From assembly GCA_028287785.1 (NCBI GenBank), contig JAQBOZ010000019.1:62001-126000 (forward strand): a DNA stretch of 64,000 nt. The letters are read 5' to 3'. A model generated the notes under the pieces. It was given only the letters and a program-made list of their open reading frames with translations. It was not told the origin of the DNA and made no database searches. Positions within the stretch are counted from its first letter, which is position 1; every line of letters starts with the position of its first letter. Shown one piece after another: positions 1-64,000 of this stretch. The position numbers were made by a program, and so were the translations under genes. This DNA comes from Chlorobiota bacterium (GTDB taxonomy: Bacteria > Bacteroidota > Ignavibacteria > OLB7).

Positions 1-158
1 AGCTGGCCGATGGGACGCCCGGCATCGGAGCTTACCGGCTGCGCGGAGAGCGTGATGCCACGCAGCAGCAGAGCCACCGCAAACAGCACATTCACGGCAA
101 CCGCTATCCCGCGCGGGGCCAATGGATGGCCCGTGCAACGCCGGGCGATCGACTTCAT
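1..158 (-). CDS. N-terminus of a secreted protein (partial, runs off the window)
   Basis: Reading the minus strand from the ATG at 158 gives an open frame to the window edge. It begins MKSIARRCTGH and continues into a hydrophobic stretch (GIAVAVNVLFAVALLL) ending near LSAQP. This is a typical Sec signal peptide with a cleavage-like AQP site around residue 40. The gene starts 23 bases after the stop of the large repeat protein on the same strand, so the two may be co-transcribed. Only about 52 codons are visible. The mature part is outside the window and no function can be assigned. Confidence 0.6.
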   Translation of the reverse strand, partial: MKSIARRCTGHPLAPRGIAVAVNVLFAVALLLRGITLSAQPVSSDAGRPIGQ

Positions 159-181
159 GGTGATCATTGGAAATCGGAACA

Positions 182-3100
182 TCAGCGTCCCTCCATCACA
201 ATCATCGTCAGTGTCTCCATCGTTCCGCCGCTCCTGAGTTGGTAATAGTAGACGCCATCCGGAATATCGCCGGGCTCCCATCTGACCTGATGCTCGCCCG
301 CCCCTTCCATCCCATCCAGCAGCGTGGCAACCACCCGGCCGCGGGCATCGAACACCCGGAGGCTTGTTGCGCCCTCCCGTTCCAGCGTGAAGCTGATGGT
401 GGTGAACGCGCCGCATGGGTTGGGGCTGTTTCCGCCGAGCATGGCCGAACCGGATGCCGGAGGAACGCGGTCGCGCGATTCCCTGACACCGGAGGCCGCG
501 CTCTTGGTCCAATGCCCGAAATAACAGGAAGATCTTCTTCCGATGCTGGTGAAGTTCCCGCCGGCATACAGCTCCATCTCATCCGCCGCCAGCGCGTAGA
601 TCTCACCGGCAGTGTAGTCGAGCGAGGGGGCCGCGCCGATATTCCGCCACGTGGTCCCATCCCAGCGGATCAGCCGCTCCGATCGCACATCGGCGAGCGT
701 CGAGAAGTTCCCGCCGATGTAGAGATCCTCCCTGCCGACCGCGATGGCATAGATCGCGCCGCCGCTGAAGACGCCGAAGCCGCCGGACCATCGCGTCCCG
801 TCCCACCGGGCAAGGTTTCTGATGGTGGTATCCGCCGTGGCCTGAAAATCACCGCCGACGTAGACCTCGCCGTTTCTGCCGGCCGCCACCGCGAAGATGC
901 TGTTGTTGAATCCCGCCCCCATCGCCCGCCACGCCGTCCCGTCCCAGCGGATGATATTCTCCGAGGAGACGCCCCCCGCGGCCGGGAAATATCCCGCCAC
1001 GTAGAGATCGGCCCCATAGGCGGCGAGCGACGTAACGTAGGTGAACTGCGGCCCGCCGCCGACGCCGCCGGCCATCGAGTTCCATGATCCCGAGGAGATA
1101 TTCCATCGGGCGATATGGTTCGACCGGACGCCCCCCGCCGTGGAGAAGCCGCCGCCGGCATAGAGGTCATCCCCGATGATCGCCACGGCGTAGGCATACG
1201 GAACGCCGCCGCCAAGCCCTTCCCTCAGCGCCGACCATCGGGCGCCGTCCCAGTGGGCGATGCCGTTGACGGCAAGATCGCCGACCTTCGTGAACTCGCC
1301 CCCGACATAGGCGCCACCGTTCGTGTCGACCGCGATCGAGCGAACCACGCCGTTGAACTCCTCCCCCACCGGAAGCCATTGCTCCCCATCCCAGTGTGCG
1401 ATGTTCCCCGTGCGAAGCCCGCCGACCACCGTAAACGCGCCGCCGATATAGATATCCCTCCCACGCATCCCGATGGCATATACCTGGCCGTACACGCCGT
1501 TGCGCGAATCGCTTCCAAGCGATGACCAGACATTGTTTCCATATGATGCGATAAACCGGGAGGATCCCCCACCGGCGGTTGTGAAGTCCCCGCCGGCATA
1601 CAGAGCATTCCCCCCGGCCGCCAGAGCGCGGATGAACCCATTGGCGCCGTTGAGCTCCCCGGCTCCCAGCGTGCTCCACCTGCTTCCGTCCCAGCGGGCG
1701 ATGTGCGTCATCGACGCATCGTTCAAGCTGTTCCTCGTGAACTCACCGCCGATGAAGACATCACTTCCCATCGCCACGATGCCGTGAACGGGGCCGTTCA
1801 GCGCGATGGCCGGCCCCCTCCAGCCCCCGCCCGCCGACCAGATGGCGAGGTTGCGCGATGCCCTGCCGCCGGCACTGGAGAACTCTCCGCCGGCCCAGAG
1901 ATCGCCCCGGCTGTCGAACGCCAGCGCGCTCACAAGGCCGTCCATGCCGTTGCCGCCGGTGGAATCCGTCAGCGCGCTCCACCCGCCCGATTCGCTCCAG
2001 GCCGCGATATTGGCCGCCGGAATATCTCCCGCTCGTGAGAAGCTTCCGCCAACGACCACACCGGTCGCGGTTGCGGCAAACGTGATGGCATATCGCGAGC
2101 TGGTGGTGCTCGCCAGACCGCTCCCCAGACCGTACCATTTCGATTCCTGCGTGTCCCATCGCGCCACGCCGCCAACATCATCGACAAGCCCGCCGACGCT
2201 GCTGAACGATCCTCCAACGTAGAGCCATCGGCCGGATGCCGCCAGCGCGTAGACATATGGATTGCCCCCCCCGACTCCCCCGGCGACATCGGACCAGCGC
2301 GCGCCGTCCCAGCGGGCAAGGCCACGCGCCGGAACGCCTGACGCGCTCTGGAAGACGCCCCCCACATAGAGCTGCGTCCCCACAACCGCCAGCGCCCGCA
2401 CAAACGACGCCGCGCTGTCGATGCCATCGCCAAGCGATGACCAGCGGCTGGTGATGGTATTGAAACAGGCCACGCGATCCGCCCGCACCGTGCCGGCTCT
2501 GGAAAAATCACCGCCGATGTACACATTGCTTCCGCTGATCGCAATCGCGAAGATGGAGCCATCCGTGCCGTTGTGGTTGGGGCGTTCGGCGGTATCGGCG
2601 ATCACCGGGTGCCAGCCGCTTCCGCTGAAGCCGGCAAGATGGTGCGCCGATACCGTTCCGGCACTGGTGAAATGTCCGCCGGCGAAGACCTCGCCATCGG
2701 CCACCGCCAGCGCCCAGACGAACGGGGCCGCCGCAGGCCCGGCCTGGCCGTCGTTGCCGTCGAGACGGCTGATCGCAATCGTCCCGACCCATTGCGTGGC
2801 ACCGTTGGAGCTGAGCCCCATGCCGGCCCCCATGCGCGACCACGATCCGCCGTTCCAGCGGGCGATGCAGTTCGTGCTGAGCCCGGATGTTGCCGAGAAT
2901 TCCCCGCCCACGTACACCGATCCATGATCGACGGCGATGGCATGGACGATACCATCGAACCCGTCACCCAGCGGGTGCCACGCGGAGCCATCCCACCGGG
3001 CGATGCCGCCGGCCGTCCCCCCTCCCGCCGCCGTGAACTCGCCGCCGACGTAGAGATCATCCCCATCGAACGCAAGCGCGTGCACGGCCCCGGTCGTCCC

Positions 3101-4060
3101 CTGCGCGAGCGGCAGCCACGTGCCGCTCGTGAGGTTGTACCGGCCGATATTGTTCATCGGAACGCTGTCGATGGAGCCGAACGCCCCGCCGACGTAGAGA
3201 TCATCCCCCCTGATCGTCATCGCGAGGATGTCGGGAGGATTGAAGCTGAAGAAGGGCTGGGATACATCGCCGATGCTGGACCAGGCGCTCCCGTTCCATT
3301 TCGCCAGGTATGGGATCTTGGCTTCCGTGGCCGTGTCGGTCACCGCAAAGAGGAAATCACCCCCCACATAGATATCGTTCCCATGAACCGCGATCGCATG
3401 AACATCCCCCCCGCGACGATAGCCGATGAGAAAGTGATCCACCCCCAGCCCGCCGACCGGATGCCAGGTCCCGCTGGTGATATTCCAACGGGCAATGCCG
3501 CGCGCCTCCCCGGTCCCGGCCGAGCTGATGATGCCCCCCACATAGAGGTCATCCCCCGCGATCGTCATCACCTTCACCGCTCCGGCAACTCCCTCCCGGA
3601 TCGCCGACCACTGCCGCGTTCTCCGGTTCCAGCGGGCGATATTGTTCACCTCCACGTTCCCGACCGAGCTGAACCTTCCTCCCACGAACACCTCGTCACC
3701 ATAAGTCGCGACGGCATAGACAATTCCCCCCGGCCCCGGAATGCCGAACCGATCGTCCCACCCCTCATCGCCCGGCACATGGCCGCGATGATGGTCGGCG
3801 GAATCGAGATTTGGATCGGCGGTGGAGAGCTTCTGGAAACGTGGCGTGCCGTCGGCATCGGTCACCATGCGCCAGCCGTTCGGATCAAGGCTTCCATTGA
3901 ACCGGCGGTTCAGATTCAGGGTGCCGTCGGGGTTGAGATAGCGTTCCAGCGGCTGGGCCGGCGTGGAGGCCGGAACCGTCTGAGCCGACACCGAATGAGC
4001 GCGCGGAAGGGCGGCAAGAAGGATCAACAGCACGATGTACAGCGTCGTGGCACGATTCAT
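182..4060 (-). CDS. Giant secreted propeller-like repeat protein with T9SS sorting domain
   Basis: About 1292 residues from the chosen ATG at 4060, which starts a clear signal peptide (MNRATTLYIVLLILLAALP, cut after SAQ). The frame is open further upstream to 4279, but that part looks untranslated. The body holds 21 copies of a repeat of about 55 residues with the pattern (L/V)Y(V/I/A)GG-x-F-(S/T)-x-A-G, followed by IARWDG, W and G positions. This resembles kelch/galactose-oxidase-like or delta-60-type propeller repeats. The last 80 or so residues (SPNPCG, LRVFDARGRVV, DGVYYYQLR) form a type A T9SS C-terminal sorting domain, so the protein should cross the outer membrane and be surface-attached or released. 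The ligand or enzymatic activity is unknown. I infer an extracellular binding or structural role. Confidence 0.85.
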   Translation of the reverse strand: MNRATTLYIVLLILLAALPRAHSVSAQTVPASTPAQPLERYLNPDGTLNLNRRFNGSLDPNGWRMVTDADGTPRFQKLSTADPNLDSADHHRGHVPGDEGWDDRFGIPGPGGIVYAVATYGDEVFVGGRFSSVGNVEVNNIARWNRRTRQWSAIREGVAGAVKVMTIAGDDLYVGGIISSAGTGEARGIARWNITSGTWHPVGGLGVDHFLIGYRRGGDVHAIAVHGNDIYVGGDFLFAVTDTATEAKIPYLAKWNGSAWSSIGDVSQPFFSFNPPDILAMTIRGDDLYVGGAFGSIDSVPMNNIGRYNLTSGTWLPLAQGTTGAVHALAFDGDDLYVGGEFTAAGGGTAGGIARWDGSAWHPLGDGFDGIVHAIAVDHGSVYVGGEFSATSGLSTNCIARWNGGSWSRMGAGMGLSSNGATQWVGTIAISRLDGNDGQAGPAAAPFVWALAVADGEVFAGGHFTSAGTVSAHHLAGFSGSGWHPVIADTAERPNHNGTDGSIFAIAISGSNVYIGGDFSRAGTVRADRVACFNTITSRWSSLGDGIDSAASFVRALAVVGTQLYVGGVFQSASGVPARGLARWDGARWSDVAGGVGGGNPYVYALAASGRWLYVGGSFSSVGGLVDDVGGVARWDTQESKWYGLGSGLASTTSSRYAITFAATATGVVVGGSFSRAGDIPAANIAAWSESGGWSALTDSTGGNGMDGLVSALAFDSRGDLWAGGEFSSAGGRASRNLAIWSAGGGWRGPAIALNGPVHGIVAMGSDVFIGGEFTRNSLNDASMTHIARWDGSRWSTLGAGELNGANGFIRALAAGGNALYAGGDFTTAGGGSSRFIASYGNNVWSSLGSDSRNGVYGQVYAIGMRGRDIYIGGAFTVVGGLRTGNIAHWDGEQWLPVGEEFNGVVRSIAVDTNGGAYVGGEFTKVGDLAVNGIAHWDGARWSALREGLGGGVPYAYAVAIIGDDLYAGGGFSTAGGVRSNHIARWNISSGSWNSMAGGVGGGPQFTYVTSLAAYGADLYVAGYFPAAGGVSSENIIRWDGTAWRAMGAGFNNSIFAVAAGRNGEVYVGGDFQATADTTIRNLARWDGTRWSGGFGVFSGGAIYAIAVGREDLYIGGNFSTLADVRSERLIRWDGTTWRNIGAAPSLDYTAGEIYALAADEMELYAGGNFTSIGRRSSCYFGHWTKSAASGVRESRDRVPPASGSAMLGGNSPNPCGAFTTISFTLEREGATSLRVFDARGRVVATLLDGMEGAGEHQVRWEPGDIPDGVYYYQLRSGGTMETLTMIVMEGR

Positions 4061-4427
4061 ATGGGTTCCGGGGAGTATCCTGCGCGATTGTTGGATAGGA
4101 TGTCGCTTGACATAACCGGCAATACGATATATCCTGTCAGGCATGGCAATGAACCGCGGCATCGGGATAAACTGAGGAGCAGCCACGCCGTGCCATGCGG
4201 ATATGAGGTAACAGTAATGGAATGGCCGGTCATTAAGACCACCAAACGGGCCGAATGTCGCGAAACCAATCGATTCCAATCATCCGGATCGCATGCCCCC
4301 CGTCGATTATTTCGCGGTCGGCCGCGGTCGCGTCATCGGTGCCCGAGGGGCCTCCAGCGTCGATTTCCTTATGTTCGTTTCTCCGGCTTCACAATGAACC
4401 CGGAACCAGCTTCGATATCACGATGAA

Positions 4428-5975
4428 ATGACACCGATACTCACTGCCGAAGAGATGCGCGCGGCCGACCGGCGGGCGATCGGGGAGATCGGCATCCCCG
4501 GCCCGGTGCTGATGGAGAACGCGGCGCGCGGCGCGACCGATATGCTGTCGCGGATGCTGGGGGGATTGCGCGGAAAACGGATCGCGATACTCTGCGGCAG
4601 GGGGAACAACGGCGGCGACGGGATCGCGATGGCGCGGCACGCGATCAACGCCGGAGCGCTGGCCGATGTGATCCTGATCCATCCGCCGGAGGAGCTATCG
4701 CCGGACGCAGCCCTGCAACACCGCATCCTTGCGGCGTTCGCCCCGGATAGCATCACTGTCTGGAGCGGCCCCCCCGGCGAAGGCAGGGCTTGCTACGATG
4801 CCGTTGTCGATGCCATGCTCGGCACAGGAACGGCAGGCTCGTTGCGCGAGCCGTACGGCGACGCGGTTGCATGGTCCGCCTCGGTAAATGCCGCAAAACT
4901 GGCGGTTGATATCCCGACCGGCATCGATTCCGATACCGGCGCCGCGGAGGGCCGGTTCTTCATGGCAACCGCGACGGCAACGATGGCGGCGCTCAAGCCG
5001 GGGCTGCTGCTGGGCCGGGGAGCCGGGGCGGCCGGAGATGTCAGGGTGATCGATATCGGGACGCCGGTTTCGTTATACGCCGATGCCGGGATTGCGCTGA
5101 TCGATGCCGAATGCGCGGCGGCGGGAATCGGGGAGATGAAGCAGGGGGGGAACAAATACGATCGCGGGAAGGTGCTTGTGATAGCCGGCTCCGGTGGGAT
5201 GACCGGCGCTGCGGTGATGGCATCGGAGGCGGCGCTGCACGCGGGCGCCGGGCTGACGCTGCTTGCATTGCCGGCCCGCGCACTGCCGATCCCGCAGTCG
5301 ATCGCGCCGGAGATCATGACGCTCTCCCTCCCATCGGACGAAGCCGGGGCGTTCGCGGCGGACGCGTTCGATGGGATCATCGGGAAATCGGAGAGTTACG
5401 GCGCCATCGCGGTGGGGCCGGGGCTTTCGCGTTCGCCGGAGGCAGCGCGCGCCGTGCGCGGTCTGGTGGCCGGCGGACGATCCGCGTGGATCGTTCTGGA
5501 TGCCGACGGGCTTAACGCGTTCGCGGGGGATGCCGATGCGCTGCGGGACCATGAAAGCGCGCTGGTGATCACGCCGCATCACGGCGAAATGGCCCGGCTC
5601 CTGGGGCTGAAGAGCGAAGAGATCGATAGTGATCCGGTCGGGCATGCCCGCGACGCGGCAAGGCGGATCAACGGCATCGTGGTGCTGAAGGGAGCCCCCA
5701 CCGTCGTTGCCGAGCCCGGCGGAAAAGCCTTTATCAACAGCGCCGGCAATCCGGGGATGGGAACCGGCGGCACCGGCGACGTTCTGACCGGCACGATAGC
5801 CGCGCTGCTGGCGCGGGGGGATTCAGCCGGAGGAACAGCCGGAGTGCTCGCGGCGGTCTATCTTCACAGCCTGGCCGGTGATCTGGCCGCCGCCGCGAAG
5901 AGCGTCCACGCGATCACCGCGACCGATATCATTCACTTCCTCCCGCACGCCTTTCGCGCGGTGACATCACGATGA
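4428..5975 (+). CDS. nnr: Bifunctional NAD(P)H-hydrate epimerase / ADP-dependent NAD(P)H-hydrate dehydratase
   Basis: The 515-residue protein repairs hydrated NAD(P)H. The N-terminal YjeF epimerase domain (about 1-215) interconverts the S and R hydrates and shows GRGNNGGDG at 57-65. The C-terminal YjeF/CARKD kinase-like domain (about 230-510) dehydrates the S form using ADP and carries NPGMGTGGTGD at 441-451, the nucleotide and anion-hole motif. Length and domain order match the usual bacterial fusion. The stop overlaps the start of the VanZ-like gene in an ATGA junction, so the two are probably translationally coupled. The protein is cytosolic. Confidence 0.95.
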   Translation: MTPILTAEEMRAADRRAIGEIGIPGPVLMENAARGATDMLSRMLGGLRGKRIAILCGRGNNGGDGIAMARHAINAGALADVILIHPPEELSPDAALQHRILAAFAPDSITVWSGPPGEGRACYDAVVDAMLGTGTAGSLREPYGDAVAWSASVNAAKLAVDIPTGIDSDTGAAEGRFFMATATATMAALKPGLLLGRGAGAAGDVRVIDIGTPVSLYADAGIALIDAECAAAGIGEMKQGGNKYDRGKVLVIAGSGGMTGAAVMASEAALHAGAGLTLLALPARALPIPQSIAPEIMTLSLPSDEAGAFAADAFDGIIGKSESYGAIAVGPGLSRSPEAARAVRGLVAGGRSAWIVLDADGLNAFAGDADALRDHESALVITPHHGEMARLLGLKSEEIDSDPVGHARDAARRINGIVVLKGAPTVVAEPGGKAFINSAGNPGMGTGGTGDVLTGTIAALLARGDSAGGTAGVLAAVYLHSLAGDLAAAAKSVHAITATDIIHFLPHAFRAVTSR

Positions 5976-6406
5976 GCGCACCGAAACTCAGGGGCTTTGC
6001 CGCCTACGTCCTTCCGGCGATTCTCTACGCGCTGCTGATCTACTTCATCAGCTCCCTCTCCACGCCCCCCGCCCCGACCTACGCGCTGGAGTGGGGGGAC
6101 AAGATCAACCACACCGGGGCATTCGGCCTGATGATGCTCTTCGGCTTCCGGGCGTTTCGATGGCTGATGCCGAATCGCTCGATCGCCGCGCACCTTATCG
6201 CCGCGCTGATCTTCTGCTGCTTCTACGGCGCGTCCGATGAGTACCACCAGTCGTTCGTGCCGAACCGCACGGCCGATGTCATGGACTGGATCGCCGACAG
6301 CACCGGAGCGATTCTGGCGACGCTGTTCATCCTTTTCATCATTCGGACGCGGGCCGGGCGTCTCCTCTTCGGCAGGCCACGCCGGATCGATCCGGCAATC
6401 CGCTGA
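5972..6406 (+). CDS. VanZ-like family membrane protein
   Basis: This 144-residue protein has four predicted membrane segments (about 10-28, 50-65, 73-91 and 110-130). It contains the VanZ family signature: D-K-(I/V)-x-H near residue 48, then ASDEYHQSFVPNRTADVMDW at about 88-107. VanZ relatives include the teicoplanin-resistance accessory protein, but most members have no known function and resistance should not be inferred. The start overlaps the nnr stop by four bases (ATGA). The same pairing is not diagnostic of a pathway, and coupling with nnr may be only transcriptional. Confidence 0.9.
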   Translation: MSAPKLRGFAAYVLPAILYALLIYFISSLSTPPAPTYALEWGDKINHTGAFGLMMLFGFRAFRWLMPNRSIAAHLIAALIFCCFYGASDEYHQSFVPNRTADVMDWIADSTGAILATLFILFIIRTRAGRLLFGRPRRIDPAIR

Positions 6407-6473
6407 CTCGATCGGCAGCCCGTCATCGCGGCGATCGTTTGACGGACGGAACATCCCTCGTATGTTATCCACG

Positions 6474-7412
6474 ATGAACCGACAAGCTCGCACAATCCTC
6501 CTCATCTTCTGGCTGGCGCTCCCGGTCATCGCCTCGGCGCAACCGGCGACCCCGCCCCTCACCGGCGTTCTCGATCTCGATGTCCGCTCCGGCCTTCGTC
6601 AGCCGGCCAGCCCGAACGCTCCCGCGCTCCCGTTTCCGCTGGACAGCATCGGGAACGATCATCACGCGAAGTCGGTATGGCTGGCCGGTGGATTGTCCGC
6701 CCTGCTCCCCGGCGCGGGGCAGTTGTACGCGGATGCTCCGCTCTGGCGAACCATTCTCTATGGAACGATAGAGGCGGCGGGATGGACGGTCTACGGCATC
6801 TATAACGCCCGCGGCAATCAGGCCACAAGCGATTTCCAGGACTACGCGGACGCGCACTGGGACGTGGCGCGCTACGTGGACTGGATCGCGGCGAACTACC
6901 AGCACTGGTCATCCACGGATGTGGACAGGACGGCGGCGGCGGCGGCGCTGGCGACGATCTACACATCGAACGATCCATCGCTTCCCGGATGGAAGCGGAT
7001 CGATATCGCCGAGCTTCACAAGCTGGAACGCGCGGTCACGGGGGGATTCTCCCACACACTTCCGGCCCACGGCGATCAGCAGTACTACGAGGAGCTTGGA
7101 AAGTACGTTCAGTACAGGGCCGGATGGGACGATCACGACGCAATGGCTGACACGGTGATCTACGATCCGGCGCGGGTGACGGCGCATAACCTGGAATACA
7201 CCGCCGACCGTCGCGACGCGAACAATCTTCTGGGCATCGCCGGGACCGCGCTTGGCGCCGTGGTGCTCAACCACGTGGTGAGCCTGGTGGACGCGGCGCT
7301 GGCGGCGCGGAGCTACAACGCATCGCTCCGCTCGACCGTGCGGGGGGAACTGCTGCCGGACGGCACGCGATCGACCATCGTCGGCCTCGAAATACGGATC
7401 GGATTCCGGTGA
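6474..7412 (+). CDS. Exported protein with DUF5683-like region
   Basis: About 312 residues from the ATG at 6474, which begins a signal peptide (MNRQARTILLIFWLALP, cut near ASAQ). An ATG four codons upstream at 6462 is an alternative start. After about 55 residues there is a hydrophobic stretch, SVWLAGGLSALLPGAGQLYA, typical of DUF5683 proteins of Bacteroidota. A polar middle region and a second hydrophobic segment near the C-terminus (LLGIAGTALGAVVLNHVVSL) follow. The end reads like a β-strand (VGLEIRIGFR), which would suit an envelope protein. No enzymatic motif is visible and the function is unknown. The next gene starts 132 bases downstream. Confidence 0.8.
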   Translation: MNRQARTILLIFWLALPVIASAQPATPPLTGVLDLDVRSGLRQPASPNAPALPFPLDSIGNDHHAKSVWLAGGLSALLPGAGQLYADAPLWRTILYGTIEAAGWTVYGIYNARGNQATSDFQDYADAHWDVARYVDWIAANYQHWSSTDVDRTAAAAALATIYTSNDPSLPGWKRIDIAELHKLERAVTGGFSHTLPAHGDQQYYEELGKYVQYRAGWDDHDAMADTVIYDPARVTAHNLEYTADRRDANNLLGIAGTALGAVVLNHVVSLVDAALAARSYNASLRSTVRGELLPDGTRSTIVGLEIRIGFR

Positions 7413-7481
7413 GTCGCGGTCGATTCAACATTTTTTTTCCTCGAAACAGCCTCCTGAGGCTTCAGAAACGTCATAGTTTAT

Positions 7482-7489
7482 TACTTTTG
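7482..7489 (+). promoter_or_regulatory. Possible Bacteroidota-type -7 element upstream of ctaE
   Basis: TACTTTTG fits the Bacteroidota -7 consensus TAnnTTTG and lies about 55 bases before the ctaE start. I do not see a convincing TTTG -33 element at the right distance, so this is a weak prediction. Confidence 0.25.
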
Positions 7490-7544
7490 GTGCCGTTCCG
7501 TACAGGGCCGCACAGGGGCCTTCACACCAAAGAATCGAACCCTT

Positions 7545-8162
7545 ATGAGCGAATCCGTCATTGCCGTTGGACAGGATCACTTTAACGATCCGAACAACTA
7601 TTCGGATACTATAACCAAGGTCAGCAACTGGAAGATGTTCATGTGGCTGTTCCTTGCTCAGGACGCCATGACATTCTTCACGATGTTCGCGGCATATTTG
7701 GGGCTTCGTATCAGCCAGTATGCCACGTGGCCGGTCCCATCGAGCTATCTGAACATCCCGAAGACGGCGGTGATGACCTTCATCCTGATCTGCTCTTCGG
7801 TGACGATGGTCCAGGCGCTGGCGGCCATTCAGCGGGGCGATCAGCGGAAGCTGCGACTCTGGCTGAGCGCCACCGTGCTTGGCGGGCTTCTCTTTCTGTT
7901 CGGGCAGTACCTGGAATACAGCGAGCTTATCGTTCATGAACATCTGAGCATGGGCCGCAGCCTCTTCGACGCGACGTTCTTCATCCTGACCAGCTTCCAC
8001 GGCCTGCACGTGCTGAGCGGCGTCATCTACCTGGCATCGGTGCTTGCGAAGGCCGGACGGTACACGGCGCAGAACTATACGCAGGTGGAGATCGTGGGCC
8101 TCTACTGGCACTTCGTCGATCTTGTCTGGATCATCCTTTTCACGCTCGTCTATCTTATCTGA
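7545..8162 (+). CDS. ctaE: Cytochrome c oxidase subunit III
   Basis: This 205-residue integral membrane protein of the haem-copper oxidase subunit III family has about five membrane helices. It carries family landmarks such as F-x-x-A-Y near 43-50, E-(Y/L) around the third helix, ILTSFHGLHVLSG near 145-157 and the terminal YWHFVDLVWIILF. Subunit III supports proton uptake and stability of the terminal oxidase in the inner membrane. The length suits the short bacterial form. The gene leads a small cluster with ctaF and a 63-residue membrane peptide; subunits I and II are not in this window. Confidence 0.93.
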   Translation: MSESVIAVGQDHFNDPNNYSDTITKVSNWKMFMWLFLAQDAMTFFTMFAAYLGLRISQYATWPVPSSYLNIPKTAVMTFILICSSVTMVQALAAIQRGDQRKLRLWLSATVLGGLLFLFGQYLEYSELIVHEHLSMGRSLFDATFFILTSFHGLHVLSGVIYLASVLAKAGRYTAQNYTQVEIVGLYWHFVDLVWIILFTLVYLI

Positions 8163-8227
8163 CCTTCGGGCGCGCGCGCCGGAACGTCCGTTGCAGCGAT
8201 ATACCTTTCAACGACAGGGAGAATACG

Positions 8228-8584
8228 ATGGCTGATTCCCATGCCGCCGTGGCCGGCGAAACCGAGCATCCGCACCCGAATTACATGGCGGTGTTCTGGA
8301 TGCTGCTCGCCCTTACGATCCTCGAGGTCTTCGTGGTCTACACGAGCCTTTCGGTGGCGGCGCTGATCTCGATTCTGCTGGTGATGGCGTTTGTGAAGGC
8401 CGGGCTGGTGGCCTGGTACTTCATGCACCTGAAGTTCGATAACAGAGTCCTCTCGGTCATCGCCGTGGTCCCCCTGATCCTTGCGGCGATTGCCGTCGGG
8501 GTCCTTTCGTACGAGTATAGCCACTATACCGTCTCAGATACGGCCACGCTCAAGGTGGCGACCGAGGCAGCGGAGACGAAATAG
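8228..8584 (+). CDS. ctaF: Cytochrome c oxidase subunit IV (prokaryotic type)
   Basis: This 118-residue protein has three membrane helices (about 20-40, 46-62 and 75-95). It shows the characteristic VKAGLVAWYFMHLKF signature at about 57-71 of the prokaryotic COX4 family. It is a small accessory subunit of haem-copper oxidases, with no redox centre of its own. The gene lies 65 bases after ctaE, with a GGGA-type ribosome site before the ATG, and is probably in the same transcript. Confidence 0.9.
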   Translation: MADSHAAVAGETEHPHPNYMAVFWMLLALTILEVFVVYTSLSVAALISILLVMAFVKAGLVAWYFMHLKFDNRVLSVIAVVPLILAAIAVGVLSYEYSHYTVSDTATLKVATEAAETK

Positions 8585-8587
8585 CCC

Positions 8588-8779
8588 ATGCCGAAGATCT
8601 CCGAGGAGCTCCGATCCCCTCCTCACAGCAATGGCTCGGCCGCGCCGGGACATCAGGGGGGGGGGACGGCGCCGGAGGATCGGCGGCTGGTCTACTATAT
8701 CATCGGCGGGCTCCTGCTGGCGTTCGCCATCGGCTTCTCCTTCCTCGTCTATGCCCTCTCGCTCGACTGGCAGCACTGA
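8588..8779 (+). CDS. Small single-pass membrane protein of the oxidase cluster
   Basis: This 63-residue ORF starts three bases after the ctaF stop. It has a polar, proline- and glycine-rich N-terminus (about 1-33) followed by one strong membrane helix (YYIIGGLLLAFAIGFSFLVY) and ends LDWQH. Tight spacing and topology suggest a small accessory oxidase subunit, comparable in style to short CcoQ-like or COX-associated peptides. I see no sequence motif that proves this, so the role is inferred from context only. Confidence 0.6.
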   Translation: MPKISEELRSPPHSNGSAAPGHQGGGTAPEDRRLVYYIIGGLLLAFAIGFSFLVYALSLDWQH

Positions 8780-8792
8780 TCCGCGCGCCCCG

Positions 8793-10037
8793 CTACTCGT
8801 ACAGCAGATATCCCTCACGCGCCGCGATATAGTCCCTCTGCCTCCCCCGCCAGCCCTCCACGATGCTTCCAAAGCTGGCGCCGGCCAGGATCTTCCGGCG
8901 AATCTGATCGGTGCCACACACCTTGTCGAACATCTTCCAGCGATCCTCCGTCACCGCGTCGAACGGATGCCGCGCGTTGTAGAGATCGCGCAGCGTGGTG
9001 AGCAGGGCGATGGTCGCGGTGAACGGCTCGGCCATATCGCCGGTCCGCATCAGCTGAACCCCGCGGCAGAGCGTCCCGGTGGACATCCCGTAGAACGGCT
9101 TGTAGGCGGTCTTCCTGAAGTAGATGCCGCGCACTCCCATGCCGTTGAGCCGCAGAGCAAACGTATCGGCATCGATCCAGGGGGCCCCCACAAGCTCGAA
9201 CGGCAGCGTATAGCCGATGCCGATGCTTGCCACGCTGATCTCGCCGATCGGCCCGGTGGCGGCATTGGCAAACGCCGACTCGGGCGTCGGCACGTGAGGC
9301 GATGTCGGTATCCAGATCAGCCCCGTCTCGCGCCATCGCATCGACCGTCGCCAACCCTCCATCCTGATCACCGTCAGGTTGCACCTCCCGCGCCCCTCCA
9401 GCCATCGCTCGCCGTTTGCCATCGTCGCCAGCTCGCCGGCGGTAAGGCCGTAGACATAGGGGACCGGGACGATGCCGACGAACGACCGGAACGCGGAATC
9501 GAGGACGGGGCCGTCGATCACATCGCCGCCGATGGGGTTGGGTCGGTCGAGAATCACCACCGGAATGCCCGCATCGGCACACCCCTCCATCACCTTGATC
9601 ATCGTGGAGATGAACGTATAGCTCCTGACGCCGATATCCTGGATATCGTAGACCATCACATCGATGTTCCCCAGCATCGCCGGGGTCGGCTTCCGGGTGG
9701 CGCCGTAGAGGGAGAAGACCGGCAGGCCGCTCCGTGGCTCGATCTGGTCGCCAACGCTCTCGCCGGCCGCCGTCGAGGCGTCGATGCCATGTTCGGGGGC
9801 GAAGAGCGCGGTCAGGCGGCAACGGTCGGTGGCGAGAAATGCGTCGAGCGTGGACTGGCGGATGTCCCGCCGTACCGATGTCTGATTGATCACCAGGCCG
9901 ACCCGTTTGCCGCGCACCTGCGCGAACCCGTCGCGGACCAGCACATCGATGCCGGGGAGGACCTGGGCGCGGAGATGCGCGACGATGAAGAGGAGGAATA
10001 TCGTGATGATCGCGATGCGGCGTGGGACGCGGGCCAT
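8793..10037 (-). CDS. namZ: Exo-β-N-acetylmuramidase NamZ-like protein (DUF1343)
   Basis: This 414-residue exported protein has an N-terminal hydrophobic signal (IAIITIFLLFIVAHLRA). The DUF1343/NamZ domain includes GLVINQTS near 47-54, FAPEHGI near 79, DIQDIGVRSYTF and LDRPNPIGGDVIDGP. Characterised NamZ removes terminal MurNAc from peptidoglycan fragments in wall turnover or scavenging. It shares a single base with the upstream HAD gene (TGATG junction), so the two are coupled. A periplasmic location is expected. The family call is firm, but activity in this organism is inferred. Confidence 0.9.
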   Translation of the reverse strand: MARVPRRIAIITIFLLFIVAHLRAQVLPGIDVLVRDGFAQVRGKRVGLVINQTSVRRDIRQSTLDAFLATDRCRLTALFAPEHGIDASTAAGESVGDQIEPRSGLPVFSLYGATRKPTPAMLGNIDVMVYDIQDIGVRSYTFISTMIKVMEGCADAGIPVVILDRPNPIGGDVIDGPVLDSAFRSFVGIVPVPYVYGLTAGELATMANGERWLEGRGRCNLTVIRMEGWRRSMRWRETGLIWIPTSPHVPTPESAFANAATGPIGEISVASIGIGYTLPFELVGAPWIDADTFALRLNGMGVRGIYFRKTAYKPFYGMSTGTLCRGVQLMRTGDMAEPFTATIALLTTLRDLYNARHPFDAVTEDRWKMFDKVCGTDQIRRKILAGASFGSIVEGWRGRQRDYIAAREGYLLYE

Positions 10038-10729
10038 CAGTTCCCCCCGATGAATTGATCGATCACATCCTCTTCGAGAAGGGACTCGCAGAGGTCGTCG
10101 GGGAGATGATCGCTCAGCTCGGCCGCGCTCAGCACGCCGGTGGCGACCGCGAGCGAGCGGATTCCCCAGGCGCGCGCGCAGGAGATATCGCGGTGGGAAT
10201 CCCCCACGATCATCGTATCGCCATAATCGAACGCATCGCCCCAGTGGTGCCGCGCCCGTTCGAGCGCGATCGGCGGCAGCTCATCGCGGATGACGGCATC
10301 GGAGCCGAACGAGCCGATGGGGAAGAAGCGGTTGAGATCGTGCGGGGCAAGCTTCATCCGGGCGGCGCGCTCCAGGTTGCCGGTAAGGAGCCCGAGGCGC
10401 ACATCATCGCGAAGCGCCAGCCGTTCCAGAAGATCCCGCACGCCGGGGAGCAGCTCGATGGTCTCCGCGCTGAGATGCCGTTCCCAGTTCTCCAGGAGGA
10501 TCGACTCCATCAGCGCGATCCGCTCCGGCAGCCCATCGCCGGCGCATCCGGCGGCGGCGCACAGCTCCCGCATGATCTGCCGGTCGGTCTTGCCGTGCAG
10601 CTCAAGACTGGGGAGATCATCATCGCGATCCAGCGCCCGGGCGACCACATCGCGGATCACGGCGCGGGTGATTGCGCCACGCACGCTTATCAACGTTCCA
10701 TCGATATCGAAGAGAATCAGTTTCATCAT
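10037..10729 (-). CDS. HAD-superfamily hydrolase, phosphoglycolate phosphatase-like
   Basis: This 230-residue protein has HAD motif I, LFDIDGTL (Asp8 nucleophile, Asp10 acid/base), a helical cap, motif II threonine in GLLTGN near 117 and the motif IV region with GDSHRDISCARAWG near 176. It resembles the Gph/PGMB group of small-molecule phosphatases, and the substrate cannot be read from sequence. Two adjacent ATGs (10729, 10726) could start translation. Its stop overlaps the namZ start, so a role in sugar phosphate clearance from cell-wall recycling is possible but unproven. Confidence 0.88.
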   Translation of the reverse strand: MMKLILFDIDGTLISVRGAITRAVIRDVVARALDRDDDLPSLELHGKTDRQIMRELCAAAGCAGDGLPERIALMESILLENWERHLSAETIELLPGVRDLLERLALRDDVRLGLLTGNLERAARMKLAPHDLNRFFPIGSFGSDAVIRDELPPIALERARHHWGDAFDYGDTMIVGDSHRDISCARAWGIRSLAVATGVLSAAELSDHLPDDLCESLLEEDVIDQFIGGN

Positions 10730-10832
10730 TCCAGGGATTTACGATCTTTGCACGCCGGTCATCCAACCGGCGGCGCCGAAACGGCCCGCGAACATCGCGA
10801 CGGCCCATCTTCATGGATCTCTCAAGAACCAC

Positions 10833-11462
10833 ATGACAAGCATCTCTCGCGCCTTCGTGCAGGGCGCGCGCCTGGCGTTTCCGCTCATCGCCGCGGCTCT
10901 GCTTCCGGCGTGCCGTGCCAAGGGACCGGACGTTCCGGCCACCTTTCATCGCGATACGGCGGCGCCGGTCACGCAATCTACTCCACTCCCCGATTCCGGG
11001 ATCACATCCCCCGCTCCGGGCTCCGGCATCGACACATCGGCCGCGGTAACGGGGGAAACTCCCGGCACGGCGCCGGCGGGAGCGGGGCTCTCTCCGGGGT
11101 GGAAGCGGGCGGAACTGGTGGAGGGGGTGCGGAGCTTCGTGGGGGCGATCGACTCGGGAAACGAGCGGCAGTTCTGGGGCTCCCTTTCGGGGAGGAGCAG
11201 GTCGATGGTGGATGGCGGCGGGCTTGGGCCGCGCTCGGAGATCTGGGAGAACGCGAAGGCGACGCTGGCCGATATCCGCAACCGGAAGATCACCGTCGTC
11301 GGCGGGACGGCGGACAGCGTGGCGCTCAGGATCGATGGCGAGCGGCTGGTGGACGGCGTCCGGGAGAACGACCCGGTCATCATCGGGCTGCTGCGGGAAA
11401 AGGGGGACTGGAAGGTGATGTATCCGGGGCTGATGTACCCGGAACATCATCTCAGACGATAG
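10833..11462 (+). CDS. Putative lipoprotein with NTF2/DUF4878-like C-terminal part
   Basis: About 209 residues from the ATG at 10833. The N-terminus is a lipoprotein signal (ALLPAC, lipid-modified Cys near residue 23). It is followed by a low-complexity Pro/Ser/Thr-rich linker (about 25-80). The folded part begins WKRAELVEGVRSFVGAID, with a later pattern TVVGGTADSVALRI and EKGDWKVMYPG. That resembles small NTF2-like or DUF4878 lipoproteins, where this kind of helix and β-sheet tail is common. The family assignment is tentative. The frame is open upstream to 10290 but overlaps the HAD gene in antisense, so I rejected the longer start. Confidence 0.7.
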   Translation: MTSISRAFVQGARLAFPLIAAALLPACRAKGPDVPATFHRDTAAPVTQSTPLPDSGITSPAPGSGIDTSAAVTGETPGTAPAGAGLSPGWKRAELVEGVRSFVGAIDSGNERQFWGSLSGRSRSMVDGGGLGPRSEIWENAKATLADIRNRKITVVGGTADSVALRIDGERLVDGVRENDPVIIGLLREKGDWKVMYPGLMYPEHHLRR

Positions 11463-11903
11463 CCACGCATCGCCAATAAAAAGGGCATTAATATTCCTGA
11501 CGCACTATGTGGCCCGAGAACCGCCGACAACGCTCCACCGTCATCCCCGCCTGTGCAGGGATGACAGCCCATGCGGTTCACGTCTATCACTGGCCTTCTT
11601 GTATCTCCATCGCCGCGCGACTCAACGTCGTGGGACTCCATATAGGTAGTTATTAGGTAGCGAGTCCACCTGCTCGACGATCTATCTTGCCACCAGTTCT
11701 TCAGAGAAATAACGGAATGCCATCATCCTCTTATCGTATTGGACAGACCGTCTCGGAGAAGGCCCCGGGACGAGACAATGTTGAAGCGCTCAAGTGCTCT
11801 ACCTGGTGGATCTGACCGGAGCTTCTATTTCTGCGACATTATGTCCGATACGATAAATGCCGGTGATCATTCTCTGAAGCCCACTCACCTATCGGGAATT
11901 ACA
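11463..11903. other. Intergenic stretch with one dispersed repeat (type C)
   Basis: About 440 bases without a convincing gene. It contains a type C repeat at 11540-11595. The remainder has short A/T-rich patches and no recognisable tRNA or terminator. The open frame running into the downstream secreted protein starts at 11739, but a signal peptide marks the real start at 11904. Confidence 0.6.
11540..11595. repeat. Dispersed repeat type C, copy 1
   Basis: A short inverted repeat, GTCATCCCCGCC...GGGATGAC, is followed by a segment containing GGTTCACGTCTATCA. The same combination (GGGAATGAC arm, then GGTTCAAGTATATCA) recurs at 13118-13233. The two copies therefore belong to one REP-like family of small hairpins. 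Confidence 0.6.
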
Positions 11904-12794
11904 ATGTTGAACGCATCCAACCTCAGGCGGTGGCTGATCGCGTTCGGGGCAGTCGTCTGTCTCGTCGCAGGGGTCACCAGAGCTATCGCGCAGCCGTATT
12001 CGTTGCTCGATCCATGCAGCAAATACACGATCAACATGCTCCCTGCGGAGACCGGAATGTACAATCAGTGGCCCACACCGCCCGCGACGGGAGATTTTCC
12101 ACTGGATATCACGGTGACATTGAAGCCGCAGATCGGCAGTTCCTCTTCAACTCCGACGACGCAGACCCGTACGTTTACCGGTACTGGAACAGGAGCGTAC
12201 AGCTTCAATGGCAATCAATGGTACGTCGATGGAATCATGGTGGCCGGAACCAACGTGGCGTGGGACGGGCAGCCGCATCTGATTCCGACATCCACGAATA
12301 ATCGCTGTCTCAAGGTGACGATCACGACCGACGCGGCCGGTTGCCCGGTTGTCAACATCACAGTAACCTGGTGCACGCCTCCGCCATATTGCGATCACGT
12401 CACGTTGGTGATCGATCCCGATGTCGATGATCCGGCGCTGTTCAATCTTACCGGTGATGGACGCATGTATATCACCGCGTTGGGAGAGAAGATTACATCC
12501 GGTACGCCTGCGGCATCGGATGTAATCTTCGCGCCGTATTACACCACTTCCAGGCCCACGACGATGTCGTTCGCTTCCGGTTATGCGGTGATAGGCGTCT
12601 TTATTGGGCTCGATCCGTACGATCATATCGGATATGTTCCTCTCGATGGCCTGCCGCACAAGTTTAATACCAGCGTCATCACGACCGGGTCTGATGGCAT
12701 TCCCCGTCATCGCTGCCTGGAGTTGACGGCGGTAAGGGACTCTGTAACGGGATGCGTGACGATTTACGTTCACGGATGCTACTTTACGCCGTAG
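11904..12794 (+). CDS. Exported protein of unknown function
   Basis: About 296 residues from the ATG at 11904, which begins a signal peptide (RRWLIAFGAVVCLVAGV, cut near AIAQP). The mature part is Thr/Gly/Pro-rich with regularly placed cysteines (SLLDPCSKY, NRCLKVTITTDAAGCPV, VTWCTPPPYC, HRCLELTAVRDSVTGCV). It seems to contain two related halves: each ends with a C-L-(K/E)-(V/L)-T stretch followed by D-(A/S)-x-(A/T)-G-C-(P/V) and a β-strand. No T9SS C-terminal domain is visible. The function is unknown; the internal duplication and paired Cys suggest a disulfide-stabilised β-rich extracellular protein. Confidence 0.75.
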   Translation: MLNASNLRRWLIAFGAVVCLVAGVTRAIAQPYSLLDPCSKYTINMLPAETGMYNQWPTPPATGDFPLDITVTLKPQIGSSSSTPTTQTRTFTGTGTGAYSFNGNQWYVDGIMVAGTNVAWDGQPHLIPTSTNNRCLKVTITTDAAGCPVVNITVTWCTPPPYCDHVTLVIDPDVDDPALFNLTGDGRMYITALGEKITSGTPAASDVIFAPYYTTSRPTTMSFASGYAVIGVFIGLDPYDHIGYVPLDGLPHKFNTSVITTGSDGIPRHRCLELTAVRDSVTGCVTIYVHGCYFTP

Positions 12795-12815
12795 GCTGAT
12801 CGAACATCACTTCGC

Positions 12816-12848
12816 ACAAGGGCCGAAGATTTTTTCTCCGGCCCTTGT
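12816..12848 (+). terminator. Stem-loop after the exported-protein gene
   Basis: ACAAGGGCCG at 12816-12825 pairs perfectly with CGGCCCTTGT at 12839-12848 around a T-rich loop, 22 bases after the stop at 12794. There is no U-tract after the stem, so it may be a processing or stability hairpin and not an intrinsic terminator. Confidence 0.4.
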
Positions 12849-13233
12849 GGTATTGTCTTCCATTGTTGAGTTGTCTGTGATCCGCCGCGAAGATTGTACC
12901 GGCCGAGACCGGAAGCCGGTTGTACTCCCAATTGTTGATGAGGAATGCTCCAGCAAAAAAATCTTCGCCGGAGCATTCAAAAAAACTCCCGAAGCGGCGT
13001 CCGAAACAGCACACGACTCCAATCTCCGCGCACCAATCGCGGATCGAGCCAACCCCGGCCTGCCTCTCACATATCCTTGAGGCACATATGGCCCCACGGC
13101 CGCAAACAATGCCCGCTATCATCCTCACGCAGGCGGGGATCCATCGTCAACGGAGGGAAGGATTCACTGCGTAGCCCTTCGGGTTCCGCCTGCGCGGGAA
13201 TGACAACGCGCGTGGTTCAAGTATATCATCGCC
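12849..13233. other. Intergenic stretch with hairpin and type C repeat
   Basis: No convincing gene. It holds an inverted repeat GAATGCTCC...GGAGCATTC (12943-12951 with 12970-12978) and the second type C repeat at 13118-13233. Short frames here (for example 12784-13128 on the minus strand) lack ribosome sites and protein-like composition. Confidence 0.6.
13118..13233. repeat. Dispersed repeat type C, copy 2
   Basis: A palindromic repeat with outer arms ATCCTCACGCAGGCGGGGAT and TTCCGCCTGCGCGGGAATGAC separated by about 45 bases. It is followed by GGTTCAAGTATATCATCGCC, which is shared with the copy at 11540-11595. It ends exactly at the ychF terminator. Confidence 0.6.
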
Positions 13234-13268
13234 AATAAAAAACCCCGGGACGATATGTCTCGGGGTTC
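13234..13268 (-). terminator. Intrinsic terminator of ychF
   Basis: On the minus strand GAACCCCGAGAC pairs with the matching GTCCCGGGGTT arm and is followed by TTTTTTATT. This is a GC stem with a U-tract directly downstream of the ychF stop at 13296. Confidence 0.85.
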
Positions 13269-13295
13269 GATCTTCGTAGCCCCTTCAACGGCCCG

Positions 13296-14396
13296 CTAGA
13301 CGTTGAACCGGAAGAACATCACATCGCCATCCTGCACGATATACTCCTTCCCCTCCACGCGATAGAGCCCTGCCTCCTTCATCGCCTGCTCGCTGCCCAG
13401 ACGGCGGAGATCGGCGTAGCTCTGCACCTCGGCGCGGATAAAGCCCTTCTCGAAATCCGTGTGGATCACGCCGGCGGCCTGCGGGGCGGTAAAGCCCTTC
13501 AGCACGGTCCACGCGCGGCACTCCTTCTCCCCGGCCGTGAAATAGGTCAGCAACCCCAGGAGCTTGTAGCCGGTGCGGATGATGGCGTTCAGCCCCGGCT
13601 CCTTCAGCCCGAGCGATTCCAGAAATTCCGTCCGCTCGGCCGGCTCCAGCTCCGCGATCTCCGACTCGATCTTGGCGCAGACCGGCACCACCTCGAACCC
13701 GCGCGCCGTGGCGAACTCCCGAACGCGGTCGATATGCGCGCTTCCGTTCAGCAGGCCATCCTCGTCCGTGTTGGCGATATACATCACCTTCTTGTCGGTG
13801 AGCAGATGGAACTCGCTGATGAGCGCCTCCTCATCGGGCGTCCGCTGGAAGGTGATGGCAAGGTGCCCCCTTCCCTCGGAGAGATGATCCCGCATCCGCT
13901 CCGCGATCGCCACCTCCTCCTTCGCCCCCTTGTCGTTCGCCTTCGCGCGACGAGCAGCCGTATCGATCCGCTTCTCCATCGACTCGATATCGCGCAGGAT
14001 CAGCTCCGTCTCGATCGTCTCGATATCGCGGATCGGGTCGATATTCCCCTCCACGTGGACCACATTCTCCTCCTCGAAGCAGCGCACCACATGGGCGATC
14101 GCGTCGACGGTCCTGATGTGGCCGAGGAACTGATTGCCGAGCCCCTCCCCCTTGGAGGCGCCCCGGACCAGGCCGGCGATGTCGACGAACTCGATCGTGG
14201 TGGGGACTTCCTTTTTGGTGTGAAAGACCTCGGAGAGCCAGCGAAGTCGCTCATCGGGAACGGCGACAACGCCGGTGTTCGGCTCGATGGTGCAGAACGG
14301 GTAGTTCTCCGCCGGGATTCCGGCCGAGGTGATCGCGTTGAAGAGCGTCGACTTGCCGACGTTCGGAAGGCCGACGATGCCACAGGCAAAACCCAT
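13296..14396 (-). CDS. ychF: Redox-responsive ATPase/GTP-binding protein YchF (Obg family)
   Basis: This 366-residue protein is the normal length for YchF. P-loop G1 GLPNVGKST is at 9-17, G3 [20 protein letters not shown] at about 71-90, followed by the NKxE-like region of YchF, a coiled-coil arm and a C-terminal TGS domain ending [13 protein letters not shown]. YchF binds ATP better than GTP and associates with ribosomes; it modulates stress and translation. The protein is cytosolic. A strong terminator follows. Confidence 0.96.
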
Positions 14397-14793
14397 AATC
14401 GTATTCGTTAGCTACGTTGTGAAATCCCCGGTCAGGGAGAACGGCTCGCGCGGCCGGCAACGGCGGGCGGCACATTTGTCCAGAAGGCAAATCTACGGAA
14501 AGTAGGCGGGCCGGAGAGTTTACAAGGTGTGTTGCGGGGCTGCGGTGATGAAATTCATACGATCCCGACGACGACAAATGGAGCCCGCCGATCCCATCCT
14601 GTGGCGCTAACTATTTGCCGGCACGCGGCGTTATTTGAAAGCGGGTGATGGCCTGGAAAGATGCAGAGGTCGCTTTTCTTATGAATCTTTCATCCGGTCA
14701 TCGTAGATTCCCGCCAATCCCCGTTCCAATACCCGTGAAAACCGGGTTATCCCCGTTTTATCGTAGAGTTCTTTTTACGAACTATAATCGGCC
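14397..14793. other. Intergenic stretch, no recognised element
   Basis: About 400 bases between ychF and a small membrane protein on the opposite strand. It should contain the ychF promoter. A TATAAT at 14783-14788 lies only five bases before the next ATG, too close for an ordinary leader. The 78-codon frame at 14645 has no protein-like character. Confidence 0.5.
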
Positions 14794-15009
14794 ATGGATA
14801 CCACGGAACCCATCAATGGAGGCTCCTCGCAGTTCGATCGTCCCGACGGACCGGAGTCGCTGTTTTCACCGTATGCAATGATGCCGGCCACGCCCGAGGA
14901 GTTCGAAGCATATACCGAGGGACGGCGCAACGGCATTATCTCCGGCATCGTCCTGGGATCGCTCTCCGGGGCGATCATGGTGCTGGTGTTCTGGCTCCTG
15001 TTTCACTGA
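14794..15009 (+). CDS. Small single-pass membrane protein
   Basis: This 71-residue ORF has an acidic, polar N-terminus (about 1-46, ending EEFEAYTEGRRNG). A glycine-containing membrane helix (IISGIVLGSLSGAIMVLVFW) sits at the C-terminal end. Composition and hydrophobic profile are protein-like, but no ribosome site is clear. It is unrelated by orientation to its neighbours. The function is unknown. Confidence 0.5.
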   Translation: MDTTEPINGGSSQFDRPDGPESLFSPYAMMPATPEEFEAYTEGRRNGIISGIVLGSLSGAIMVLVFWLLFH

Positions 15010-15182
15010 GCCCGGAACGGAGCCGATCCGGCATCGCACATCGGCGGACGCGAATGATTGTTGATCGACCCGCCATCGCCTGATGGAATCAACGGCGACG
15101 GCCTTCCCGTTCGCCGGCTCTCTCCCGAGCCTTCATAATCCCACTCCCATCTCCAACCCGAAACTCTCCTCGCGGCAACAGC

Positions 15183-16529
15183 CTACATCGCCTCGATGCA
15201 GGCCGATGGCTTGTCCGAAGCGGGGAACATAGTTCCCTTGAGCGCCTCGGCCGCGAGATCCGCGACGGCGGCAACCAGCTTGTCGAGATCCTCGGCGTTG
15301 TTGTAGATGCCGATGGTGGCCCGCACCGCGCCGGGAAGCAGCACATCCTCGCCGGCCTCCACCTTCCGCCTGACTGCCTCGGCATCGGTGCAGTGAAGGA
15401 GCCTTGTGAGATAGGGATGCGCGCAGAAACAGCCGTTCCGCGTGGCGATGCCGTAGCGCTCGTTCAAAATGGCCGCCACCTGCTCGTGATGGATTCCGGT
15501 GATGTTGAACGGCAGCACGCCCAGCTTCTTCTCCGCGGGAATATCCCCCAGGAACGTGACCCCCTCGATCCCCCGCAGCCGTGATTCCACCGACGTAAGC
15601 AGTTCCACCTCATGCCGGCGTACCCAGTCCAGCCCGATCTCCGAAAGCCAGTTGAGCGCGGAACCGAGCGCGATAACGCCGGGAATATTCGGCGTTCCCC
15701 CCGTGTGGCGCTCCACCCCCTCCGCCCAGACAACGTCGGTATCGGTCACGAACTTCACGGTGCCGCCGCCGGGGATATACGGCTCGGTCCGTTCCAGCAC
15801 CTGGTTCGGCGCCACCAGGAACGCGGTGCCGAACGGCGCATACGCCTTGTGCCCCGCGGCCGCGAAGAAATCGATATGGCTGTCGTCGTCGTTAGGAAGA
15901 AGGTCCACGGCATGGTGCGCCAGAAGCTGCGCGCCATCGACAAGGATGCGGGCGCCATTGGCGTGGGCAAGGCGGGCGATGAGCCGGATATCGGGCATGT
16001 AGCCGGTGACATTGCTCGCGCCGGTAATCGCCACCAGCTTGATCCCCCCGGCAACCAGTTTCCGCTCAAGATCCTCGTAGTCGAGCGTGCCATCGCGCAG
16101 CACTTCGATCCGCTTCACCGCGCCGCGCCGGCGATGCGGAAGATCGTTTGAATGATGTTCCATCGACGACACCAGCGTGGCCCCCGCCACATCCTGCATC
16201 AGATAGCTGGCGATATCGAGCGCGGTGGTGGTATTGCTGGTGAAGATCACGCTGTTGTCGGCGCCGGAGCCACCGCCGATATAGTTCAGCACCACCTCCG
16301 ACACGCAGTCGTACAGCTCCGACGCCTTCTGCGAGAGGTAGTGATTGCCGCGATGGATGTTCGCGTAATAGCGTTCCAGAAACTCCCGGTAGCTGTCCAG
16401 CACCGGCGCGGGGGGATGCGTGCTTGCGCCATGATCGAGATAGGTGATCGTCTGGCGGTTTCCGCTCTCATTGACGAAACACTGGCGCGTGATCGGGAAC
16501 TGCTCGCGGATCGTATCGAGTGTGCTCAT
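15183..16529 (-). CDS. Class V aminotransferase, cysteine desulfurase-like
   Basis: This 448-residue PLP enzyme is of the SufS/CsdA-like branch. Landmarks are YLDHGASTHPP near 29, the SMEHHSNDLP motif near 120, VDGAQLLAHH near 197, the PLP-lysine motif AAGHKAYAPFGTAFL near 224-238 and RNGCFCAHP near 357, where the Cys could be the persulfide-forming residue. It is about 40 residues longer than SufS, and no SufBCDE genes lie beside it. The role may therefore be a stand-alone desulfurase, selenocysteine lyase or isopenicillin-epimerase-like enzyme. It is cytosolic. Confidence 0.85.
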   Translation of the reverse strand: MSTLDTIREQFPITRQCFVNESGNRQTITYLDHGASTHPPAPVLDSYREFLERYYANIHRGNHYLSQKASELYDCVSEVVLNYIGGGSGADNSVIFTSNTTTALDIASYLMQDVAGATLVSSMEHHSNDLPHRRRGAVKRIEVLRDGTLDYEDLERKLVAGGIKLVAITGASNVTGYMPDIRLIARLAHANGARILVDGAQLLAHHAVDLLPNDDDSHIDFFAAAGHKAYAPFGTAFLVAPNQVLERTEPYIPGGGTVKFVTDTDVVWAEGVERHTGGTPNIPGVIALGSALNWLSEIGLDWVRRHEVELLTSVESRLRGIEGVTFLGDIPAEKKLGVLPFNITGIHHEQVAAILNERYGIATRNGCFCAHPYLTRLLHCTDAEAVRRKVEAGEDVLLPGAVRATIGIYNNAEDLDKLVAAVADLAAEALKGTMFPASDKPSACIEAM

Positions 16530-16990
16530 GGGAATATCGTAATCTGGCTATGAGGACGGAATGTCGGCGGATGCCGGGAGTTTGAGGAGGCTGCAATTTA
16601 TCGCCCGGCGAAGGAACCACCAATGATTATGCAGCCGCTGATCCCCCTGCATAATAGAATGTCACCATTCCCCGTAATGATGCAATTTTGAACGAGCTCA
16701 TCCCTCATTGCCGGTTGCCAGCATGGCACCGGGTTTGTAGCTTCAATAGACTCCTATCAGAATGGATGGTCGGCTCGCCGGCCGCATCGTTAGCAATGCA
16801 GTATGATACCCGCTCGCGGGGATGATAACGGCGTGCGCCGCCGACCCTTTTGTCGAGCGCCCTTCGGGGCAATGCGAGCAATGCTCCCGCCGATGCAGCT
16901 CTGTGTTCAGTTCAGTGCGCCACACAGCCCCGGCGGAGAGCCATCCGGGCGATCCTTGGACACCCGTATCGAGTCAGTAACGGAGACGTT
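16530..16990. other. Intergenic stretch upstream of mlaE
   Basis: About 460 bases between two divergent genes, so it should hold promoters for both. I found no complete Bacteroidota promoter. A short GC-rich patch near 16850 (GCGCCCTTCGGGGC) resembles the cores of type A repeats. Frames starting at 16803 and 16850 extend the downstream genes artificially. Confidence 0.5.
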
Positions 16991-17752
16991 GTGGGATTCC
17001 TGAGTAACGGCATTATCGAGTTCGGCAGCTACGCGAAATTCGCGGGCCGCTTCTTCAAAACGGTGTTCTCCCCGCCCTACGAGTTTCGTCAGATCGTTCG
17101 CCATGTCGATGATTTCGGCGCGATGTCCCTCCCCCTCATCTCCATGGTCAACTTCATCATGGGGCTTATCCTTGCCCTGCAGTCGCGGCCGACGATGGAG
17201 AAGTTCGGCGCAGCCGCATGGATTCCGGCGATGGTGACCACATCGATCACCAAGGAGCTGGGGCCGGTGATCACCGCGCTGCTGGTGGCGGGGCGCGTGG
17301 CTTCGGGCATCGGCGCGGAGCTTGGTTCGATGAAGGTGACAGAGCAGATCGACGCGATGGAATGCTCCGGGGTCGATCCCTACAATTACCTGGTGACGAC
17401 GCGGGTGCTGGCGCTGACCCTGCTGATGCCGCTCCTGACGCTCTACGCGGAGTTTCTCGGCATCTGCGGCAGCTTCCTGGCGGAGTACATCTCCTCCGGC
17501 GTCACCCTTCAATATTATTACGGCCAGGTGGTGGACGCGCTCACCTTTCCAAGAGTTCTGCCGGGGCTGATCAAGACCGCGGGCTTCGGCTTCGCGATTG
17601 CCGTGGTTGGCTCCTACAAAGGGTTCAACACGGATTCCGGCACCGAGGGAGTTGGTCGCGCCACAACCTCGGCGGTGGTCCTTTCATCGGTCTGGATCAT
17701 CCTGATAGACATGGTGATCGTAAAGCTCTCAGTCACGTTCCTAGGCGAATAG
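16991..17752 (+). CDS. mlaE: MlaE-family ABC transporter permease
   Basis: About 253 residues from a GTG at 16991, preceded by GGAG five bases upstream. An ATG at 16850 is in frame but adds an unlikely N-terminus. It has five or six membrane helices and the conserved family loop GIGAELGSMKVTEQIDAME near 109-127, which contacts the ATPase. It forms the inner-membrane core of an MCE/Mla lipid transport system that moves phospholipids between the inner and outer membranes. It is followed after seven bases by mlaF and then mlaD, the classical order. Confidence 0.92.
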   Translation: MGFLSNGIIEFGSYAKFAGRFFKTVFSPPYEFRQIVRHVDDFGAMSLPLISMVNFIMGLILALQSRPTMEKFGAAAWIPAMVTTSITKELGPVITALLVAGRVASGIGAELGSMKVTEQIDAMECSGVDPYNYLVTTRVLALTLLMPLLTLYAEFLGICGSFLAEYISSGVTLQYYYGQVVDALTFPRVLPGLIKTAGFGFAIAVVGSYKGFNTDSGTEGVGRATTSAVVLSSVWIILIDMVIVKLSVTFLGE

Positions 17753-17759
17753 AGTCCAG

Positions 17760-18497
17760 ATGATTGAGCTTAAAAATCTCTACAAGACATTCAGCTCCGA
17801 GTTGCGCCCCATGCGGGGAATCGATCTCACGGTCGAGACAGGGACCAACATGGTGGTGCTGGGACGTTCCGGCACCGGCAAGAGCGTGCTGCTGAAGAGC
17901 ATCGTGGGGCTGCTGATTCCGGATCGCGGGAGCATCAAGGTGGCGGGGACGGAGGTTGTCGGCGCCGATCCGAAGACGCTTCAGATGATCCGCAGGAAGG
18001 TGGGCTACGTGTTTCAGAGCGGCGCCCTCTACGACTCGCTGACGGTGGGAGAGAACCTGATGTTCCCTCTTCAGAAGACCCTGGGGATGAAGGGGCCGGA
18101 GGCGGTCGACAGGGTGATGCACTACCTGGAACGGGTGGGCCTCCCCGACAAGGTGAACAAGATGCCGAGCGAGCTTTCCGGCGGACAGCGGAAGCGCATA
18201 GGCGTTGCCCGGACGATTATCGTGGAGCCGGAGTACCTGCTGTACGACGAGCCCACGACCGGCCTTGATCCGGGAACCACGAAGGAGATCTCGGAGTTGA
18301 TCGTGCAGTTGCGGGATGATCTGGGGATCACCGGAATCGCCGTCACGCACGATCCCTACTGTCTCCATATTATCGCCGACAGGATCGCGTTTCTCGATGA
18401 GGGAAAGATCGTTTTCGAGGGGACGCCGGAGGAAGGCAAACATTCCGATATCGACTTCCTGAAGATCTTCTTCACCCTCGAAAGCTCGGCGGCGTAG
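17760..18497 (+). CDS. mlaF: MlaF-family ABC transporter ATP-binding protein
   Basis: This 245-residue ATPase has Walker A GRSGTGKSV at 35-43, Q-loop FQSGALYDSLTV near 85, signature LSGGQRKR at 139-146, Walker B LLYDEPTTGLD at 160-170 and the H-loop VTHD near 195. Sequence style (QSGALYDSLTVGENL, SGGQRKR) is that of the MlaF/Ttg2A lipid importer-exporter group. It couples ATP hydrolysis to lipid movement through MlaE in the inner membrane. The start follows the mlaE stop by seven bases. Confidence 0.94.
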   Translation: MIELKNLYKTFSSELRPMRGIDLTVETGTNMVVLGRSGTGKSVLLKSIVGLLIPDRGSIKVAGTEVVGADPKTLQMIRRKVGYVFQSGALYDSLTVGENLMFPLQKTLGMKGPEAVDRVMHYLERVGLPDKVNKMPSELSGGQRKRIGVARTIIVEPEYLLYDEPTTGLDPGTTKEISELIVQLRDDLGITGIAVTHDPYCLHIIADRIAFLDEGKIVFEGTPEEGKHSDIDFLKIFFTLESSAA

Positions 18498-18565
18498 CGG
18501 GATATCCCCTCCCCGCAATCGATCGATGATGATAATCCGTACAAAATCAACCTGATGGATGTGCA

Positions 18566-19708
18566 ATGCTTGACCCTAAGGATAACGCCAACATACAGCC
18601 CAGAACGGCAACCGATGCCCCCACGGAGGAATCGGTCGCGCCGCCGGAGAACAGCACCATCAATGAGGAGATGGTCACCGGGAAGGACCGTTCCAAACGG
18701 CTCTTTCGCGCCGGCGTCTTCACGATTACCGGCATTATCATCCTGATCATCGCGGTCTTCGCGATCGGCGGCAAGGAGAGCATGTTCAACAAGACCTTCG
18801 CCGTCTCCTCGAAATTCAAGATGGTGCAGGGGCTCCGCTCCGGGGCTCTGGTCACGATCAAGGGAATCAAGGTCGGGACCGTCAGCAACGTCGTGCTGCT
18901 GATGGACACCGGCTCCTATGTGCGCGTGGATATGGTCGTCGATGAGGACATGCACCCGTTCGTCCGCACCTCGACCGTCGCCTCCATAGCGCAGCAGGGG
19001 CTGATCGGCGACAAGGAGATCGAGCTGCTGATGGGGAACAACACCGCGCCGATGGTTCGCGATGGCGATACGATCAAGGCGGCCCCCCCCACCGACTACA
19101 CGGCCGTTCTGGATGACGCGCAGGTTGCCGTGAAGAACGCGGGCAACATCACCGCATCGCTCGATACGCTCTTTCTCCGCTTCCGGCGCGGCGAGGGAAC
19201 GCTCGGCAAATTCCTCACCGATGACGAGGCGTATATCGGCCTGACGAGGGTGACGCGATCGGCGGAACGCCTGATGAACGAGACAACGAACCAGCTTGCC
19301 GCGGTGACGACCACGCTGAACCGGGCCGCCGGCAACGTGGATGCCATCACGCTGGAGAGCAAGCAGCTTGTTGCCGATATCGGCAACGGCAAGGGAACCG
19401 TCGGCGCGCTGCTCTACGACCGGTCGCTGTACGACTCGCTGGAATCGCTCGCCGGAACGCTGAACCAGGCCGCGGGCTCCGCCGGATTCGCGGCGCGGGA
19501 GTTCGGCATCAACATGCGTGGACTCAGAAGCAGCTGGCTGGTGGGAGGACTGTTCAAGGGGGGTGAGGATGAAGAGCGGAACACAGCGACGCTGACGAAG
19601 GAACTGGAGATCAGAAGCGATGAGTTGCGGCGCCAGAAGGAGCTTCTCGACGAGCGCGAGCGGCAGTTGATGCAGCGCGAGCAGAAGGTATCGCAGAAAA
19701 TCAATTGA
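18566..19708 (+). CDS. mlaD: MlaD-like MCE-domain protein
   Basis: This 380-residue protein has a cytoplasmic N-terminal tail (1-47), one membrane helix (about 48-69) and an MCE domain (about 76-155, with VQGLRSGALVTIKGIKVGTV and LIGDKEIELL). A long helical region follows. The C-terminal coiled coil (about 330-380) is rich in E, R, K and Q. The MCE hexamer carries lipids from MlaE across the periplasm. The helical tail is longer than in E. coli MlaD and resembles Chlorobi/Bacteroidota and plant TGD2-like forms, possibly making a periplasmic tunnel. It lies 68 bases after mlaF. Confidence 0.9.
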   Translation: MLDPKDNANIQPRTATDAPTEESVAPPENSTINEEMVTGKDRSKRLFRAGVFTITGIIILIIAVFAIGGKESMFNKTFAVSSKFKMVQGLRSGALVTIKGIKVGTVSNVVLLMDTGSYVRVDMVVDEDMHPFVRTSTVASIAQQGLIGDKEIELLMGNNTAPMVRDGDTIKAAPPTDYTAVLDDAQVAVKNAGNITASLDTLFLRFRRGEGTLGKFLTDDEAYIGLTRVTRSAERLMNETTNQLAAVTTTLNRAAGNVDAITLESKQLVADIGNGKGTVGALLYDRSLYDSLESLAGTLNQAAGSAGFAAREFGINMRGLRSSWLVGGLFKGGEDEERNTATLTKELEIRSDELRRQKELLDERERQLMQREQKVSQKIN

Positions 19709-19781
19709 CAGATGGGGGATATCGGCCACGCAGGGGCGGTATCATGGGGGATGATCGTGATGGCGGGTGTGGCGATCATAT

Positions 19782-19888
19782 CGGTGGGCATGGCGCGGTC
19801 GGCGATGATCATATCGGTGGGCGCGGCGCGGTCGACGATGATCATATCGGTGGGCGCGGCACGGTCGGCGATGATCATATCGGTGGGC
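19782..19888 (+). repeat. 33-bp tandem repeat (three full copies plus partial ends)
   Basis: Units at 19782-19814, 19815-19847 and 19848-19880 share CGGTGGGC, then GCGGTCG and GATGATCATAT. A degenerate partial unit precedes them and a partial unit (to 19888) follows. Changes between units are few. The array starts about 70 bases after the mlaD stop and leads directly into a palindrome. It is not a CRISPR, because there are no unique spacers. Confidence 0.85.
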
Positions 19889-19917
19889 GTAGGGGCAAGT
19901 CTAAGACTTGCCCCTAC
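19889..19917. repeat. 29-bp perfect palindrome
   Basis: GTAGGGGCAAGTCT is followed by a single A and then its exact complement AGACTTGCCCCTAC. This odd-centred, perfect hairpin is typical of a mobile REP-like sequence. It lies between convergent genes (mlaD and the MFS gene), where it may act as a bidirectional transcription stop, although no U-tract is present. Confidence 0.75.
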
Positions 19918-19966
19918 TACAGACGCCACCACATGGCACGGCACACGCCACCACACCACACCGCAT

Positions 19967-21280
19967 CTACACCGACATCACGCGGACGGCGCGCCGGGGT
20001 TCCGGCAGACGAATGATCATCCCCAGCGCCATCAACGCCACCCCCCCCGTCATCACGTAGAGCCCCGTGTAGCCGATCAGATCGCGCAGACCACCGGCGA
20101 TCGCCGCCAGCCCCAGTGCCATCGCCAGCAGAGTGTTCATCAGCCCGATATACGTGGGCCGCTCCCCATCCGGGATGATCTCCAGAGCATAGTTGATCCC
20201 CCCCGTTCCCACGCCGGAATCCACCGCGGCGCTGGCGAAGAAGATGGCGCCGAACGTCCACGCCGGCAGCCCGAAGAGGCCAATCGCATAACCGAGCACC
20301 GCGGCGGAAACCAGCACCCCGAGCGCGCAGGCGACGATCAGAAGAATTCTGTTCCCGAGATTGTTGGAGAGATAGCTCCAGAGAAGATTGGCAACGATCA
20401 GCCCCCCGAACTCCCAGCTTATGAACGTCCCCATCTCCACCTCGCTGGCCCCCAGACGCTCGCGCGCGAAAAGCATATAGTAGGGGATGCCGGCAAACCA
20501 GAGCATCATCAGCCCCCGGAAAAGCACGAACCTGCGGAATGGACGGTTGGCGGCCAGAAGCGCCAGAGCGGTGGAGAACTGGGCGCGCATGCTTCGCTCG
20601 AGGGGGAGATCATCCTGCACCGGCTCCCGCTGCCGCGTGAACAGATAGAAGCTCCCGGCGATCAGCAGCGTCCCCGCCCCGAAGGCGATCATAAACGTGT
20701 AGGGAAATCCCCAGTTGGCGAAGACCGGCTTGATCACGTTGACGCCGAGATAGAGCCCCACCAGCCCGCTGAAAATCGCCCGCAGCCCGAAATAGCTCCC
20801 CCGGCGTTCCTTCGGGCAGGTCTTGGCGACGATCTCCATGAAGACCAGCCCCGCAAATCCTCCCGCGATGGAGAAGATGCCGTAGCCCAGCACGAACAGG
20901 ATCAGCGCAAGCCCCGGCGAGCTTGCGGCGACGAATGCCGCGGCCGTTGCCAGCAGCAGCCCTGCCACCCTGATAACCGCCGCCCAGCCGTAGAGGGCCA
21001 TCTTGCGGGGCTTGTGGACGATATATTTGGAGGCGATAAGCTGCGGCAGATGCCACCCGAGCGATTCGAAAAGGGCGGTCAGGGAGATGAGGATGCTCGG
21101 GGCGCCGAGCGAGGCCATGAAAACGGGGATGATCGTGGTGCGATTGAAGAACGAGAGGCCATTGTTATACAACACCCCATTGGCTACGCCAAGAGCGAAA
21201 TTCCTCTTGAAGTCGGCCCCCCTCTGGTCCCCCCGGCCGGCCGATCGGCCGGAGAGACGTGCGCGCAGGCGTTCGATCAT
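19967..21280 (-). CDS. MFS transporter
   Basis: This 437-residue membrane protein has about twelve predicted helices in two halves and a cytoplasmic loop around 215-235 (RQREPVQDD). The loop between the second and third helices carries basic residues (KPRKMALYGW), in line with the MFS motif A position. The style is that of uncharacterised Bacteroidota/Chlorobi MFS proteins. The substrate is unknown. It converges with mlaD across the palindrome and repeat array. The gene upstream on the same strand is the SRPBCC protein, with its stop about 65 bases before this start, so they may be co-transcribed. Confidence 0.85.
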   Translation of the reverse strand: MIERLRARLSGRSAGRGDQRGADFKRNFALGVANGVLYNNGLSFFNRTTIIPVFMASLGAPSILISLTALFESLGWHLPQLIASKYIVHKPRKMALYGWAAVIRVAGLLLATAAAFVAASSPGLALILFVLGYGIFSIAGGFAGLVFMEIVAKTCPKERRGSYFGLRAIFSGLVGLYLGVNVIKPVFANWGFPYTFMIAFGAGTLLIAGSFYLFTRQREPVQDDLPLERSMRAQFSTALALLAANRPFRRFVLFRGLMMLWFAGIPYYMLFARERLGASEVEMGTFISWEFGGLIVANLLWSYLSNNLGNRILLIVACALGVLVSAAVLGYAIGLFGLPAWTFGAIFFASAAVDSGVGTGGINYALEIIPDGERPTYIGLMNTLLAMALGLAAIAGGLRDLIGYTGLYVMTGGVALMALGMIIRLPEPRRAVRVMSV

Positions 21281-21345
21281 GCGGCAAACTTACGGCGGCG
21301 CCCGATACGCGCAGGCCGCCGAACTGTGACGGTCAGTGAGCGGGC

Positions 21346-22140
21346 CTACTTCCCCTGCGCCTCCGAGAGATCGCGGATATGCTCCATCACCCGAAGATGA
21401 ACGTTGCGGGTGATGCTGGTGGCCCAGATATCGAAATACCAGGCCGGGAATGCGTGCAGGAGATACCAGCTGTTGCCGGTGAGAGTTGTGGTGCCGTCGC
21501 CATTATCGGTCAGGATGAATTGACCGCGCTGCAGCGTGATATGCCCCATGATCTCCGGGTCCTCAGGCTGATGGATGATATCGAACGTCAGCCTGTGGTC
21601 GGGCTCGAACTCCGTCATCACCTCATCGAAGACCAGGCCGTTGTTGAAGATGCACTTCCGCCCCGCCCCCTTCCGATACCCCTCCACCGTGGTGCTGGCC
21701 GGCATCGGCAGGCCGATTCTGAAGAACCAGAACGATGGCGCGCGCCTGATCTCCGGGAACGCCACCACATGCCGCCAGACCTCCGATGGGGACGCGTGGA
21801 TGAGGATCGTATCCCCCACCATCGTCCGATGATAGTGGGGCGACATCAGATCGAGAAACATGAAGAGGGCGATGACCGCGACCAGGCTTACGTTCAGGGC
21901 GGTCTTGTCGCGCTTGAACAGCAGTTTGCCGATCCAGGTGCCGGCCGCCATCAGCGCCAGCACGAGCGGGGCGATGATCAGCAGGCAGAAGACCCCCTCG
22001 CCGAGCAGAAAGGAGATCACGATCACCACGACGCCGAAATTCGCGCAGGTCCAGCCTATCAGTCGCCAGACGGTCAGATCAGCCTTCCGCCATCCGTACA
22101 CGGCGGCAAGGCCCATGACGAAGGGGATCAGAGCGCCCAT
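21346..22140 (-). CDS. Membrane-anchored SRPBCC (polyketide cyclase/START-like) protein, N-terminus broken by frameshift
   Basis: The open part is 264 residues. Three hydrophobic segments (about 1-16, 29-65 and 78-98) are followed by a START/Bet v 1-like SRPBCC domain (about 105-255: ILIHASPSEVWRHVVAFPEI, GLVFDEVMTEFEPDHRLTF, TTTLTGNSWYLLHAFPAWY), which binds hydrophobic ligands in this superfamily. The in-frame start at 22140 lies inside a membrane region and has no ribosome site. The frame continues upstream without a start codon to a stop near 22240. A neighbouring frame supplies a plausible N-terminus (see 22141-22321). Confidence 0.75.
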   Translation of the reverse strand: MGALIPFVMGLAAVYGWRKADLTVWRLIGWTCANFGVVVIVISFLLGEGVFCLLIIAPLVLALMAAGTWIGKLLFKRDKTALNVSLVAVIALFMFLDLMSPHYHRTMVGDTILIHASPSEVWRHVVAFPEIRRAPSFWFFRIGLPMPASTTVEGYRKGAGRKCIFNNGLVFDEVMTEFEPDHRLTFDIIHQPEDPEIMGHITLQRGQFILTDNGDGTTTLTGNSWYLLHAFPAWYFDIWATSITRNVHLRVMEHIRDLSEAQGK

Positions 22141-22321
22141 TGTCGTGGTCAGGATCGAGGGCGTGTTCCCCCTGCCGGCAAGGTTGGCAAGGCCGGCGCC
22201 CGCGACGCCAACCAGCAGGCAATAGGCCAGACCGAATCAGATAGGTAATGCCATCATTCCTTGGTGGGGGCGTATCGATATCATCGTCATCATCAAGGCC
22301 GCCTCTGGAGAAATCGCTCAT
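22141..22321 (-). other. Displaced N-terminal segment of the SRPBCC gene
   Basis: From the ATG at 22321 a frame reads MSDFSRGGLDDDDDIDTPPP and then GITYLI, but it continues wrongly into Arg/Pro-rich nonsense. If one of the two adjacent A bases at 22235-22236 (plus strand) is omitted, the frame joins the SRPBCC ORF. It then gives GITYLIGLAYCLLVGVAGAG, an ideal membrane helix. The intact gene would be 21346-22321, 324 residues. The lesion is either a recent mutation or a sequencing error. Confidence 0.7.
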
Positions 22322-22519
22322 GGCTCTGCCGTGGCTTGTGTATGAAGTTGCCGGTTCCGCAAGATAGCGATCCCCGGACGTTCGCGGAGATGATATCGGG
22401 ACGCAATCATCAGCCGATCGTTCGCTCCCCCTCTTGCGTCATGTGGCCTCCCTCTCCTATCTTCCATGCAATTCAATGACACGCCTGTTGTAATGGCTAC
22501 CAATCAAAGCTGAATCGAG

Positions 22520-22559
22520 CAGGGCAATGAGCGTGTACAGGCGTGCGCTCAACGCCCTG
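22520..22559 (+). promoter_or_regulatory. Leader stem-loop upstream of thrS
   Basis: CAGGGC (22520-22525) pairs with GCCCTG (22554-22559), and TGAGCG (22528-22533) with CGCTCA (22546-22551). The two stems are separated by an AA/AC internal loop and capped by a 12-base loop. The structure ends 28 bases before the chosen thrS ATG. In E. coli a leader hairpin resembling the tRNA-Thr anticodon arm is bound by ThrRS to repress its own translation; a similar role here is an inference. Confidence 0.45.
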
Positions 22560-22587
22560 TTTGCATTTCAGACAGCGACCAACGGAT

Positions 22588-24609
22588 ATGATTCGCATAA
22601 CACTACCCAACGGCGATGCCCGCGAGTACGAGAGCGGAGTTACCGGCATGGAGATCGCCGGCTCCATCTCGCAGGGCCTTGCCCGCGAAGCGCTCGGCAT
22701 CTTCGTCAACGACCAGCCCTACGATCTGAGCCGCCCGATCACCGAGGACGCCCACATCCGCCTTGTCACGTTCAACGATGATGAGGGGAAGGCGATCTTC
22801 TGGCATTCCTCCGCCCACCTTATGGCCGAGGCGATCGAGGCGATCTACCCCGGCACGAAGTTCGGCATCGGCCCGCCGGTGGAAAACGGCTTCTACTACG
22901 ACATGGATATCGCCGGAGGCCACGCGCTGACCCCGGAGGACCTTGCCGCGGTCGAGAAGAAGATGGCCGAGCTGGCGAAGCAGGACAACGCGTTCGAGCG
23001 CGTGCCGATAACGTGGGATGATGCCGTGGCATACTTCCGCGAGAAGGGAGATCAGTACAAGCTGGAACTGCTGGAGGAGTTCAAGGATCGCGAGATCACC
23101 CTCTACCGCCAGGGGAAGTTCACTGATCTCTGCCGCGGCACGCATATCCCCTCCACCGGACGGATCAAGGCGCTGAAGCTCACCGCCGTCTCCGCCGCCT
23201 ACTGGCGCGGCGACCAGAAACGGCAGCAGCTCCAGCGCGTCTACGGCGTCACCTTTCCAAAGAAGGCGCTGCTCGACGAGCACCTTACGATGCTCGAAGA
23301 GGCCAAGAAACGGGACCACAGGAGAATCGGGCGCGAGCTGGATCTCTTCATCATCACGCCGACCGTCGGACAGGGGCTTCCGCTCTGGCTTCCGAAAGGG
23401 ACGGTGCTGCGGGAGACGCTGGAGAACTTCCTCCGCGGCGAGCAGCGGAAACGCGGCTATTCCCCGGTCGTGACGCCGCATATCGGCAACCTGGATCTCT
23501 ATCGCACCAGCGGGCACTACCCGTACTATGCCGAGAGCCAGTTTACGCCGATCAAGCTGGAGGAGGATGAGGAGTATCTTCTGAAGCCGATGAACTGCCC
23601 GCATCACTGCCAGATCTACGCCAGCCGGCCGCGGAGCTACCGCGATCTGCCGCTGCGCCTGGCGGAGTTCGGAACGGTGTACCGCTACGAGAAATCGGGA
23701 CAGCTCAACGGCCTTACCCGCGTCAGAAGCTTTACGGTCGATGACGCGCATCTCTTCATCCGCCCCGATCAGGTGAACGCCGAGATGCGGAGCGTGCTGG
23801 ACCTGATCAAGTTCGTGATGAGCGTCCTCGGCTTCGCCGACTTCAAGGTGCGCCTCTCCTTCCGCGATCCGGAGAACAAGGAGAAGTACGTGGGCGCCGA
23901 TGAGCTGTGGGAGACGGCCGAGCAGGCGATTCAGGAGGTGGCTGAGGCGGCCGGCCTGGATTACACGATCGGCATCGGCGAGGCGGCGTTCTACGGGCCG
24001 AAGATCGACTTCATGGTGCGCGATGCCATCGGCCGGCAGTGGCAGCTTGGAACGGTGCAGCTGGACTACAACCTGCCGAACCGCTTCAACCTGGAATACA
24101 CCGGGCAGGATGGCGCCAAGCATCGCCCGGTGATGATCCACCGCGCGCCGTTCGGATCGCTGGAGCGTTTCATCGGCGTGCTGATCGAGCACTACGCGGG
24201 CAACTTCCCGTTCTGGCTGGCGCCCGTGCAGGCGATCATCCTCCCGATCTCCGAAAACTATCTGGACTACGCGATGAAGGTGAAGGCCCGTCTCTACGAA
24301 GCCGGATTCCGCGTGGAAGTGGATGAACGGAATGAGAAGATCGGCTACAAGATCCGCGAGGCGGAGTTGCAGAAGATCCCCTACATGCTGATCGTCGGCG
24401 AACAGGAGCAGGCAACCGGCTCCGCCGCGGTCCGCGTGCATGGCGAGGGGGACAGGGGAAAGCAGTCGATCGAGGAGATCATCGTGGAGTTCATCGATCA
24501 GAACGATACTGTGCGGATAGCCAACTCCGCGATGGCGGCCATGGCTCCATCGGTGGAGATCAGCGACGATACGGCGATCGAACACGCGGTGCCGGACGCA
24601 CGCGAGTAG
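22588..24609 (+). CDS. thrS: Threonyl-tRNA synthetase
   Basis: This 673-residue class II synthetase starts at the ATG at 22588 (MIRITLPNGD). An upstream in-frame ATG at 22543 lies inside the leader hairpin and is less likely. Domains: TGS (1-65), the ThrRS/AlaRS editing domain with HSSAHLMAEA near 74 and TDLCRGTHIP near 181, the catalytic core with LWLPKGTVLRETLE, MNCPHHCQIY near 336 (zinc-binding Cys), motif 2 RLAEFGTVYRYEKSG, motif 3 PVMIHRAPFGSLERFIG, and an anticodon-binding C-terminus. It charges tRNA-Thr in the cytosol. Length is close to the usual 640, with an acidic C-terminal extension of about 25 residues. Confidence 0.97.
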   Translation: MIRITLPNGDAREYESGVTGMEIAGSISQGLAREALGIFVNDQPYDLSRPITEDAHIRLVTFNDDEGKAIFWHSSAHLMAEAIEAIYPGTKFGIGPPVENGFYYDMDIAGGHALTPEDLAAVEKKMAELAKQDNAFERVPITWDDAVAYFREKGDQYKLELLEEFKDREITLYRQGKFTDLCRGTHIPSTGRIKALKLTAVSAAYWRGDQKRQQLQRVYGVTFPKKALLDEHLTMLEEAKKRDHRRIGRELDLFIITPTVGQGLPLWLPKGTVLRETLENFLRGEQRKRGYSPVVTPHIGNLDLYRTSGHYPYYAESQFTPIKLEEDEEYLLKPMNCPHHCQIYASRPRSYRDLPLRLAEFGTVYRYEKSGQLNGLTRVRSFTVDDAHLFIRPDQVNAEMRSVLDLIKFVMSVLGFADFKVRLSFRDPENKEKYVGADELWETAEQAIQEVAEAAGLDYTIGIGEAAFYGPKIDFMVRDAIGRQWQLGTVQLDYNLPNRFNLEYTGQDGAKHRPVMIHRAPFGSLERFIGVLIEHYAGNFPFWLAPVQAIILPISENYLDYAMKVKARLYEAGFRVEVDERNEKIGYKIREAELQKIPYMLIVGEQEQATGSAAVRVHGEGDRGKQSIEEIIVEFIDQNDTVRIANSAMAAMAPSVEISDDTAIEHAVPDARE

Positions 24610-24631
24610 AAATCGTCAACGACAAACCCAT

Positions 24632-24668
24632 GACGGGGGCCTGTCAGACAGGGCCCCCGTCCCGTTTT
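24632..24668 (+). terminator. Intrinsic terminator of thrS
   Basis: ACGGGGGCC-TGTC pairs with GACA-G-GGCCCCCGT with one bulged G, then CCCGTTTT. It is a strong GC hairpin about 22 bases after the thrS stop, with a short U-tract. Confidence 0.75.
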
Positions 24669-24740
24669 CCGGGACACCAACTGCACCAGGTATGATTGTG
24701 TCCTGAACCGCACCAACAATCATATGCCGGAGATCAGCTT

Positions 24741-25253
24741 ATGAATCCCGTTATCGAAACGCCACGCCTGCTGCTCAGAGAATTCACACGTGAGGATATC
24801 GACGATCTCCACGCAATCGTCTCCGATCCGATCACGATGAAGTTCTACCCGGGCCCGCTCACGCGTCAGCAGGCGATCGACTGGATTGAACGGAGCATGG
24901 CAAGCTATGCGGAACATGGCTTCGGACGATGGGGGACGATCGAGAAATCGAGCGGGACGATGATCGGCCATTGCGGCATCATCAACGCCACGGTGGACGG
25001 ACGGGATGTGATCGATATCGGCTATATCATCACCCACCCCCTTCACGGGCTTGGCTACGCAACGGAGGCCGCCGCCGCGGTGCGGGATCATGCTTTCGGG
25101 GCACTGGAAATCCCCGCCATCCACGCCAACATGGCGCAGGATCATCATGCCTCCAGCCGGGTGGCCGAGAAGATCGGCATGACCCGGATCGGCGAGTTTC
25201 TGAACGCGCGCAACAGGGATTTACCGACGTTTCTGTACGAACTGCGCCGCTAA
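24741..25253 (+). CDS. GNAT-family N-acetyltransferase (RimJ/RimL type)
   Basis: About 170 residues from the ATG at 24741, which has GGAGAT eight bases upstream. The pattern ETPRLLLREFTREDIDDL at 6-23 and the acetyl-CoA region HPLHGLGYATEAAAAVRDHAF near 95-115, followed by N-x-A-S-x-R-V-x-E-K-x-G-M, identify the Acetyltransf_3 (RimJ/RimL-like) subgroup. These enzymes acetylate N-terminal amines of proteins or small metabolites; the substrate is not predictable. It is a single gene after the thrS terminator, convergent with a small hydrophilic ORF. Confidence 0.9.
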   Translation: MNPVIETPRLLLREFTREDIDDLHAIVSDPITMKFYPGPLTRQQAIDWIERSMASYAEHGFGRWGTIEKSSGTMIGHCGIINATVDGRDVIDIGYIITHPLHGLGYATEAAAAVRDHAFGALEIPAIHANMAQDHHASSRVAEKIGMTRIGEFLNARNRDLPTFLYELRR

Positions 25254-25259
25254 CACCGC

Positions 25260-25544
25260 TTACTGCCGGAATATCCCGCTGTTCAGGATATCCTGCACCT
25301 TGTCCTCGATGCTCTCGGAGTTCGCCGGCATATGCTCATCCAGCGAATCGGCAGGATCGCCCAGGAGTTCCTGATCGGCATCGATCCCCCCCTCGCGGAT
25401 ATCGTGCCCCAGCCTTGTATCGAGCTCGTTGTTGGCGTCGGCAACCTCTTCCGCCCGCCGTTCTTCCCGGCTCGGCGCGCGATCCGCCTTGCTCCCGTCC
25501 TTCATATCTTTGTCGCGGTTCGATTCGTTCTCTGCGGTTTCCAT
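25260..25544 (-). CDS. Small hydrophilic protein of unknown function
   Basis: 94 residues from the ATG at 25544, chosen because GGAG lies seven bases upstream; the longer frame to 25595 lacks a site. The protein is highly charged and probably disordered (many Glu, Asp, Arg and Lys; no Cys), with a short helical C-terminus (SIEDKVQDILNSGIFRQ). Composition resembles stress-related or general hydrophilic proteins, but no family is recognised. Confidence 0.6.
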   Translation of the reverse strand: METAENESNRDKDMKDGSKADRAPSREERRAEEVADANNELDTRLGHDIREGGIDADQELLGDPADSLDEHMPANSESIEDKVQDILNSGIFRQ

Positions 25545-25610
25545 GGTTTTACTCCGTTGAATAATCAGGATATCATGGTGGCAATTCCGTGCCATTGATC
25601 ACCAACCAAT

Positions 25611-25660
25611 GCGCGGGGCTATGCTCCACGCGCCAGGGATCACGCCCCTCCGGGGCCTGC
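25611..25660 (+). repeat. Dispersed GC-rich repeat type A, copy 1
   Basis: GCGCGGGGC...CACGCGCCAGGGAT followed by ACGCCCCTCCGGGGCCTG matches the type A consensus (hairpin GCGCGGGGC-GAT-GCCCCGCGC, then CAGGGATT and GCCCCTCCGGGGCTTG). It supplies spurious codons at the front of the downstream ORF. Confidence 0.7.
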
Positions 25661-25722
25661 GGAACAGTCTGCCAGGGCGGCCCGGCGTTTACGGGCATCA
25701 TTCATTCGCATACGGGGGGATA

Positions 25723-26280
25723 TTGACCAGCTATCAGGATTCGATACTCTTCGAGGAGGAGCAGCAGATACGCCAGCCGTGGATCTGGATGCTGATGCTT
25801 CCCATCTCCATCACATCGCTCGGGACCGCCTGTCTGGCCGCCTATCGTCAGCTTTACCGGGGCATTCCCTTCGGCGATCATCCCATGACCGATGCCGGGC
25901 TGATCGTCTTTATCGCCGTGCTTCTGATCATCACATTCGGCCTTCCCCTGCTGGTCTACAAAACGAATCTCCATGTCATCGTCGATCCGGAGAGGCTGCA
26001 TGTGGATTATTACCCGTTCACCCACAAGCATATCCCGCTGAAGGATATCGTAAGCTGGGAGGCGGTGACGTACCGGCCGATCGCCGAATATGGCGGCTGG
26101 GGGCTGCGCTATGCCAGCGGCAAGGGATGGGCCTATACGGTGCGGGGAGACGCGGGGGTACGGCTGGAGTTGAGCAACGGAAAGCGGAAACTGATAGGAT
26201 CGCAACGCGCCGAGGAGCTGAAGGAGGCGCTCGATCAGGCAAAGGGGATCGCTGATGATCCCCCGGAGCATACACGATGA
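25723..26280 (+). CDS. DUF6141-like membrane protein
   Basis: About 185 residues from a TTG at 25723 behind a G-rich stretch. In-frame ATGs at 25609 and 25621 lie in a dispersed repeat and are rejected. It has two membrane helices (about 17-37 and 60-80). The soluble region has [19 protein letters not shown], then [20 protein letters not shown] and [13 protein letters not shown]. These conserved stretches match my memory of the DUF6141 family, a PH-like domain. No function is known. The stop overlaps the frame that leads into msrB. Confidence 0.75.
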
Positions 26281-26372
26281 CCGGTTACGCCGCGTCTTCG
26301 GGGAACGCACGAGCCGGGCTCCGCCATTCGGCGCGAACGGCGGCTCACATCCCGAAATCAATGTCTGGAACG

Positions 26373-26903
26373 ATGCTCAAGTACACTCGAATCCTCCTCC
26401 TCTCCTCCCTCGTGATCCTTGCCTGCGGCGGCCGGAGCACCGGCCAGATCGAGGCAAAGACCCAGCCCGCGCAGGTGCGGACGGCAGCGAATGGGGACAG
26501 CAGCCATGCCATCAGGAAAATCGTCAAGAGCGATGCTGAATGGAAGGCGCAACTGACGCCGGAGCAGTACGAGGTAACGCGGCAGAAAGGGACGGAACGG
26601 CCGTTTACCGGAAAATACTGGGACAATCACGCCGAGGGAACCTATACCTGCGTGGCATGCGGTCTGGAGCTGTTCAGCTCCTCCACGAAATTCGAATCGG
26701 GGACCGGCTGGCCCAGCTTCTGGGCGCCGATCGATTCGGCCAACATAACGCTCGAAGGGGACGCCAGCCTTGGGATGGACCGCACGGAGGTGACATGCAG
26801 CAGGTGCGGCGCGCACCTCGGGCACGTGTTCGATGACGGGCCGAAGCCGACCGGGCTCCGCTACTGCATCAACTCTGTGGCGCTGACGTTCGTGAAGAAA
26901 TAA
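26373..26903 (+). CDS. msrB: Peptide-methionine (R)-S-oxide reductase, lipoprotein form
   Basis: About 176 residues from the ATG at 26373. The N-terminus has a lipobox (LVILACGG), so this MsrB is probably anchored in the envelope, facing the periplasm. The SelR domain shows the two zinc-binding CxxC pairs (CVAC near 90 and CSRC near 138), GTGWPSFW near 111, [20 protein letters not shown] and the catalytic Cys in RYCINS. It reduces R-methionine sulfoxide in proteins. No msrA is adjacent. The frame is open upstream to 26277, but the lipoprotein signal fixes the start. Confidence 0.93.
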
Positions 26904-26924
26904 AATAATTAATTGATTGATGGT

Positions 26925-26978
26925 GCTGCACAGGGCATCGCCCTGTGCAGCAGGGATTGCGCCCTCCGGGGCTTGAGG
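26925..26978 (+). repeat. Dispersed repeat type A, copy 2
   Basis: A perfect hairpin GCTGCACAGGGC-ATC-GCCCTGTGCAGC (26925-26951) is followed by the shared tail CAGGGATTGCGCCCTCCGGGGC. The stem sequence differs from other copies but pairing is kept, which points to selection on structure. A related module with CGCAGATGGCGTCCTTCAAC follows to about 27035. Confidence 0.75.
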
Positions 26979-27036
26979 AAAAACAATGAGGCGTCCTCCC
27001 GGACGCCGCAGATGGCGTCCTTCAACAGGCTGCCCG

Positions 27037-27510
27037 TTACGCCCGCACATCGTGCACATACGCGATATAATCGGTCACGGCCGGCGTCTTCTCCTTCGCC
27101 CGTACATGGCTCGCGATCTGCGCGCGATGATAGGTGCCATGATTCACAACCTGCGTAAGAATATCGCGGGCGCTGTCCTCGAATGCAATTCCCTTCATAT
27201 TGCGATAGGCGATCATCTCGCCGAACTTCTCCCCGGTCATATCCTCCAGATATCTGATCCACCGCTCATACATCATTTCCACGCCAACGGCACATGCGTC
27301 GATATCAAGCCCCGGCCATGAATCCAGCAGCGAGGAATCGCCGCCGGTCAGCCGCGTAATCCAGACGCGTTGCGCGCCGATGATATGCGCCAGAAGCCGC
27401 ACGGCATCAGGATCGCCTTCCTCTCCAAATACGCGAATCGAGTCGAGCGCGCGACGGTTGGCCCATCTGTCGTAGGCGAACAGATCGCGGTAATGTGCAA
27501 GTTCGTTCAT
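27037..27510 (-). CDS. DinB-family protein
   Basis: This 157-residue four-helix-bundle protein has the DinB/YfiT-like pattern YDRWANRRALDSI near 14-26 and the metal-binding histidines in LLAHIIGAQRVWITR (about 40-54) and VVNHGTYHRAQI (about 121-132). Members include damage-inducible and thiol-transferase-like enzymes using metal-activated bacillithiol or mycothiol. The substrate is unknown. It is separate from its neighbours. Confidence 0.88.
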   Translation of the reverse strand: MNELAHYRDLFAYDRWANRRALDSIRVFGEEGDPDAVRLLAHIIGAQRVWITRLTGGDSSLLDSWPGLDIDACAVGVEMMYERWIRYLEDMTGEKFGEMIAYRNMKGIAFEDSARDILTQVVNHGTYHRAQIASHVRAKEKTPAVTDYIAYVHDVRA

Positions 27511-27594
27511 CCTGGCCAGCCACGGAAATTGATACGATATCCGGCAATGATCCCGCCGGACGATTGGGATATTCCGGAACCCGGAAATAACGGT

Positions 27595-28413
27595 CTATAC
27601 CGCCTTGTCACTGTCGGTGGACTCGAAAATCCTGTCGGCGCTTTTCGCGATAAATCCCCGGTAAAGCTCCCCGGTCGCGGGATCGGCGTAGCGACGCGCG
27701 AACTCGTGATAGCAGGTGGGAATATCGTGCATTTCGCCGCCGGCGAATTTCCAGGGAATCCGGCGCGCCATAATCGATGACTGCTCCAGCAATTCCCCCG
27801 GCGTCCCCTTGATCGCCCCACCGGATTCGTTCAGAACAAATCCCTCCACCTTCAGCCAGTCATTGAATTCCTGAAGCGATCCGAATGTCTTCAGCGCGTT
27901 GATCAGCACCGTGAAATGATTTACCCGAATGCCGAATGCCGAGAGCCATCCCGCATATTCCGACTCCTCCAGAATCCGCTTGTAGGTCTCGAACGGGACA
28001 GGTGCCCACGTCGGCAGATCGGTAAAGATATCTCCCCCCGTTCTCCCGGCGGGAACCTGGGCAACCAGGCCGTGGACGATATCCTGAAGTTCCGCGCTGA
28101 ATTCCCCGGTCAGCAATTCCGAGATAAATATATGCGGGAGCATGGGATCGGGATGGGCATACGAGAGGGCGCGGAGCTTCTTCTTCTCGAAATGATATTC
28201 GCCGCTCGTGCTGTAGCCGAACGCCGTAAATGCGGAGCCGAGCGCTTCAACGCCGATCGGATCGATATTGAACGTGCGGAACGCGATATGATCGTTCACG
28301 ATCGTCTCGCCGCGCCCGTTGAGAAGCGCGTGAATTTTCGGGGCATCCGGGGTGATCACCGAATAATCGGCCCAGAAGAAATCGAAAAGCCCTTGCAGTG
28401 TCGTTTCGCTCAT
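27595..28413 (-). CDS. DUF1338 family, 2-oxoadipate dioxygenase/decarboxylase-like
   Basis: 272 residues from the ATG at 28413 (MSETTLQGLF); the frame upstream is not protein-like. DUF1338 includes HglS/YdcJ, Fe(II) enzymes that convert 2-oxoadipate to 2-hydroxyglutarate in lysine breakdown. Probable metal ligands are His42 in NDHIAFRTFN, the His in RVNHFTVLI (near 184) and the Glu in YHEFARRY (near 245). It is shorter than HglS (about 460), so it belongs to the compact bacterial and plant-like subgroup, and the substrate could differ. Confidence 0.82.
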   Translation of the reverse strand: MSETTLQGLFDFFWADYSVITPDAPKIHALLNGRGETIVNDHIAFRTFNIDPIGVEALGSAFTAFGYSTSGEYHFEKKKLRALSYAHPDPMLPHIFISELLTGEFSAELQDIVHGLVAQVPAGRTGGDIFTDLPTWAPVPFETYKRILEESEYAGWLSAFGIRVNHFTVLINALKTFGSLQEFNDWLKVEGFVLNESGGAIKGTPGELLEQSSIMARRIPWKFAGGEMHDIPTCYHEFARRYADPATGELYRGFIAKSADRIFESTDSDKAV

Positions 28414-28584
28414 CGTCGCATTTCCCGCATTGAATGATTTCCCCGCAACATCAGAAAAATCCGGCGGATGCTTCGTGTCAGTTTGTTTGATGCCCCGCGG
28501 TTGACCTGGAAACAGCAACGGAGCACCGGTCGGGCTTCTCCCTTCCGGCACTCCGTCGCATGGTTATCGCAGAAGGCTCTCCCC

Positions 28585-31500
28585 TCAGTTCAGCACGACC
28601 TTTCTGGTGATCGTCCCCTCGGCGCTCTTCACGGTCACGAAGTAGAGCCCGGCGGGATTTCCCGCCAGATCGAGGTTGATACGGTCGGCCGTCATATTCC
28701 TGAACGCGCGCTGGTAGATGGTCCGCCCAAGCACGTTCGTCACGGCGATCGTCAGATCCTCCCGCTTCGCCATCGCCAGATCCACCGTGAATTCGCCGGT
28801 CGTCGGGTTCGGGAAGACGCTGACGTGGCTCTTCTCGACGGCCGGCTCATCGGCATCCGCCAGATAATAACCGACGGTGAACTGCTGATAGATTTCGGTG
28901 CCGAAATCGGGGTTGAAGGTCTTGATAAGACCGCCGTTCGATGTATTTCTCACGCGCATAAAGCCGTTGCCGGCATCAGGATTGGCCCACCACGAAAGGC
29001 CATCGCCCCCCTGATCGACAAGGCGGAACTCATAGCAGCCGTTCGGCAGATTGAGCGTGTCCTTGTAGGTGGTGTTCCCATCCAGACTGCTCCGCTCGAA
29101 CACCACATTCCCAACCGCGTCCCGGATGACATAGGAATCGTCAGATCCCTGCGCGTTCGTCTTCAGCTCGAATATCACATTCGATGGATATTGCGGCGGA
29201 AAATCGTATGCCGACTGCATGATATCGTTATTGGCGTACTGATCGGCGCCATTATTCGGTGCGCCTACCGATACCTGGAACGGTGCATTGCCGGTTGCCC
29301 ATTCAAACGAGCCAAGCTCAACATCCTCGGTCTGAAGAAAATCGAGATGTCCCGTCCAGGTAAATGTGCTCTGCTTTGCCCCGGCGATGCCGTAGGTGAT
29401 CTTCAGCGCGGTCAGCGGCGTCGATCCGGTGTTTTTGATCGTGACGATCGGGTTGCTGCATATCGGGTTCATCCGGCGGTAGAGATCGGTTTTGCTCGGC
29501 GATTTGATATGCTCGACCGCGGCGTCGAGATCGAAGTTGGGCTTCGAATAACTCACCACCTGCGTCTCGATATCATAATACGGCGTGCTCCCCTGCCCGT
29601 TCCACGTATAATCCTCGATCGAATAATCGAACGATGCGGAATCCCCCTGCTTTATGTACGGCGTAATTTCCAGATCGTAGGTCGGGACATCGGAGCCGGG
29701 GCACCAGTTGGAACGGTTGTAGAGCCACGTTCCCCCCTGCGGATAGACAGGGTTCAGACCGCAATCATTCCGCCAGACCAGCGTGTCGAATTTCTTGCTC
29801 CCATTAACCGTGATGGTGTGAATTTTCGGGCAGAATTCCGAGCAGTTCTCCGTGCCGCCGAATCCATGCCCGGTCGTCCGCAGCTTGAACCGTGCGTTGG
29901 GCCCGTCGATCTTCACTTTTTTCTGCGTCAGGAAATTGCTGATCGGCGTGCTGGTCCCGTAGCTCGGGCCGCCATTCCAGACATTGGTGATGCTGACCGG
30001 ATCGCGCGGCGGAACTCCGGGGAAGAACTCGAAGGAGAGATCGACAAGCTCCTGACCGTTTCCGGCGGAGAGATGCACGGTGTCGTGCAGCAGCGTCTTG
30101 TAATCGGTGACATCGTACGTCCAGGTGAAGCCTTCGCCCAGATTCAGGCCGTTGCCGTACGGCGTGATATATCGCCCCAGCTCGAATTTATTCGTCACCT
30201 CGAATTTCTCGTAATAGGGGATTTTCACGAGGTGCAGCGTGGAGTCCGGCGGAACCGATACGGAATCGGTGGCGATGCCCAGCTTGTTGTACTTATAATT
30301 CCGGGAATAGGTCGGCCAGACCGTGAGCGTATCGGTGGGGCTTGCCGGATGCGCTGGATCGCGATAGAAGACGACCTGATACGGCGCATTTTCCACCGAG
30401 TCGATCGTCACTACCGTATCGACGGCGCCACGACCGGCCCACTGCTCGAATACCACGTTCGGGCGCGTTTTCAGAACGGAGAAATTCCTGAAGATATCGG
30501 CGCCGGCGACGATGTTCCGCTCGGGCGGGCCGGCCATATAACCGTCAAAACCATGCCCGCTGGAATCGGCGGTGCGCGTCATCCCCGCATCACCGAATTT
30601 ATAGTAGAGTCTGAGATTCGCGGCGAACGGATGGCTCGCGTCCAGATCCCTGTTCATCCACGCCTTGATCGTGGCGGCATCCACCTCCGCGTTCCATACC
30701 GCGAACTCATCGATATTCCCATCATAATTCGATGTCCCGTCACCGGCTGAACCGATTCGGAATTTGCTGATCCCCTCCATTGTTTTCTTCTTCCCGGATG
30801 CCGCGGCCCATGCCACGCCGTTCAGATAAATCCGCATATAGCCGGTTTTCACATTTTTCGTAAAAACCCAGTAATTCCATTTTCCCGCGAAGTCGCCATA
30901 CTTCGCCAGCTTGTTGACGCGATCGTAGCTGCCACCGGCGCCGGCGTCCCAGTAGACCGAGCTGTCGGACCAGGGAAGGTGAGCGTTGATAACGCGCCGG
31001 CCGAGCGAATCGAGTCCCTCGAAAATCGACTGCTGCTGCGGCTGGAATTTCGTGTTGCCGTACTGCCAGAACCCGATCGTAATGGCGCTGTCCACCGGAG
31101 CAAATGCGCCGGCCGGCACCGTGACATAATCCTTCCCCTCGAAATGGAGCATCCCGTTGCGCCCGGCGCCGAGCATGCCGGAGTTGAACGACGTATTCTC
31201 CGCTTTCACCGTGCTGCCGAAACCGGTCCCACCGCCGTCATCATCGAAACTGATATCGACGACGATATTGCTGGAGCCGTCCCAGGGAAATGCATCGGAA
31301 AAATTGAATGAATTCCACCCCGCCGTCGGCGTAAATCGATTGGTCGAATACACGGTGAACAGCCCGGTATTTTCATACCCTCCCGCCGAAAGCGAATCGA
31401 GCTTCGTCGATTTGAGCCTGATCGTCAGGTTGCGCATTGCGCTCCCATGAACTCCCACATCGAGACGCATTCCCGAAATGCTCCCGCCGGTCAGCCCCGC

Positions 31501-32016
31501 GGCCTTCAGCTCCGCCGCCTTCCAGAGAAACTGCGACCTGGCGACGTGGCTGGCCGCCGCGAACGGCGATGCCGACTCGACAGTTCCACTGCCAACCGAT
31601 GCCGTGGTCATCGATGTCGTGTCGAGACGGGTAAAGTATCGGCGGATCGTCGGGAAATAATTCCACGACGGCGATTTCATATAGCGCACAGGATCGGGAA
31701 GCGTATCCTCAACAGTATAATTCGAAGCGGAGCGGAGCGTGGAATCGATCCTGCCGGTTTTCTGATAGAGGTTGATATACTCCAGATAATCCCACTCGCC
31801 GCACTGCCCGCCGAACGGACAGCGGAGCTTGTAGTGCATCAGAATCTTTTCGAACCGCGAGGTATCCTTCGGAAAGACGAACATCCCATCCTGCGGCGAG
31901 GGGAAGGTAAACGTCTGAATGGTAAATGGCGGCGTCTGCGCCCGCAGCGGCGCGGCGGCGAACCATGCCGAGAGGAGAAGAACGGCGATCGCGCAACAGG
32001 TCGATAAGGATTTCAT
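28585..32016 (-). CDS. Large secreted PNGase F-like / LamG protein with T9SS sorting domain
   Basis: This 1143-residue protein starts with a signal peptide (CCAIAVLLLSAWFAAAP, cut after LRAQ). The first part (about 30-130, with KLRCPFGGQCGEWD) and the later block (about 520-870) look like PNGase F-type jelly-roll domains, which cleave N-glycans in characterised members. Between them is a concanavalin-like LamG domain (about 290-480: SAITIGFWQYGN, WNYWVFTKNVKTGYMRIYLNG, IDEFAVWNAEVD). The C-terminus (VFPNPTTGEFTVDLAM, GLYFVTVKSAEGTITRKVV) is a T9SS type A sorting domain. It should be cell-surface or extracellular; true glycosidase activity is unverified. Confidence 0.82.
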   Translation of the reverse strand: MKSLSTCCAIAVLLLSAWFAAAPLRAQTPPFTIQTFTFPSPQDGMFVFPKDTSRFEKILMHYKLRCPFGGQCGEWDYLEYINLYQKTGRIDSTLRSASNYTVEDTLPDPVRYMKSPSWNYFPTIRRYFTRLDTTSMTTASVGSGTVESASPFAAASHVARSQFLWKAAELKAAGLTGGSISGMRLDVGVHGSAMRNLTIRLKSTKLDSLSAGGYENTGLFTVYSTNRFTPTAGWNSFNFSDAFPWDGSSNIVVDISFDDDGGGTGFGSTVKAENTSFNSGMLGAGRNGMLHFEGKDYVTVPAGAFAPVDSAITIGFWQYGNTKFQPQQQSIFEGLDSLGRRVINAHLPWSDSSVYWDAGAGGSYDRVNKLAKYGDFAGKWNYWVFTKNVKTGYMRIYLNGVAWAAASGKKKTMEGISKFRIGSAGDGTSNYDGNIDEFAVWNAEVDAATIKAWMNRDLDASHPFAANLRLYYKFGDAGMTRTADSSGHGFDGYMAGPPERNIVAGADIFRNFSVLKTRPNVVFEQWAGRGAVDTVVTIDSVENAPYQVVFYRDPAHPASPTDTLTVWPTYSRNYKYNKLGIATDSVSVPPDSTLHLVKIPYYEKFEVTNKFELGRYITPYGNGLNLGEGFTWTYDVTDYKTLLHDTVHLSAGNGQELVDLSFEFFPGVPPRDPVSITNVWNGGPSYGTSTPISNFLTQKKVKIDGPNARFKLRTTGHGFGGTENCSEFCPKIHTITVNGSKKFDTLVWRNDCGLNPVYPQGGTWLYNRSNWCPGSDVPTYDLEITPYIKQGDSASFDYSIEDYTWNGQGSTPYYDIETQVVSYSKPNFDLDAAVEHIKSPSKTDLYRRMNPICSNPIVTIKNTGSTPLTALKITYGIAGAKQSTFTWTGHLDFLQTEDVELGSFEWATGNAPFQVSVGAPNNGADQYANNDIMQSAYDFPPQYPSNVIFELKTNAQGSDDSYVIRDAVGNVVFERSSLDGNTTYKDTLNLPNGCYEFRLVDQGGDGLSWWANPDAGNGFMRVRNTSNGGLIKTFNPDFGTEIYQQFTVGYYLADADEPAVEKSHVSVFPNPTTGEFTVDLAMAKREDLTIAVTNVLGRTIYQRAFRNMTADRINLDLAGNPAGLYFVTVKSAEGTITRKVVLN

Positions 32017-32178
32017 CGGCGACTACTACATGTTGAGATTGGAGGAGACAGGCCGGCGCTCCCCGTCAGGGACGAAGTGCCGGCATTGGTTCAGGATCGT
32101 GATGGCCGTGGGAGACGGCCGGAGGGATGACCGGAAGGTACGGATCAATACCGAAACGGGGACATCACGGAGACGATC

Positions 32179-32375
32179 GGTAGCAGCTCAATCTGAATCA
32201 ATGCTCTGGTTCGGTTCGGCTGAACGATCATTGATCCCCGTATCGCTCTTCAACTTCCAGAGGAGCGCACCGGTTGCAGCAATGCCACGTCCTCCATGAT
32301 ATCAAGCTCCATCGGAGCGTACCATTCCGTCTGGATATGATGATTTCAACCATCCTCTCAAACTGAGTCACCAGC
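32179..32375. mobile_element. MITE-like element type B, short copy at the priA stop
   Basis: About 197 bases flanked by the direct repeat AGACGATC (32171-32178 and 32376-32383), an 8-bp target duplication. Ends resemble the longer copy at 52646 (left GGTAGCAGCTCAATCTGAATC-like, right CTCAAACTGAGTCACC). The interior shares AAGCTCCATCGGAGCGTACC and CGCACCGGTTG; the second palindrome arm is missing, so this copy has an internal deletion. The right duplication overlaps the priA stop codon (32382-32384). There is no transposase. Confidence 0.75.
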
Positions 32376-32381
32376 AGACGA

Positions 32382-34904
32382 TCAGCCCATCCCCTGCGCG
32401 TCCACGTCGACGATGACCTGCACGGAGCTTTTGCCGTGATCGGCGCTGTAGCGCTCGTATGCCTCGGAAAAAATCCTGTAGAAGATCTTCCCACCGGGAT
32501 CGGTCACGCGGCTGTTCTTGATCACGATCTGATAGCGATACTGATTCCTGAGCTTCTCGATCAGCGCCGTGACAGGCCCCATGATATCCATCTCCGGCGT
32601 CCTGCTGGGGAGCAGCCCCCGGAACAGCCGCGCGTGCTTCTCGGTTTCCCGCTGATCCTCGGAGCGGAACTCCACCACGATAAACCGGGCAAACGGGGGA
32701 TAATTCAGCTCGCGCCGGGTTGCCAGCTCGTCGTTGTAGAGCATCGCGTAGTTCTTGAAAAAGCTCGCCTGGATGGCGGGATGCTCGGGATGCGCCGTCT
32801 GTATCACCACCTCCCCCTCCATATTGCTCCGGCGACCTGCCCGCCCCGCCACCTGCGTCAGAAGCTGGTAGGCGCGCTCGCTGGCGCGGAAATCGGGAAG
32901 GAGAAGCTGCGTGTCGGCGGAGATGACCCCCACCAGCGAGACGCGGGAGAAGTCCAGCCCCTTGGCGACCATCTGGGTGCCGAGGAGGATATCGATCTCC
33001 CCGGTCGCGAACGCCGCCAGGATCTCCCTGTGCGCCCCCTTTCTCATGGTGGTGTCAAGATCCATCCTGAGCATCTTCACCCCCGGCAACTGCGCCATCA
33101 GCTCCTCCTCCACCTTCTGCGTCCCGACCCCCGGCTGGCGGAGATCGTGATGCCCGCACATCTCGCAGCGGCGCTCCGCCTTCCGCATGAAGCCGCAGTA
33201 ATGGCAGTGCAGCTCCTCCAGCTTCTTGTGATAGGTCAGCGTCACGGCGCAGTGGGGGCAGGTCGGGGAATGAGCGCATGATGTGCACTCCAGCCGGGTG
33301 GCGAACCCACGGCGGTTCTGGAGGATGATCACCCCCTCCTTCCGCTCCACCCGCGCGCGGATATCCCCGAGCAGACGGGCGGAGATGGCCCCGCGCATCA
33401 GGTTCTGCTTCCTCGCGGTGACGGTATCCACCACAACGATCTTCGGCTCGCGGGCGTTATCCACCCGTTCGCGCAGCTCCAGCAGCGTGTACTTCCCGCG
33501 CTGGGCGTTGTAATACGATTCGATCGATGGCGTGGCGCTCCCCAGCACCGCCACGGCCCCTGACAACTGCGCGCGGACGATGCCGGCATCGCGGGCGTTG
33601 TAGCGCGGCTGCGCGTCGTACTGCTTGTAGCTCCCCTCATGCTCCTCATCCACCACCACGATGCCGATATTCCGCAACGGCGCGAAGAGCGCGGAGCGCG
33701 CCCCGATCACCACGTCGCACCCGCCGGAAGCGGCCCGCCGCCAGCCGTCGTACCGTTCCCCCGGCGACATCCGGCTGTGCAGCAGCACGATCCTGTCGCC
33801 GAACACCCCTCGGAACCGCTCCACGAGCTGGAGGGTCAGCGTGATCTCCGGCACCAGCAGCAGCGACTTCTTCCCCGCCGCTATCGCGTGCCGGATGGCC
33901 TCGATATAGACCTGCGTCTTTCCCGATCCGGTGACGCCGTGCAGCAGAAATGTCTTGAACTCCTTCTGGTCCATCGCCCCGGTGATCGCGTCGATCGCCG
34001 CGCGCTGGGCATCGTTCGGGATGATTCCCCCCTCGTGCGGCTCCAGCGTCCGCCCCCCCTGCGTCTCCTCATCGGCAAGCATCTCCTCGCGCGAGACCTC
34101 GATATCCTCCAGCTCGATCGCCCCGCGCGCGGCAAGCCCCTTCAGCGCGGAGTCGGAGGCATCGGCGGCTTCCAGGAGATCGGCGGCGAAGACGAAATCG
34201 TTTCCCACGCGCATCGACTGCGTGTAGAGAAGAAGCATGATGGCCGCCTGCTTCGGCGCGGAACGATCCAGCTCGTCGAACAGTTCGTGGATCGATTCCT
34301 CATCATCGAACAGCTCCGGCGCTATCCTGGCGCCCCGCACGGTCTTCGGCGCCGAGCGCTTTCCGCGCTCCATCTTCCTGATGATGAACCCCTTTTCCTC
34401 CAGCGATGCGAGCTGCGTGTAGAGCGCATCAGCCCCAACCTTCCGCTGGAGATAGGTGATGGTGATCCCCTTGGGATGATCGGCAAGGGCGGCGATGATG
34501 GCGGCCTGGCGCGGCGCGCTTCTGCGGAGCGCGGGAAGCTCCTCGAGCACCTCCGGCCCGGCCAGCGCTATCCGCTGCGTGGACTCCGGGGTCATCCCCT
34601 GCGGCATCATCGAGCGGAGCGTCTCGCCGATCGGCGAGACGTAGTAGTGGGTCATCCAGTCGGCGAAGCGGAGCATCTCGGGGCTGAAGAGCGGCTCGGG
34701 ATCGAGGAGATCGAGGATCGCGCGGACCTTTGCCAGATCGGTTTCCGAACGTTCCTCCACGATCACGCCGGTCAGCGTCCGCCGGCCGAACGGAACGGAG
34801 ACGCGCATGCCGAGCAGATCGAGATCGCGCCATTCCTCGGGGACCGAGTAGGTGAACGTCTTGAAGAGCGGGATGGGTAGAGCTACCTGAACAAAGTCTG
34901 ACAT
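32382..34904 (-). CDS. priA: Primosomal protein N' (replication restart helicase PriA)
   Basis: This 840-residue superfamily 2 3'-5' DNA helicase restarts stalled forks. It has the N-terminal DNA-binding region (FTYSVPEEW, FGRRTLTGVI), Walker A LLHGVTGSGKTQVY near 315, DEEH near 420, LGSATPS near 450, helicase motifs V/VI (GTQMVAKGLDF, QVAGRAGR) and the zinc region with eight Cys (CTSC...CPHC...CHYC...CEMC near 540-590). It is normal length for Bacteroidota-like PriA. A MITE-like element abuts its stop codon and a palindrome lies upstream. Confidence 0.96.
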   Translation of the reverse strand: MSDFVQVALPIPLFKTFTYSVPEEWRDLDLLGMRVSVPFGRRTLTGVIVEERSETDLAKVRAILDLLDPEPLFSPEMLRFADWMTHYYVSPIGETLRSMMPQGMTPESTQRIALAGPEVLEELPALRRSAPRQAAIIAALADHPKGITITYLQRKVGADALYTQLASLEEKGFIIRKMERGKRSAPKTVRGARIAPELFDDEESIHELFDELDRSAPKQAAIMLLLYTQSMRVGNDFVFAADLLEAADASDSALKGLAARGAIELEDIEVSREEMLADEETQGGRTLEPHEGGIIPNDAQRAAIDAITGAMDQKEFKTFLLHGVTGSGKTQVYIEAIRHAIAAGKKSLLLVPEITLTLQLVERFRGVFGDRIVLLHSRMSPGERYDGWRRAASGGCDVVIGARSALFAPLRNIGIVVVDEEHEGSYKQYDAQPRYNARDAGIVRAQLSGAVAVLGSATPSIESYYNAQRGKYTLLELRERVDNAREPKIVVVDTVTARKQNLMRGAISARLLGDIRARVERKEGVIILQNRRGFATRLECTSCAHSPTCPHCAVTLTYHKKLEELHCHYCGFMRKAERRCEMCGHHDLRQPGVGTQKVEEELMAQLPGVKMLRMDLDTTMRKGAHREILAAFATGEIDILLGTQMVAKGLDFSRVSLVGVISADTQLLLPDFRASERAYQLLTQVAGRAGRRSNMEGEVVIQTAHPEHPAIQASFFKNYAMLYNDELATRRELNYPPFARFIVVEFRSEDQRETEKHARLFRGLLPSRTPEMDIMGPVTALIEKLRNQYRYQIVIKNSRVTDPGGKIFYRIFSEAYERYSADHGKSSVQVIVDVDAQGMG

Positions 34905-35002
34905 AGCAAAGAGTAAGGGCGATTATCGTTTTGGAACGCTGCTTATCGTGGCGCCGCGTGATGATTCCATAAAATAATCACTTGCCGGTAGATTTCCATC
35001 TG

Positions 35003-35029
35003 TCGGGGGCGGTTTGAAACCGCCCCCGA
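35003..35029. repeat. 27-bp perfect palindrome between priA and truA
   Basis: TCGGGGGCGGTTT, a single G, then AAACCGCCCCCGA: 13-bp arms with an odd centre, followed by a partial third copy of the arm (CCGCCCCCGACAG). Its architecture matches the palindrome at 19889-19917 (one-base centre, G-rich outer arm), so both may be relics of one REP-like family. It lies directly after the truA stop and may help terminate truA. Confidence 0.7.
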
Positions 35030-35056
35030 CCGCCCCCGACAGATGCCGACATCCGC

Positions 35057-35845
35057 TCACTCCTCGGCCGAGCCGATGATCAGCGCCGGCTTCAGGCCCC
35101 CTCTGAAGCTCTCCCCCTTGTAGATCACCTGATCCAGAAAGAGCCCGGACGGCGGGGCCGTGTAGTTCATCGACATGCTCCCCGGCGATTCCAGCGCGTC
35201 GTTGACGGCGCCGGCCGGCAGCTTCCCGCGACCGATCTCCACCAGCGTCCCGACGATGCGCCTGACCATCTTTCTGAGGAAGTGGCTCCCCCGGATTCTG
35301 ATCAGGAGCATCTGATCCACCGTCGCGATCTCGATCGACTCCACCAGCACCTTTGTCGAGCCCTCGGAAGGGCTCATGTCGGTGAAACCGCGGTAATCGT
35401 GCATGCCGGTGGCGCCGATCACCGCGCGGCGCATCCTGCCGATATCCAGCGGATCGCGCACCCACCAGACGAACGGCTTGCCGAACGCGGTCCGCCGGAG
35501 CGATATCTGATAGAGATAGCTCCTGCCGGTGGCATCGTGCCGGGCATGAAACCGATCATTCTGCGGCGTGGCCGAGATGATGTTGATATCGGCGGGGAGA
35601 TTGTCGTTCAGGCCGAAGAGGATCTTCTGCACCGGTATCTGCATCGGCAGATCGATATGGGCAACCTGTCCAAGCGCGTGAACGCCGGCATCGGTGCGAC
35701 CGGAGCCCATCACCTCCCCGACATTGTTGAACGCATCGCGCGCGGCGCTGATCAGCGATCCCTGTATGGACTTCGCCCCCTGCTGGACCTGCCAGCCGGA
35801 GAAACGGGTTCCCTCGTATTCCAGAAGAAGTTTATATCGCGGCAT
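35057..35845 (-). CDS. truA: tRNA pseudouridine(38-40) synthase TruA
   Basis: 262 residues from the ATG at 35845 (MPRYKLLLEYEGTRFSGWQ), the usual length. The catalytic Asp52 is in GSGRTDAGVHALGQ at 47-60; FLRKMVRRIVGTL near 205 and the conserved tail (APPSGLFLDQVIY) complete the family pattern. It isomerises U38-U40 in the anticodon arm of many tRNAs. The frame is open upstream to 36487, but that is antisense to the CBS gene and was rejected. Confidence 0.96.
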   Translation of the reverse strand: MPRYKLLLEYEGTRFSGWQVQQGAKSIQGSLISAARDAFNNVGEVMGSGRTDAGVHALGQVAHIDLPMQIPVQKILFGLNDNLPADINIISATPQNDRFHARHDATGRSYLYQISLRRTAFGKPFVWWVRDPLDIGRMRRAVIGATGMHDYRGFTDMSPSEGSTKVLVESIEIATVDQMLLIRIRGSHFLRKMVRRIVGTLVEIGRGKLPAGAVNDALESPGSMSMNYTAPPSGLFLDQVIYKGESFRGGLKPALIIGSAEE

Positions 35846-36044
35846 AAAAAAATAAAGTGCGTTCAAGATACAAAAGTCGTCCCCCCCGGTTTGAAAGGCG
35901 TTGTCGCAGCCAATTGGATTCCGTCGGGCGCGCGTTGCTGGCATCCGATTGGCACTGATTCCACTGAAAAGGATGAAACCCGCCGGAGCCATCGCGCTCC
36001 CGGCAACCTGAATTGGAATGGAATTTTTAGAAGGAGATAGAGCA

Positions 36045-36491
36045 ATGGTACGATCAGAGCTGAAGGCATCGGAGATCATGACGCCGATCCCGCAGACGGT
36101 TACGCCGACGCAGACGGTGGCCGACGCGGTCGATATCATGAAGAGCGAGGATTGTGGGGTGGTTCCGGTGGTCAGCCCGGATGACAGCAGTTCGCTGGTC
36201 GGCATCATCACCGACCGTGATATCGCGCTCCGCGCCTGCTGTGAGGGCTCCCAGGGCTCCCGCACCCCGATCATCGAGGCGATGACGACCAATCTCTTCG
36301 TGGTGGCGCCGGACGATCCCCTGCCGCGCGTCAAGACGATCATGGAGCAGGCGGGCGTCCGGCGGGTTCCGGTGGTGGAGAACAATCGTCTGGTCGGCAT
36401 TATCTCCCTGAAGGATCTCTCCGATACGCTCGGCGGTCGTGGGATAGGGGACACCGATACCAGGATTCTTGGACAGGACCCCAACAACTAG
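36045..36491 (+). CDS. CBS-domain pair protein
   Basis: 148 residues from the ATG at 36045, set by AAGGAG eight bases upstream. Two CBS motifs (about 10-65 and 78-130: AADAVDIMK-like, GIITDRDIALR, and GVRRVPVVENNRLVGIISLKDL) fill the protein. CBS pairs bind adenosine nucleotides and regulate partner proteins. As a stand-alone unit with no fused enzyme or channel, it is probably a regulator or storage partner of unknown target. A type A repeat follows six bases after its stop. Confidence 0.9.
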   Translation: MVRSELKASEIMTPIPQTVTPTQTVADAVDIMKSEDCGVVPVVSPDDSSSLVGIITDRDIALRACCEGSQGSRTPIIEAMTTNLFVVAPDDPLPRVKTIMEQAGVRRVPVVENNRLVGIISLKDLSDTLGGRGIGDTDTRILGQDPNN

Positions 36492-36496
36492 ACCCC

Positions 36497-36552
36497 GCTG
36501 CGCGGGGCGATGCCCCGCGCAAGCAGGGATTACGCCCCTCCGGGGCTTGGGA
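36497..36552 (+). repeat. Dispersed repeat type A, copy 3
   Basis: A perfect hairpin GCGCGGGGC-GAT-GCCCCGCGC (36500-36520) is followed by GCAGGGATTACGCCCCTCCGGGGCTTG. It is six bases after the CBS gene stop, so it may serve as its 3' stability hairpin. A degenerate TTCAACAGTCGGCAGG tail follows to about 36595. Confidence 0.8.
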
Positions 36553-36676
36553 AGATGCCTGGGCCGCCGTTGATATCGTTCAACAGTCGGCAGGGGACAA
36601 CAGTCGGCGGGGGATTTTCAGCCGACGGCAACCATCAGTCAGATGGCGATCATTATTAATCAAAATGGAGAGCAGG

Positions 36677-37177
36677 ATGAGTTTCATGGATCAGATCGGG
36701 GGCCTTATCGGCCAGTATGTGAACGGAGGTGGCGCCACGACCCGTGAGGAAGCGCGCGACCATTACGACCAGATCGCGGGCGCGGTGCCGGAAGGCGTTC
36801 TCGGCTCGGTGATCGGGCCGGCCCTGTCCGAGCTTGGCTCCGATCAGGTACGCGAACGGGTGTACAACTCGGCCACCGAGATGACGCCGCAGCAGCGTGG
36901 CGGCCTTCTCGGCTCCCTCCTCGGCGGGCTTTCGTCGAGCGGTATCGATCTCTCCTCCCTCCTCGGGAAGCTCGGCATCAGCCATAATGTTGCCGATAAC
37001 CCGGAAACCGCCTCCCCTGAGGATGTGGCGAAGGTCGCAGCTCATGCTCAGGAGAACAACCCGGGCGTCTTCCAGCAGGCGATGGGCTTCTATGCGAAGC
37101 ATCCGACGCTTGTGAAGATCCTCGGGACGATGGCGATTGCATCGATTGCCAAGCGGCTCTCCAGCGCAACCGCCTGA
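36677..37177 (+). CDS. Hypothetical soluble protein
   Basis: 166 residues from the ATG at 36677 (MSFMDQIGG), with GGAG six bases before; an ATG four codons upstream is a weaker alternative. The protein is Gly/Ser-rich with amphipathic helices: DQIGGLIGQYV, then GVLGSVIGPALSELGS, then GGLLGSLLGGLSSSGI. A final helical part is KHPTLVKILGTMAIASIAKRL. The motif style is common in predicted YidB-like or helical-bundle stress proteins, but I do not recognise a family with confidence. No signal peptide is visible. It is flanked by type A repeats. Confidence 0.6.
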   Translation: MSFMDQIGGLIGQYVNGGGATTREEARDHYDQIAGAVPEGVLGSVIGPALSELGSDQVRERVYNSATEMTPQQRGGLLGSLLGGLSSSGIDLSSLLGKLGISHNVADNPETASPEDVAKVAAHAQENNPGVFQQAMGFYAKHPTLVKILGTMAIASIAKRLSSATA

Positions 37178-37283
37178 GTTGCCGATGAACCGGTACGATC
37201 CCGACCGGGTGAAGGACCCGCGGCCGGGATGATACGTGGGGGCATGGAATTCGACCATGCCCCCACGTCTGCGTTGTGGGCGT

Positions 37284-37336
37284 GCGCGGGGCGATGCCCC
37301 GCGCACCAGGGATTGCGCCCCTCCGGGGCTTGAGGA
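37284..37336 (+). repeat. Dispersed repeat type A, copy 4
   Basis: Perfect hairpin GCGCGGGGC-GAT-GCCCCGCGC, then CCAGGGATTGCGCCCCTCCGGGGC. A divergent second unit (CGCATGGGGTACGGCCCCATGTACGCG) follows near 37390. The 325-base gap between genes here (37178-37502) is largely such repeat matter. Confidence 0.8.
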
Positions 37337-37502
37337 GAGGAAAGATTACCGGGGTGTTCCCAAGCCCCGGCGGGGCGGCATGGCTGGCGCATGGGGTACG
37401 GCCCCATGTACGCGTTGCTTCGTGCCGGCTACCGGATTATTTTGGGCCGGATCGACCGGGCGGAGGCCCGGCATCGAGAGAACATCTCAAACGGCAACCA
37501 GC

Positions 37503-39647
37503 ATGGCATCCGAGCCTCTCCGCGTCGCGATACTCTGGCATCAGCATCAGCCCTACTACAAGAACGGCAACCGCTACCTCCTTCCCTGGGCACGCCTCCA
37601 CGCCACGAAGGATTATTACGATATCGCCGCGGCGCTGGAGGCATTCCCGACCATCCGCCAGACGATCAATGTGGTCCCCTCGCTCCTCGTGCAGTTGATC
37701 GATTACGTGGAGCATGGCGCCACCGATCTGGTCCTGGACCTGGCCCGCCGCCCCGCCGCCGATCTGGCCGACGATGAAAAAATCACCATCCTCCGCTATT
37801 TCTTCCTCTGCAACACCGAGCGGATGATCCTTCCCTATCCCCGCTACGCGGAGCTTTTCACCCGTGGCAACCGCAGTCGCGACGACATGGGGGCGCTGAA
37901 GGAGGCCGCCGCCTGGTTCTCCACGCAGGACTGGCTGGACCTCCAGGTCTGGTACAACCTTACATGGATCGGGGAATATTCGCGGGATGATGAGCCGTTC
38001 GCGGCGCTGCTGAAGAAACAGCGCAACTTTACCGAGGAGGAGAAGAACGCACTGCTGGATGCCTCGCTCGGAATCGTCGCGAAGGTGATTCCACTGTATC
38101 GCGCCAGGATGGAATCGGCGCAGGTGGAGCTTTCGGTGACGCCGTTCTATCACCCGATCCTCCCGATCCTCTGCGACAGCTACACCGCCCTGGAAGCGAT
38201 GCCGAACGCGACGCTGCCGGAGCATCACGTGGCGTTCCCGGAGGATGCCGAGGCACATATCGTCAGGGCGATAGCGCTGTTTCAGGAACGGTTCGGGGCG
38301 CTTCCGCACGGCGTCTGGCCGAGCGAGGGGAGCGTCAGCGATCAGGCGCTGGCGCTGCTGCGTGGCGCCGGCCTGGGCTGGGCCGCGACCGATGAAGGGG
38401 TCCTCAGAAAAACGCTCGGCGAGGGATGGACCCCGCTCGCCAAATATTTCCCGTATCTCCTCAAGACCCGCAGCGGGCCCATCTGGATGGTCTTTCGCGA
38501 TCACGAGCTCTCCGATGCCATCGGCTTCGTCTACAGCAACTGGAACCCCGAGGTGGCGGCGCTCGATTTCTACAACCGCCTTGTGGAGATCAGAACGAAG
38601 ATCATTCAGGAGCACGGCGGCGAGGCGCTTGCCCAGGCGATCGTGCCGGTGATCCTCGACGGCGAGAACTGCTGGGAGTACTACCTGGAGAACGGCCGCC
38701 CCTTCCTCGAAGCCCTCTACAGGCTCCTCTCGGAGTCCGGCGAGATCGTGACGACCACCATCAACGATGCGGTAAAGGATGCCCCGCGGCGGCCCGAGCG
38801 GACGCTGGGAAGGATTTATTCGGGAAGCTGGATCGGGAGCAATTTCAAGATCTGGATAGGGCACGAGGAGGATAACACCGCGTGGGACGCGCTGGTGGAG
38901 GCGCGCGAGGCGCTGATGCGCGCAAAGCCGTCGCTGGACGCCGCGCGATTTGCCGAGGCGATGGAGGAGATCTACATCGCCGAGGGCTCCGACTGGTTCT
39001 GGTGGTTCGGCGATGAGAACTCCGTGGCGAATCAGGACGATTTCGATGACCTGTTCCGTGCCCATCTCCGCAATGTCTATCTGATGATCGGCGAGGAGCC
39101 CCCCGCCGCGCTCGACCGCCCCATCCGCCGCGCCAGCCGCAAGGCCAGCGTAACGCCCCCCACCGGCCCCATCTCGCCGGTCATTGACGGGCTCCGCTCC
39201 ACCGCGCGCGAGTGGTCAAACGCCGGGCATTTCGTGGTGGAGAAGGTGGGTGGCGCCATGCATCACGCCGACGCGTTCGAACGGCGGATCTGGTTCGGCT
39301 CGGACGATCGCAACTTCTATCTCCGGTTCGATACCCCCCTTCCGCTCGCGGAGGGACAGTTGATACGGCTTACGCTGACCGGCTCGCGTTCCGTCGTGAT
39401 TCAGTTCAGCGCCGGAAGCGTCGGCATAGAGTCGCTGGCGGATGAACGGGGGCGCGTCAGGATCGCCGGGCTGGTGGCGGCCGTCGCCGAAACGCTGGAG
39501 GTCTCGGTGCCGCTGGATCATCTCGATGGCGTGGGAACGGCGCCGGAATCGGTGGGCATCGTCTGCGAAATCTTCGAGAACGGCCATCAGACCGAACGAT
39601 TCCCGCATCAGGGAGAGGTGGCCTGCCCGCTCGCGGTCGGAACATAG
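37503..39647 (+). CDS. Glycoside hydrolase family 57 protein
   Basis: 714 residues from the ATG at 37503 (MASEPLRVAILWHQHQPYYK); upstream codons come from the type A repeat. The GH57 hallmarks are visible: HQHQPYY near 13-19, catalytic nucleophile Glu275 in GVWPSEG, and acid/base Asp386 in ILDGENCWEYY. The middle section (about 440-540) matches GH57 C-terminal helices. The last 140 residues look like a carbohydrate-binding β-sandwich. Family members act on α-1,4 glucans (amylase, branching enzyme, α-galactosidase); the exact activity is not defined. No signal peptide is seen, so it is probably cytosolic. Confidence 0.9.
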   Translation: MASEPLRVAILWHQHQPYYKNGNRYLLPWARLHATKDYYDIAAALEAFPTIRQTINVVPSLLVQLIDYVEHGATDLVLDLARRPAADLADDEKITILRYFFLCNTERMILPYPRYAELFTRGNRSRDDMGALKEAAAWFSTQDWLDLQVWYNLTWIGEYSRDDEPFAALLKKQRNFTEEEKNALLDASLGIVAKVIPLYRARMESAQVELSVTPFYHPILPILCDSYTALEAMPNATLPEHHVAFPEDAEAHIVRAIALFQERFGALPHGVWPSEGSVSDQALALLRGAGLGWAATDEGVLRKTLGEGWTPLAKYFPYLLKTRSGPIWMVFRDHELSDAIGFVYSNWNPEVAALDFYNRLVEIRTKIIQEHGGEALAQAIVPVILDGENCWEYYLENGRPFLEALYRLLSESGEIVTTTINDAVKDAPRRPERTLGRIYSGSWIGSNFKIWIGHEEDNTAWDALVEAREALMRAKPSLDAARFAEAMEEIYIAEGSDWFWWFGDENSVANQDDFDDLFRAHLRNVYLMIGEEPPAALDRPIRRASRKASVTPPTGPISPVIDGLRSTAREWSNAGHFVVEKVGGAMHHADAFERRIWFGSDDRNFYLRFDTPLPLAEGQLIRLTLTGSRSVVIQFSAGSVGIESLADERGRVRIAGLVAAVAETLEVSVPLDHLDGVGTAPESVGIVCEIFENGHQTERFPHQGEVACPLAVGT

Positions 39648-39680
39648 CTGGCGCATGGGGCACAGCCCCATGCGCCAGCT

Positions 39681-40037
39681 ATGACGCCCCCCAGGGCTAA
39701 AGAAGCATCAACCCAGCTATCATCCCCCTCCTCGAGCCCCGGAGGGGCGCAATCCCTTCTGCGCCGGGCAGCCTGTAGATGGGGTTGTACCCATGCACCA
39801 ACGATGACGCCCCTCCAGGGCTAAAGAAGAATCAACCCGGTTATCATCTCCCCTCCTCGAGCCCCGGAGGGGCGCAATCCAATCTGCGCGGGGCATCCTG
39901 TGCATGGGGCGATGCCCCATGCACCAACGATGACGCCCCTCCGGGGCTAAAGAAGCATCAACCCAGCTATCATCCCCCTCCTCGAGCCCCGGAGGGGCGC
40001 AATCCAATCTGCGCGGGGCGATGCCCCGCGCAGCCAT
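39681..40037. repeat. Tandem array of three ~125-bp type A units
   Basis: Units starting ATGACGCCCC at 39681, 39804 and 39930 (periods 123 and 126) contain GCTAAAGAAG(C/A)ATCAACCC, CTATCATC, CCTCGAGCCCCGGAGGGGCG, CAATC and a GCGCGGGGC or GCATGGGG hairpin. The third is cut short. The array fills most of the 480-base gap 39648-40127, preceded by a perfect hairpin (CTGGCGCATGGGGC...GCCCCATGCGCCAG at 39648-39679). Confidence 0.85.
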
Positions 40038-40127
40038 CGCTCAACAATTTTCCCCCACCCCCTCATTCATCCCGCGACAATCCCTAAGTTTACGGTTCAA
40101 CGGATTGACCATGTCTATCGAGGCTTT

Positions 40128-42179
40128 ATGCGTCGTTTTTTACTGATCGCCGCGGCTACACTGCTTGGCTCCATCGGACTGATGGCGTTTTACGTGATGT
40201 GGGATTACGATCCCGATAACGTGAGCCCGATGGTTGCCGCTCCAAGCTATCTCTCCATCTTCGAAAACGCGGTGAAAACCCGCATGGGAAAGAACTGGGC
40301 CGATCTTGACCCAGGCGCCCGCGGCCGCGTTCTGGCCGATATCGTCGCCGGTCGCGATGGCGAGCCGGCGCGGGAGGTGGCGCTCTTCAAACTTCGCGAG
40401 CTTCCCGACAAGGCTGCCGCGCTCGCGGTGATCAAAAAAAATCTCGACCGTCTCGATGACGAGCGCTATGAAGTCGCCATCGGTTCGATCGCGGCGCTCG
40501 GCACGCCGGCCGCGACCGGGGCGCTCGATTCACTCTACAAACGGCTCAACGCAGATCCGGCCGCCCACACTCCGCTTGGCGATTACAGAAGCAGCAGCTT
40601 CCTGGTCTCGCGCGCGGAGCCGGACCTCAAGTTCGCCTTCCAGGAGCGGAGCCGCAACGACGCCGATTACGCGCTGACGCAGGCGCGCGAGATCTCCCTC
40701 TTCTTCCCCGCTCATCCGCAATACCTGATATCGATCCCCAACAGCGACGATGTGCTGAAGGATTTCAACGACTCCCGGTTCGCCCGCGCGCTCGCAAAAT
40801 CGCCGGTGCCGGAGGATGTCTGGCGGCTGCCGCTGCTGAAGACCGTTGCCTCGCTCCGCGCGCGGCTCGGCGAGACGTTCGGATTTCTCGCGCCGTACTT
40901 CTCGCCGGAAAAGCTCTTCCGCGATCACTTCATCATCGGCCGCTACGGCGAGGAATATCTGATCGCCAGCTACAAGGACAAGAACGTCTCCCTCGGCGAG
41001 ACGATGCTCGATATCTTCGGAAAGCTCGGGAAGGATTTCGGCATCAGAAAGTGGGATGTTGATGGAACCACTGTGGCAACGGTGCGGAACCTGAAGAGCG
41101 GCAGGACCCTGAGCTACGCCACGGTCGGCGATTACTTCGTGGTGGGGACCGATACCGCGGTGATCAAAACATCGCTCCACACCTTCAACTCCGATCGCGG
41201 AGCCTCGATCGGCACCGATCCCCTCTTCAACAAGGCCTTCGCCGGGCTCGATCAGACCGGCCAGCGGGATGTCCTCCTGGCGTGGATCGATCCGACGGAA
41301 TATTTCGATGTGATCGGATCGCGCAACCCGGCCGGCCGGCATCGCGCGGTGGTGGCGCGGGCGCTCGGCAGGGAGACCATCACCACCGATGGCTCGGCAA
41401 GCTCCTCGGCGATCGCCGGAAGTTTCCCCGGCCAGCTCGGCGTGGCGACGATGGGGGGCGATGATCCTTCGATGCTCTGGCGCTATATCGTCGATGTGCG
41501 ATCGCTCGGCAAAAACCCGATCGACTCGCTCGCGCGGCTGGCGAAGATGGATATCGGCAAGCAGATCATCCCCTTCCTGGCCCCATCGATGGCGCTCGGC
41601 TATGGCGGAGTCGATCATCTGAAGCGGGAATACGGCTACTCCAACACGGCGTTCAACCTGCTGATGGCCTGGCCCCTCCGCTCGGCCCCGCCGCGGTTCG
41701 ACTCCACGCTCAGCCTCTTCTTCGGCCGGATCACATCGCTCGTCTATACCTCGGAGATTCTTTCGGGGAACGGAACGAAGCTCTGGATCGCCAGCGACAC
41801 CACCACGAACGACTCGCTGCTGAAGGAGCGGAAGCTCCAGCCGAGCTTCGCGGTGGTCAACAATCAGGTGCTGATCATCGCCTCCACGCCGGCCGCGTTG
41901 CGCCGCGCCGCGGCGGCGGTTCCATCGGCGCCGGAAGTTGTGGGGAACAACCCGCGAACATATTTCCAGGGGCAGGTGCGCGTGGACAGCTTCGCGGTGA
42001 ACTCCGCAGCGTACCTCAAGGCGTTTCTTCTTCAGAGCGATCGCTATTCGCCGCAGGTGATCGCCGGAAGGATCGATCCCATCAGGACGGCGCTGGCCGG
42101 CTACGAAACGCTGGAATGGGGATTCCGCCAGGATAACGGGCTGCGGCATGGCGAGGGACGATTGGTCGCCCGGAAGTAA
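40128..42179 (+). CDS. Membrane-anchored protein with similarity to DUF2138/YfaA-type proteins
   Basis: This 683-residue protein has an N-terminal hydrophobic anchor (LLIAAATLLGSIGLMAFYVMW, about 4-24) and a large exported domain. Features include a helical α-repeat-like region (about 45-165), then blocks such as ISIPNSDDVLKDF, RYGEEYLIASYKDKN, and GDYFVVGTDTAVIKTS. The latter resemble proteins that estimate self-display (YfaA/DUF2138, DUF3352). The assignment rests partly on its neighbour, a DUF1175/YfaT-like protein; in E. coli yfaA and yfaT share one operon with an α2-macroglobulin gene. No macroglobulin gene is present here. Function unknown. Confidence 0.6.
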   Translation: MRRFLLIAAATLLGSIGLMAFYVMWDYDPDNVSPMVAAPSYLSIFENAVKTRMGKNWADLDPGARGRVLADIVAGRDGEPAREVALFKLRELPDKAAALAVIKKNLDRLDDERYEVAIGSIAALGTPAATGALDSLYKRLNADPAAHTPLGDYRSSSFLVSRAEPDLKFAFQERSRNDADYALTQAREISLFFPAHPQYLISIPNSDDVLKDFNDSRFARALAKSPVPEDVWRLPLLKTVASLRARLGETFGFLAPYFSPEKLFRDHFIIGRYGEEYLIASYKDKNVSLGETMLDIFGKLGKDFGIRKWDVDGTTVATVRNLKSGRTLSYATVGDYFVVGTDTAVIKTSLHTFNSDRGASIGTDPLFNKAFAGLDQTGQRDVLLAWIDPTEYFDVIGSRNPAGRHRAVVARALGRETITTDGSASSSAIAGSFPGQLGVATMGGDDPSMLWRYIVDVRSLGKNPIDSLARLAKMDIGKQIIPFLAPSMALGYGGVDHLKREYGYSNTAFNLLMAWPLRSAPPRFDSTLSLFFGRITSLVYTSEILSGNGTKLWIASDTTTNDSLLKERKLQPSFAVVNNQVLIIASTPAALRRAAAAVPSAPEVVGNNPRTYFQGQVRVDSFAVNSAAYLKAFLLQSDRYSPQVIAGRIDPIRTALAGYETLEWGFRQDNGLRHGEGRLVARK

Positions 42180-42240
42180 CCGATGCCCTCCGGCCGGGAC
42201 GCCCTCCCGGTCGCCGCTTCCCCTCAATGATCTGAAGAGT

Positions 42241-43395
42241 ATGAAGAATCAGCCGGGACAACTTCGCCGGAACCTCCTTCGCTCCCTCCTCTGGGCGCTC
42301 GGCGCGGTGGTGGCGATCGTGGGCGGGATAGAGATCTATCACCGGCTCGACGCCTCGGTCAAGGATTTCGACGTGGTGATGACGCCGTCGACGATCGCCG
42401 CCGACAACGTCTCATCGGCGCTGCTGGAGATCAGGATCATCTCCCGGTTCGGCCACCGGCTGAACGTCCGCGCGCTCCCCGAGGCGCCGCGCATCGAGAT
42501 CGTGCAGGGGAAGGAGCTGATCCGCAATGTCGTCTCGATGGGGGATTCCCTCCGCTACCGGCTGATCGCGGGAATTACGCCGGGGGAGGTGGTGGTGCGG
42601 GTCCATATCGTCGGCGTCATTGCGCCGATCGAGGCAAAGCTCTTCCTGACCGCGTCGCTCGCCGACGGCAACCACAACGGCTATCCCGATCTCCTCGATC
42701 TCTCCTCCGAGAGCGACCGGACCGCGTTCCGCCGCTGGTTCACGACGATCGCGCTGGCGCAGCGGACGCATCTCGACGATCGCTGGCAGGATCGCGATTG
42801 CGCCGGCCTCCTCCGCTACTGCTACCGGGAGGCGCTCAAGCGGCACGATAACACCTGGCTCCGCTCGCGGCAGTGGCTGGTTACATCCTCCATCCCGGAC
42901 GTGCGGAAATACAACTATCCCGATGTCCCGGTCGTCGGCACGCGGGTCTTCAACGCCGGCGGGCGCGAATCGCGCGAGAGCGATAACGCCGTAAAGAAGG
43001 TGTCGGGCGATCCGCGGGAGGTCGCATCGCGCGAGCCTTCCGATCGCCCGGCATGGCATCCGCCGCATGCCTCGCTCGCCAACTTCAGCGAGTTCGCGGA
43101 GGCGGCGCGCCTGAAGGACAACTCCCTGGCGTTTCTCTCCCGCGATCCGGACGCGGCCCTCCCCGGCGATGTGATGATCTACCTGAACGATACCGAAAGC
43201 CAGTGGCCGTATCACACCATGATCTATCTCGGCAACGGGATGACCGTCTACCACACCGGCCCCGATGGGAAGAAGCCGGGGATCGTCAAGCGGCTCACGC
43301 TGGCGGAGCTGGCGGCACACCCCAACCCACGCTGGCATCCCGTCCCATCCAATCCATATTTCCTCGGTTTCTACCGCTGGCGCATACTGATGTAG
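42241..43395 (+). CDS. DUF1175 (YfaT-like) protein
   Basis: 384 residues from the ATG at 42241, with GAAGAG upstream. The N-terminal membrane helix is about 10-30; then an Ig-like region (about 40-135) is followed by the DUF1175 domain (about 160-380). Conserved points are DRWQDRDCAGLLRYCYREAL near 178-197, with a Cys in a probable active-site-like position, then PGDVMIYLND, WPYHTMIYLG and the C-terminal FYRWRILM. The Cys-His pattern (DCAG...HTMIYL) suggests an NlpC/P60-like papain fold, so it could be a periplasmic amidase. It sits 61 bases after the YfaA-like gene. Confidence 0.82.
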   Translation: MKNQPGQLRRNLLRSLLWALGAVVAIVGGIEIYHRLDASVKDFDVVMTPSTIAADNVSSALLEIRIISRFGHRLNVRALPEAPRIEIVQGKELIRNVVSMGDSLRYRLIAGITPGEVVVRVHIVGVIAPIEAKLFLTASLADGNHNGYPDLLDLSSESDRTAFRRWFTTIALAQRTHLDDRWQDRDCAGLLRYCYREALKRHDNTWLRSRQWLVTSSIPDVRKYNYPDVPVVGTRVFNAGGRESRESDNAVKKVSGDPREVASREPSDRPAWHPPHASLANFSEFAEAARLKDNSLAFLSRDPDAALPGDVMIYLNDTESQWPYHTMIYLGNGMTVYHTGPDGKKPGIVKRLTLAELAAHPNPRWHPVPSNPYFLGFYRWRILM

Positions 43396-43443
43396 CCGGC
43401 AGGTTGTATCCGCTATTTCCATCCCTTCGCCCAATCGGCAATC

Positions 43444-44088
43444 ATGGACTCTTCATTCTGGCAGAATAGATGGCGGGAGAATCGCATCGGCTTTCATCAG
43501 GGAGCTGTCAACTCCAGGCTCAGACGCCATTTCGCCGAGATCGCGGGTGAGGCAAAGGAGCGGGTCTTCATCCCCCTCTGCGGGAAAAGCCTGGATATGC
43601 TCTGGATCGCCGATCAGGGGCATCCGGTGGTCGGCGTGGAGTTGAGCAGAATCGCGGTGGAGGCGTTTTTCAACGATAACGGGCTGGCGCCGACCATCAC
43701 CGAGCATGGTGCTTTTACATCGTATCGCGTGCGGGAGATCGAGCTGCTTCGCGGCGATTTCCTCAATCTCACCAGAGATGATCTCAACGGCGCAAGCATC
43801 GTCTACGATCGCGCCGCGCTGGTCGCGCTCCCGCCGGAAATGCGGACCACCTACGCCGATGCCCATCGCGATATGCTCCCATCCGGCTCCAGAATCCTCC
43901 TGATCACGTTTGAATACCCGGAGGGCCTGCGCCAGGGCCCTCCATTCTCGATCCCGCTCGCCGAGGTGAAACGGCTCTACGGCGATGCGTTCGATATCAG
44001 GGCGATCGAGGACGAGACAACCCCGACCGAACGGAATGAGGAAACCGCCACGATGGTCGAGCGGACCTATATTCTCACGAAGCGGTAA
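43444..44088 (+). CDS. tmp: Thiopurine S-methyltransferase-family protein
   Basis: This 214-residue SAM-dependent methyltransferase is of the TPMT family. It shows FWQNRWRENRIGFHQ near 5-19, FIPLCGKSLDMLWIADQGH near 42-60 (SAM-binding loop), GVELSRIAVEAFF, and YDRAALVALPPEMR near 119. Bacterial TPMTs methylate selenium, tellurium or thiol compounds and are small cytosolic detoxifiers. Length is close to the normal 215-220. It lies between the DUF1175 gene and a small membrane protein, with no strict operon signature. Confidence 0.92.
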   Translation: MDSSFWQNRWRENRIGFHQGAVNSRLRRHFAEIAGEAKERVFIPLCGKSLDMLWIADQGHPVVGVELSRIAVEAFFNDNGLAPTITEHGAFTSYRVREIELLRGDFLNLTRDDLNGASIVYDRAALVALPPEMRTTYADAHRDMLPSGSRILLITFEYPEGLRQGPPFSIPLAEVKRLYGDAFDIRAIEDETTPTERNEETATMVERTYILTKR

Positions 44089-44135
44089 GCCCGCAGGGCG
44101 CGATCATCCCGCCCCGTAAACAACCGGAGCCCGCA

Positions 44136-44420
44136 ATGCCCATCAGGACCTACGTCAACGGCCGGGAAGTTCATAGCCCGGCGGCCCGAATGCTCGTGAT
44201 GGCGATCGTGATGTTCATCGCCGCGATCCTCCTCTCGGTCCTCTTCTTCGTGATCCTCCCGCTTGCGGGGCTGGCGATCGGCGCAGGGCTGGGCGTTGCC
44301 GCCATCGGCGGGGGATCGGCACTGCTCGGGCTGGTCGCCCGCCGCCGGTTCGGAGCCGGACGGAAACAGCTCGGCACGACCGAAAACGACCGGCGCGACG
44401 ACCGTTTTCTGAACCCGTGA
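44136..44420 (+). CDS. Small membrane protein
   Basis: 94 residues with two closely spaced hydrophobic segments (about 18-41 and 43-70, Gly-rich in the second: GLAIGAGLGVAAIGGGSALLG). A polar, Arg-rich C-terminal tail follows. It lies 47 bases downstream of the methyltransferase. Protein-like composition and the distinct TM pattern support a real gene, but no family is recognised. Confidence 0.6.
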   Translation: MPIRTYVNGREVHSPAARMLVMAIVMFIAAILLSVLFFVILPLAGLAIGAGLGVAAIGGGSALLGLVARRRFGAGRKQLGTTENDRRDDRFLNP

Positions 44421-44567
44421 ATGCCGTCGCCCGTTCCGACGTAAAAAATAGACGCGGCGGTGGCTCGTCACCCCCAGGGCCCCCATATAAGCAGCAGATC
44501 ATCCCGTATCGGTAGGCATCTCCCGGCAGGCCGTTGCGATCCATCCCATACCCGATATCGATTATCC

Positions 44568-46955
44568 ATGCACTATCGCTACTCCGGCGCGACCCGTTCC
44601 GCTGACTGTTTCAGCCCGTCATCCGTCCATTGCCACCCGGCATCGAGCCATCCCGTCGCACGGAAAACATCCGCGGTGCAGGGGATTGCGGCGTTGCTGG
44701 TCATCGCATCGCTCTTCCTTCCGACCGGCGCGTTCGCCCAGCATTCGATGATGATGACGGGGGCCGACACCACCACCCACGGAATGCAGCCCGAGGGGAC
44801 GCTGAAGATGGTGGCGCTGCTGAAGAAGGCGGCCGAATCGTTCATGACCAACCAGAATCCGTATTCCAGCCTGACGCGCATCAAGCTCTTCGAGGAGTAC
44901 GCAAAGCAGGAACCGTTCAACAATTTCCAGCTCACGCAGGAGATGCTGAACGCCGGGCTGACGCGGGAGGCGATCGCGAAGCTGGAGGGGATGCGGGCGG
45001 CGCACAAGGGGCCGGATGCAACCACCGATAATATCGACAGGATACTGGGGATCGCCTATCTCAGAATCGGGGAACAGGAGAACTGCGTGGTCAACCACAC
45101 GGCGCAGTCGTGCATCCTTCCCATCCGCTCGGGGGGGGTTCACAAGCTCCCGTACGGCTCACGGTCGGCCATCGGCGTCTACACCAAACTGCTCGAACGC
45201 CATCCCGATGATCTCCAGTCGCGGTGGCTCCTCAATATCGCCTACATGACGCTGGGGAATTATCCCGACAGCGTGCCGGGGAAATGGCTGATTCCGCCGT
45301 CGGCCTTCAAATCCGATTACGAACTTCCGCGCTTCAACGATATCGCCCCCGATCTGGGGCTGGACACGCCGGGGCTCTCCGGCGGATGCGCGGTGGAGGA
45401 TTTCGACCGCGACGGCAATCTGGATATCATGGTCTCCGCGCTCGGCGTCAACGATCAGATCCGTTTCATCCATAACAATGGCGACGGCACGTTTACCGAC
45501 CGGACGGCGGCGGACGGGCTGACCGGCATCACCGGCGGCCTGAACATGGTCCACGCGGATTACAACAACGATGGCTATCCCGATGTATTCGTCACCCGCG
45601 GCGGCTGGTTCGGCACCTACGGACATCATCCGAATTCCCTCCTCCGGAACAACCGCGACGGCACATTTACCGATGTGACGATCGATGCGGGGCTTCTCTC
45701 CTTTCATCCCACGCAGACGGCGTCGTTCGCGGATTTCAACAACGATGGGCAGCTCGATCTTTTTATCGGGAATGAATCCACCCCGCCGCTCGATTCCGAT
45801 GCGTGCGAGCTTTATCTGAATAATGGCAACGGCACATTTACCAATATCGCAAAGGAAGTCGGGCTGGATTTCAAGGCATTTGTGAAGGGCGCGGTCTGGG
45901 GAGATTACGACAACGACGGCCTTCCCGATCTCTACCTCTCGATCATGGCGGGGCCGAACCGTTTATACAGAAACAACGGCAAAGGAAAAAACGGCAAATG
46001 GAGCTTTACCGATGTTGCCGCGAAGGCGGGAGTGCAGGAACCGCAATTCAGCTTCCCGACATTTTTCTTCGATTATAATAATGATGGATGGGAGGATATT
46101 TTCGTCTGCGGATACGGGCTCAACGGCCTGAGTTATATCAACAGCGCCACAAATATATTATCGCTCGTCGTGGCCGATTATCTTGGAATGCCGTCGGAAG
46201 GAATTCCCCCGAAGCTCTACAAAAACAACGGGGACGGCACGTTCACCGATGTCACGCATCAGATGCATGTCGATAAAATCATCCTGGGCATGGGAATTAA
46301 TTTCGGCGATCTTGACAACGACGGCTGGCCCGATTTCTACGTCGGCACCGGCGCGGCCGATTATAATCTGCTGGTCCCCAACAGGATGTTCCGCAATAAT
46401 GGCGGGGAATATTTCCAGGACGTGACCACCTCCGGCGGGTTCGGTCATCTTCAGAAAGGGCACGCCATCGCGTTTGCCGATATCGATAACGACGGCGATC
46501 AGGATATCTACGAGGTGATGGGGGGCGCGTGGAACGGCGATGTGGCGCACAAGGTGCTCTTCCAGAATCCGGGAAACGGCAACCACTGGATTACGCTGCT
46601 GCTGGAGGGAGTGCAATCAAACCGCGACGCGATAGGAGCCCGCATAACGGTGCGGGTGATGAACGACGAGGGGATGCGCGATATCCACGCGACGGTTTCC
46701 ACCGGCGGGAGTTTTGGATCGCAATCGCTGCAACAGGAAATGGGCCTTGGCGACGCGCACGGAATCATATCGATTACGGTGATGTGGCCGCGGACCGGAA
46801 AGAAGCAGGTATTCACCAATGTGGCGATGGATCAATCGGTGAAGATCCGCGAGGGTGATGCCGAGGCAAAGCCATTTCCAAGGACGGTGATAAAGATGGG
46901 GGACGGGGTCTCCACCGATGGCGATATGATGGGGCACCACCATCATATGGAATAA
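44568..46955 (+). CDS. CRTAC1-like FG-GAP/VCBS repeat protein with ASPIC/UnbV C-terminus
   Basis: About 795 residues from the ATG at 44568. A hydrophobic signal (IAALLVIASLFLPTGAFA) follows a 37-residue polar N-terminal tail. A TPR-like helical part (about 65-235) precedes at least six FG-GAP/VCBS repeats with calcium-binding cores (DFDRDGNLDIM, DYNNDGYPDVF, DFNNDGQLDLF, DYDNDGLPDLY, DLDNDGWPDFY, DIDNDGDQDIY). The ASPIC/UnbV-like C-terminal part (about 690-780, with GARITVRV) is followed by a His/Met-rich tail. It is probably a periplasmic or surface propeller protein of unknown ligand. A di-heme oxidoreductase pseudogene lies downstream. Confidence 0.85.
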   Translation: MHYRYSGATRSADCFSPSSVHCHPASSHPVARKTSAVQGIAALLVIASLFLPTGAFAQHSMMMTGADTTTHGMQPEGTLKMVALLKKAAESFMTNQNPYSSLTRIKLFEEYAKQEPFNNFQLTQEMLNAGLTREAIAKLEGMRAAHKGPDATTDNIDRILGIAYLRIGEQENCVVNHTAQSCILPIRSGGVHKLPYGSRSAIGVYTKLLERHPDDLQSRWLLNIAYMTLGNYPDSVPGKWLIPPSAFKSDYELPRFNDIAPDLGLDTPGLSGGCAVEDFDRDGNLDIMVSALGVNDQIRFIHNNGDGTFTDRTAADGLTGITGGLNMVHADYNNDGYPDVFVTRGGWFGTYGHHPNSLLRNNRDGTFTDVTIDAGLLSFHPTQTASFADFNNDGQLDLFIGNESTPPLDSDACELYLNNGNGTFTNIAKEVGLDFKAFVKGAVWGDYDNDGLPDLYLSIMAGPNRLYRNNGKGKNGKWSFTDVAAKAGVQEPQFSFPTFFFDYNNDGWEDIFVCGYGLNGLSYINSATNILSLVVADYLGMPSEGIPPKLYKNNGDGTFTDVTHQMHVDKIILGMGINFGDLDNDGWPDFYVGTGAADYNLLVPNRMFRNNGGEYFQDVTTSGGFGHLQKGHAIAFADIDNDGDQDIYEVMGGAWNGDVAHKVLFQNPGNGNHWITLLLEGVQSNRDAIGARITVRVMNDEGMRDIHATVSTGGSFGSQSLQQEMGLGDAHGIISITVMWPRTGKKQVFTNVAMDQSVKIREGDAEAKPFPRTVIKMGDGVSTDGDMMGHHHHME

Positions 46956-47026
46956 GTTCTGCCCGATCGGTCCTTTTCATGCGGATTGTGGATAGGCCGA
47001 ATTGCTGTCTCCCCCGCCAGGACTGA

Positions 47027-47733
47027 TCATGCAAGGCCATCGAGCATTCCCGTCCGGCTTAGTGACTCGCGGTCCTGTTTCGTCAATCGCATATAGAATT
47101 GCTGCGAATGCTCCCCTTCCCCGCCGTGCCACAGGATGGCCTCCTCAAGATTCCTGGCGCGCCCATCATGCAGAAATCGGGTGTGACCATTTACATTATG
47201 GACAAGGCCGATTCCCCAGAGTGGAGCGGTGCGCCAACGGCCGAGCACCGTATCGCCGGATTCATGGTCCGGGATATAATTCGGTCTTCCCGATATACCA
47301 TCATGATTCATATCGTTCGGATCGGCAAGATTGAGAATATCGTTTTCGGGAATCGCTTCGAGGAGACCAAGACCAAAATCCGCCGGGGCAACCCGGGGGA
47401 GATCAGGACATTCCCATTCATCTCTCCATACGCAAGATCCCGGAATCGGTACGTCGGGGCCATCAGCGTATACGACGTACCATCGGCGAACTCTCCGACA
47501 ATCTGGCGTGACAGTATCTCAAAGCTCCCCTCGGGAGCCATTCCCGCGCGTGCATGATAGTTGAGCTGAGCGCCGTACGCCGGATGAGGCAGTGGTGAAT
47601 CGTGGTTTGCCGAACGCACGCTCAGGAGCATCGCGATCGACGTGGGAGGCTCGCCGGGGCTGAGCGGAGGACGTCCCCTGCCGTCCTTGAAATGGCACCC
47701 TGTATAGGTGTAAATGATACGTCGCCCGGGCAT
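47027..47733 (-). pseudogene. Degraded di-heme oxidoreductase (DUF1111-like) gene
   Basis: Two overlapping minus-strand frames (47308-47733 and 47027-47311) match the N-terminal-middle and the C-terminal regions of DUF1111/di-heme thiol oxidoreductase-like proteins: GCHFKDGRGRPP, PAYGAQLNYHARAG, then TAPLWGIGLVHNVNGHTRF and DGRARNLEEAILWHGGE. A missing C in the C-run at 47395-47399 breaks the frame; restoring it joins SP with RVAPADFGLGLLEAIPEND. The first haem Cys is replaced by Tyr (codon 47704-47706). About 200 residues expected between GDTVLGR and RTAPLWG, including the second haem site, are absent. The N-terminus is also missing. Clearly non-functional. Confidence 0.8.
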
Positions 47734-48034
47734 GTCGAGATTGGCCGATCCGTGAGATGCAGCGGGCGGTCAGCCGAAATTTAATTGGAAGCATATGGCG
47801 TCTCCGGAGGTGATGCCCTCCCATCATATCCCAGTGCTTAGTCGAGCTCGTAGTTCCGCGTTCCAGGATGATGGAGTCTTCCTTCTGGCTGACATAGTGT
47901 AAGAGGCTATCACTTGTCATTTTTGCACATCGGCATTGCCGCGATGAGAATTCTCCGCGGAGAACGGCCTGTTTCATTCGTGGTAATTGAAGAAAATGGT
48001 GATGAAAATCCCGCGCATTTCGACTCATTCCCCC

Positions 48035-49012
48035 CTACCCCCGCACAAGCTCATCCGCCCTTCGCAACATATCCAGCGCCTTTACCTCGGTGGTCTGCCC
48101 CGCAACCCAGGCATATCCCGCCTCCAGAAGCCGATCATACTCGGCATCGCTCATGGATTCGATCCTTCGGAGAAGTTCATCGGCGGTGGAATAGATGACG
48201 CAGTTTGTAGCGTCCAGGCCGAGAGGGGCATTGTCGGGGAACTTCGCCGTCAGATCGCGGAAGCAGATCACGGCGCCGTTGGCGGGGATCTCATAATGGC
48301 GCAGGCAGTCCCAGCCGTTGCGCCGCGTGGTCACGCCGAACCGCGACGCCTGGATATTCCCGTAATATTCGCTCTCCCGGCTGAACACATGCCCCGTCGA
48401 TGGCGCATCCCTCAGCGCCGGATGCTCCGCCAGCTCGCGATCGACGATATGCGATGGAAAGATTCGCGTCTTGTCGGCGCGCGTAATGCCGCGCGTGATC
48501 TTCTCGCTCGGAATCGCGAATGTGATGGGGAGAACGTTGCGATGAAACGCTCTGCGATTGTAGAGAAATTTCGGAACCAGCTTGTAGTTATAATAATACG
48601 ATGCCTTCGGCTGAAGCTCCCGCTTGAAGTACGGATATTTCCGGGCGGAAAGAAGAATCGAGTTGAGATCCTCTCCATCGAGCAGAATTGTTTTTTTCGG
48701 ATCGAGATATGGCTGGAACCTGCGAAAGAAATCCGGGGTGCGGTGGATCGATCCGAGGATTATTCTGTCGAAATATCCCGCTTTCACCCGCGCGTCGATA
48801 TCCGTTCTATCCACGGGAATATCCTCGAGCGTGCGCCAGATCGTAAAGAGCCTGCCGTACATCTCCTCCGGTGCGCGCGCGGAAAAATTCCGGTACATCA
48901 CATCCTTTTTCGGATAATCGACGCACTGCGCGCCGAACGCCGAACGGAGGCCGTGCAGATAGGCATCCTCCAGGTTGTCCTGGCCTGATGATGTGATGTA
49001 GAGAATATTCAT
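48035..49012 (-). CDS. CgeB-like glycosyltransferase-type protein
   Basis: This 325-residue cytosolic protein begins MNILYITSSGQDNLEDAYLHGL. It has a Rossmann-like N-terminal half (FDRIILGSIHRTPDFF near 81, KKTILLDGEDLNSI near 106). The C-terminal half carries HYEIPANGAVICF near 241 and YSTADELLRRIE, which resemble the CgeB spore-maturation or DUF3880 glycosyltransferase family (Glyco_trans_1_2 fold). The nucleotide-sugar donor and acceptor are unknown. It stands alone between the pseudogene and recG. The name is a fold-level guess. Confidence 0.65.
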   Translation of the reverse strand: MNILYITSSGQDNLEDAYLHGLRSAFGAQCVDYPKKDVMYRNFSARAPEEMYGRLFTIWRTLEDIPVDRTDIDARVKAGYFDRIILGSIHRTPDFFRRFQPYLDPKKTILLDGEDLNSILLSARKYPYFKRELQPKASYYYNYKLVPKFLYNRRAFHRNVLPITFAIPSEKITRGITRADKTRIFPSHIVDRELAEHPALRDAPSTGHVFSRESEYYGNIQASRFGVTTRRNGWDCLRHYEIPANGAVICFRDLTAKFPDNAPLGLDATNCVIYSTADELLRRIESMSDAEYDRLLEAGYAWVAGQTTEVKALDMLRRADELVRG

Positions 49013-49121
49013 CGGTTAATTCAGAATCTCGAATACGTCAACAGCGATCAGATGCAGAGCGGCCGGGCATAGGCAATTGAAGCAATCCTCCCGAACCCCG
49101 CAGCGAACAGGGAACCGGCAC

Positions 49122-49425
49122 GGCAGATGAGAGCAACTCGGTTTAAATCCACCCTCAGGTATGCTGAACGGTCATCCATCAACGATCTCTTCATCGCTCT
49201 TCAAGCTCCGTAGGAGCGCACCGGTTATAGTAACGATGCCCCTATTTTCACTCAAGCTCCATCGGAGCGTACCATATAAATGCGGGGATGGCACGCTCCG
49301 ATGGAGCTTTAGATCATGGAAGAGGTGATATTACCACAACCGGCTCGCCCCGATGGGCTATGAAGACTGATGCTTCACTCAGCGTACGTCGAAGACGCTT
49401 ATCTCAACCTGAGTCACTGCCGAGC
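49122..49425. mobile_element. MITE-like element type B, degenerate copy
   Basis: It contains the same nested palindrome as the intact copy at 52646. AGCTCCATCGGAGCGTACC is followed by GGCACGCTCCGATGGAGCTT; outside it lie CTTCAAGCTCCGTAGGAGCG and CCGGCTCGCCCCGATGGGCT. The ends are GGCAG...ACTCGGTTTAAATCC and TCAACCTGAGTCACTGCC, degraded relative to GGTAGTGACTCAGTTTG. I see no matching target duplication at this copy. It fills part of the 500-base gap 49013-49510. Confidence 0.6.
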
Positions 49426-49428
49426 GCG

Positions 49429-49510
49429 AGCGACTGAGGCGTCCGTCTGGACGCCTCAGTGAGCGAACGGTGAAGGCCAACGCCGCAGATGATCGTTGTT
49501 CAACAGTCTG
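49429..49510. repeat. Hairpin repeat type D, copy 1
   Basis: A 12-bp perfect stem ACTGAGGCGTCC / GGACGCCTCAGT (49433-49460) is followed by GAGCGAACGGTGAAGGCCAACGCCGCAGATGATCG and TTCAACAGTCTGTC. The same order recurs at 53528-53614. It lies immediately after the recG stop on the minus strand, where the stem may act as a 3' hairpin. Confidence 0.65.
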
Positions 49511-51730
49511 TCAGCCGACATCGGCATACTGCATCGACCGGCGCAACGCCGATGCAACCGCGGCTTTTATTGTTTCATGCTCCGGGTTTGCCAGATCGGG
49601 ATCGGATTCCGCAACGGCAAATGCCGCCTCGCGCGCCTCCGCGATAATCGGCCCGTCGGTGACAAGGTTGGCGTGCTTGAATTCCGGCAGGCCGCTCTGT
49701 CGCGTGCCGACCATATCGCCGGGGCCGCGCAGTTCCAGATCGATCTCGCTGATTTTAAATCCGTCGTTTGTGTCCACCATCGCCTGAAGCCTGCGGATCA
49801 CCGCCTTCCGCTCCTGGCGCGCCTCGTTCTGCGACATCCCGGCGCGCAACTGATAGCGGAAATGATCCTTCGCAATCAGGATGCAGTACGACTGGTCCGC
49901 CCCGCGCCCCACGCGACCGCGAAGCTGGTGGAGCTGCGAAAGGCCGAACCGCTCCGAGTTCTCGATCACCATCACGCTGGCATTCGGTACATCGATCCCC
50001 ACCTCGATCACCGTCGTGGCAATCATCACGTCGATTTTCCGTTCGAGAAAATCGCGCATCGCGTCGTCTTTTTCATACCAGAGCATCTGCCCGTGCAGCA
50101 GGCCGAGCTTCATATCGGAAAAGACCGCCTCGGCGAGAAATTCATAATGCTCCACCGCGGATTTCAGCTCGAGCTTTTCCGATTTTTCCACGAGCGGATA
50201 GACCACATACGCCTGCCGGCCGCCTCGAACCTCGCTCCGCACAAATTCCCAGACCGTCTCCATCTGATTTTCAAACCGGATCGCCGTGCGGATCGGCTTT
50301 CGGTTTGCCGGCAGCTCATCGATAATCGAGACATCAAGATCGCCGTAAAGCGTCATCGTCAGCGTCCGGGGAATCGGCGTCGCGGTCATGATCAGCGCGT
50401 CCGGCCGGCGCCCCTTGTTCCGCAGCGATGCCCGCTGATCCACGCCGAAGCGATGCTGCTCATCGATCACCACCAGCCCCAGATTCTGATATTCCACATC
50501 ATCCTGAAAAAGCGCGTGCGTTCCGATCACGATATTCGCGATGCCGTTCCGCATATCGTAGAGAATTTCCTCGCGCATTTTCTTTTTCAGCCCGCCGACA
50601 AGCTGCACGACCTTTACCGGCAGCCCCTCCAGCAATCGCCGCAATGTCTGAAGATGCTGCTCCGCCAGGATTTCCGTGGGGGCCATGAACGCGCATTGAT
50701 AGCCGTTCTCCACCGCAACCAGCATCACCAGCAGCGCGACGATCGTCTTGCCGGAGCCGACATCCCCCTGCAACAGCCGGTTCATCGCGTTGGGAAGCGC
50801 CATGTCGGCAAGGATTTCCCGGAGTGCGCGCTTCTGAGCGCCGGTCAGCGTAAAGCCGAGCTTTTCGAGAAGCTGGCGGGAGAGATCGCTCTTCGTGTCG
50901 AAGGATATTCCCGGCTCGTTCGTCCTGACGATCTCCTTCCGGAGCGCGAGGCCAAGCTCGAAAAAGAAAAGCTCCTCGAACTTCATCCGGTGGAGCGCGC
51001 GTGCCAGCGATTCCTCGCTGTCGGGAAAGTGCATCTGGCGGACGGCGGCGGCCAGCGGCATCAGATTATGCGCGGCGATCATCTTATCGCTCAACGATTC
51101 GGCAAGCTCCTCCGGGCCGAACTGCTCGAAAAGATTTTCCATCAGCGTCCGCATCGTCCGCGACGTAAGCCCGGCTGATTTCATCTTCGCCCCCTCGCGA
51201 TACTGCGGGATGATCCGGCCGCCATGAATCATCCGCTCCTCCTCCTGCTCCAGCCGCTCCATCTCCGGGTGCGTCCACTGAAGCGATCCGCCGAAGATCT
51301 CCGGCGCGCCGCTGATGGCGAGAAGATCGCCCGGCTGAAACGCCTTGATAAACCACTGCGCCCCCTGAAAAAAGACCAGGTTCGCCTCCCCCGTCGCATC
51401 GGCCACCCGCATCGACAACCGCTTCCGTCCCTTGCCGGTCTCGAAAAGCTGCATCCGCTTCACCTCCACGATCGCCGTCACCTGATCGGGAAGCCCCTCC
51501 TCGCCGCCAAGCTGAATTCTGATCTGACGCAACGGAAGCACCGTCCGCCGATCCAGGTAGGAGCGCGGGGTGAACAGAAGAAGATCGTGGATGGTGCGGA
51601 CGCCAAGCTCCGCCAGCGCTGCCGCCCGCGCCGGGCCGATCCCTTTTATATATTGAAGCGGGGAGACTGATTCGTTTTCGTGCCGCTCCGTCCGCTGTTC
51701 GGTATCCTTTGCTGGAGTTTTCTTTGCCAT
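49511..51730 (-). CDS. recG: ATP-dependent DNA helicase RecG
   Basis: This 739-residue superfamily 2 helicase remodels stalled forks and Holliday junctions. It has an N-terminal wedge/OB domain (about 40-190: GVRTIHDLLLFTPRSYLDR), Walker A LLQGDVGSGKT near 321, DEQHRFG near 420, MTATPIPRTL near 450, and motif VI QLRGRVGRGADQS near 625. The length fits the family. The first 22 residues (KKTPAKDTEQRTERHENE) are an extra polar tail; an internal start is possible. An unresolved region lies upstream. Confidence 0.95.
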   Translation of the reverse strand: MAKKTPAKDTEQRTERHENESVSPLQYIKGIGPARAAALAELGVRTIHDLLLFTPRSYLDRRTVLPLRQIRIQLGGEEGLPDQVTAIVEVKRMQLFETGKGRKRLSMRVADATGEANLVFFQGAQWFIKAFQPGDLLAISGAPEIFGGSLQWTHPEMERLEQEEERMIHGGRIIPQYREGAKMKSAGLTSRTMRTLMENLFEQFGPEELAESLSDKMIAAHNLMPLAAAVRQMHFPDSEESLARALHRMKFEELFFFELGLALRKEIVRTNEPGISFDTKSDLSRQLLEKLGFTLTGAQKRALREILADMALPNAMNRLLQGDVGSGKTIVALLVMLVAVENGYQCAFMAPTEILAEQHLQTLRRLLEGLPVKVVQLVGGLKKKMREEILYDMRNGIANIVIGTHALFQDDVEYQNLGLVVIDEQHRFGVDQRASLRNKGRRPDALIMTATPIPRTLTMTLYGDLDVSIIDELPANRKPIRTAIRFENQMETVWEFVRSEVRGGRQAYVVYPLVEKSEKLELKSAVEHYEFLAEAVFSDMKLGLLHGQMLWYEKDDAMRDFLERKIDVMIATTVIEVGIDVPNASVMVIENSERFGLSQLHQLRGRVGRGADQSYCILIAKDHFRYQLRAGMSQNEARQERKAVIRRLQAMVDTNDGFKISEIDLELRGPGDMVGTRQSGLPEFKHANLVTDGPIIAEAREAAFAVAESDPDLANPEHETIKAAVASALRRSMQYADVG

Positions 51731-52027
51731 CGTCTTAATCTACCACAGTCCGGGAATCCGCGCCTTGAGAAATTCCAGATGCCGCTGTGATTGTTTCAAT
51801 CCCGCAACGACATCGGGTGATGCGGCGCGAATGTACGCATGCGGAACAGAATGTTCCCTCCACCGCCGTCCGGTGGCGACCGTTCCTGCAACCGGCGCGC
51901 TCATGAAGCATGATCCTGTTGAGCGCGCCGCGCCGCCGCTGCATGCGCCGATGGCAAGGCCGGTGTTCGCTGTAGATAGTGCGGGCGATGCATTCGATAA
52001 AAATTTTGCCGCGCAATTATTTTTCAG
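51731..52027. other. Region upstream of recG, no convincing gene
   Basis: Short frames on both strands (51740-52042 minus, 51765-52031 plus) overlap completely and neither shows a clear protein family or ribosome site. The minus frame ends KARIPGLW just before recG. It should contain the recG promoter and may hold decayed sequence related to the adjacent pseudogene region. Confidence 0.4.
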
Positions 52028-52645
52028 ATGATTTCTTCTCATGACGATTTTTTCTTCCGGCGTTGCTCACAGCCGGCGGCTTCCTCTCATGATATTTTTT
52101 TTCTTCCGGCGTTGCTCATAACTTCCACCGTGTATATCGCTGCATGCGGTGGTGACCCTCCTTCCAACAGCAACCGTTCTCCCGATCATGCCGCTCCCCC
52201 TCTCGCTCCAGCCGAAGCGATGTCGTGTTCTATTTCGCCCACGGCCTTCAGACAATGTATTTAATGTCGCAACATCACGCGGATCTGGCGCCGGCAACCA
52301 GCACGAATATAATTGGCCCCGGCTATCTCCCGCCCCAGGCTGAGCTGGATGGACTGCGCCGGCAGAACAAACTGCGTGATCTGGGATCGAGGATCATTAT
52401 GGGTCTGGAGGCTCATGGCTTCACGATCGACGACAGCAGCGGCTCCACAACGTACTGGGAATGGAAACGTATTCCGTGCTGATTGAATCCACACGGCCCT
52501 ACAAGGGCATAACGATGGTGACAGCGCTTGATACAACCGTCAGGATCACGCCCGGAATGATGGATCTTCCAAAGGATGTGCCCGTGACGGATATCGAGTC
52601 GTATCGGCGCATGCATCAGGACTCCCCGCCTGATACCGCAATCGT

Positions 52646-52954
52646 GGTAGTGACTCAGTTTGAATCCAGTATTCCATCTGATTAACAATCAACGATCGGC
52701 GATCCATGCTTCACTCTTCAAGCTCCGTAGGCGCGCGCCGGTTGTAGCACCAATGCTCCCATCTCCCGCTCAAGCTCCATCGGAGCGTACCATCCCCGCA
52801 TCCGTGCCGAACGGTACGCTCCGATGGAGCTTCAGATCATCGAAGACGTGGCATCGCTACAACCGGTACGCCCCGATGGGGCTGGAAGGAGAGATGCCGA
52901 ATGCCCTCGATGAGTCCGAACAGCATGAACCGTATCCCAAACTGAGTCACTACC
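52646..52954. mobile_element. MITE-like element type B, 309 bp, with 8-bp target duplication
   Basis: Terminal inverted repeats GGTAGTGACTCAGTTTG and CAAACTGAGTCACTACC bound a 309-base element without coding capacity. The flanks GCAATCGT at 52638-52645 and 52955-52962 are a perfect 8-bp duplication. Inside is a 20-bp perfect inverted repeat (52772-52791 with 52813-52832, containing CTCCATCGGAGCG) and weaker outer arms, so the whole element could fold into a long hairpin. Excision of the element plus one duplication joins the flanking coding frames. Confidence 0.9.
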
Positions 52955-52963
52955 GCAATCGTC

Positions 52964-53539
52964 ATGAATCCCTGGAAGTTCGAGGCACAATCGGGAGTGA
53001 TGGAGATATGGAAACATTCTTCGTCTGCAAAAGGAACCCGCCCTGATCCCGGTGTGCGATACACGATATATTTTGACGACTACGGCGCAAAATCGATGAC
53101 ATGTTTCACCAATAAAAGCCTGGGAGGCAAAGGGGAAATGTATATACTCTTCGATCACGGCGTGGTGGTCACCTGCAACAACTCAAATGTTGCGGAAGCA
53201 CCGACCGAGCAGCCTCTTATCCGCAGGGCCACAGCAGACATCATGAACGGGCTCGCCGTGCTTCCGAGCGATATCGACCTGCTCGCAGCGGATGCAACAC
53301 GCAAGGATCTTGGAACGCAGATCATTCAGGGAAAGGAGACAAAGGGATTTTCGATAGTCAACGATGGGGGGCTGACTGACTGCCGGCAATGGAAGCGCAT
53401 TCCGTTTCGCTTCGAAGTCCCGACTCCCAATCCGAATATCCGTTGGATAACCGAAGTCACCTCACTGCAGACCTATGTTCCGGTTCCTCCCCGAGACGCG
53501 AGCTGTTCAGATATACGGCGACCGAACCTGAGCGATTGA
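52964..53539 (+). CDS. Open 3' part of the broken lipoprotein gene
   Basis: 191 codons remain open downstream of the MITE-like element (MNPWKFEAQSGVMEIWK to RRPNLSD). The ATG here comes from the middle of the ancestral gene and there is no signal peptide, so any product would be a cytosolic fragment. It carries the second copy of the repeated domain, with DLGTQIIQGKETKGF near 122-136 and WKRIPF near 149. Probably not functional. Confidence 0.45.
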   Translation: MNPWKFEAQSGVMEIWKHSSSAKGTRPDPGVRYTIYFDDYGAKSMTCFTNKSLGGKGEMYILFDHGVVVTCNNSNVAEAPTEQPLIRRATADIMNGLAVLPSDIDLLAADATRKDLGTQIIQGKETKGFSIVNDGGLTDCRQWKRIPFRFEVPTPNPNIRWITEVTSLQTYVPVPPRDASCSDIRRPNLSD

Positions 53540-53614
53540 GACATCCGCCCGGACACAACAGTGAGTGAATGGTGAAGGCCGACGCGGCAGATAACGTCCT
53601 TCAACAATCTGCCG
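53528..53614. repeat. Hairpin repeat type D, copy 2
   Basis: CTGAGCGATTGAGACATCCG...CGGACACAACAGTGAGTGAATGGTGAAGGCC, then CGGCAGATAACGTCCTTCAACAATCTGCC aligns along its length with the copy at 49429-49510. The stem is imperfect here. Shorter relatives with GCAGATGGCGTCCTTCAAC occur at about 27005. Confidence 0.6.
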
Positions 53615-53732
53615 AACCTTTCGAAACAACTCCACGCCCGCTGGCTCCGTAAGTTCAGCCCGTCTCCGCGCGGGCTGGTCATCTTCCACGCGCCCGCATC
53701 TCACCGGATATTCTACCGATCTGGACAGCATC

Positions 53733-54635
53733 ATGGATACTTCTTCCCCACTTCGCAAGCGGATGGCAGCCTACGTCCGCGATCTCCAGGATAGAATCTG
53801 CGGCGCAATCGAAACGCTGGACGGCACGGCGCGTTTCCGCGAGGACCGTTGGGAGCGACCCGGCGGCGGCGGCGGGCTTGCGCGGGTGATCACCGATGGC
53901 GGGGTGTTCGAAAAAGGGGGCGTAAATACTTCGGAAGTTCACGGTGAACTCCCCGCGAAGCTGGCGGAAAGGATGGGCGTGGAGCGCGCCGAATTCTTCG
54001 CCACCGGAGTCTCGCTGGTGCTGCACCCGGCATCACCCCGCATCCCGACCGTTCACGCAAATTTCCGCTACTTCGAGCAGTCGAACGGCGATGCCTGGTT
54101 CGGCGGCGGCGCAGATCTTACGCCGTATATCGCCGATGAGGCGGACGGAACGCATTTCCATCGAACGCTGAAAAATGCAGGCGATCCGTTCGGAGCGGAA
54201 CTCTACCCGAAATTCAAGAAATGGTGCGACGAATATTTCTTTATCAAACATCGCGGCGAATCGCGCGGTGTTGGCGGGGTCTTCTACGATTATCTGCGCG
54301 GAACGCCGGAGGAAATGGAGCGCCATTTTGCTTTTCAGCAGTCGATGGGGAACGCCTTTATCCCCGCCTATATCCCAATTGCCGAGCGCCACAGGGATGA
54401 GCGGTTCAGCGATCGCGAAAAGAAATTTCAGCTTCTCCGTCGTGGCCGCTATGTGGAATTCAATCTTGTCTACGACCGCGGGACCACGTTCGGGCTGGAA
54501 ACGCAGGGTCGCACCGAGAGCATCCTGATGAGCCTTCCGCCGGTGGTCAATTTCGATTACGACGCGCCGATGGAGACAACGGATTCCGAGAAGTTGCTGA
54601 CATCGTGGCTTCGCCAGCCGCGCGAATGGGCATGA
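53733..54635 (+). CDS. hemF: Oxygen-dependent coproporphyrinogen III oxidase
   Basis: This 300-residue protein (E. coli HemF is 299) converts coproporphyrinogen III to protoporphyrinogen IX by two oxidative decarboxylations using O2. Conserved blocks: RFREDRWERPGGGGGLARVI near 29-48, KGGVNTSEVHGELP near 61, PTVHANFRYFE, WFGGGADLTPY near 120-130, and the C-terminal YVEFNLVYDRGTTFGL with GRTESILMSLPP near 255. Cytosolic, haem pathway. It agrees with an aerobic lifestyle and a cytochrome oxidase. Confidence 0.96.
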   Translation: MDTSSPLRKRMAAYVRDLQDRICGAIETLDGTARFREDRWERPGGGGGLARVITDGGVFEKGGVNTSEVHGELPAKLAERMGVERAEFFATGVSLVLHPASPRIPTVHANFRYFEQSNGDAWFGGGADLTPYIADEADGTHFHRTLKNAGDPFGAELYPKFKKWCDEYFFIKHRGESRGVGGVFYDYLRGTPEEMERHFAFQQSMGNAFIPAYIPIAERHRDERFSDREKKFQLLRRGRYVEFNLVYDRGTTFGLETQGRTESILMSLPPVVNFDYDAPMETTDSEKLLTSWLRQPREWA

Positions 54636-54675
54636 TCTTCGGCGGAGCAGACACTTTTCTCCCCTATTTTCCGAA

Positions 54676-55371
54676 ATGAATCAAACCGATCCGATTCTCT
54701 GGCTCCAGTTGCAGGAGCAGATCGTGGCATGCGAGCGCTGCCCCAGGTTGCGCGCATATTGCGCCGAAATTGCGCGGATAAAACGGGCGGCATATCGCGA
54801 CTGGGAGTACTGGGGAAAACCTGTGCCGAATTTCGGCGATCCAAACGGTCGTCTGATGCTGGTCGGGCTGGCGCCGGGAGCGCACGGCTCCAACAGGACA
54901 GGACGGATGTTCACCGGCGACCGCTCCGGGGTATTTCTTTTCCGCGCGCTTTACGAGACGGGATTTGCCAGCCAGCCGGAGGGGGATCGCCCGGACGACG
55001 GGCTCCGTCTCCACGATCTCTGCATCACCGCCACAAACCACTGCGCCCCGCCGGACAACATGCCGAACGCGGATGAGATCGCGAACTGTTCGGAATATCT
55101 TGTCCGCACATTTGCGCTGATGCCGAATCTTCAGGGGGTTGTGGCGCTGGGGAAAATCGGGTTCGATTCGGTGGTGCGGTTTTATCTGGAACAGGGCTGG
55201 ATAGAGACAAAGCGCGGGCTGAAGTTCGCGCACGGCGCGCTCTATACATTCGAGCGGGCGCCATTTATCCTCTGCACCTATCATCCCAGCCAGCAGAATA
55301 CATTTACGGGGCGTCTGACAATGGAGATGTTCCTGGCGATATTCCGTCAGGCGGCCGGGATGCTGCGATAA
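54676..55371 (+). CDS. Uracil-DNA glycosylase, family 5 (UdgB) type
   Basis: 231 residues. The Fe-S cluster-type cysteines start with CERCPRLRAYC near 20-30. Motif A GLAPGAHGSNRTGRMFTGDRSG-like sequence (starts near 64) has Ala instead of the acidic residue used by family 1 and 4 enzymes, as in family 5. The closing motif HPSQQNTFTGRL near 206 completes the fold. It removes uracil and some other deaminated bases from DNA. The start lies 40 bases after hemF; the two may share a transcript. Confidence 0.92.
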   Translation: MNQTDPILWLQLQEQIVACERCPRLRAYCAEIARIKRAAYRDWEYWGKPVPNFGDPNGRLMLVGLAPGAHGSNRTGRMFTGDRSGVFLFRALYETGFASQPEGDRPDDGLRLHDLCITATNHCAPPDNMPNADEIANCSEYLVRTFALMPNLQGVVALGKIGFDSVVRFYLEQGWIETKRGLKFAHGALYTFERAPFILCTYHPSQQNTFTGRLTMEMFLAIFRQAAGMLR

Positions 55372-55403
55372 TTGGGATCATCGAAATTTACCACGGGAGT
55401 ATA

Positions 55404-56024
55404 ATGACATCCGCAACCGATCGCCGGTTCGATATCATCGTGTTTGATCTGGGAGGCGTGCTTATCGAGCTGACCGGCGTTCAGCGGATGCTGGAATGGC
55501 TGGAGGATGGGACATCCGCCGATGAATTATGGACACGATGGCTTGCATCGGAAAGCGTCAGGGGATTCGAGTGCGGTCGAATGAACGCCGATCAGTTTGC
55601 CGAGGCGTTTCTGGCGGAGTTCGGGATTCCGGTGAGCGCCGGGCAATTTCTCGCCGAGTTTACCTCATGGCCCAAAGCCCCCTACGATGGCGCGGGCGAT
55701 CTGCTCCGCGAGCTTGCGAAAAACCATACCGTGGCATGTCTCAGCAACACAAACGCCCTCCACTGGTCACGCATCGACCGGGAGATGGGGCTTCTCCCCC
55801 ATTTCACTCATCATTTCGCATCGCATCTTGTGGGAATGCTGAAGCCTGATCGCGAGATATTTGAACACATGGTGGAACAGCTTAGATGCCCGCCGGATCG
55901 CATTCTTTTTCTCGATGACAATCTGTTGAATGTGGAAGGGGCACGCGCCGTCGGGATATCCGCCCATGAGGTAAAGGGATTGACCGGCGCGATTGAAAAG
56001 CTGGCGGAGCTGGGGGTGAAATAA
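55404..56024 (+). CDS. HAD-IA family hydrolase
   Basis: This 206-residue phosphatase-like protein has motif I VFDLGGVLIEL near 12-22 (first Asp present; the second position is Gly, as in YihX-like enzymes), motif II CLSNTNALHW near 110, the motif III Lys in GMLKPDREIFEHM, and LFLDDNLLNVEGARAVG near 169. A helical cap lies between. The substrate is unknown. It lies 32 bases after the uracil glycosylase and could be in the same operon. Confidence 0.88.
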   Translation: MTSATDRRFDIIVFDLGGVLIELTGVQRMLEWLEDGTSADELWTRWLASESVRGFECGRMNADQFAEAFLAEFGIPVSAGQFLAEFTSWPKAPYDGAGDLLRELAKNHTVACLSNTNALHWSRIDREMGLLPHFTHHFASHLVGMLKPDREIFEHMVEQLRCPPDRILFLDDNLLNVEGARAVGISAHEVKGLTGAIEKLAELGVK

Positions 56025-56292
56025 CGGCGGGAGGCTTGCGCGCCGTTTATTGAATTTTTTATCACCGCATAATCCACTGCTCCCCGGCTTCGCATGGCCG
56101 CTACGGCTTATACGCCTGAAAATTCACCACGGAACCTTCAACGATTCCCGTCGCGATATCCCGCGCTTATTCATCATGGCAGGGCTGCGGTCAATGTTTC
56201 CCCGCATCGGGGAAAATTCCATTGTGACGGGATTGTTGATTTTCGATACCATGATAATGCCCGCGAATTCCGCCGTCACTGGTTTTCCGCGA
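56025..56292. other. Intergenic stretch between convergent genes
   Basis: About 270 bases between the HAD gene and mobA, whose stops face each other. A weak inverted repeat (CCCGCATCGGGG near 56200) is present. No protein-like frame: the ORF at 56050 is the shadow of mobA. Confidence 0.5.
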
Positions 56293-56907
56293 TCATGCGC
56301 GTTGCGCCTTATCGGACACATCCCCCACGACCTCCTCCAGCTCCCCCGGCGTGTTGATATTCCGGAGCAGCCGCGCAATGGAATCCGGCGCATCGACGCG
56401 CATGAAATCCCCCGACTCGATCAGCGCCCACAACGCCAGACGATTCTCCGCCAGCAGCTTCTCCGCCAGCGGCAGCGCGGCTGGCCGATAGATCGCAAAC
56501 AGCGGCTCCATCCTTCCACCGTTCATCACCACCAGACCGTCGCGTGCTTCCGGCTCGACTGGAAGGTTCATCAGCCATGAAATCGCCCCGGTGGTTATCA
56601 ACGGCATATCGGCGGCAAGGACGATGATCGGAGAAGCGGCGTATGCCAGCGCGGCGACGATTCCGGCGAGCGGCCCGGAACCCGAAACGGCGTCGGGGAT
56701 GAACTCCACAGTATCGATCGCCCACGCATCGGGACGCGCGCGGCCGGCAACGAGCACGCGGCGGCCGGTCGCCAGGGCGGCGCTGACCACATGCTCGAGC
56801 ATCGTGGCGCCGTCGATGACGATCGCGGTTTTATCGCGCCCCATGCGCCTTCCACGTCCGCCGGCCATGATCGCGATTGCGGCCGGCCGCGTCGCGAAAT
56901 CACTCAT
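56293..56907 (-). CDS. mobA: Molybdenum cofactor guanylyltransferase MobA-like protein
   Basis: 204 residues from the ATG at 56907 (MSDFATRPAA), with 8 bases overlap into the upstream gene. The nucleotidyltransferase signature AIMAGGRGRRMGRDKT near 12-27 and PLAGIVAAL near 75 and LAADMPLI near 95 fit the MobA/IspD-like fold. MobA adds GMP to the molybdopterin cofactor. No other moa/moe genes are in the window, so a different nucleotidyl transfer reaction cannot be excluded. Confidence 0.85.
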   Translation of the reverse strand: MSDFATRPAAIAIMAGGRGRRMGRDKTAIVIDGATMLEHVVSAALATGRRVLVAGRARPDAWAIDTVEFIPDAVSGSGPLAGIVAALAYAASPIIVLAADMPLITTGAISWLMNLPVEPEARDGLVVMNGGRMEPLFAIYRPAALPLAEKLLAENRLALWALIESGDFMRVDAPDSIARLLRNINTPGELEEVVGDVSDKAQRA

Positions 56908-57226
56908 CCTGCTTGTCGATCGTATCATGAATCCAGGAATAGACGGCGACGGTGGATGGCATGCCGAGCGTTCCGGCGGCGAGCGCGACGACCTGCTCCA
57001 TCTCCTCGGCCGTGATCCCCATCGCCAGCCCTTTCCGCGCCGACGAGTGGACGGCCCCTTCCCGCATGGCTCCGATGGCGACCGCCAGCTTGATCAGACG
57101 GCGGGTTCGTTCGTCGAGCGGCCCCTGTTCGCCGGCATCGTTGATCGACCGCCACGCCTTTTCAAGCTCGGGATAACGCGCCACGAACTTCAGGTAGGTC
57201 TTCGGAGGTTTGGGCATTCTGCTCAT
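56900..57226 (-). CDS. Carboxymuconolactone decarboxylase-family protein without the Cys pair
   Basis: 108 residues from the ATG at 57226 (MSRMPKPPKTYLKF), a small all-helical AhpD/CMD-like protein. The family core EKAWRSINDAGEQGPLDERTRRL and MREGAVHSSARKGLAMGITAEEMEQVV is clear. The site that holds CxxC in AhpD-type peroxidase partners reads GAVHSS, so thiol redox activity is unlikely. It could be a true decarboxylase-like fold or a structural protein. Its stop overlaps mobA, suggesting coupled translation. Confidence 0.85.
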   Translation of the reverse strand: MSRMPKPPKTYLKFVARYPELEKAWRSINDAGEQGPLDERTRRLIKLAVAIGAMREGAVHSSARKGLAMGITAEEMEQVVALAAGTLGMPSTVAVYSWIHDTIDKQDE

Positions 57227-57407
57227 CGCGTTCCCGGTTTTGAAATGATTGCTTCGCCTGTCGGGCCAATGTAAGATATCGGCGAATCGAACCAAAAAAC
57301 CGCTTGTGCTATCGGCCTGCCGCCGTAGCTTGCGCCGAGCGATCAGCCCGCCGATCTCCTTACGGCATCCTGCACGCGGGCCGCCGCTTCATTTGCACGA
57401 ATAACCG

Positions 57408-57899
57408 ATGCTTATCTATCTGATGCGTCACGGAATCGCGGAGGAAACTTCTTCGCAGGGGGACGCGGGTCGCGAGCTGACGCAGCAGGGGACGCTCCGC
57501 ACCGCGATGGTGGCGAAGGGCCTTCACAAGGCCGGGCTTACGTTCGACCGGATCATCTCCAGCCCGTATCTCCGGGCGCGGCAGACGGCGGAAATCGTTT
57601 CGAGGATCACCGGTCACGACCAGGAGATCTTGTTCGACCAGCGGCTGCTTCCGCAGGGACGGTACCCGGACGTGAGCGATCTTATCAAGGAGAACAACGA
57701 TATCGGCTCGCTTCTGCTGACCGGGCACGAGCCGAGCATGGGGGGCTTTATCAGCGGCATCTGCGCGGGGGGACAGCTCTCGGTCGACGTGAAGAAGGCA
57801 TCGGTGACGGCGATCGAACTCTACCGGTTCTCGCCTTCGGTGACGGGATCGCTCCTCTGGATGCTGCCGCCGGGAATACTCGAAGGGATATCGCAGTAG
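57408..57899 (+). CDS. sixA: Phosphohistidine phosphatase SixA-like protein
   Basis: This 163-residue phosphoglycerate-mutase fold protein has the RHG motif LMRHGIAEE (His8 nucleophile), SSPYLRARQTAEIV near 51-64 and the second His in LLTGHEPSM near 108. SixA removes phosphate from histidine on HPt domains such as ArcB; the length fits. No HPt protein or kinase is nearby. The gene precedes an amino-acid permease by 81 bases. Confidence 0.88.
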   Translation: MLIYLMRHGIAEETSSQGDAGRELTQQGTLRTAMVAKGLHKAGLTFDRIISSPYLRARQTAEIVSRITGHDQEILFDQRLLPQGRYPDVSDLIKENNDIGSLLLTGHEPSMGGFISGICAGGQLSVDVKKASVTAIELYRFSPSVTGSLLWMLPPGILEGISQ

Positions 57900-57980
57900 G
57901 ACCACCTGACCACAAACGGCGCGGCCGGGGGAAGATGCCCGGCCGTCAACCATCGATAACTGATACCAAACGGACCCACC

Positions 57981-59552
57981 GTGGCACAACAACAGGCTGA
58001 CCACAACGCGGAAGCCCGGCAGTCGAATATAGGACTGCGACCGGCGCTCGGGCTTTTTACGACAACCATGATCGTGGTGGGGGCGGTGATCGGCTCCGGC
58101 ATCTTCCGAAAACCGGGAGGAATGGCGGGAGATCTGGTCGGCGCGGGGCTCGGATCGCCGATGATTCTGCTTGGCGTCTGGGCGCTTGCCGGCATCATCA
58201 CCCTCTTCGGCGCGCTTACCAACGCGGAGGTGGCGGGGATGATCCCCGAGACGGGGGGGCAGTATGTCTACTTCGGCCGGATGTACGGATCGTTCAGCGC
58301 ATATCTCTACGGCTGGGCGGTGTTCGCGGTGATTCAGACCGGCTCGATCGCCAGCATCGCCTACGTCTTTGCCGAGTATTGCAGCAAATTCTTCAACCCG
58401 TTTCATCTGGGCGCCGCGAGCGAGGCGATGACGGTTCACCTCCCCTTTATCGGGGATATTCACCCGCTGGCTGATATAGGCGTCAAGGGAATCGCGGCGG
58501 CGCTGATCATCCTGCTGACGTTCGTCAATTATCTCGGCGTGAAATTCGGCGGCATTGTTCAGAATATTTTCACCGTATCGAAAATCGCCGCGATGCTGAC
58601 GCTGGTGGTGATGGCCTTTCTGGTTCCCGGCGCGGGTTCGGCGGCCAACGCGACGGCCGGCAGCCTGATTCATCCACCGAGCGGCGATGGCGGGATGCTG
58701 GTGAAGGCGCTCGCAATCGCGGCGGCGCTGGGCGGGGCGTTCTGGGCATACGACGGCTGGAACAATGTGACATATATCGCGGGGGAAGTGAAATCGCCGC
58801 AGCGGAATATTCCGCGCGCGCTCATCGTGGGGATGGCGATCATCATCGTGGTGTATCTTCTGATCAACCTGGCCTACTGCTGGGTCCTCCCGATCGACGC
58901 GATGGCCTCGTCGAAGCTGGTGGCCGCCGATACCGCGGAGAAATTCTTCAGCGGCGGCGGCAAGTGGATAGCGGCGGCGGTGCTGGTCTCCACATTCGGA
59001 ACAACCAACGGGACAATCCTTGCCAGCGCCCGCGTCTATTTTTCGATGGCGCGGCATAATGTTTTTCCGAAGTTCCTGGGGAACGCGCATCCGCGCTATC
59101 ATACGCCGGCCGCCTCCCTCTTCGTGCAGTGTGCGTGGAGCGTGCTGCTGCTGTTCAGCGGCACATTCGACACCCTTACCGACACGCTGATCTTCGTGAG
59201 CTGGCTGTTCTACGCGGCCGGAGCGTACGGGCTGTTCGTCCTGCGACGGAAGGAGCCCGGCACGGCGCGCCCCTACAAGGTTCCCGGCTACCCGCTGATC
59301 CCGGCGATCTTCGTCGTCTTCGCGATCATCTATCTGGGGCTGACGGTGTATAACGATATCGACGGATACAACACGGCGGTGGCGGCCGGAAAACCGGCGA
59401 TCATCAACTCGGCGTTCGGGATTTTTCTGGTGCTGCTCGGCATCCCGATCTACCTCTATTACCGGAACCGGAAATCCCAGCCACCGGCGTTTGCGGACAC
59501 GACAGGGGCCGCTACCGGGAAAAACTCCACTGATAATGATTTGATAGCCTGA
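57981..59552 (+). CDS. Amino-acid/polyamine permease (APC superfamily)
   Basis: 523 residues with about twelve membrane helices. The first helix holds MIVVGAVIGSGIFRKPG near 30-46 (APC substrate-binding loop), followed by ALTNAEVAGMIPETGGQYVYF near 75-95. Further points are FWAYDGWNNVTYIAGE near 253 and FASARVYFSMARHN-like SARVYFSMARHNVFPK near 347. It resembles LAT/serine-threonine-type or cationic transporters of Bacteroidota. The substrate is not defined. A terminator follows. Confidence 0.9.
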   Translation: MAQQQADHNAEARQSNIGLRPALGLFTTTMIVVGAVIGSGIFRKPGGMAGDLVGAGLGSPMILLGVWALAGIITLFGALTNAEVAGMIPETGGQYVYFGRMYGSFSAYLYGWAVFAVIQTGSIASIAYVFAEYCSKFFNPFHLGAASEAMTVHLPFIGDIHPLADIGVKGIAAALIILLTFVNYLGVKFGGIVQNIFTVSKIAAMLTLVVMAFLVPGAGSAANATAGSLIHPPSGDGGMLVKALAIAAALGGAFWAYDGWNNVTYIAGEVKSPQRNIPRALIVGMAIIIVVYLLINLAYCWVLPIDAMASSKLVAADTAEKFFSGGGKWIAAAVLVSTFGTTNGTILASARVYFSMARHNVFPKFLGNAHPRYHTPAASLFVQCAWSVLLLFSGTFDTLTDTLIFVSWLFYAAGAYGLFVLRRKEPGTARPYKVPGYPLIPAIFVVFAIIYLGLTVYNDIDGYNTAVAAGKPAIINSAFGIFLVLLGIPIYLYYRNRKSQPPAFADTTGAATGKNSTDNDLIA

Positions 59553-59611
59553 ACAGGGTGATCCCCGATAGCGACCAGCTATCCGCCGATTCATCAGAAC
59601 GCAACCGCATT

Positions 59612-59642
59612 AAAGCGTCATCATTCGATGGCGCTTTTTTTT
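59612..59642 (+). terminator. Intrinsic terminator of the permease gene
   Basis: AAAGCGTCATC pairs with GATGGCGCTTT (one T-G wobble) around an ATTC loop, followed by a run of eight T. It is 60 bases after the stop at 59552. Confidence 0.88.
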
Positions 59643-60281
59643 GTTCGGCCCGGTCTGCGAAGCATGGCAATATGATATCACCAATTCCATCCTCATATCG
59701 TGGGGCCAACCTGACAGTCGATAATATTGATAAATAGCGCATCCGAAGATAAAGGCTACAGACCGACGCCGGATATTCACGGCATGCCCCGAACGGCTCC
59801 ATCGCGGGAGTACACAAAGATGTACTCCCGCGCTGCTCATCGCCACCGTATTTTTGTGGGTTACTCGATCTGTCCATACATCATAATCCCCCGGCTGATG
59901 GAGGAAGTCCGAACGATGTTCTGCAGCAAAAACCTCCGACCCATTACATCAGATGATTCCAACGAATGCACGGCCGCGCGATTGAACATTTCCCTCGTTC
60001 GTGGAGATAATTCCGCGCAGCGCATTGCGGTAAATAATATTATTAATTCGTCCCGATCAATGGTACGATGAATTTCGTGTAGACCTGACTTCTCTTGCCA
60101 CCCAGCTCCCGGCGATGCAAGTGCCAGCAATTTCCATGTCTCGCATGTTTCCGGCGAGCGAATAGTAACAGGAATTTTCCACCGATGGTCTCGCGATATT
60201 TTCATCGCGGCATCACCGGCTGAGAATTTCGGGATTATCCGCCATGCCATTACACTTATCTCAATTCAATGGAGGTTCCCG
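59643..60281. other. Gap with one uncertain ORF
   Basis: About 640 bases. Besides the uncertain ORF at 59861-60250 on the minus strand, I see mixed A/T- and G/C-rich sequence with no repeats of the families found elsewhere. The 3' end should hold the promoter of the T9SS protein gene. Confidence 0.4.
59861..60250 (-). CDS. Uncertain hypothetical ORF
   Basis: 129 codons, divergent from the T9SS protein gene. The translation (MAWRIIPKFSAGDAAMKISRDH to ISRGIMMYGQIE) has a balanced composition without signal peptide or membrane helix. It shows no motif I recognise and no strong ribosome site. It could be real or chance in a gap. Confidence 0.3.
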   Translation of the reverse strand: MAWRIIPKFSAGDAAMKISRDHRWKIPVTIRSPETCETWKLLALASPGAGWQEKSGLHEIHRTIDRDELIILFTAMRCAELSPRTREMFNRAAVHSLESSDVMGRRFLLQNIVRTSSISRGIMMYGQIE

Positions 60282-61694
60282 ATGCGGTTTCCACATTTAC
60301 TGCGGAGCGCGATTCACAGCCATGCCCGCGCATTTTCACTCGCCGTGCTCGGCGTGCTGCTGAGCGCCTCGGCCTCGTTCGCGGCCGGTCATCCCAACAT
60401 CCTGATCAGGGACTGCCCCGCCGATATCGGTGCGGAGCCGAACTCCACGGCGTGCGGCGGCAGTTTCTGGACAAGCTCGGCGATCTGGGTTCGGAACGTG
60501 GCGGACGGGTTGCTCACGCATCAATCGCCGCTTGCCGGGCAGACCAACTATGTCTATGTCAACCTTGAGAATATCGGCACCGGAACACTCAACAACGGCA
60601 CGCTCCATGTGTATTTCGCAAAGGCATCCACGGGGCTTACCTGGCCGACAAGCTGGGTGGCGAATTATCTTCCAAGCTGCCTTGGGCCGGGAACAACGAC
60701 GTATGGTGATGAGATCGGCACATATGCCATAAGCGGTCTTGGAGCGGGGGGCACGATTACCGCCATGATCCCCTGGAGCACAGTCCCGAATCCCGGAGAT
60801 TTCTGCGATCCGGACGCACGGCATTTCTGCCTTCTGGCCCGATTCGAATCGAACGAGGACCCGATGACATTTACCGAGGGTCCTCTGGTGCTGGACAACA
60901 CGAGGAACAACAACAACATCGCCTGGAAGAATTGCTCGATCACGGGTGGAACCGGCCACAAATGCCCGCTCCAGGTCCGCAACCCGGAGAACCAGCTGAT
61001 GACAATGGCGCTTCATCTCGATATCGATCCCGCGGAGATCAACGATCCATTCACGAATCATGGCACCATCCAGATCGACCTTGGACCGGATCTGTTCAGG
61101 GAGTGGACCGACGGCGGACAGCAGGGAACCGGCGTCACGCCCGTCAACCCCAATGATGCCGACAACACCACCGTCAACGTCACCGCGTTGAACGCGCAAA
61201 TCGAAAACATCACCATGAATCCCGGAGAGGAGGCCACCATCCATGTGATCTTCACAATCAATCCGGATCAGAACGTCGGCACGTTCCACTGGGATATCAC
61301 GCAGTATGAGGCGGGATCGGCCGATCCGCTCGGTGGTGAGCAGTATATCATCGATCTGTCGAACGGCGGCGGTGAGGGAGGCGGGAAGCGCGCGGTGACC
61401 GATGGCGTTCTGTCGAGCACGTTCAACCTGGGAGTTCATCCGAACCCATCGGCGGCGATGACCACGATCAGCTATGCCCTCCCGGCCGACAGCAGGGTCG
61501 GCATCACGATCTTCGACGCCAGCGGCCGGCCCGTGACCGAGCTTCTCCCGAAGACCGATATGACCGCGGGAAGCCATCAGATCGTCTGGAACGGTCAGTA
61601 CGCCAACGGAAAGCGGGTTCCAAGCGGCACCTATCTCTGCCGGCTGAGCACCGAAACGGGTTCGACCGAGCAGCAGATCAAGATTACGCGGTAG
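60282..61694 (+). CDS. Secreted protein with FlgD/T9SS-type C-terminal sorting domain
   Basis: This 470-residue protein starts with a signal peptide (LAVLGVLLSASASFAAG), after GGAGG about 11 bases upstream of the ATG. The body has two or three β-sandwich-like parts: NYVYVNLENIGTGTLNNGT near 87-105, a Cys-rich central part (PGDFCDPDARHFCLLA) and an Asn-rich IgG-like segment. The tail is a FlgD Ig-like T9SS sorting domain (GVHPNPSAAMTTISYAL, VGITIFDASGRPVTELL, KRVPSGTYLCRLS). It should be an extracellular or surface protein; binding partner or activity unknown. Confidence 0.82.
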   Translation: MRFPHLLRSAIHSHARAFSLAVLGVLLSASASFAAGHPNILIRDCPADIGAEPNSTACGGSFWTSSAIWVRNVADGLLTHQSPLAGQTNYVYVNLENIGTGTLNNGTLHVYFAKASTGLTWPTSWVANYLPSCLGPGTTTYGDEIGTYAISGLGAGGTITAMIPWSTVPNPGDFCDPDARHFCLLARFESNEDPMTFTEGPLVLDNTRNNNNIAWKNCSITGGTGHKCPLQVRNPENQLMTMALHLDIDPAEINDPFTNHGTIQIDLGPDLFREWTDGGQQGTGVTPVNPNDADNTTVNVTALNAQIENITMNPGEEATIHVIFTINPDQNVGTFHWDITQYEAGSADPLGGEQYIIDLSNGGGEGGGKRAVTDGVLSSTFNLGVHPNPSAAMTTISYALPADSRVGITIFDASGRPVTELLPKTDMTAGSHQIVWNGQYANGKRVPSGTYLCRLSTETGSTEQQIKITR

Positions 61695-61800
61695 CGTTGA
61701 TGGCAGGATGAAAAGAAGGGTACTTATATACTTAGGTCAGTTAGAGGGGCTTAGGATGGAAAATTATTGGATACTCGTGTCGGTTGGGTGTTTTGATAAA

Positions 61801-62598
61801 TCAAACAAGGTCCACAGGCAAGCCAGATCCATTGGTAAAATAAGAAGAGAAGGTAATAGTCAAAACAGGCAACCAAGTTGTGTATTGACAAACATCATTA
61901 ATTAGGCTAATCAACGGATATCCAATAATGGTTTTGTCTAAAGATGCCCCATAAAATGTTCTAGATGGTATAATTACGCCAGCTAATGTTTTATTTACAT
62001 TTTGCTGAAATGTGATCATGTACTGACAATTCACAAATATACCTTTTGGATATCGGTTTAACGGGATATCTGGATGTGTCGCATAAAAATTTTGCACGTG
62101 GCCTAAGCATGTTTCAAGCTGTATTCCATCATAAGCAAATATATATAGTGAAGGATGAGATTTGATAAATTTGTCGAAGCCGTTGTTTGCGAAGTTGACT
62201 TCCAGAACTGCCGGGCTGATCTGCGGGATGCTGGCAAGATTAAGTAGAGAATCTTCCACGGCTGCCTTGTCTAAATAGCTTTTAACGGATATTGCAGCCC
62301 CAACACTCTCAGCAGTCACGAAAGTCCTCTCATTTTCTTCAAACCGTACAGCGATATCACTAGAAACGATAATATCTATTTGTCCAGATTCTTTGCCATC
62401 ACAACCAATGATCTGTCCGCCAATAGAAGCGTTCAATCTTCTGGGCAAATGTTTATTAAGGAACAATTGAACAATGGTTTCTCGATTCGTCCCGATATCA
62501 GGCCGATGTGTTGAGATGCCAGCCACTTCTGCTTGTATAGCGATCTGCTTTGCAAGACTATTGAAATAGCGCTGTATTTTGTTCATGTGATGGAACAT
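61801..62598 (-). CDS. DUF6602-like protein, possible PD-(D/E)XK-type nuclease fold
   Basis: 265 residues, from the ATG at 62598 or 62586, in AT-rich DNA. It includes GTNRETIVQLFLNKHLPRRL near 36-55, SIGGQIIG and SGQIDIIVSS near 70-80 with a conserved Asp, then ESVGAAISVKSYLDKA near 95-110. This arrangement matches my memory of DUF6602 proteins, whose core resembles a restriction-endonuclease fold. The classical E-x-K pair reads SVK here, so cleavage may be lost or the family may use another residue. It opens the foreign-looking island. Confidence 0.65.
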   Translation of the reverse strand: MFHHMNKIQRYFNSLAKQIAIQAEVAGISTHRPDIGTNRETIVQLFLNKHLPRRLNASIGGQIIGCDGKESGQIDIIVSSDIAVRFEENERTFVTAESVGAAISVKSYLDKAAVEDSLLNLASIPQISPAVLEVNFANNGFDKFIKSHPSLYIFAYDGIQLETCLGHVQNFYATHPDIPLNRYPKGIFVNCQYMITFQQNVNKTLAGVIIPSRTFYGASLDKTIIGYPLISLINDVCQYTTWLPVLTITFSSYFTNGSGLPVDLV

Positions 62599-62672
62599 TT
62601 ATAGTGCTGGCGTGCCTACGTCATCCTTACCATCTTTCATCTTAAACAAGATAGGAGTATTGGTAATCTGAA

Positions 62673-62954
62673 TCAATCTTCCGCGACATCCTCAACATTT
62701 TCAATCCCTTCCAAATCCTCCTCAACCTCCCCAGTTCCTTTAACATTTTTCTGAAGGGGTTTGGGAAGGATTGTAGGTTGGTCGGTCAGGCCCTTCTCGG
62801 TCTTGTGGTAGCGAATCTTGATCTCAGGATTTAGGCCGAATGGTCCGGTAGAGGTTTCGGTGATAAAATCCAAGAACGACATCACATGCTTACCCTTGAA
62901 ATTTTCTGCGCTCATGAAATATTTAAAATTGTTTTCGATATATATATCATTCAT
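62673..62954 (-). CDS. Small hypothetical protein with acidic tail
   Basis: 93 residues, AT-rich, no family recognised. The N-terminal part (NDIYIENNFKYFMSAENF, then MSFLDFITETSTGPFGLNPEIKIRY) looks folded. The last 25 residues are very acidic (VEEDLEGIENVEDVAED). It lies upstream of the DUF6602-like gene on the same strand with a 74-base gap. It is divergent from the next gene by only 19 bases, so promoters overlap. Confidence 0.5.
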   Translation of the reverse strand: MNDIYIENNFKYFMSAENFKGKHVMSFLDFITETSTGPFGLNPEIKIRYHKTEKGLTDQPTILPKPLQKNVKGTGEVEEDLEGIENVEDVAED

Positions 62955-62973
62955 ATCAAAATTTCAATATTAA

Positions 62974-63309
62974 ATGACTATTCAAGAGTATAAAACCGAG
63001 GAATATAGTACGGTCCATGAGTATATTCCTGATAATGAAGGTGATAAGGCAATTCTCGATGGCCTTGTTAGATGGATTGAGATAGCCAGCAAGAACGTTC
63101 CTGAAGAAAGAGATAGATGCGAGAGGGCTATCAGGATACGAATAGAGAACAAGTGCAAATATAAATTTTATCCGATGGGTGGGGCCACAACACGTTTTCT
63201 TCAATCCTTACGAGTATGGATTGAATACATCAATGAGTGGGGGAACACCGAACCGGCTAGATGGCCTTGCAGTCCATATGGGGATAATGTTGTGGAAGTT
63301 TTTCCTTAA
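62974..63309 (+). CDS. Small hypothetical protein of the island
   Basis: 111 residues (MTIQEYKTEEYSTVHEYIPDNE to DNVVEVFP). Helical, charged, with KAILDGLVRWIEIASKNV, then RDRCERAIRIRIENK and TTRFLQSLRVWIEYINEW. Codon composition is AT-rich like its neighbours. Its 3' end overlaps the convergent 63257-63631 ORF by 53 bases, so either end may be misjudged. No family recognised. Confidence 0.5.
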   Translation: MTIQEYKTEEYSTVHEYIPDNEGDKAILDGLVRWIEIASKNVPEERDRCERAIRIRIENKCKYKFYPMGGATTRFLQSLRVWIEYINEWGNTEPARWPCSPYGDNVVEVFP

Positions 63310-63631
63310 GTTCTTCTCCATATGTGAAGTAAATGCACGAAGCCTGCCCAGTGCTTCTATTGGTGGTATTTAAATATACCAAGGCCAATCTATCACCTGG
63401 ATTCAGGTGATCTTTAACATCGCCAACAATCCGATTTGCGTTTGTAGTATATGGCGTCTCATCCGAAGCAGGTTGCAACCTAATAAGGTAACAAGACTCG
63501 GAGAGTTTAACACTAGTTTCGTGGTTTATATAAGGTTTCAAAGACTTACGCGCCTCGGTATCTTCACCTATATCGTAGGTCAAAATGAAGTGATCCCAAG
63601 TGGCAGGAGGAATGGTATAGAAGTTAGCCAT
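63257..63631 (-). CDS. Stand-alone Cas2/SinR-like ferredoxin-fold protein
   Basis: 124 residues. The predicted order β1 (DHFILTYDIG, near 13-22) - helix (EARKSLKPYI) - β (SVKLSESCYLIRL) - helix (TNANRIVGDVKDHLN) - β (GDRLALVYLNTT) matches a βαββαβ ferredoxin fold. The Asp after β1 and the ES pattern before the middle strand recall Cas2 and SinR/VapD-like proteins. No Cas1, CRISPR repeat or toxin partner is visible nearby. I treat it as a Cas2-superfamily orphan; nuclease or toxin action is only a hypothesis. Confidence 0.55.
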   Translation of the reverse strand: MANFYTIPPATWDHFILTYDIGEDTEARKSLKPYINHETSVKLSESCYLIRLQPASDETPYTTNANRIVGDVKDHLNPGDRLALVYLNTTNRSTGQASCIYFTYGEELKEKLPQHYPHMDCKAI

Positions 63632-63761
63632 AGCAGTTTACAAATGATTCTCGTGATAGATACAACGAATTATTCAATTATAATCAATTGAATCAGATGT
63701 CAAGAGTACATCTTTGTGTACCCTGCAAGATTAGGTGAGATGTCCAAAAACCTCTCTGATT

Positions 63762-64000
63762 TTAGTGATTCTCCAATATCTCGGCTATAGGATCAAGAAG
63801 CGCTCCAGGAGTTGTTTTCAATAATCTGGCGAGAAGAAGGATGGTTCTCAAACTTGGTTGACGTTTGCCAAGTTCCAGCTTGGACACATATGACGGATCA
63901 AGCTCGTTACTGGCAGCGAGATCAAGCTGACGCATACCGAGTTCCAGTCTTCGCTTCCTGATAACGGTTGCGAAGGCTTGTTCCGGGGTAATAGATTCTT
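63762..64000 (-). CDS. XRE-family HTH regulator (partial; start outside the window)
   Basis: The minus-strand frame from the window edge reads to a stop at 63762-63764. The visible 78 residues contain a classic Cro/C1 helix-turn-helix: EQAFATVIRKRRLEL, then MRQLDLAAS, then DPSYVSKLELGKRQPSL, then TILLLARLLKTTPGALL. It most likely binds DNA and regulates island genes. Regulators of this type are common next to restriction or toxin-antitoxin genes. The N-terminus and start codon are missing. Confidence 0.8.
   Translation of the reverse strand, partial: ESITPEQAFATVIRKRRLELGMRQLDLAASNELDPSYVSKLELGKRQPSLRTILLLARLLKTTPGALLDPIAEILENH

Follow-up and report, generated by a model that had tools for sequence, protein, structure and literature searches.

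What is the short non-coding stretch that separates priA, a gene of DNA-replication restart, from the next gene in this Chlorobiota genome, and how did it come to lie there? We examined it in a window of 64,000 nucleotides, the whole stretch of DNA that was analysed, and in the assembly to which the window belongs. The best explanation, to which we give a probability of about 0.9, is that it would be an old, non-autonomous MITE with divergent IS1-family ends, which was mobilised in trans and inserted between the two genes. The coordinates of the relevant features are collected in Table 1.

Table 1. Features around the insertion, other family copies in the window, and complete transposase-bearing elements of other organisms
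Feature	Source	Position	Strand	Length	Duplication	Remark
Decayed, internally deleted MITE copy	window	32179..32375	.	197 bp		core matches many genome copies
Left target-site duplication	window	32171..32178	.	8 bp	AGACGATC	read directly; abuts family terminus
Right target-site duplication	window	32376..32383	.	8 bp	AGACGATC	last two bases are part of the priA stop
Left terminal inverted repeat	window	32179..32196	+	18 bp		5/18 mismatches to GGTAGTGACTCAGTTTGA
Right terminal inverted repeat	window	32358..32375	-	18 bp		2/18 mismatches to GGTAGTGACTCAGTTTGA
priA (primosomal protein N')	window	32382..34904	-	840 aa		intact C-terminus; Pfam PriA_3primeBD, PriA_C, Zn_ribbon_PriA
Sister MITE copy	window	52646-52954	.	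309 bp	GCAATCGT at 52638-52645 and 52955-52962	
Third, older MITE copy	window	49129-49421	.	~293 bp	no longer recognisable	75% identical to consensus
L135	Verrucomicrobia			2536 bp	CATTCCGC	complete, with transposase
L217	viral contig	1656-5041		3386 bp	CAGTCGGG	complete, with transposase
L251	Mesorhizobium loti plasmid	1296-4665		3370 bp	exact, 8 bp	annotated IS1 family transposase
L252	Acidiphilium multivorum plasmid	1767-4400		2634 bp	exact, 8 bp	annotated IS1 family transposase
L253	Hoeflea plasmid	1055-5278		4224 bp	exact, 8 bp	annotated IS1 family transposase

The first-pass annotation had described a 197-base deleted copy with the 8-bp AGACGATC on both sides, and had called it the second copy of one MITE family. 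Both statements were borne out by evidence from across the genome. The two AGACGATC copies lie flush with the terminal inverted repeats of the copy. For any one spacing between 150 and 349 bases, an 8-mer is repeated by chance at about 1 in 15,069 positions of the 64-kb window. We found that the copy has the properties of a MITE: it is non-coding, ends in inverted repeats, is too short for a transposase, carries an exact 8-bp duplication of the length that is constant in its family, and has many dispersed relatives (201 termini in the genome). No Rfam family was found in the window. Compared with the consensus of the 309-bp form, the copy is 112 bp shorter and equal at 127 of 194 aligned positions (65.5%), whereas the best 18 rows, in which one sequence is present twice, agree with it at 91-96%. 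Positions 32262-32327 match one strand at 89% and 32216-32328 match the other at 72%; because the element is palindromic, it is uncertain which arm was lost. Its folding is no better than that of shuffled sequence (z -1.0). Judged from its sequence, the copy behind priA is old and among the more decayed of the family, and two features count against the MITE reading, the 5 mismatches among the 18 bases of its left terminus and the consensus match of 65.5%. The sister copy, with 0 and 1 mismatches to GGTAGTGACTCAGTTTGA at its termini, is the younger of the two and forms a single long hairpin, with a folding energy of -141.6 kcal/mol (z -9.0). The window also holds a third family copy, absent from the first-pass annotation.

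Across the 4,749,904-base assembly, 201 sites match the 18-bp terminus GGTAGTGACTCAGTTTGA with up to 3 mismatches (104 forward, 97 reverse), against a single match to the reversed pattern, and the genome therefore holds about 100 copies. In the loci retrieved, 58 end pairs were formed from nearest ends with at most 4 mismatches each and 100-600 bp apart, with no duplication filter; a few pairs share one end or carry a variant terminus. An exact 8-bp repeat flanks 21 of the 58, and 31 have one with no more than one mismatch, compared with 2 and 6, respectively, of 3306 swapped-flank controls. At each of the other lengths, 4-7 and 9-12 bases, there were 0 or 1 exact repeats. The remaining 27 pairs, some of them young copies, lack the duplication or differ in it at two or more bases. 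The priA-side copy falls outside the 58 because of the 5 mismatches in its left end, and it was recovered when looser ends (up to 5 mismatches) were combined with a required duplication (38 distinct elements, 23 of them exact). To judge by these flanks, the 8-bp duplication is a property of the family. The first-pass annotation had concluded the same from two duplications; the conclusion stands on the 31 of 58 pairs within one mismatch, although two alone would be thin. A different account, in which the feature is no former transposon but a REP/BIME-like palindromic repeat with a chance pair of 8-mers around it, would suit the palindromic arms of the family, the long hairpin of the sister copy and the degraded left end at priA. 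However, the 8-mers directly adjoin termini that some 200 further sites share, and 8 bp is the recurrent length in the family. At the family level this account is refuted by the duplication counts obtained here and in other species, and we regard it as highly improbable.

The G+C content of the duplications (59.8%) is close to that of the window (60.1%) and gives no sign of an AT preference. Only 41% of 32 insertions lie in a frame of at least 150 aa, compared with 90% of 400 random window points; insertions therefore survive mainly outside genes. Rearrangement between copies was also considered. Exact reciprocals were found in 3 of 6670 end pairs (0.1 expected), and we do not claim rearrangement because one of these pairs is neighbouring, one includes a copy that still has its own intact duplication, and as many (3) turned up in the same-sense control. 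Many contigs of the genome (G000), namely C2, C4, C7, C10, C11, C16, C18, C22, C23, C24, C25, C30, C31, C33 and C35, end inside or at MITE copies, and the family may account for many contig ends of this assembly.

Next to the element, the priA stop codon occupies 32382-32384. The reported overlap of the right duplication with the priA TGA is real and amounts to two bases (32382-32383). The further statement that the insertion hit the precise gene end while keeping the stop is correct as to the stop and slightly too strong as to the position, since the element begins 6 bases beyond it. In all four relatives compared (63-73% identical proteins) the C-terminus of PriA ends at the same place, and two of the four share its last residues, DAQGMG; the stop is thus ancestral and the protein unchanged by the insertion. 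No empty site was found in the four nearest genomes (G001-G004), where the priA 3' flank is not alignable, and both GATCGTCT and the family terminus are absent within 600 bases of the priA stop in all four.

The next gene (28585-32016, minus strand) has its start codon 162 bp from the element. This position, directly behind priA and ahead of a start codon, would suit an element kept as a 3' end or regulator for either gene. Against such a role, the predicted fold of the 197-bp copy does not surpass that of shuffled sequence, the minus strand of 32010-32400 has no match to a Bacteroidota-type promoter motif, and the copy is among the more decayed of the family; we consider this explanation very unlikely, if a shade less so than a chance pair of 8-mers. 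The fold and the promoter-motif scan lend no support to a role as terminator or promoter. Neither an effect of the element on priA nor any function of this copy is supported.

As a MITE, the element would have relied on a transposase from elsewhere. No resident parent was found in 40 stretches around chosen terminus places and other loci, a subset of the 201 termini; with pairs up to 3.5 kb tested, none longer than 485 bp had a duplication. When the genome was searched for transposases, a single IS1-type fragment was found, broken by two stops, and there is no family terminus within 5 mismatches near it. An IS1-derived MITE usually shares its genome with a functional parent, although its definition does not strictly require one. 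A living IS1-type copy could be missing, because the assembly is about 95% complete. No intact IS1-family transposase having been found here, the mover was inferred from other species.

Of 61 genomes, 2 contain the 309-bp sequence itself: the present one and, as a weak and partial match, a second from its genus. Within the class, 38 of 197 genomes have the terminus (up to 2 mismatches), with 153 occurrences here and at most 13 in any other. In the same-genus genome G001 a related terminus, often GGTAGTGACTCAGTTTGC or near it, is present 13 times, a sign that the sister species may have a MITE family of its own. Outside the class, the exact terminus is also present in at least 97 genomic stretches (from Acidobacteria, Verrucomicrobia, Chitinophaga, Proteobacteria and others), as well as in 5 viral contigs. 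Among the matches listed, 105 termini are exact, and 51 of these are paired with a second end and flanked by 8-bp duplications with at most one mismatch, against 0 in the displaced control. When 85 such loci were scanned, most duplication-flanked elements measured 90-590 bp and two were complete (L135 and L217).

Together with three plasmid elements, these make five complete elements, all from other organisms, in which an IS1-family transposase lies between GGTAGTGNNTCAGTTTGA-type ends (0-2 mismatches per end) with exact 8-bp duplications. The ends expected of an IS1-derived MITE are thus found on IS1-family elements, in other organisms. PF03400 (DDE_Tnp_IS1) was above cut-off in all five transposases, and the two tested with the NCBIfam IS1 model, those of L135 and L217, scored below its cut-off of 100 bits, at 58 and 72; the IS1 assignment is distant. 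This divergent group may correspond to ISMhu11-like IS1 members. The plasmid relatives come from 4 of the 21 records with a match; the fourth (Methylocapsa) has the ends without a matching duplication, and one end among the other three reads GGTAATG, the remainder being GGTAGTGNNTCAGTTTGA-type. Various cargo was observed: HTH and IrrE-like peptidase proteins in L251 and L253, a ClpP-like SDH protease in L252, and in L217 a P63C-domain protein and a further protein that we take to be an ABC-type binding protein. Within the class, relative G040 has an element with IS1-type remnants, GGTAGTG ends and one duplication mismatch, and relative G034 has one with GGTAGTG ends (GGTAGTGTCCTAATT) and an exact duplication; several other loci of class relatives gave no clear end pair. 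A divergent IS1-family transposase is the likely mover of the family.

The mover could instead have been an IS3-type element, a suggestion that arises from the variant terminus GGTAGTGTCTCAGTTTGA at an IS3-type remnant. Two small GGTAGTGTCTCAGTTTGA elements lie in locus L074 (G000:C16), one (522-699) bordering the end of an orfB-like, presumably IS3-type transposase remnant, the other (9705-9843) with a possible 3-bp repeat, GTT. However, the complete IS1-family elements L252 and L253 bear GGTAGTGTCTCAGTTTGA with exact 8-bp duplications, the family here duplicates 8 bp, and the remnant may merely have been hit by such an element; no intact IS3 element was seen that combines such ends with a duplication of 8 bp. 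Given GGTAGTGTCTCAGTTTGA on L252 and L253, we set IS3 aside as the mover and give it very little credence.

Known systems offer partial parallels to an IS1-family MITE. In the passages of PMC6382973 on ISAba3, this IS1-family element has ends GGTGGTGTTTCA... and 8-bp duplications. The present family resembles ISAba3 and the IS1 family, as described there, in its ends (GGTNGTG..TCA), its 8-bp duplications and the DDE_Tnp_IS1 domain of its putative parents; unlike the IS1 family, the MITE here is without transposase, and the putative parents are 2.5-4.2 kb long with extra genes and a transposase that is a distant IS1 member. MITEAba12 of Acinetobacter, according to the passages that describe it, is likewise short and non-coding with inverted-repeat ends; its duplication has the length of that of its parent IS, and 40% of 90 copies keep it. 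It differs in its unrelated GGCTTTGTTGCA-type ends, 9-bp duplications, length of 113 bp and resident parent, ISAba12. The 187-bp MITE of Microcystis aeruginosa, in the relevant passages of PMC11448079, is similarly hairpin-forming, present in tens of copies and mostly intergenic, but its ends match the ISL3 family, not IS1. No paper was found in the open-access literature for a 15-base piece of the terminus, and an IS1-family MITE is undescribed in the passages of PMC6382973, PMC11448079 and PMC3718332.

The insertion at priA can be pictured as follows. A transposase would have acted in trans, from an autonomous IS1-family element that may since have been lost or broken, or may be missing from the assembly. 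A staggered cut followed by fill-in is established transposition chemistry, and an 8-bp cut of this kind would have left the AGACGATC repeats that are seen on both sides. Comparison with the other copies shows that a net loss of about 112 bp and point changes followed insertion, while the duplication stayed intact. The insertion was probably tolerated because it lies outside coding sequence.

A single insertion of this kind is ordinary; the copy number is the unusual part. Through its ends and duplication length, the MITE family links about 100 repeats in this genome to a single group of transposases, and with them small elements from several phyla. We hold the odds evenly balanced on a broader reading, in which the GGTAGTGNNTCAGTTTGA terminus would mark divergent, cargo-bearing IS1-family transposons that seed separate MITE families across many phyla, the family here having reached about 100 copies and outlived its transposase.

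Follow-up and report, generated by a model that had tools for sequence, protein, structure and literature searches.

How did a 309-bp sequence without a gene of its own come to stand between two coding frames of a Chlorobiota genome, and which enzyme would have placed it there? In the window (the whole stretch of 64,000 nucleotides that was analysed), the sequence-only reading had described this sequence as an intact, non-autonomous transposable element inserted into a gene. Its coordinates, its 17-bp terminal inverted repeats (TIRs) and its perfect 8-bp target duplication were all exact on re-examination (Table 1), and the reported absence of an open reading frame (ORF) was borne out, in that no credible coding frame lies in the element and the ORFs that touch it either exit it or show no coding sign. 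Very probably, the element is a MITE belonging to a group of IS1-like transposons and owes its movement to an IS1-like DDE transposase acting in trans.

Table 1. Positions in the window of the element, its parts, its relatives and its flanks
Feature	Positions	Strand	Basis or remark
MITE, intact, 309 bp	52646..52954	.	Perfect TIRs, exact 8-bp duplication, full-length genomic copies of 94-95% identity
Left TIR, GGTAGTGACTCAGTTTG	52646..52662	+	Matches both ends of the Verrucomicrobia element L240:962-3497 identically
Right TIR, perfect complement of the left TIR	52938..52954	-	Inverted-repeat comparison and TIR scan
Target duplication GCAATCGT, left	52638..52645	.	Exact; 8-bp duplications are general in the MITE family
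Target duplication GCAATCGT, right	52955..52962	.	Exact match to the left copy
Palindromic core, nested inverted repeats 52716-52748/52856-52888 and 52769-52791/52813-52835	52716..52888	.	Kept across copies; hairpin z -9
Second family copy, older and shortened, 197 bp	32179..32375	.	Perfect 8-bp duplication AGACGATC at 32171-32178 and 32376-32383
Third, older family copy, 293 bp	49129..49421	.	About 74% identical; without clear duplication
Left flank frame	52461..52645	+	In frame with the downstream ORF after removal of 317 bases; resembles the downstream unit's C-terminus weakly
Downstream unit (ORF 52964-53539, 191 aa)	52963..53539	+	Relative of the G001 lipoprotein, 29% identity, E 7.5e-4; L203 ORF
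Upstream paralogous fragment, other frame	52225..52482	+	Decayed copy of a similar gene; local alignment 97, best of 300 shuffles 56

Structure and copies of the element

The element shows the properties by which MITEs are recognised. It is short (309 bp, where less than about 600 bp is expected) and lacks a transposase gene; its perfect 17-bp TIR and exact 8-bp duplication are repeated in many copies, which are dispersed over the genome; and its ends equal those of an autonomous element (L240), though one from another phylum. An autonomous partner in the same genome is usual for MITEs, although not defining, and here the host holds only a decayed 63-codon remnant. The 20-bp palindrome of the sequence-only reading is a perfect 20-bp inverted repeat, but its arms (52772-52791 and 52813-52832) lie about 21 bases apart and form the inner stem of a much longer inverted repeat, and virtually the entire 309-bp element folds up as a single hairpin (-141.6 kcal/mol, z = -9.0).

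Further genomic copies, for which a search had been proposed, proved abundant, the related copies in the host genome numbering about a hundred. When as many as 3 mismatches were allowed, the 17-bp TIR matched 4 times in the window versus 0.02 expected, and TIR-like ends numbered 217 (110+107) in the 4.75-Mb host genome versus 6 (4+2) for the reversed control; of 184 candidate loci for the family there, 40 were scored by BLAST. Full-length copies are 89-95% identical and older copies 70-80%, spread over most contigs. Many host contigs end inside MITE copies, which were seen at the starts of contigs C2, C11, C18, C23, C25 and C35 and at several contig ends, so that the assembly is constrained by the repeat and an intact partner could have been hidden. 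Contig C16 also carries two shorter elements of 178 and 139 bp (L150:922-1099 and 10105-10243) with the end variant GGTAGTGTCTCAGTTTG, which perhaps form a separate subfamily sharing its ends with L312 and L313.

Target duplications were examined in 50 distinct elements taken from retrieved genome stretches. The 8-bp flanks were exact duplicates in 18 (36%) and differed at no more than 2 positions in 31, as compared with 0 of 150 shifted-flank controls, an excess slightly flattered by an end pairing that favoured matching flanks, though by too little to explain it. The duplicated octamers differ between all copies, and some full-length copies lack a duplication. A stronger test of transposition than these flank counts is the nested case on contig C2 (L010), where a 310-bp copy lies in an older copy whose halves match family positions 1-140 and 136-309. 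The duplication at this nested insertion has 2 mismatches in 8 positions, and excising the inner copy together with 8 bp restores a 304-bp family member, such that each unbroken copy serves as an empty site.

IS1-like elements with identical or similar ends

The sequence-only reading had also called for a transposase bounded by matching ends, and one was found, albeit in another phylum. An exact scan of a bacterial genome collection with the 17-bp TIR gave matches in many phyla, among them L240, a 2536-bp Verrucomicrobia element in which both TIRs are identical to that of the MITE, the flanking duplication CATTCCGC is exact and the transposase matches the IS1-like group profile with E 3e-114. 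At the left end, the identity with the 309-bp MITE extends to 19 bp. The ends alone match, no core homology being found between the MITE and any partner element. The MITE core is one extended inverted repeat; it is not what a simple internal deletion would leave of any partner found.

Eight further transposase-bearing elements have similar ends and 8-bp duplications (L168, L177, L193, L194, L310, L312, L313 and L198). L310, L312 and L313 are located on Alphaproteobacterial plasmids, while L198, in the congener G001, is 4621 bp long with the duplication GACGGGGC and ends GGTACTGGGTCAATTTG that match those of the MITE at just 13 of 17 positions. The transposases of the group are encoded by a single ORF of about 260-340 aa, and in some cases the TIR follows the gene immediately. 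Initially the partner escaped notice because the Pfam model PF03400 covers only the C-terminus of this transposase subgroup; the group was traced from weak PF03400 matches in relatives, and a profile then built from four members placed it in 24 of 99 genomes. In the host genome (95% complete, 37 contigs) the group profile found no intact partner and the PF03400 search gave zero matches, the decayed transposase remnant (60-63 codons) lying at C35:28159-28347. Wide-flank retrieval around solo TIRs in the host and the congener recovered short elements only and no full-length one.

A 1053-bp element of another genome, G040 (L068:1501-2553), was considered as autonomous and rejected, since all that it retains of a transposase is a decayed piece and its 246-codon membrane-like ORF is unrelated; bounded by GGTAGTGGCTCAGTTTG ends, it carries cargo but no functional transposase. 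In the autonomous elements L198:8282-12902, L310:1796-5165, L313:1555-5778, L312:2267-4900 and L194:277-3328, the cargo observed is of toxin-antitoxin type (XRE-ImmA/IrrE, RES-Xre, DUF433-PIN), and L193 and L240 both encode a small coiled-coil protein that looks similar.

Among five partners tested, PF03400 (DDE_Tnp_IS1) scored 29-31 bits for L240, L310, L313 and L194 against a cut-off of 24.1, and 23.4 bits, just under it, for L177. The NCBIfam IS1 equivalog was the best match at 56-74 bits, yet below its cut-off of 100, and the partners are therefore called IS1-like and not outright IS1 members; homologues in public plasmid records are annotated "IS1 family transposase". Members of the IS1 family generate 8-9 bp target duplications and have ends of the form GG-N-N-N-TG. 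Classical IS1 uses two overlapping frames with a programmed frameshift and other IS1 members a single frame; no such overlapping pair was found in the partner elements, which have a single ORF of about 270-340 aa. All nine partner elements have 8-bp duplications, and their GGT-GTG ends and IS1-type DDE transposase likewise resemble the family, whereas their length of 2.5-4.6 kb with cargo and a transposase that opens directly with a helix-turn-helix set them apart, as the lack of any transposase does the 309-bp element. ISAba3 is an IS1-family member, and related IS have ends GGTGGTGTTTCAAAAAGTATGCTG (GGTGGTG...) and 8-bp duplications (PMC6382973).

Among described MITEs, MITEAba12 is likewise short, without an ORF, multi-copy and endowed with TIRs in common with an IS, and its copies also bear duplications only in part (40%, versus 36% exact in the 309-bp family) (PMC6382973). 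It is 113 bp long, folds weakly, and has its partner ISAba12, with 9-bp duplications, in the same genome (PMC6382973), in contrast to the 309-bp family with its long hairpin, its 8-bp duplications and an IS1-like partner absent from the assembled genome. A literature search found no description of the present MITE family; neither it nor its partner occurs in the libraries and papers that were searched, but a MITE of this kind is known and ordinary.

The description of the element as a non-autonomous transposable element is thus upheld by the hundred or so copies, their independent 8-bp duplications, the nested insertion and the finding of an element that carries a transposase between identical ends. 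In the proposed mechanism, an IS1-like DDE transposase would recognise GGTAGTG-N-CTCAGTTTG ends and move the non-coding MITE in trans, and repair of a staggered cut at the insertion site would duplicate 8 bp of target. We infer that the 309-bp copy was moved by an L240-type transposase, or by a close relative now lost from, or unassembled in, the host.

The interrupted locus

Removal of 317 bases was confirmed to rejoin the flanking frames, with 52461-52645 and 52963-53539 forming an open frame of 253 codons without a stop. The claim that the pre-insertion gene is thereby visible held only in part, because open frames of this kind are common, the locus looks decayed and a signal peptide is missing. 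Frames of at least 200 codons cross the junction in 9 of 27 copies in this GC-rich host and are mostly implausible as genes, and empty sites sought via genes split by other copies were rejected on this ground. A Pfam search of the joined frame gave no family over cut-off, and its sole relative is a single-domain lipoprotein-like protein of the congener G001 (29%); this relative has a lipoprotein signal, whereas inspection of the joined 253-aa ORF revealed no signal peptide. The match of the left part to the C-terminus of the lipoprotein unit is marginal, 7 of 300 shuffles being as good. Based on the frame-shifted upstream paralogue, the missing signal peptide and this marginal match, the MITE probably inserted into a tandem of small lipoprotein genes that was by then in decay. 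An empty site with a single GCAATCGT, which had been named as confirmation of the insertion, was not found in relatives; the host protein has no close relative.

Alternative explanations and the recurrence of palindromic cores

The host has three intact IS1595-type genes, and it is conceivable, though improbable, that one of these IS1595-family transposases, standing alone without ends of its own, moves the MITEs in trans. Duplications of 8 bp, ends starting with GG and a distantly related transposase domain are likewise found in the IS1595-type elements of class-mates, and genomes with the TIR overlap those with IS1595 transposases (9/13, Fisher p 1.4e-5). However, these same-class elements (L093, L097 and L104) end in GGTRAYTATATAC or GGTAATACGTAC, unlike the MITE TIR, which bounds IS1-like elements exactly. 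IS1595 was rejected as the partner after a scan of all IS1595 loci, both for the TIR and for their own ends, had shown none of them to be bounded by the MITE TIR. The three host genes (L056, L057 and L058, on contigs C10, C11 and C16) are single-copy and have no visible inverted repeats, and in the congener G001 two divergent IS1595-type genes lie back to back on contig C8 (L127:5115-5966 and 5984-6940); lone genes of this type are possibly domesticated.

Because the whole element forms one hairpin, it might instead be a dispersed palindromic repeat of REP/ERIC type, or an RNA-coding repeat, kept for a hairpin function and flanked by an accidental repeat. An alignment of 26 copies places the palindromic stretches among the best-conserved regions, with base pairs kept in 97.4% of cells and 5 double-changed pairs versus 1.1 in shuffles, although this excess, small and inflated by related copies, gives but a slight hint that the core is maintained. 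An Rfam search of the element returned no family over threshold. Exact 8-bp duplications that vary by copy, the nested insertion and the identical ends of a transposase-bearing element make a hairpin-function origin very unlikely, and as an alternative to transposition it is refuted by the duplications and the nested insertion. Least credible of all, and highly unlikely, is that the 8-bp repeat predates the element or that the element arose by recombination at the site; the failure to find an empty site for this locus in relatives would fit this, but different exact 8-bp duplications directly abut the TIR in 18 of 50 copies.

MITEs of Acidobacteria, FCPU426 and Chitinophaga have the same ends and unrelated cores, mostly with strong folding (z to -23), whereas two MITEs of the congener with the same ends hardly fold, so that the palindromic core recurs but is not universal. 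We tentatively suggest, as a possibility that falls somewhat short of an even chance, that one IS1-like group, whose 17-19 bp ends hardly vary and whose cargo is of toxin-antitoxin type, crosses phyla (Acidobacteria, Verrucomicrobia, Proteobacteria, Bacteroidota, FCPU426 and others) and spawns, time and again, unrelated MITE families with long palindromic cores. If this is true, a foldback core would be favoured by the IS1-like transposase, and the MITEs would be mobilisable by partners from other species.

For genomes of this group, the finding means that hairpin-rich repeats and "split genes" may be MITE insertions, whose annotation as genes or RNAs should be avoided, and many contig breaks of the host assembly fall within MITE copies. 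More broadly, a gene-less transposon family numbers about a hundred copies in a genome with no intact enzyme for it, while an enzyme with identical ends occurs in another phylum, which makes it testable whether MITE families of this sort are sustained by enzymes present only for a time.
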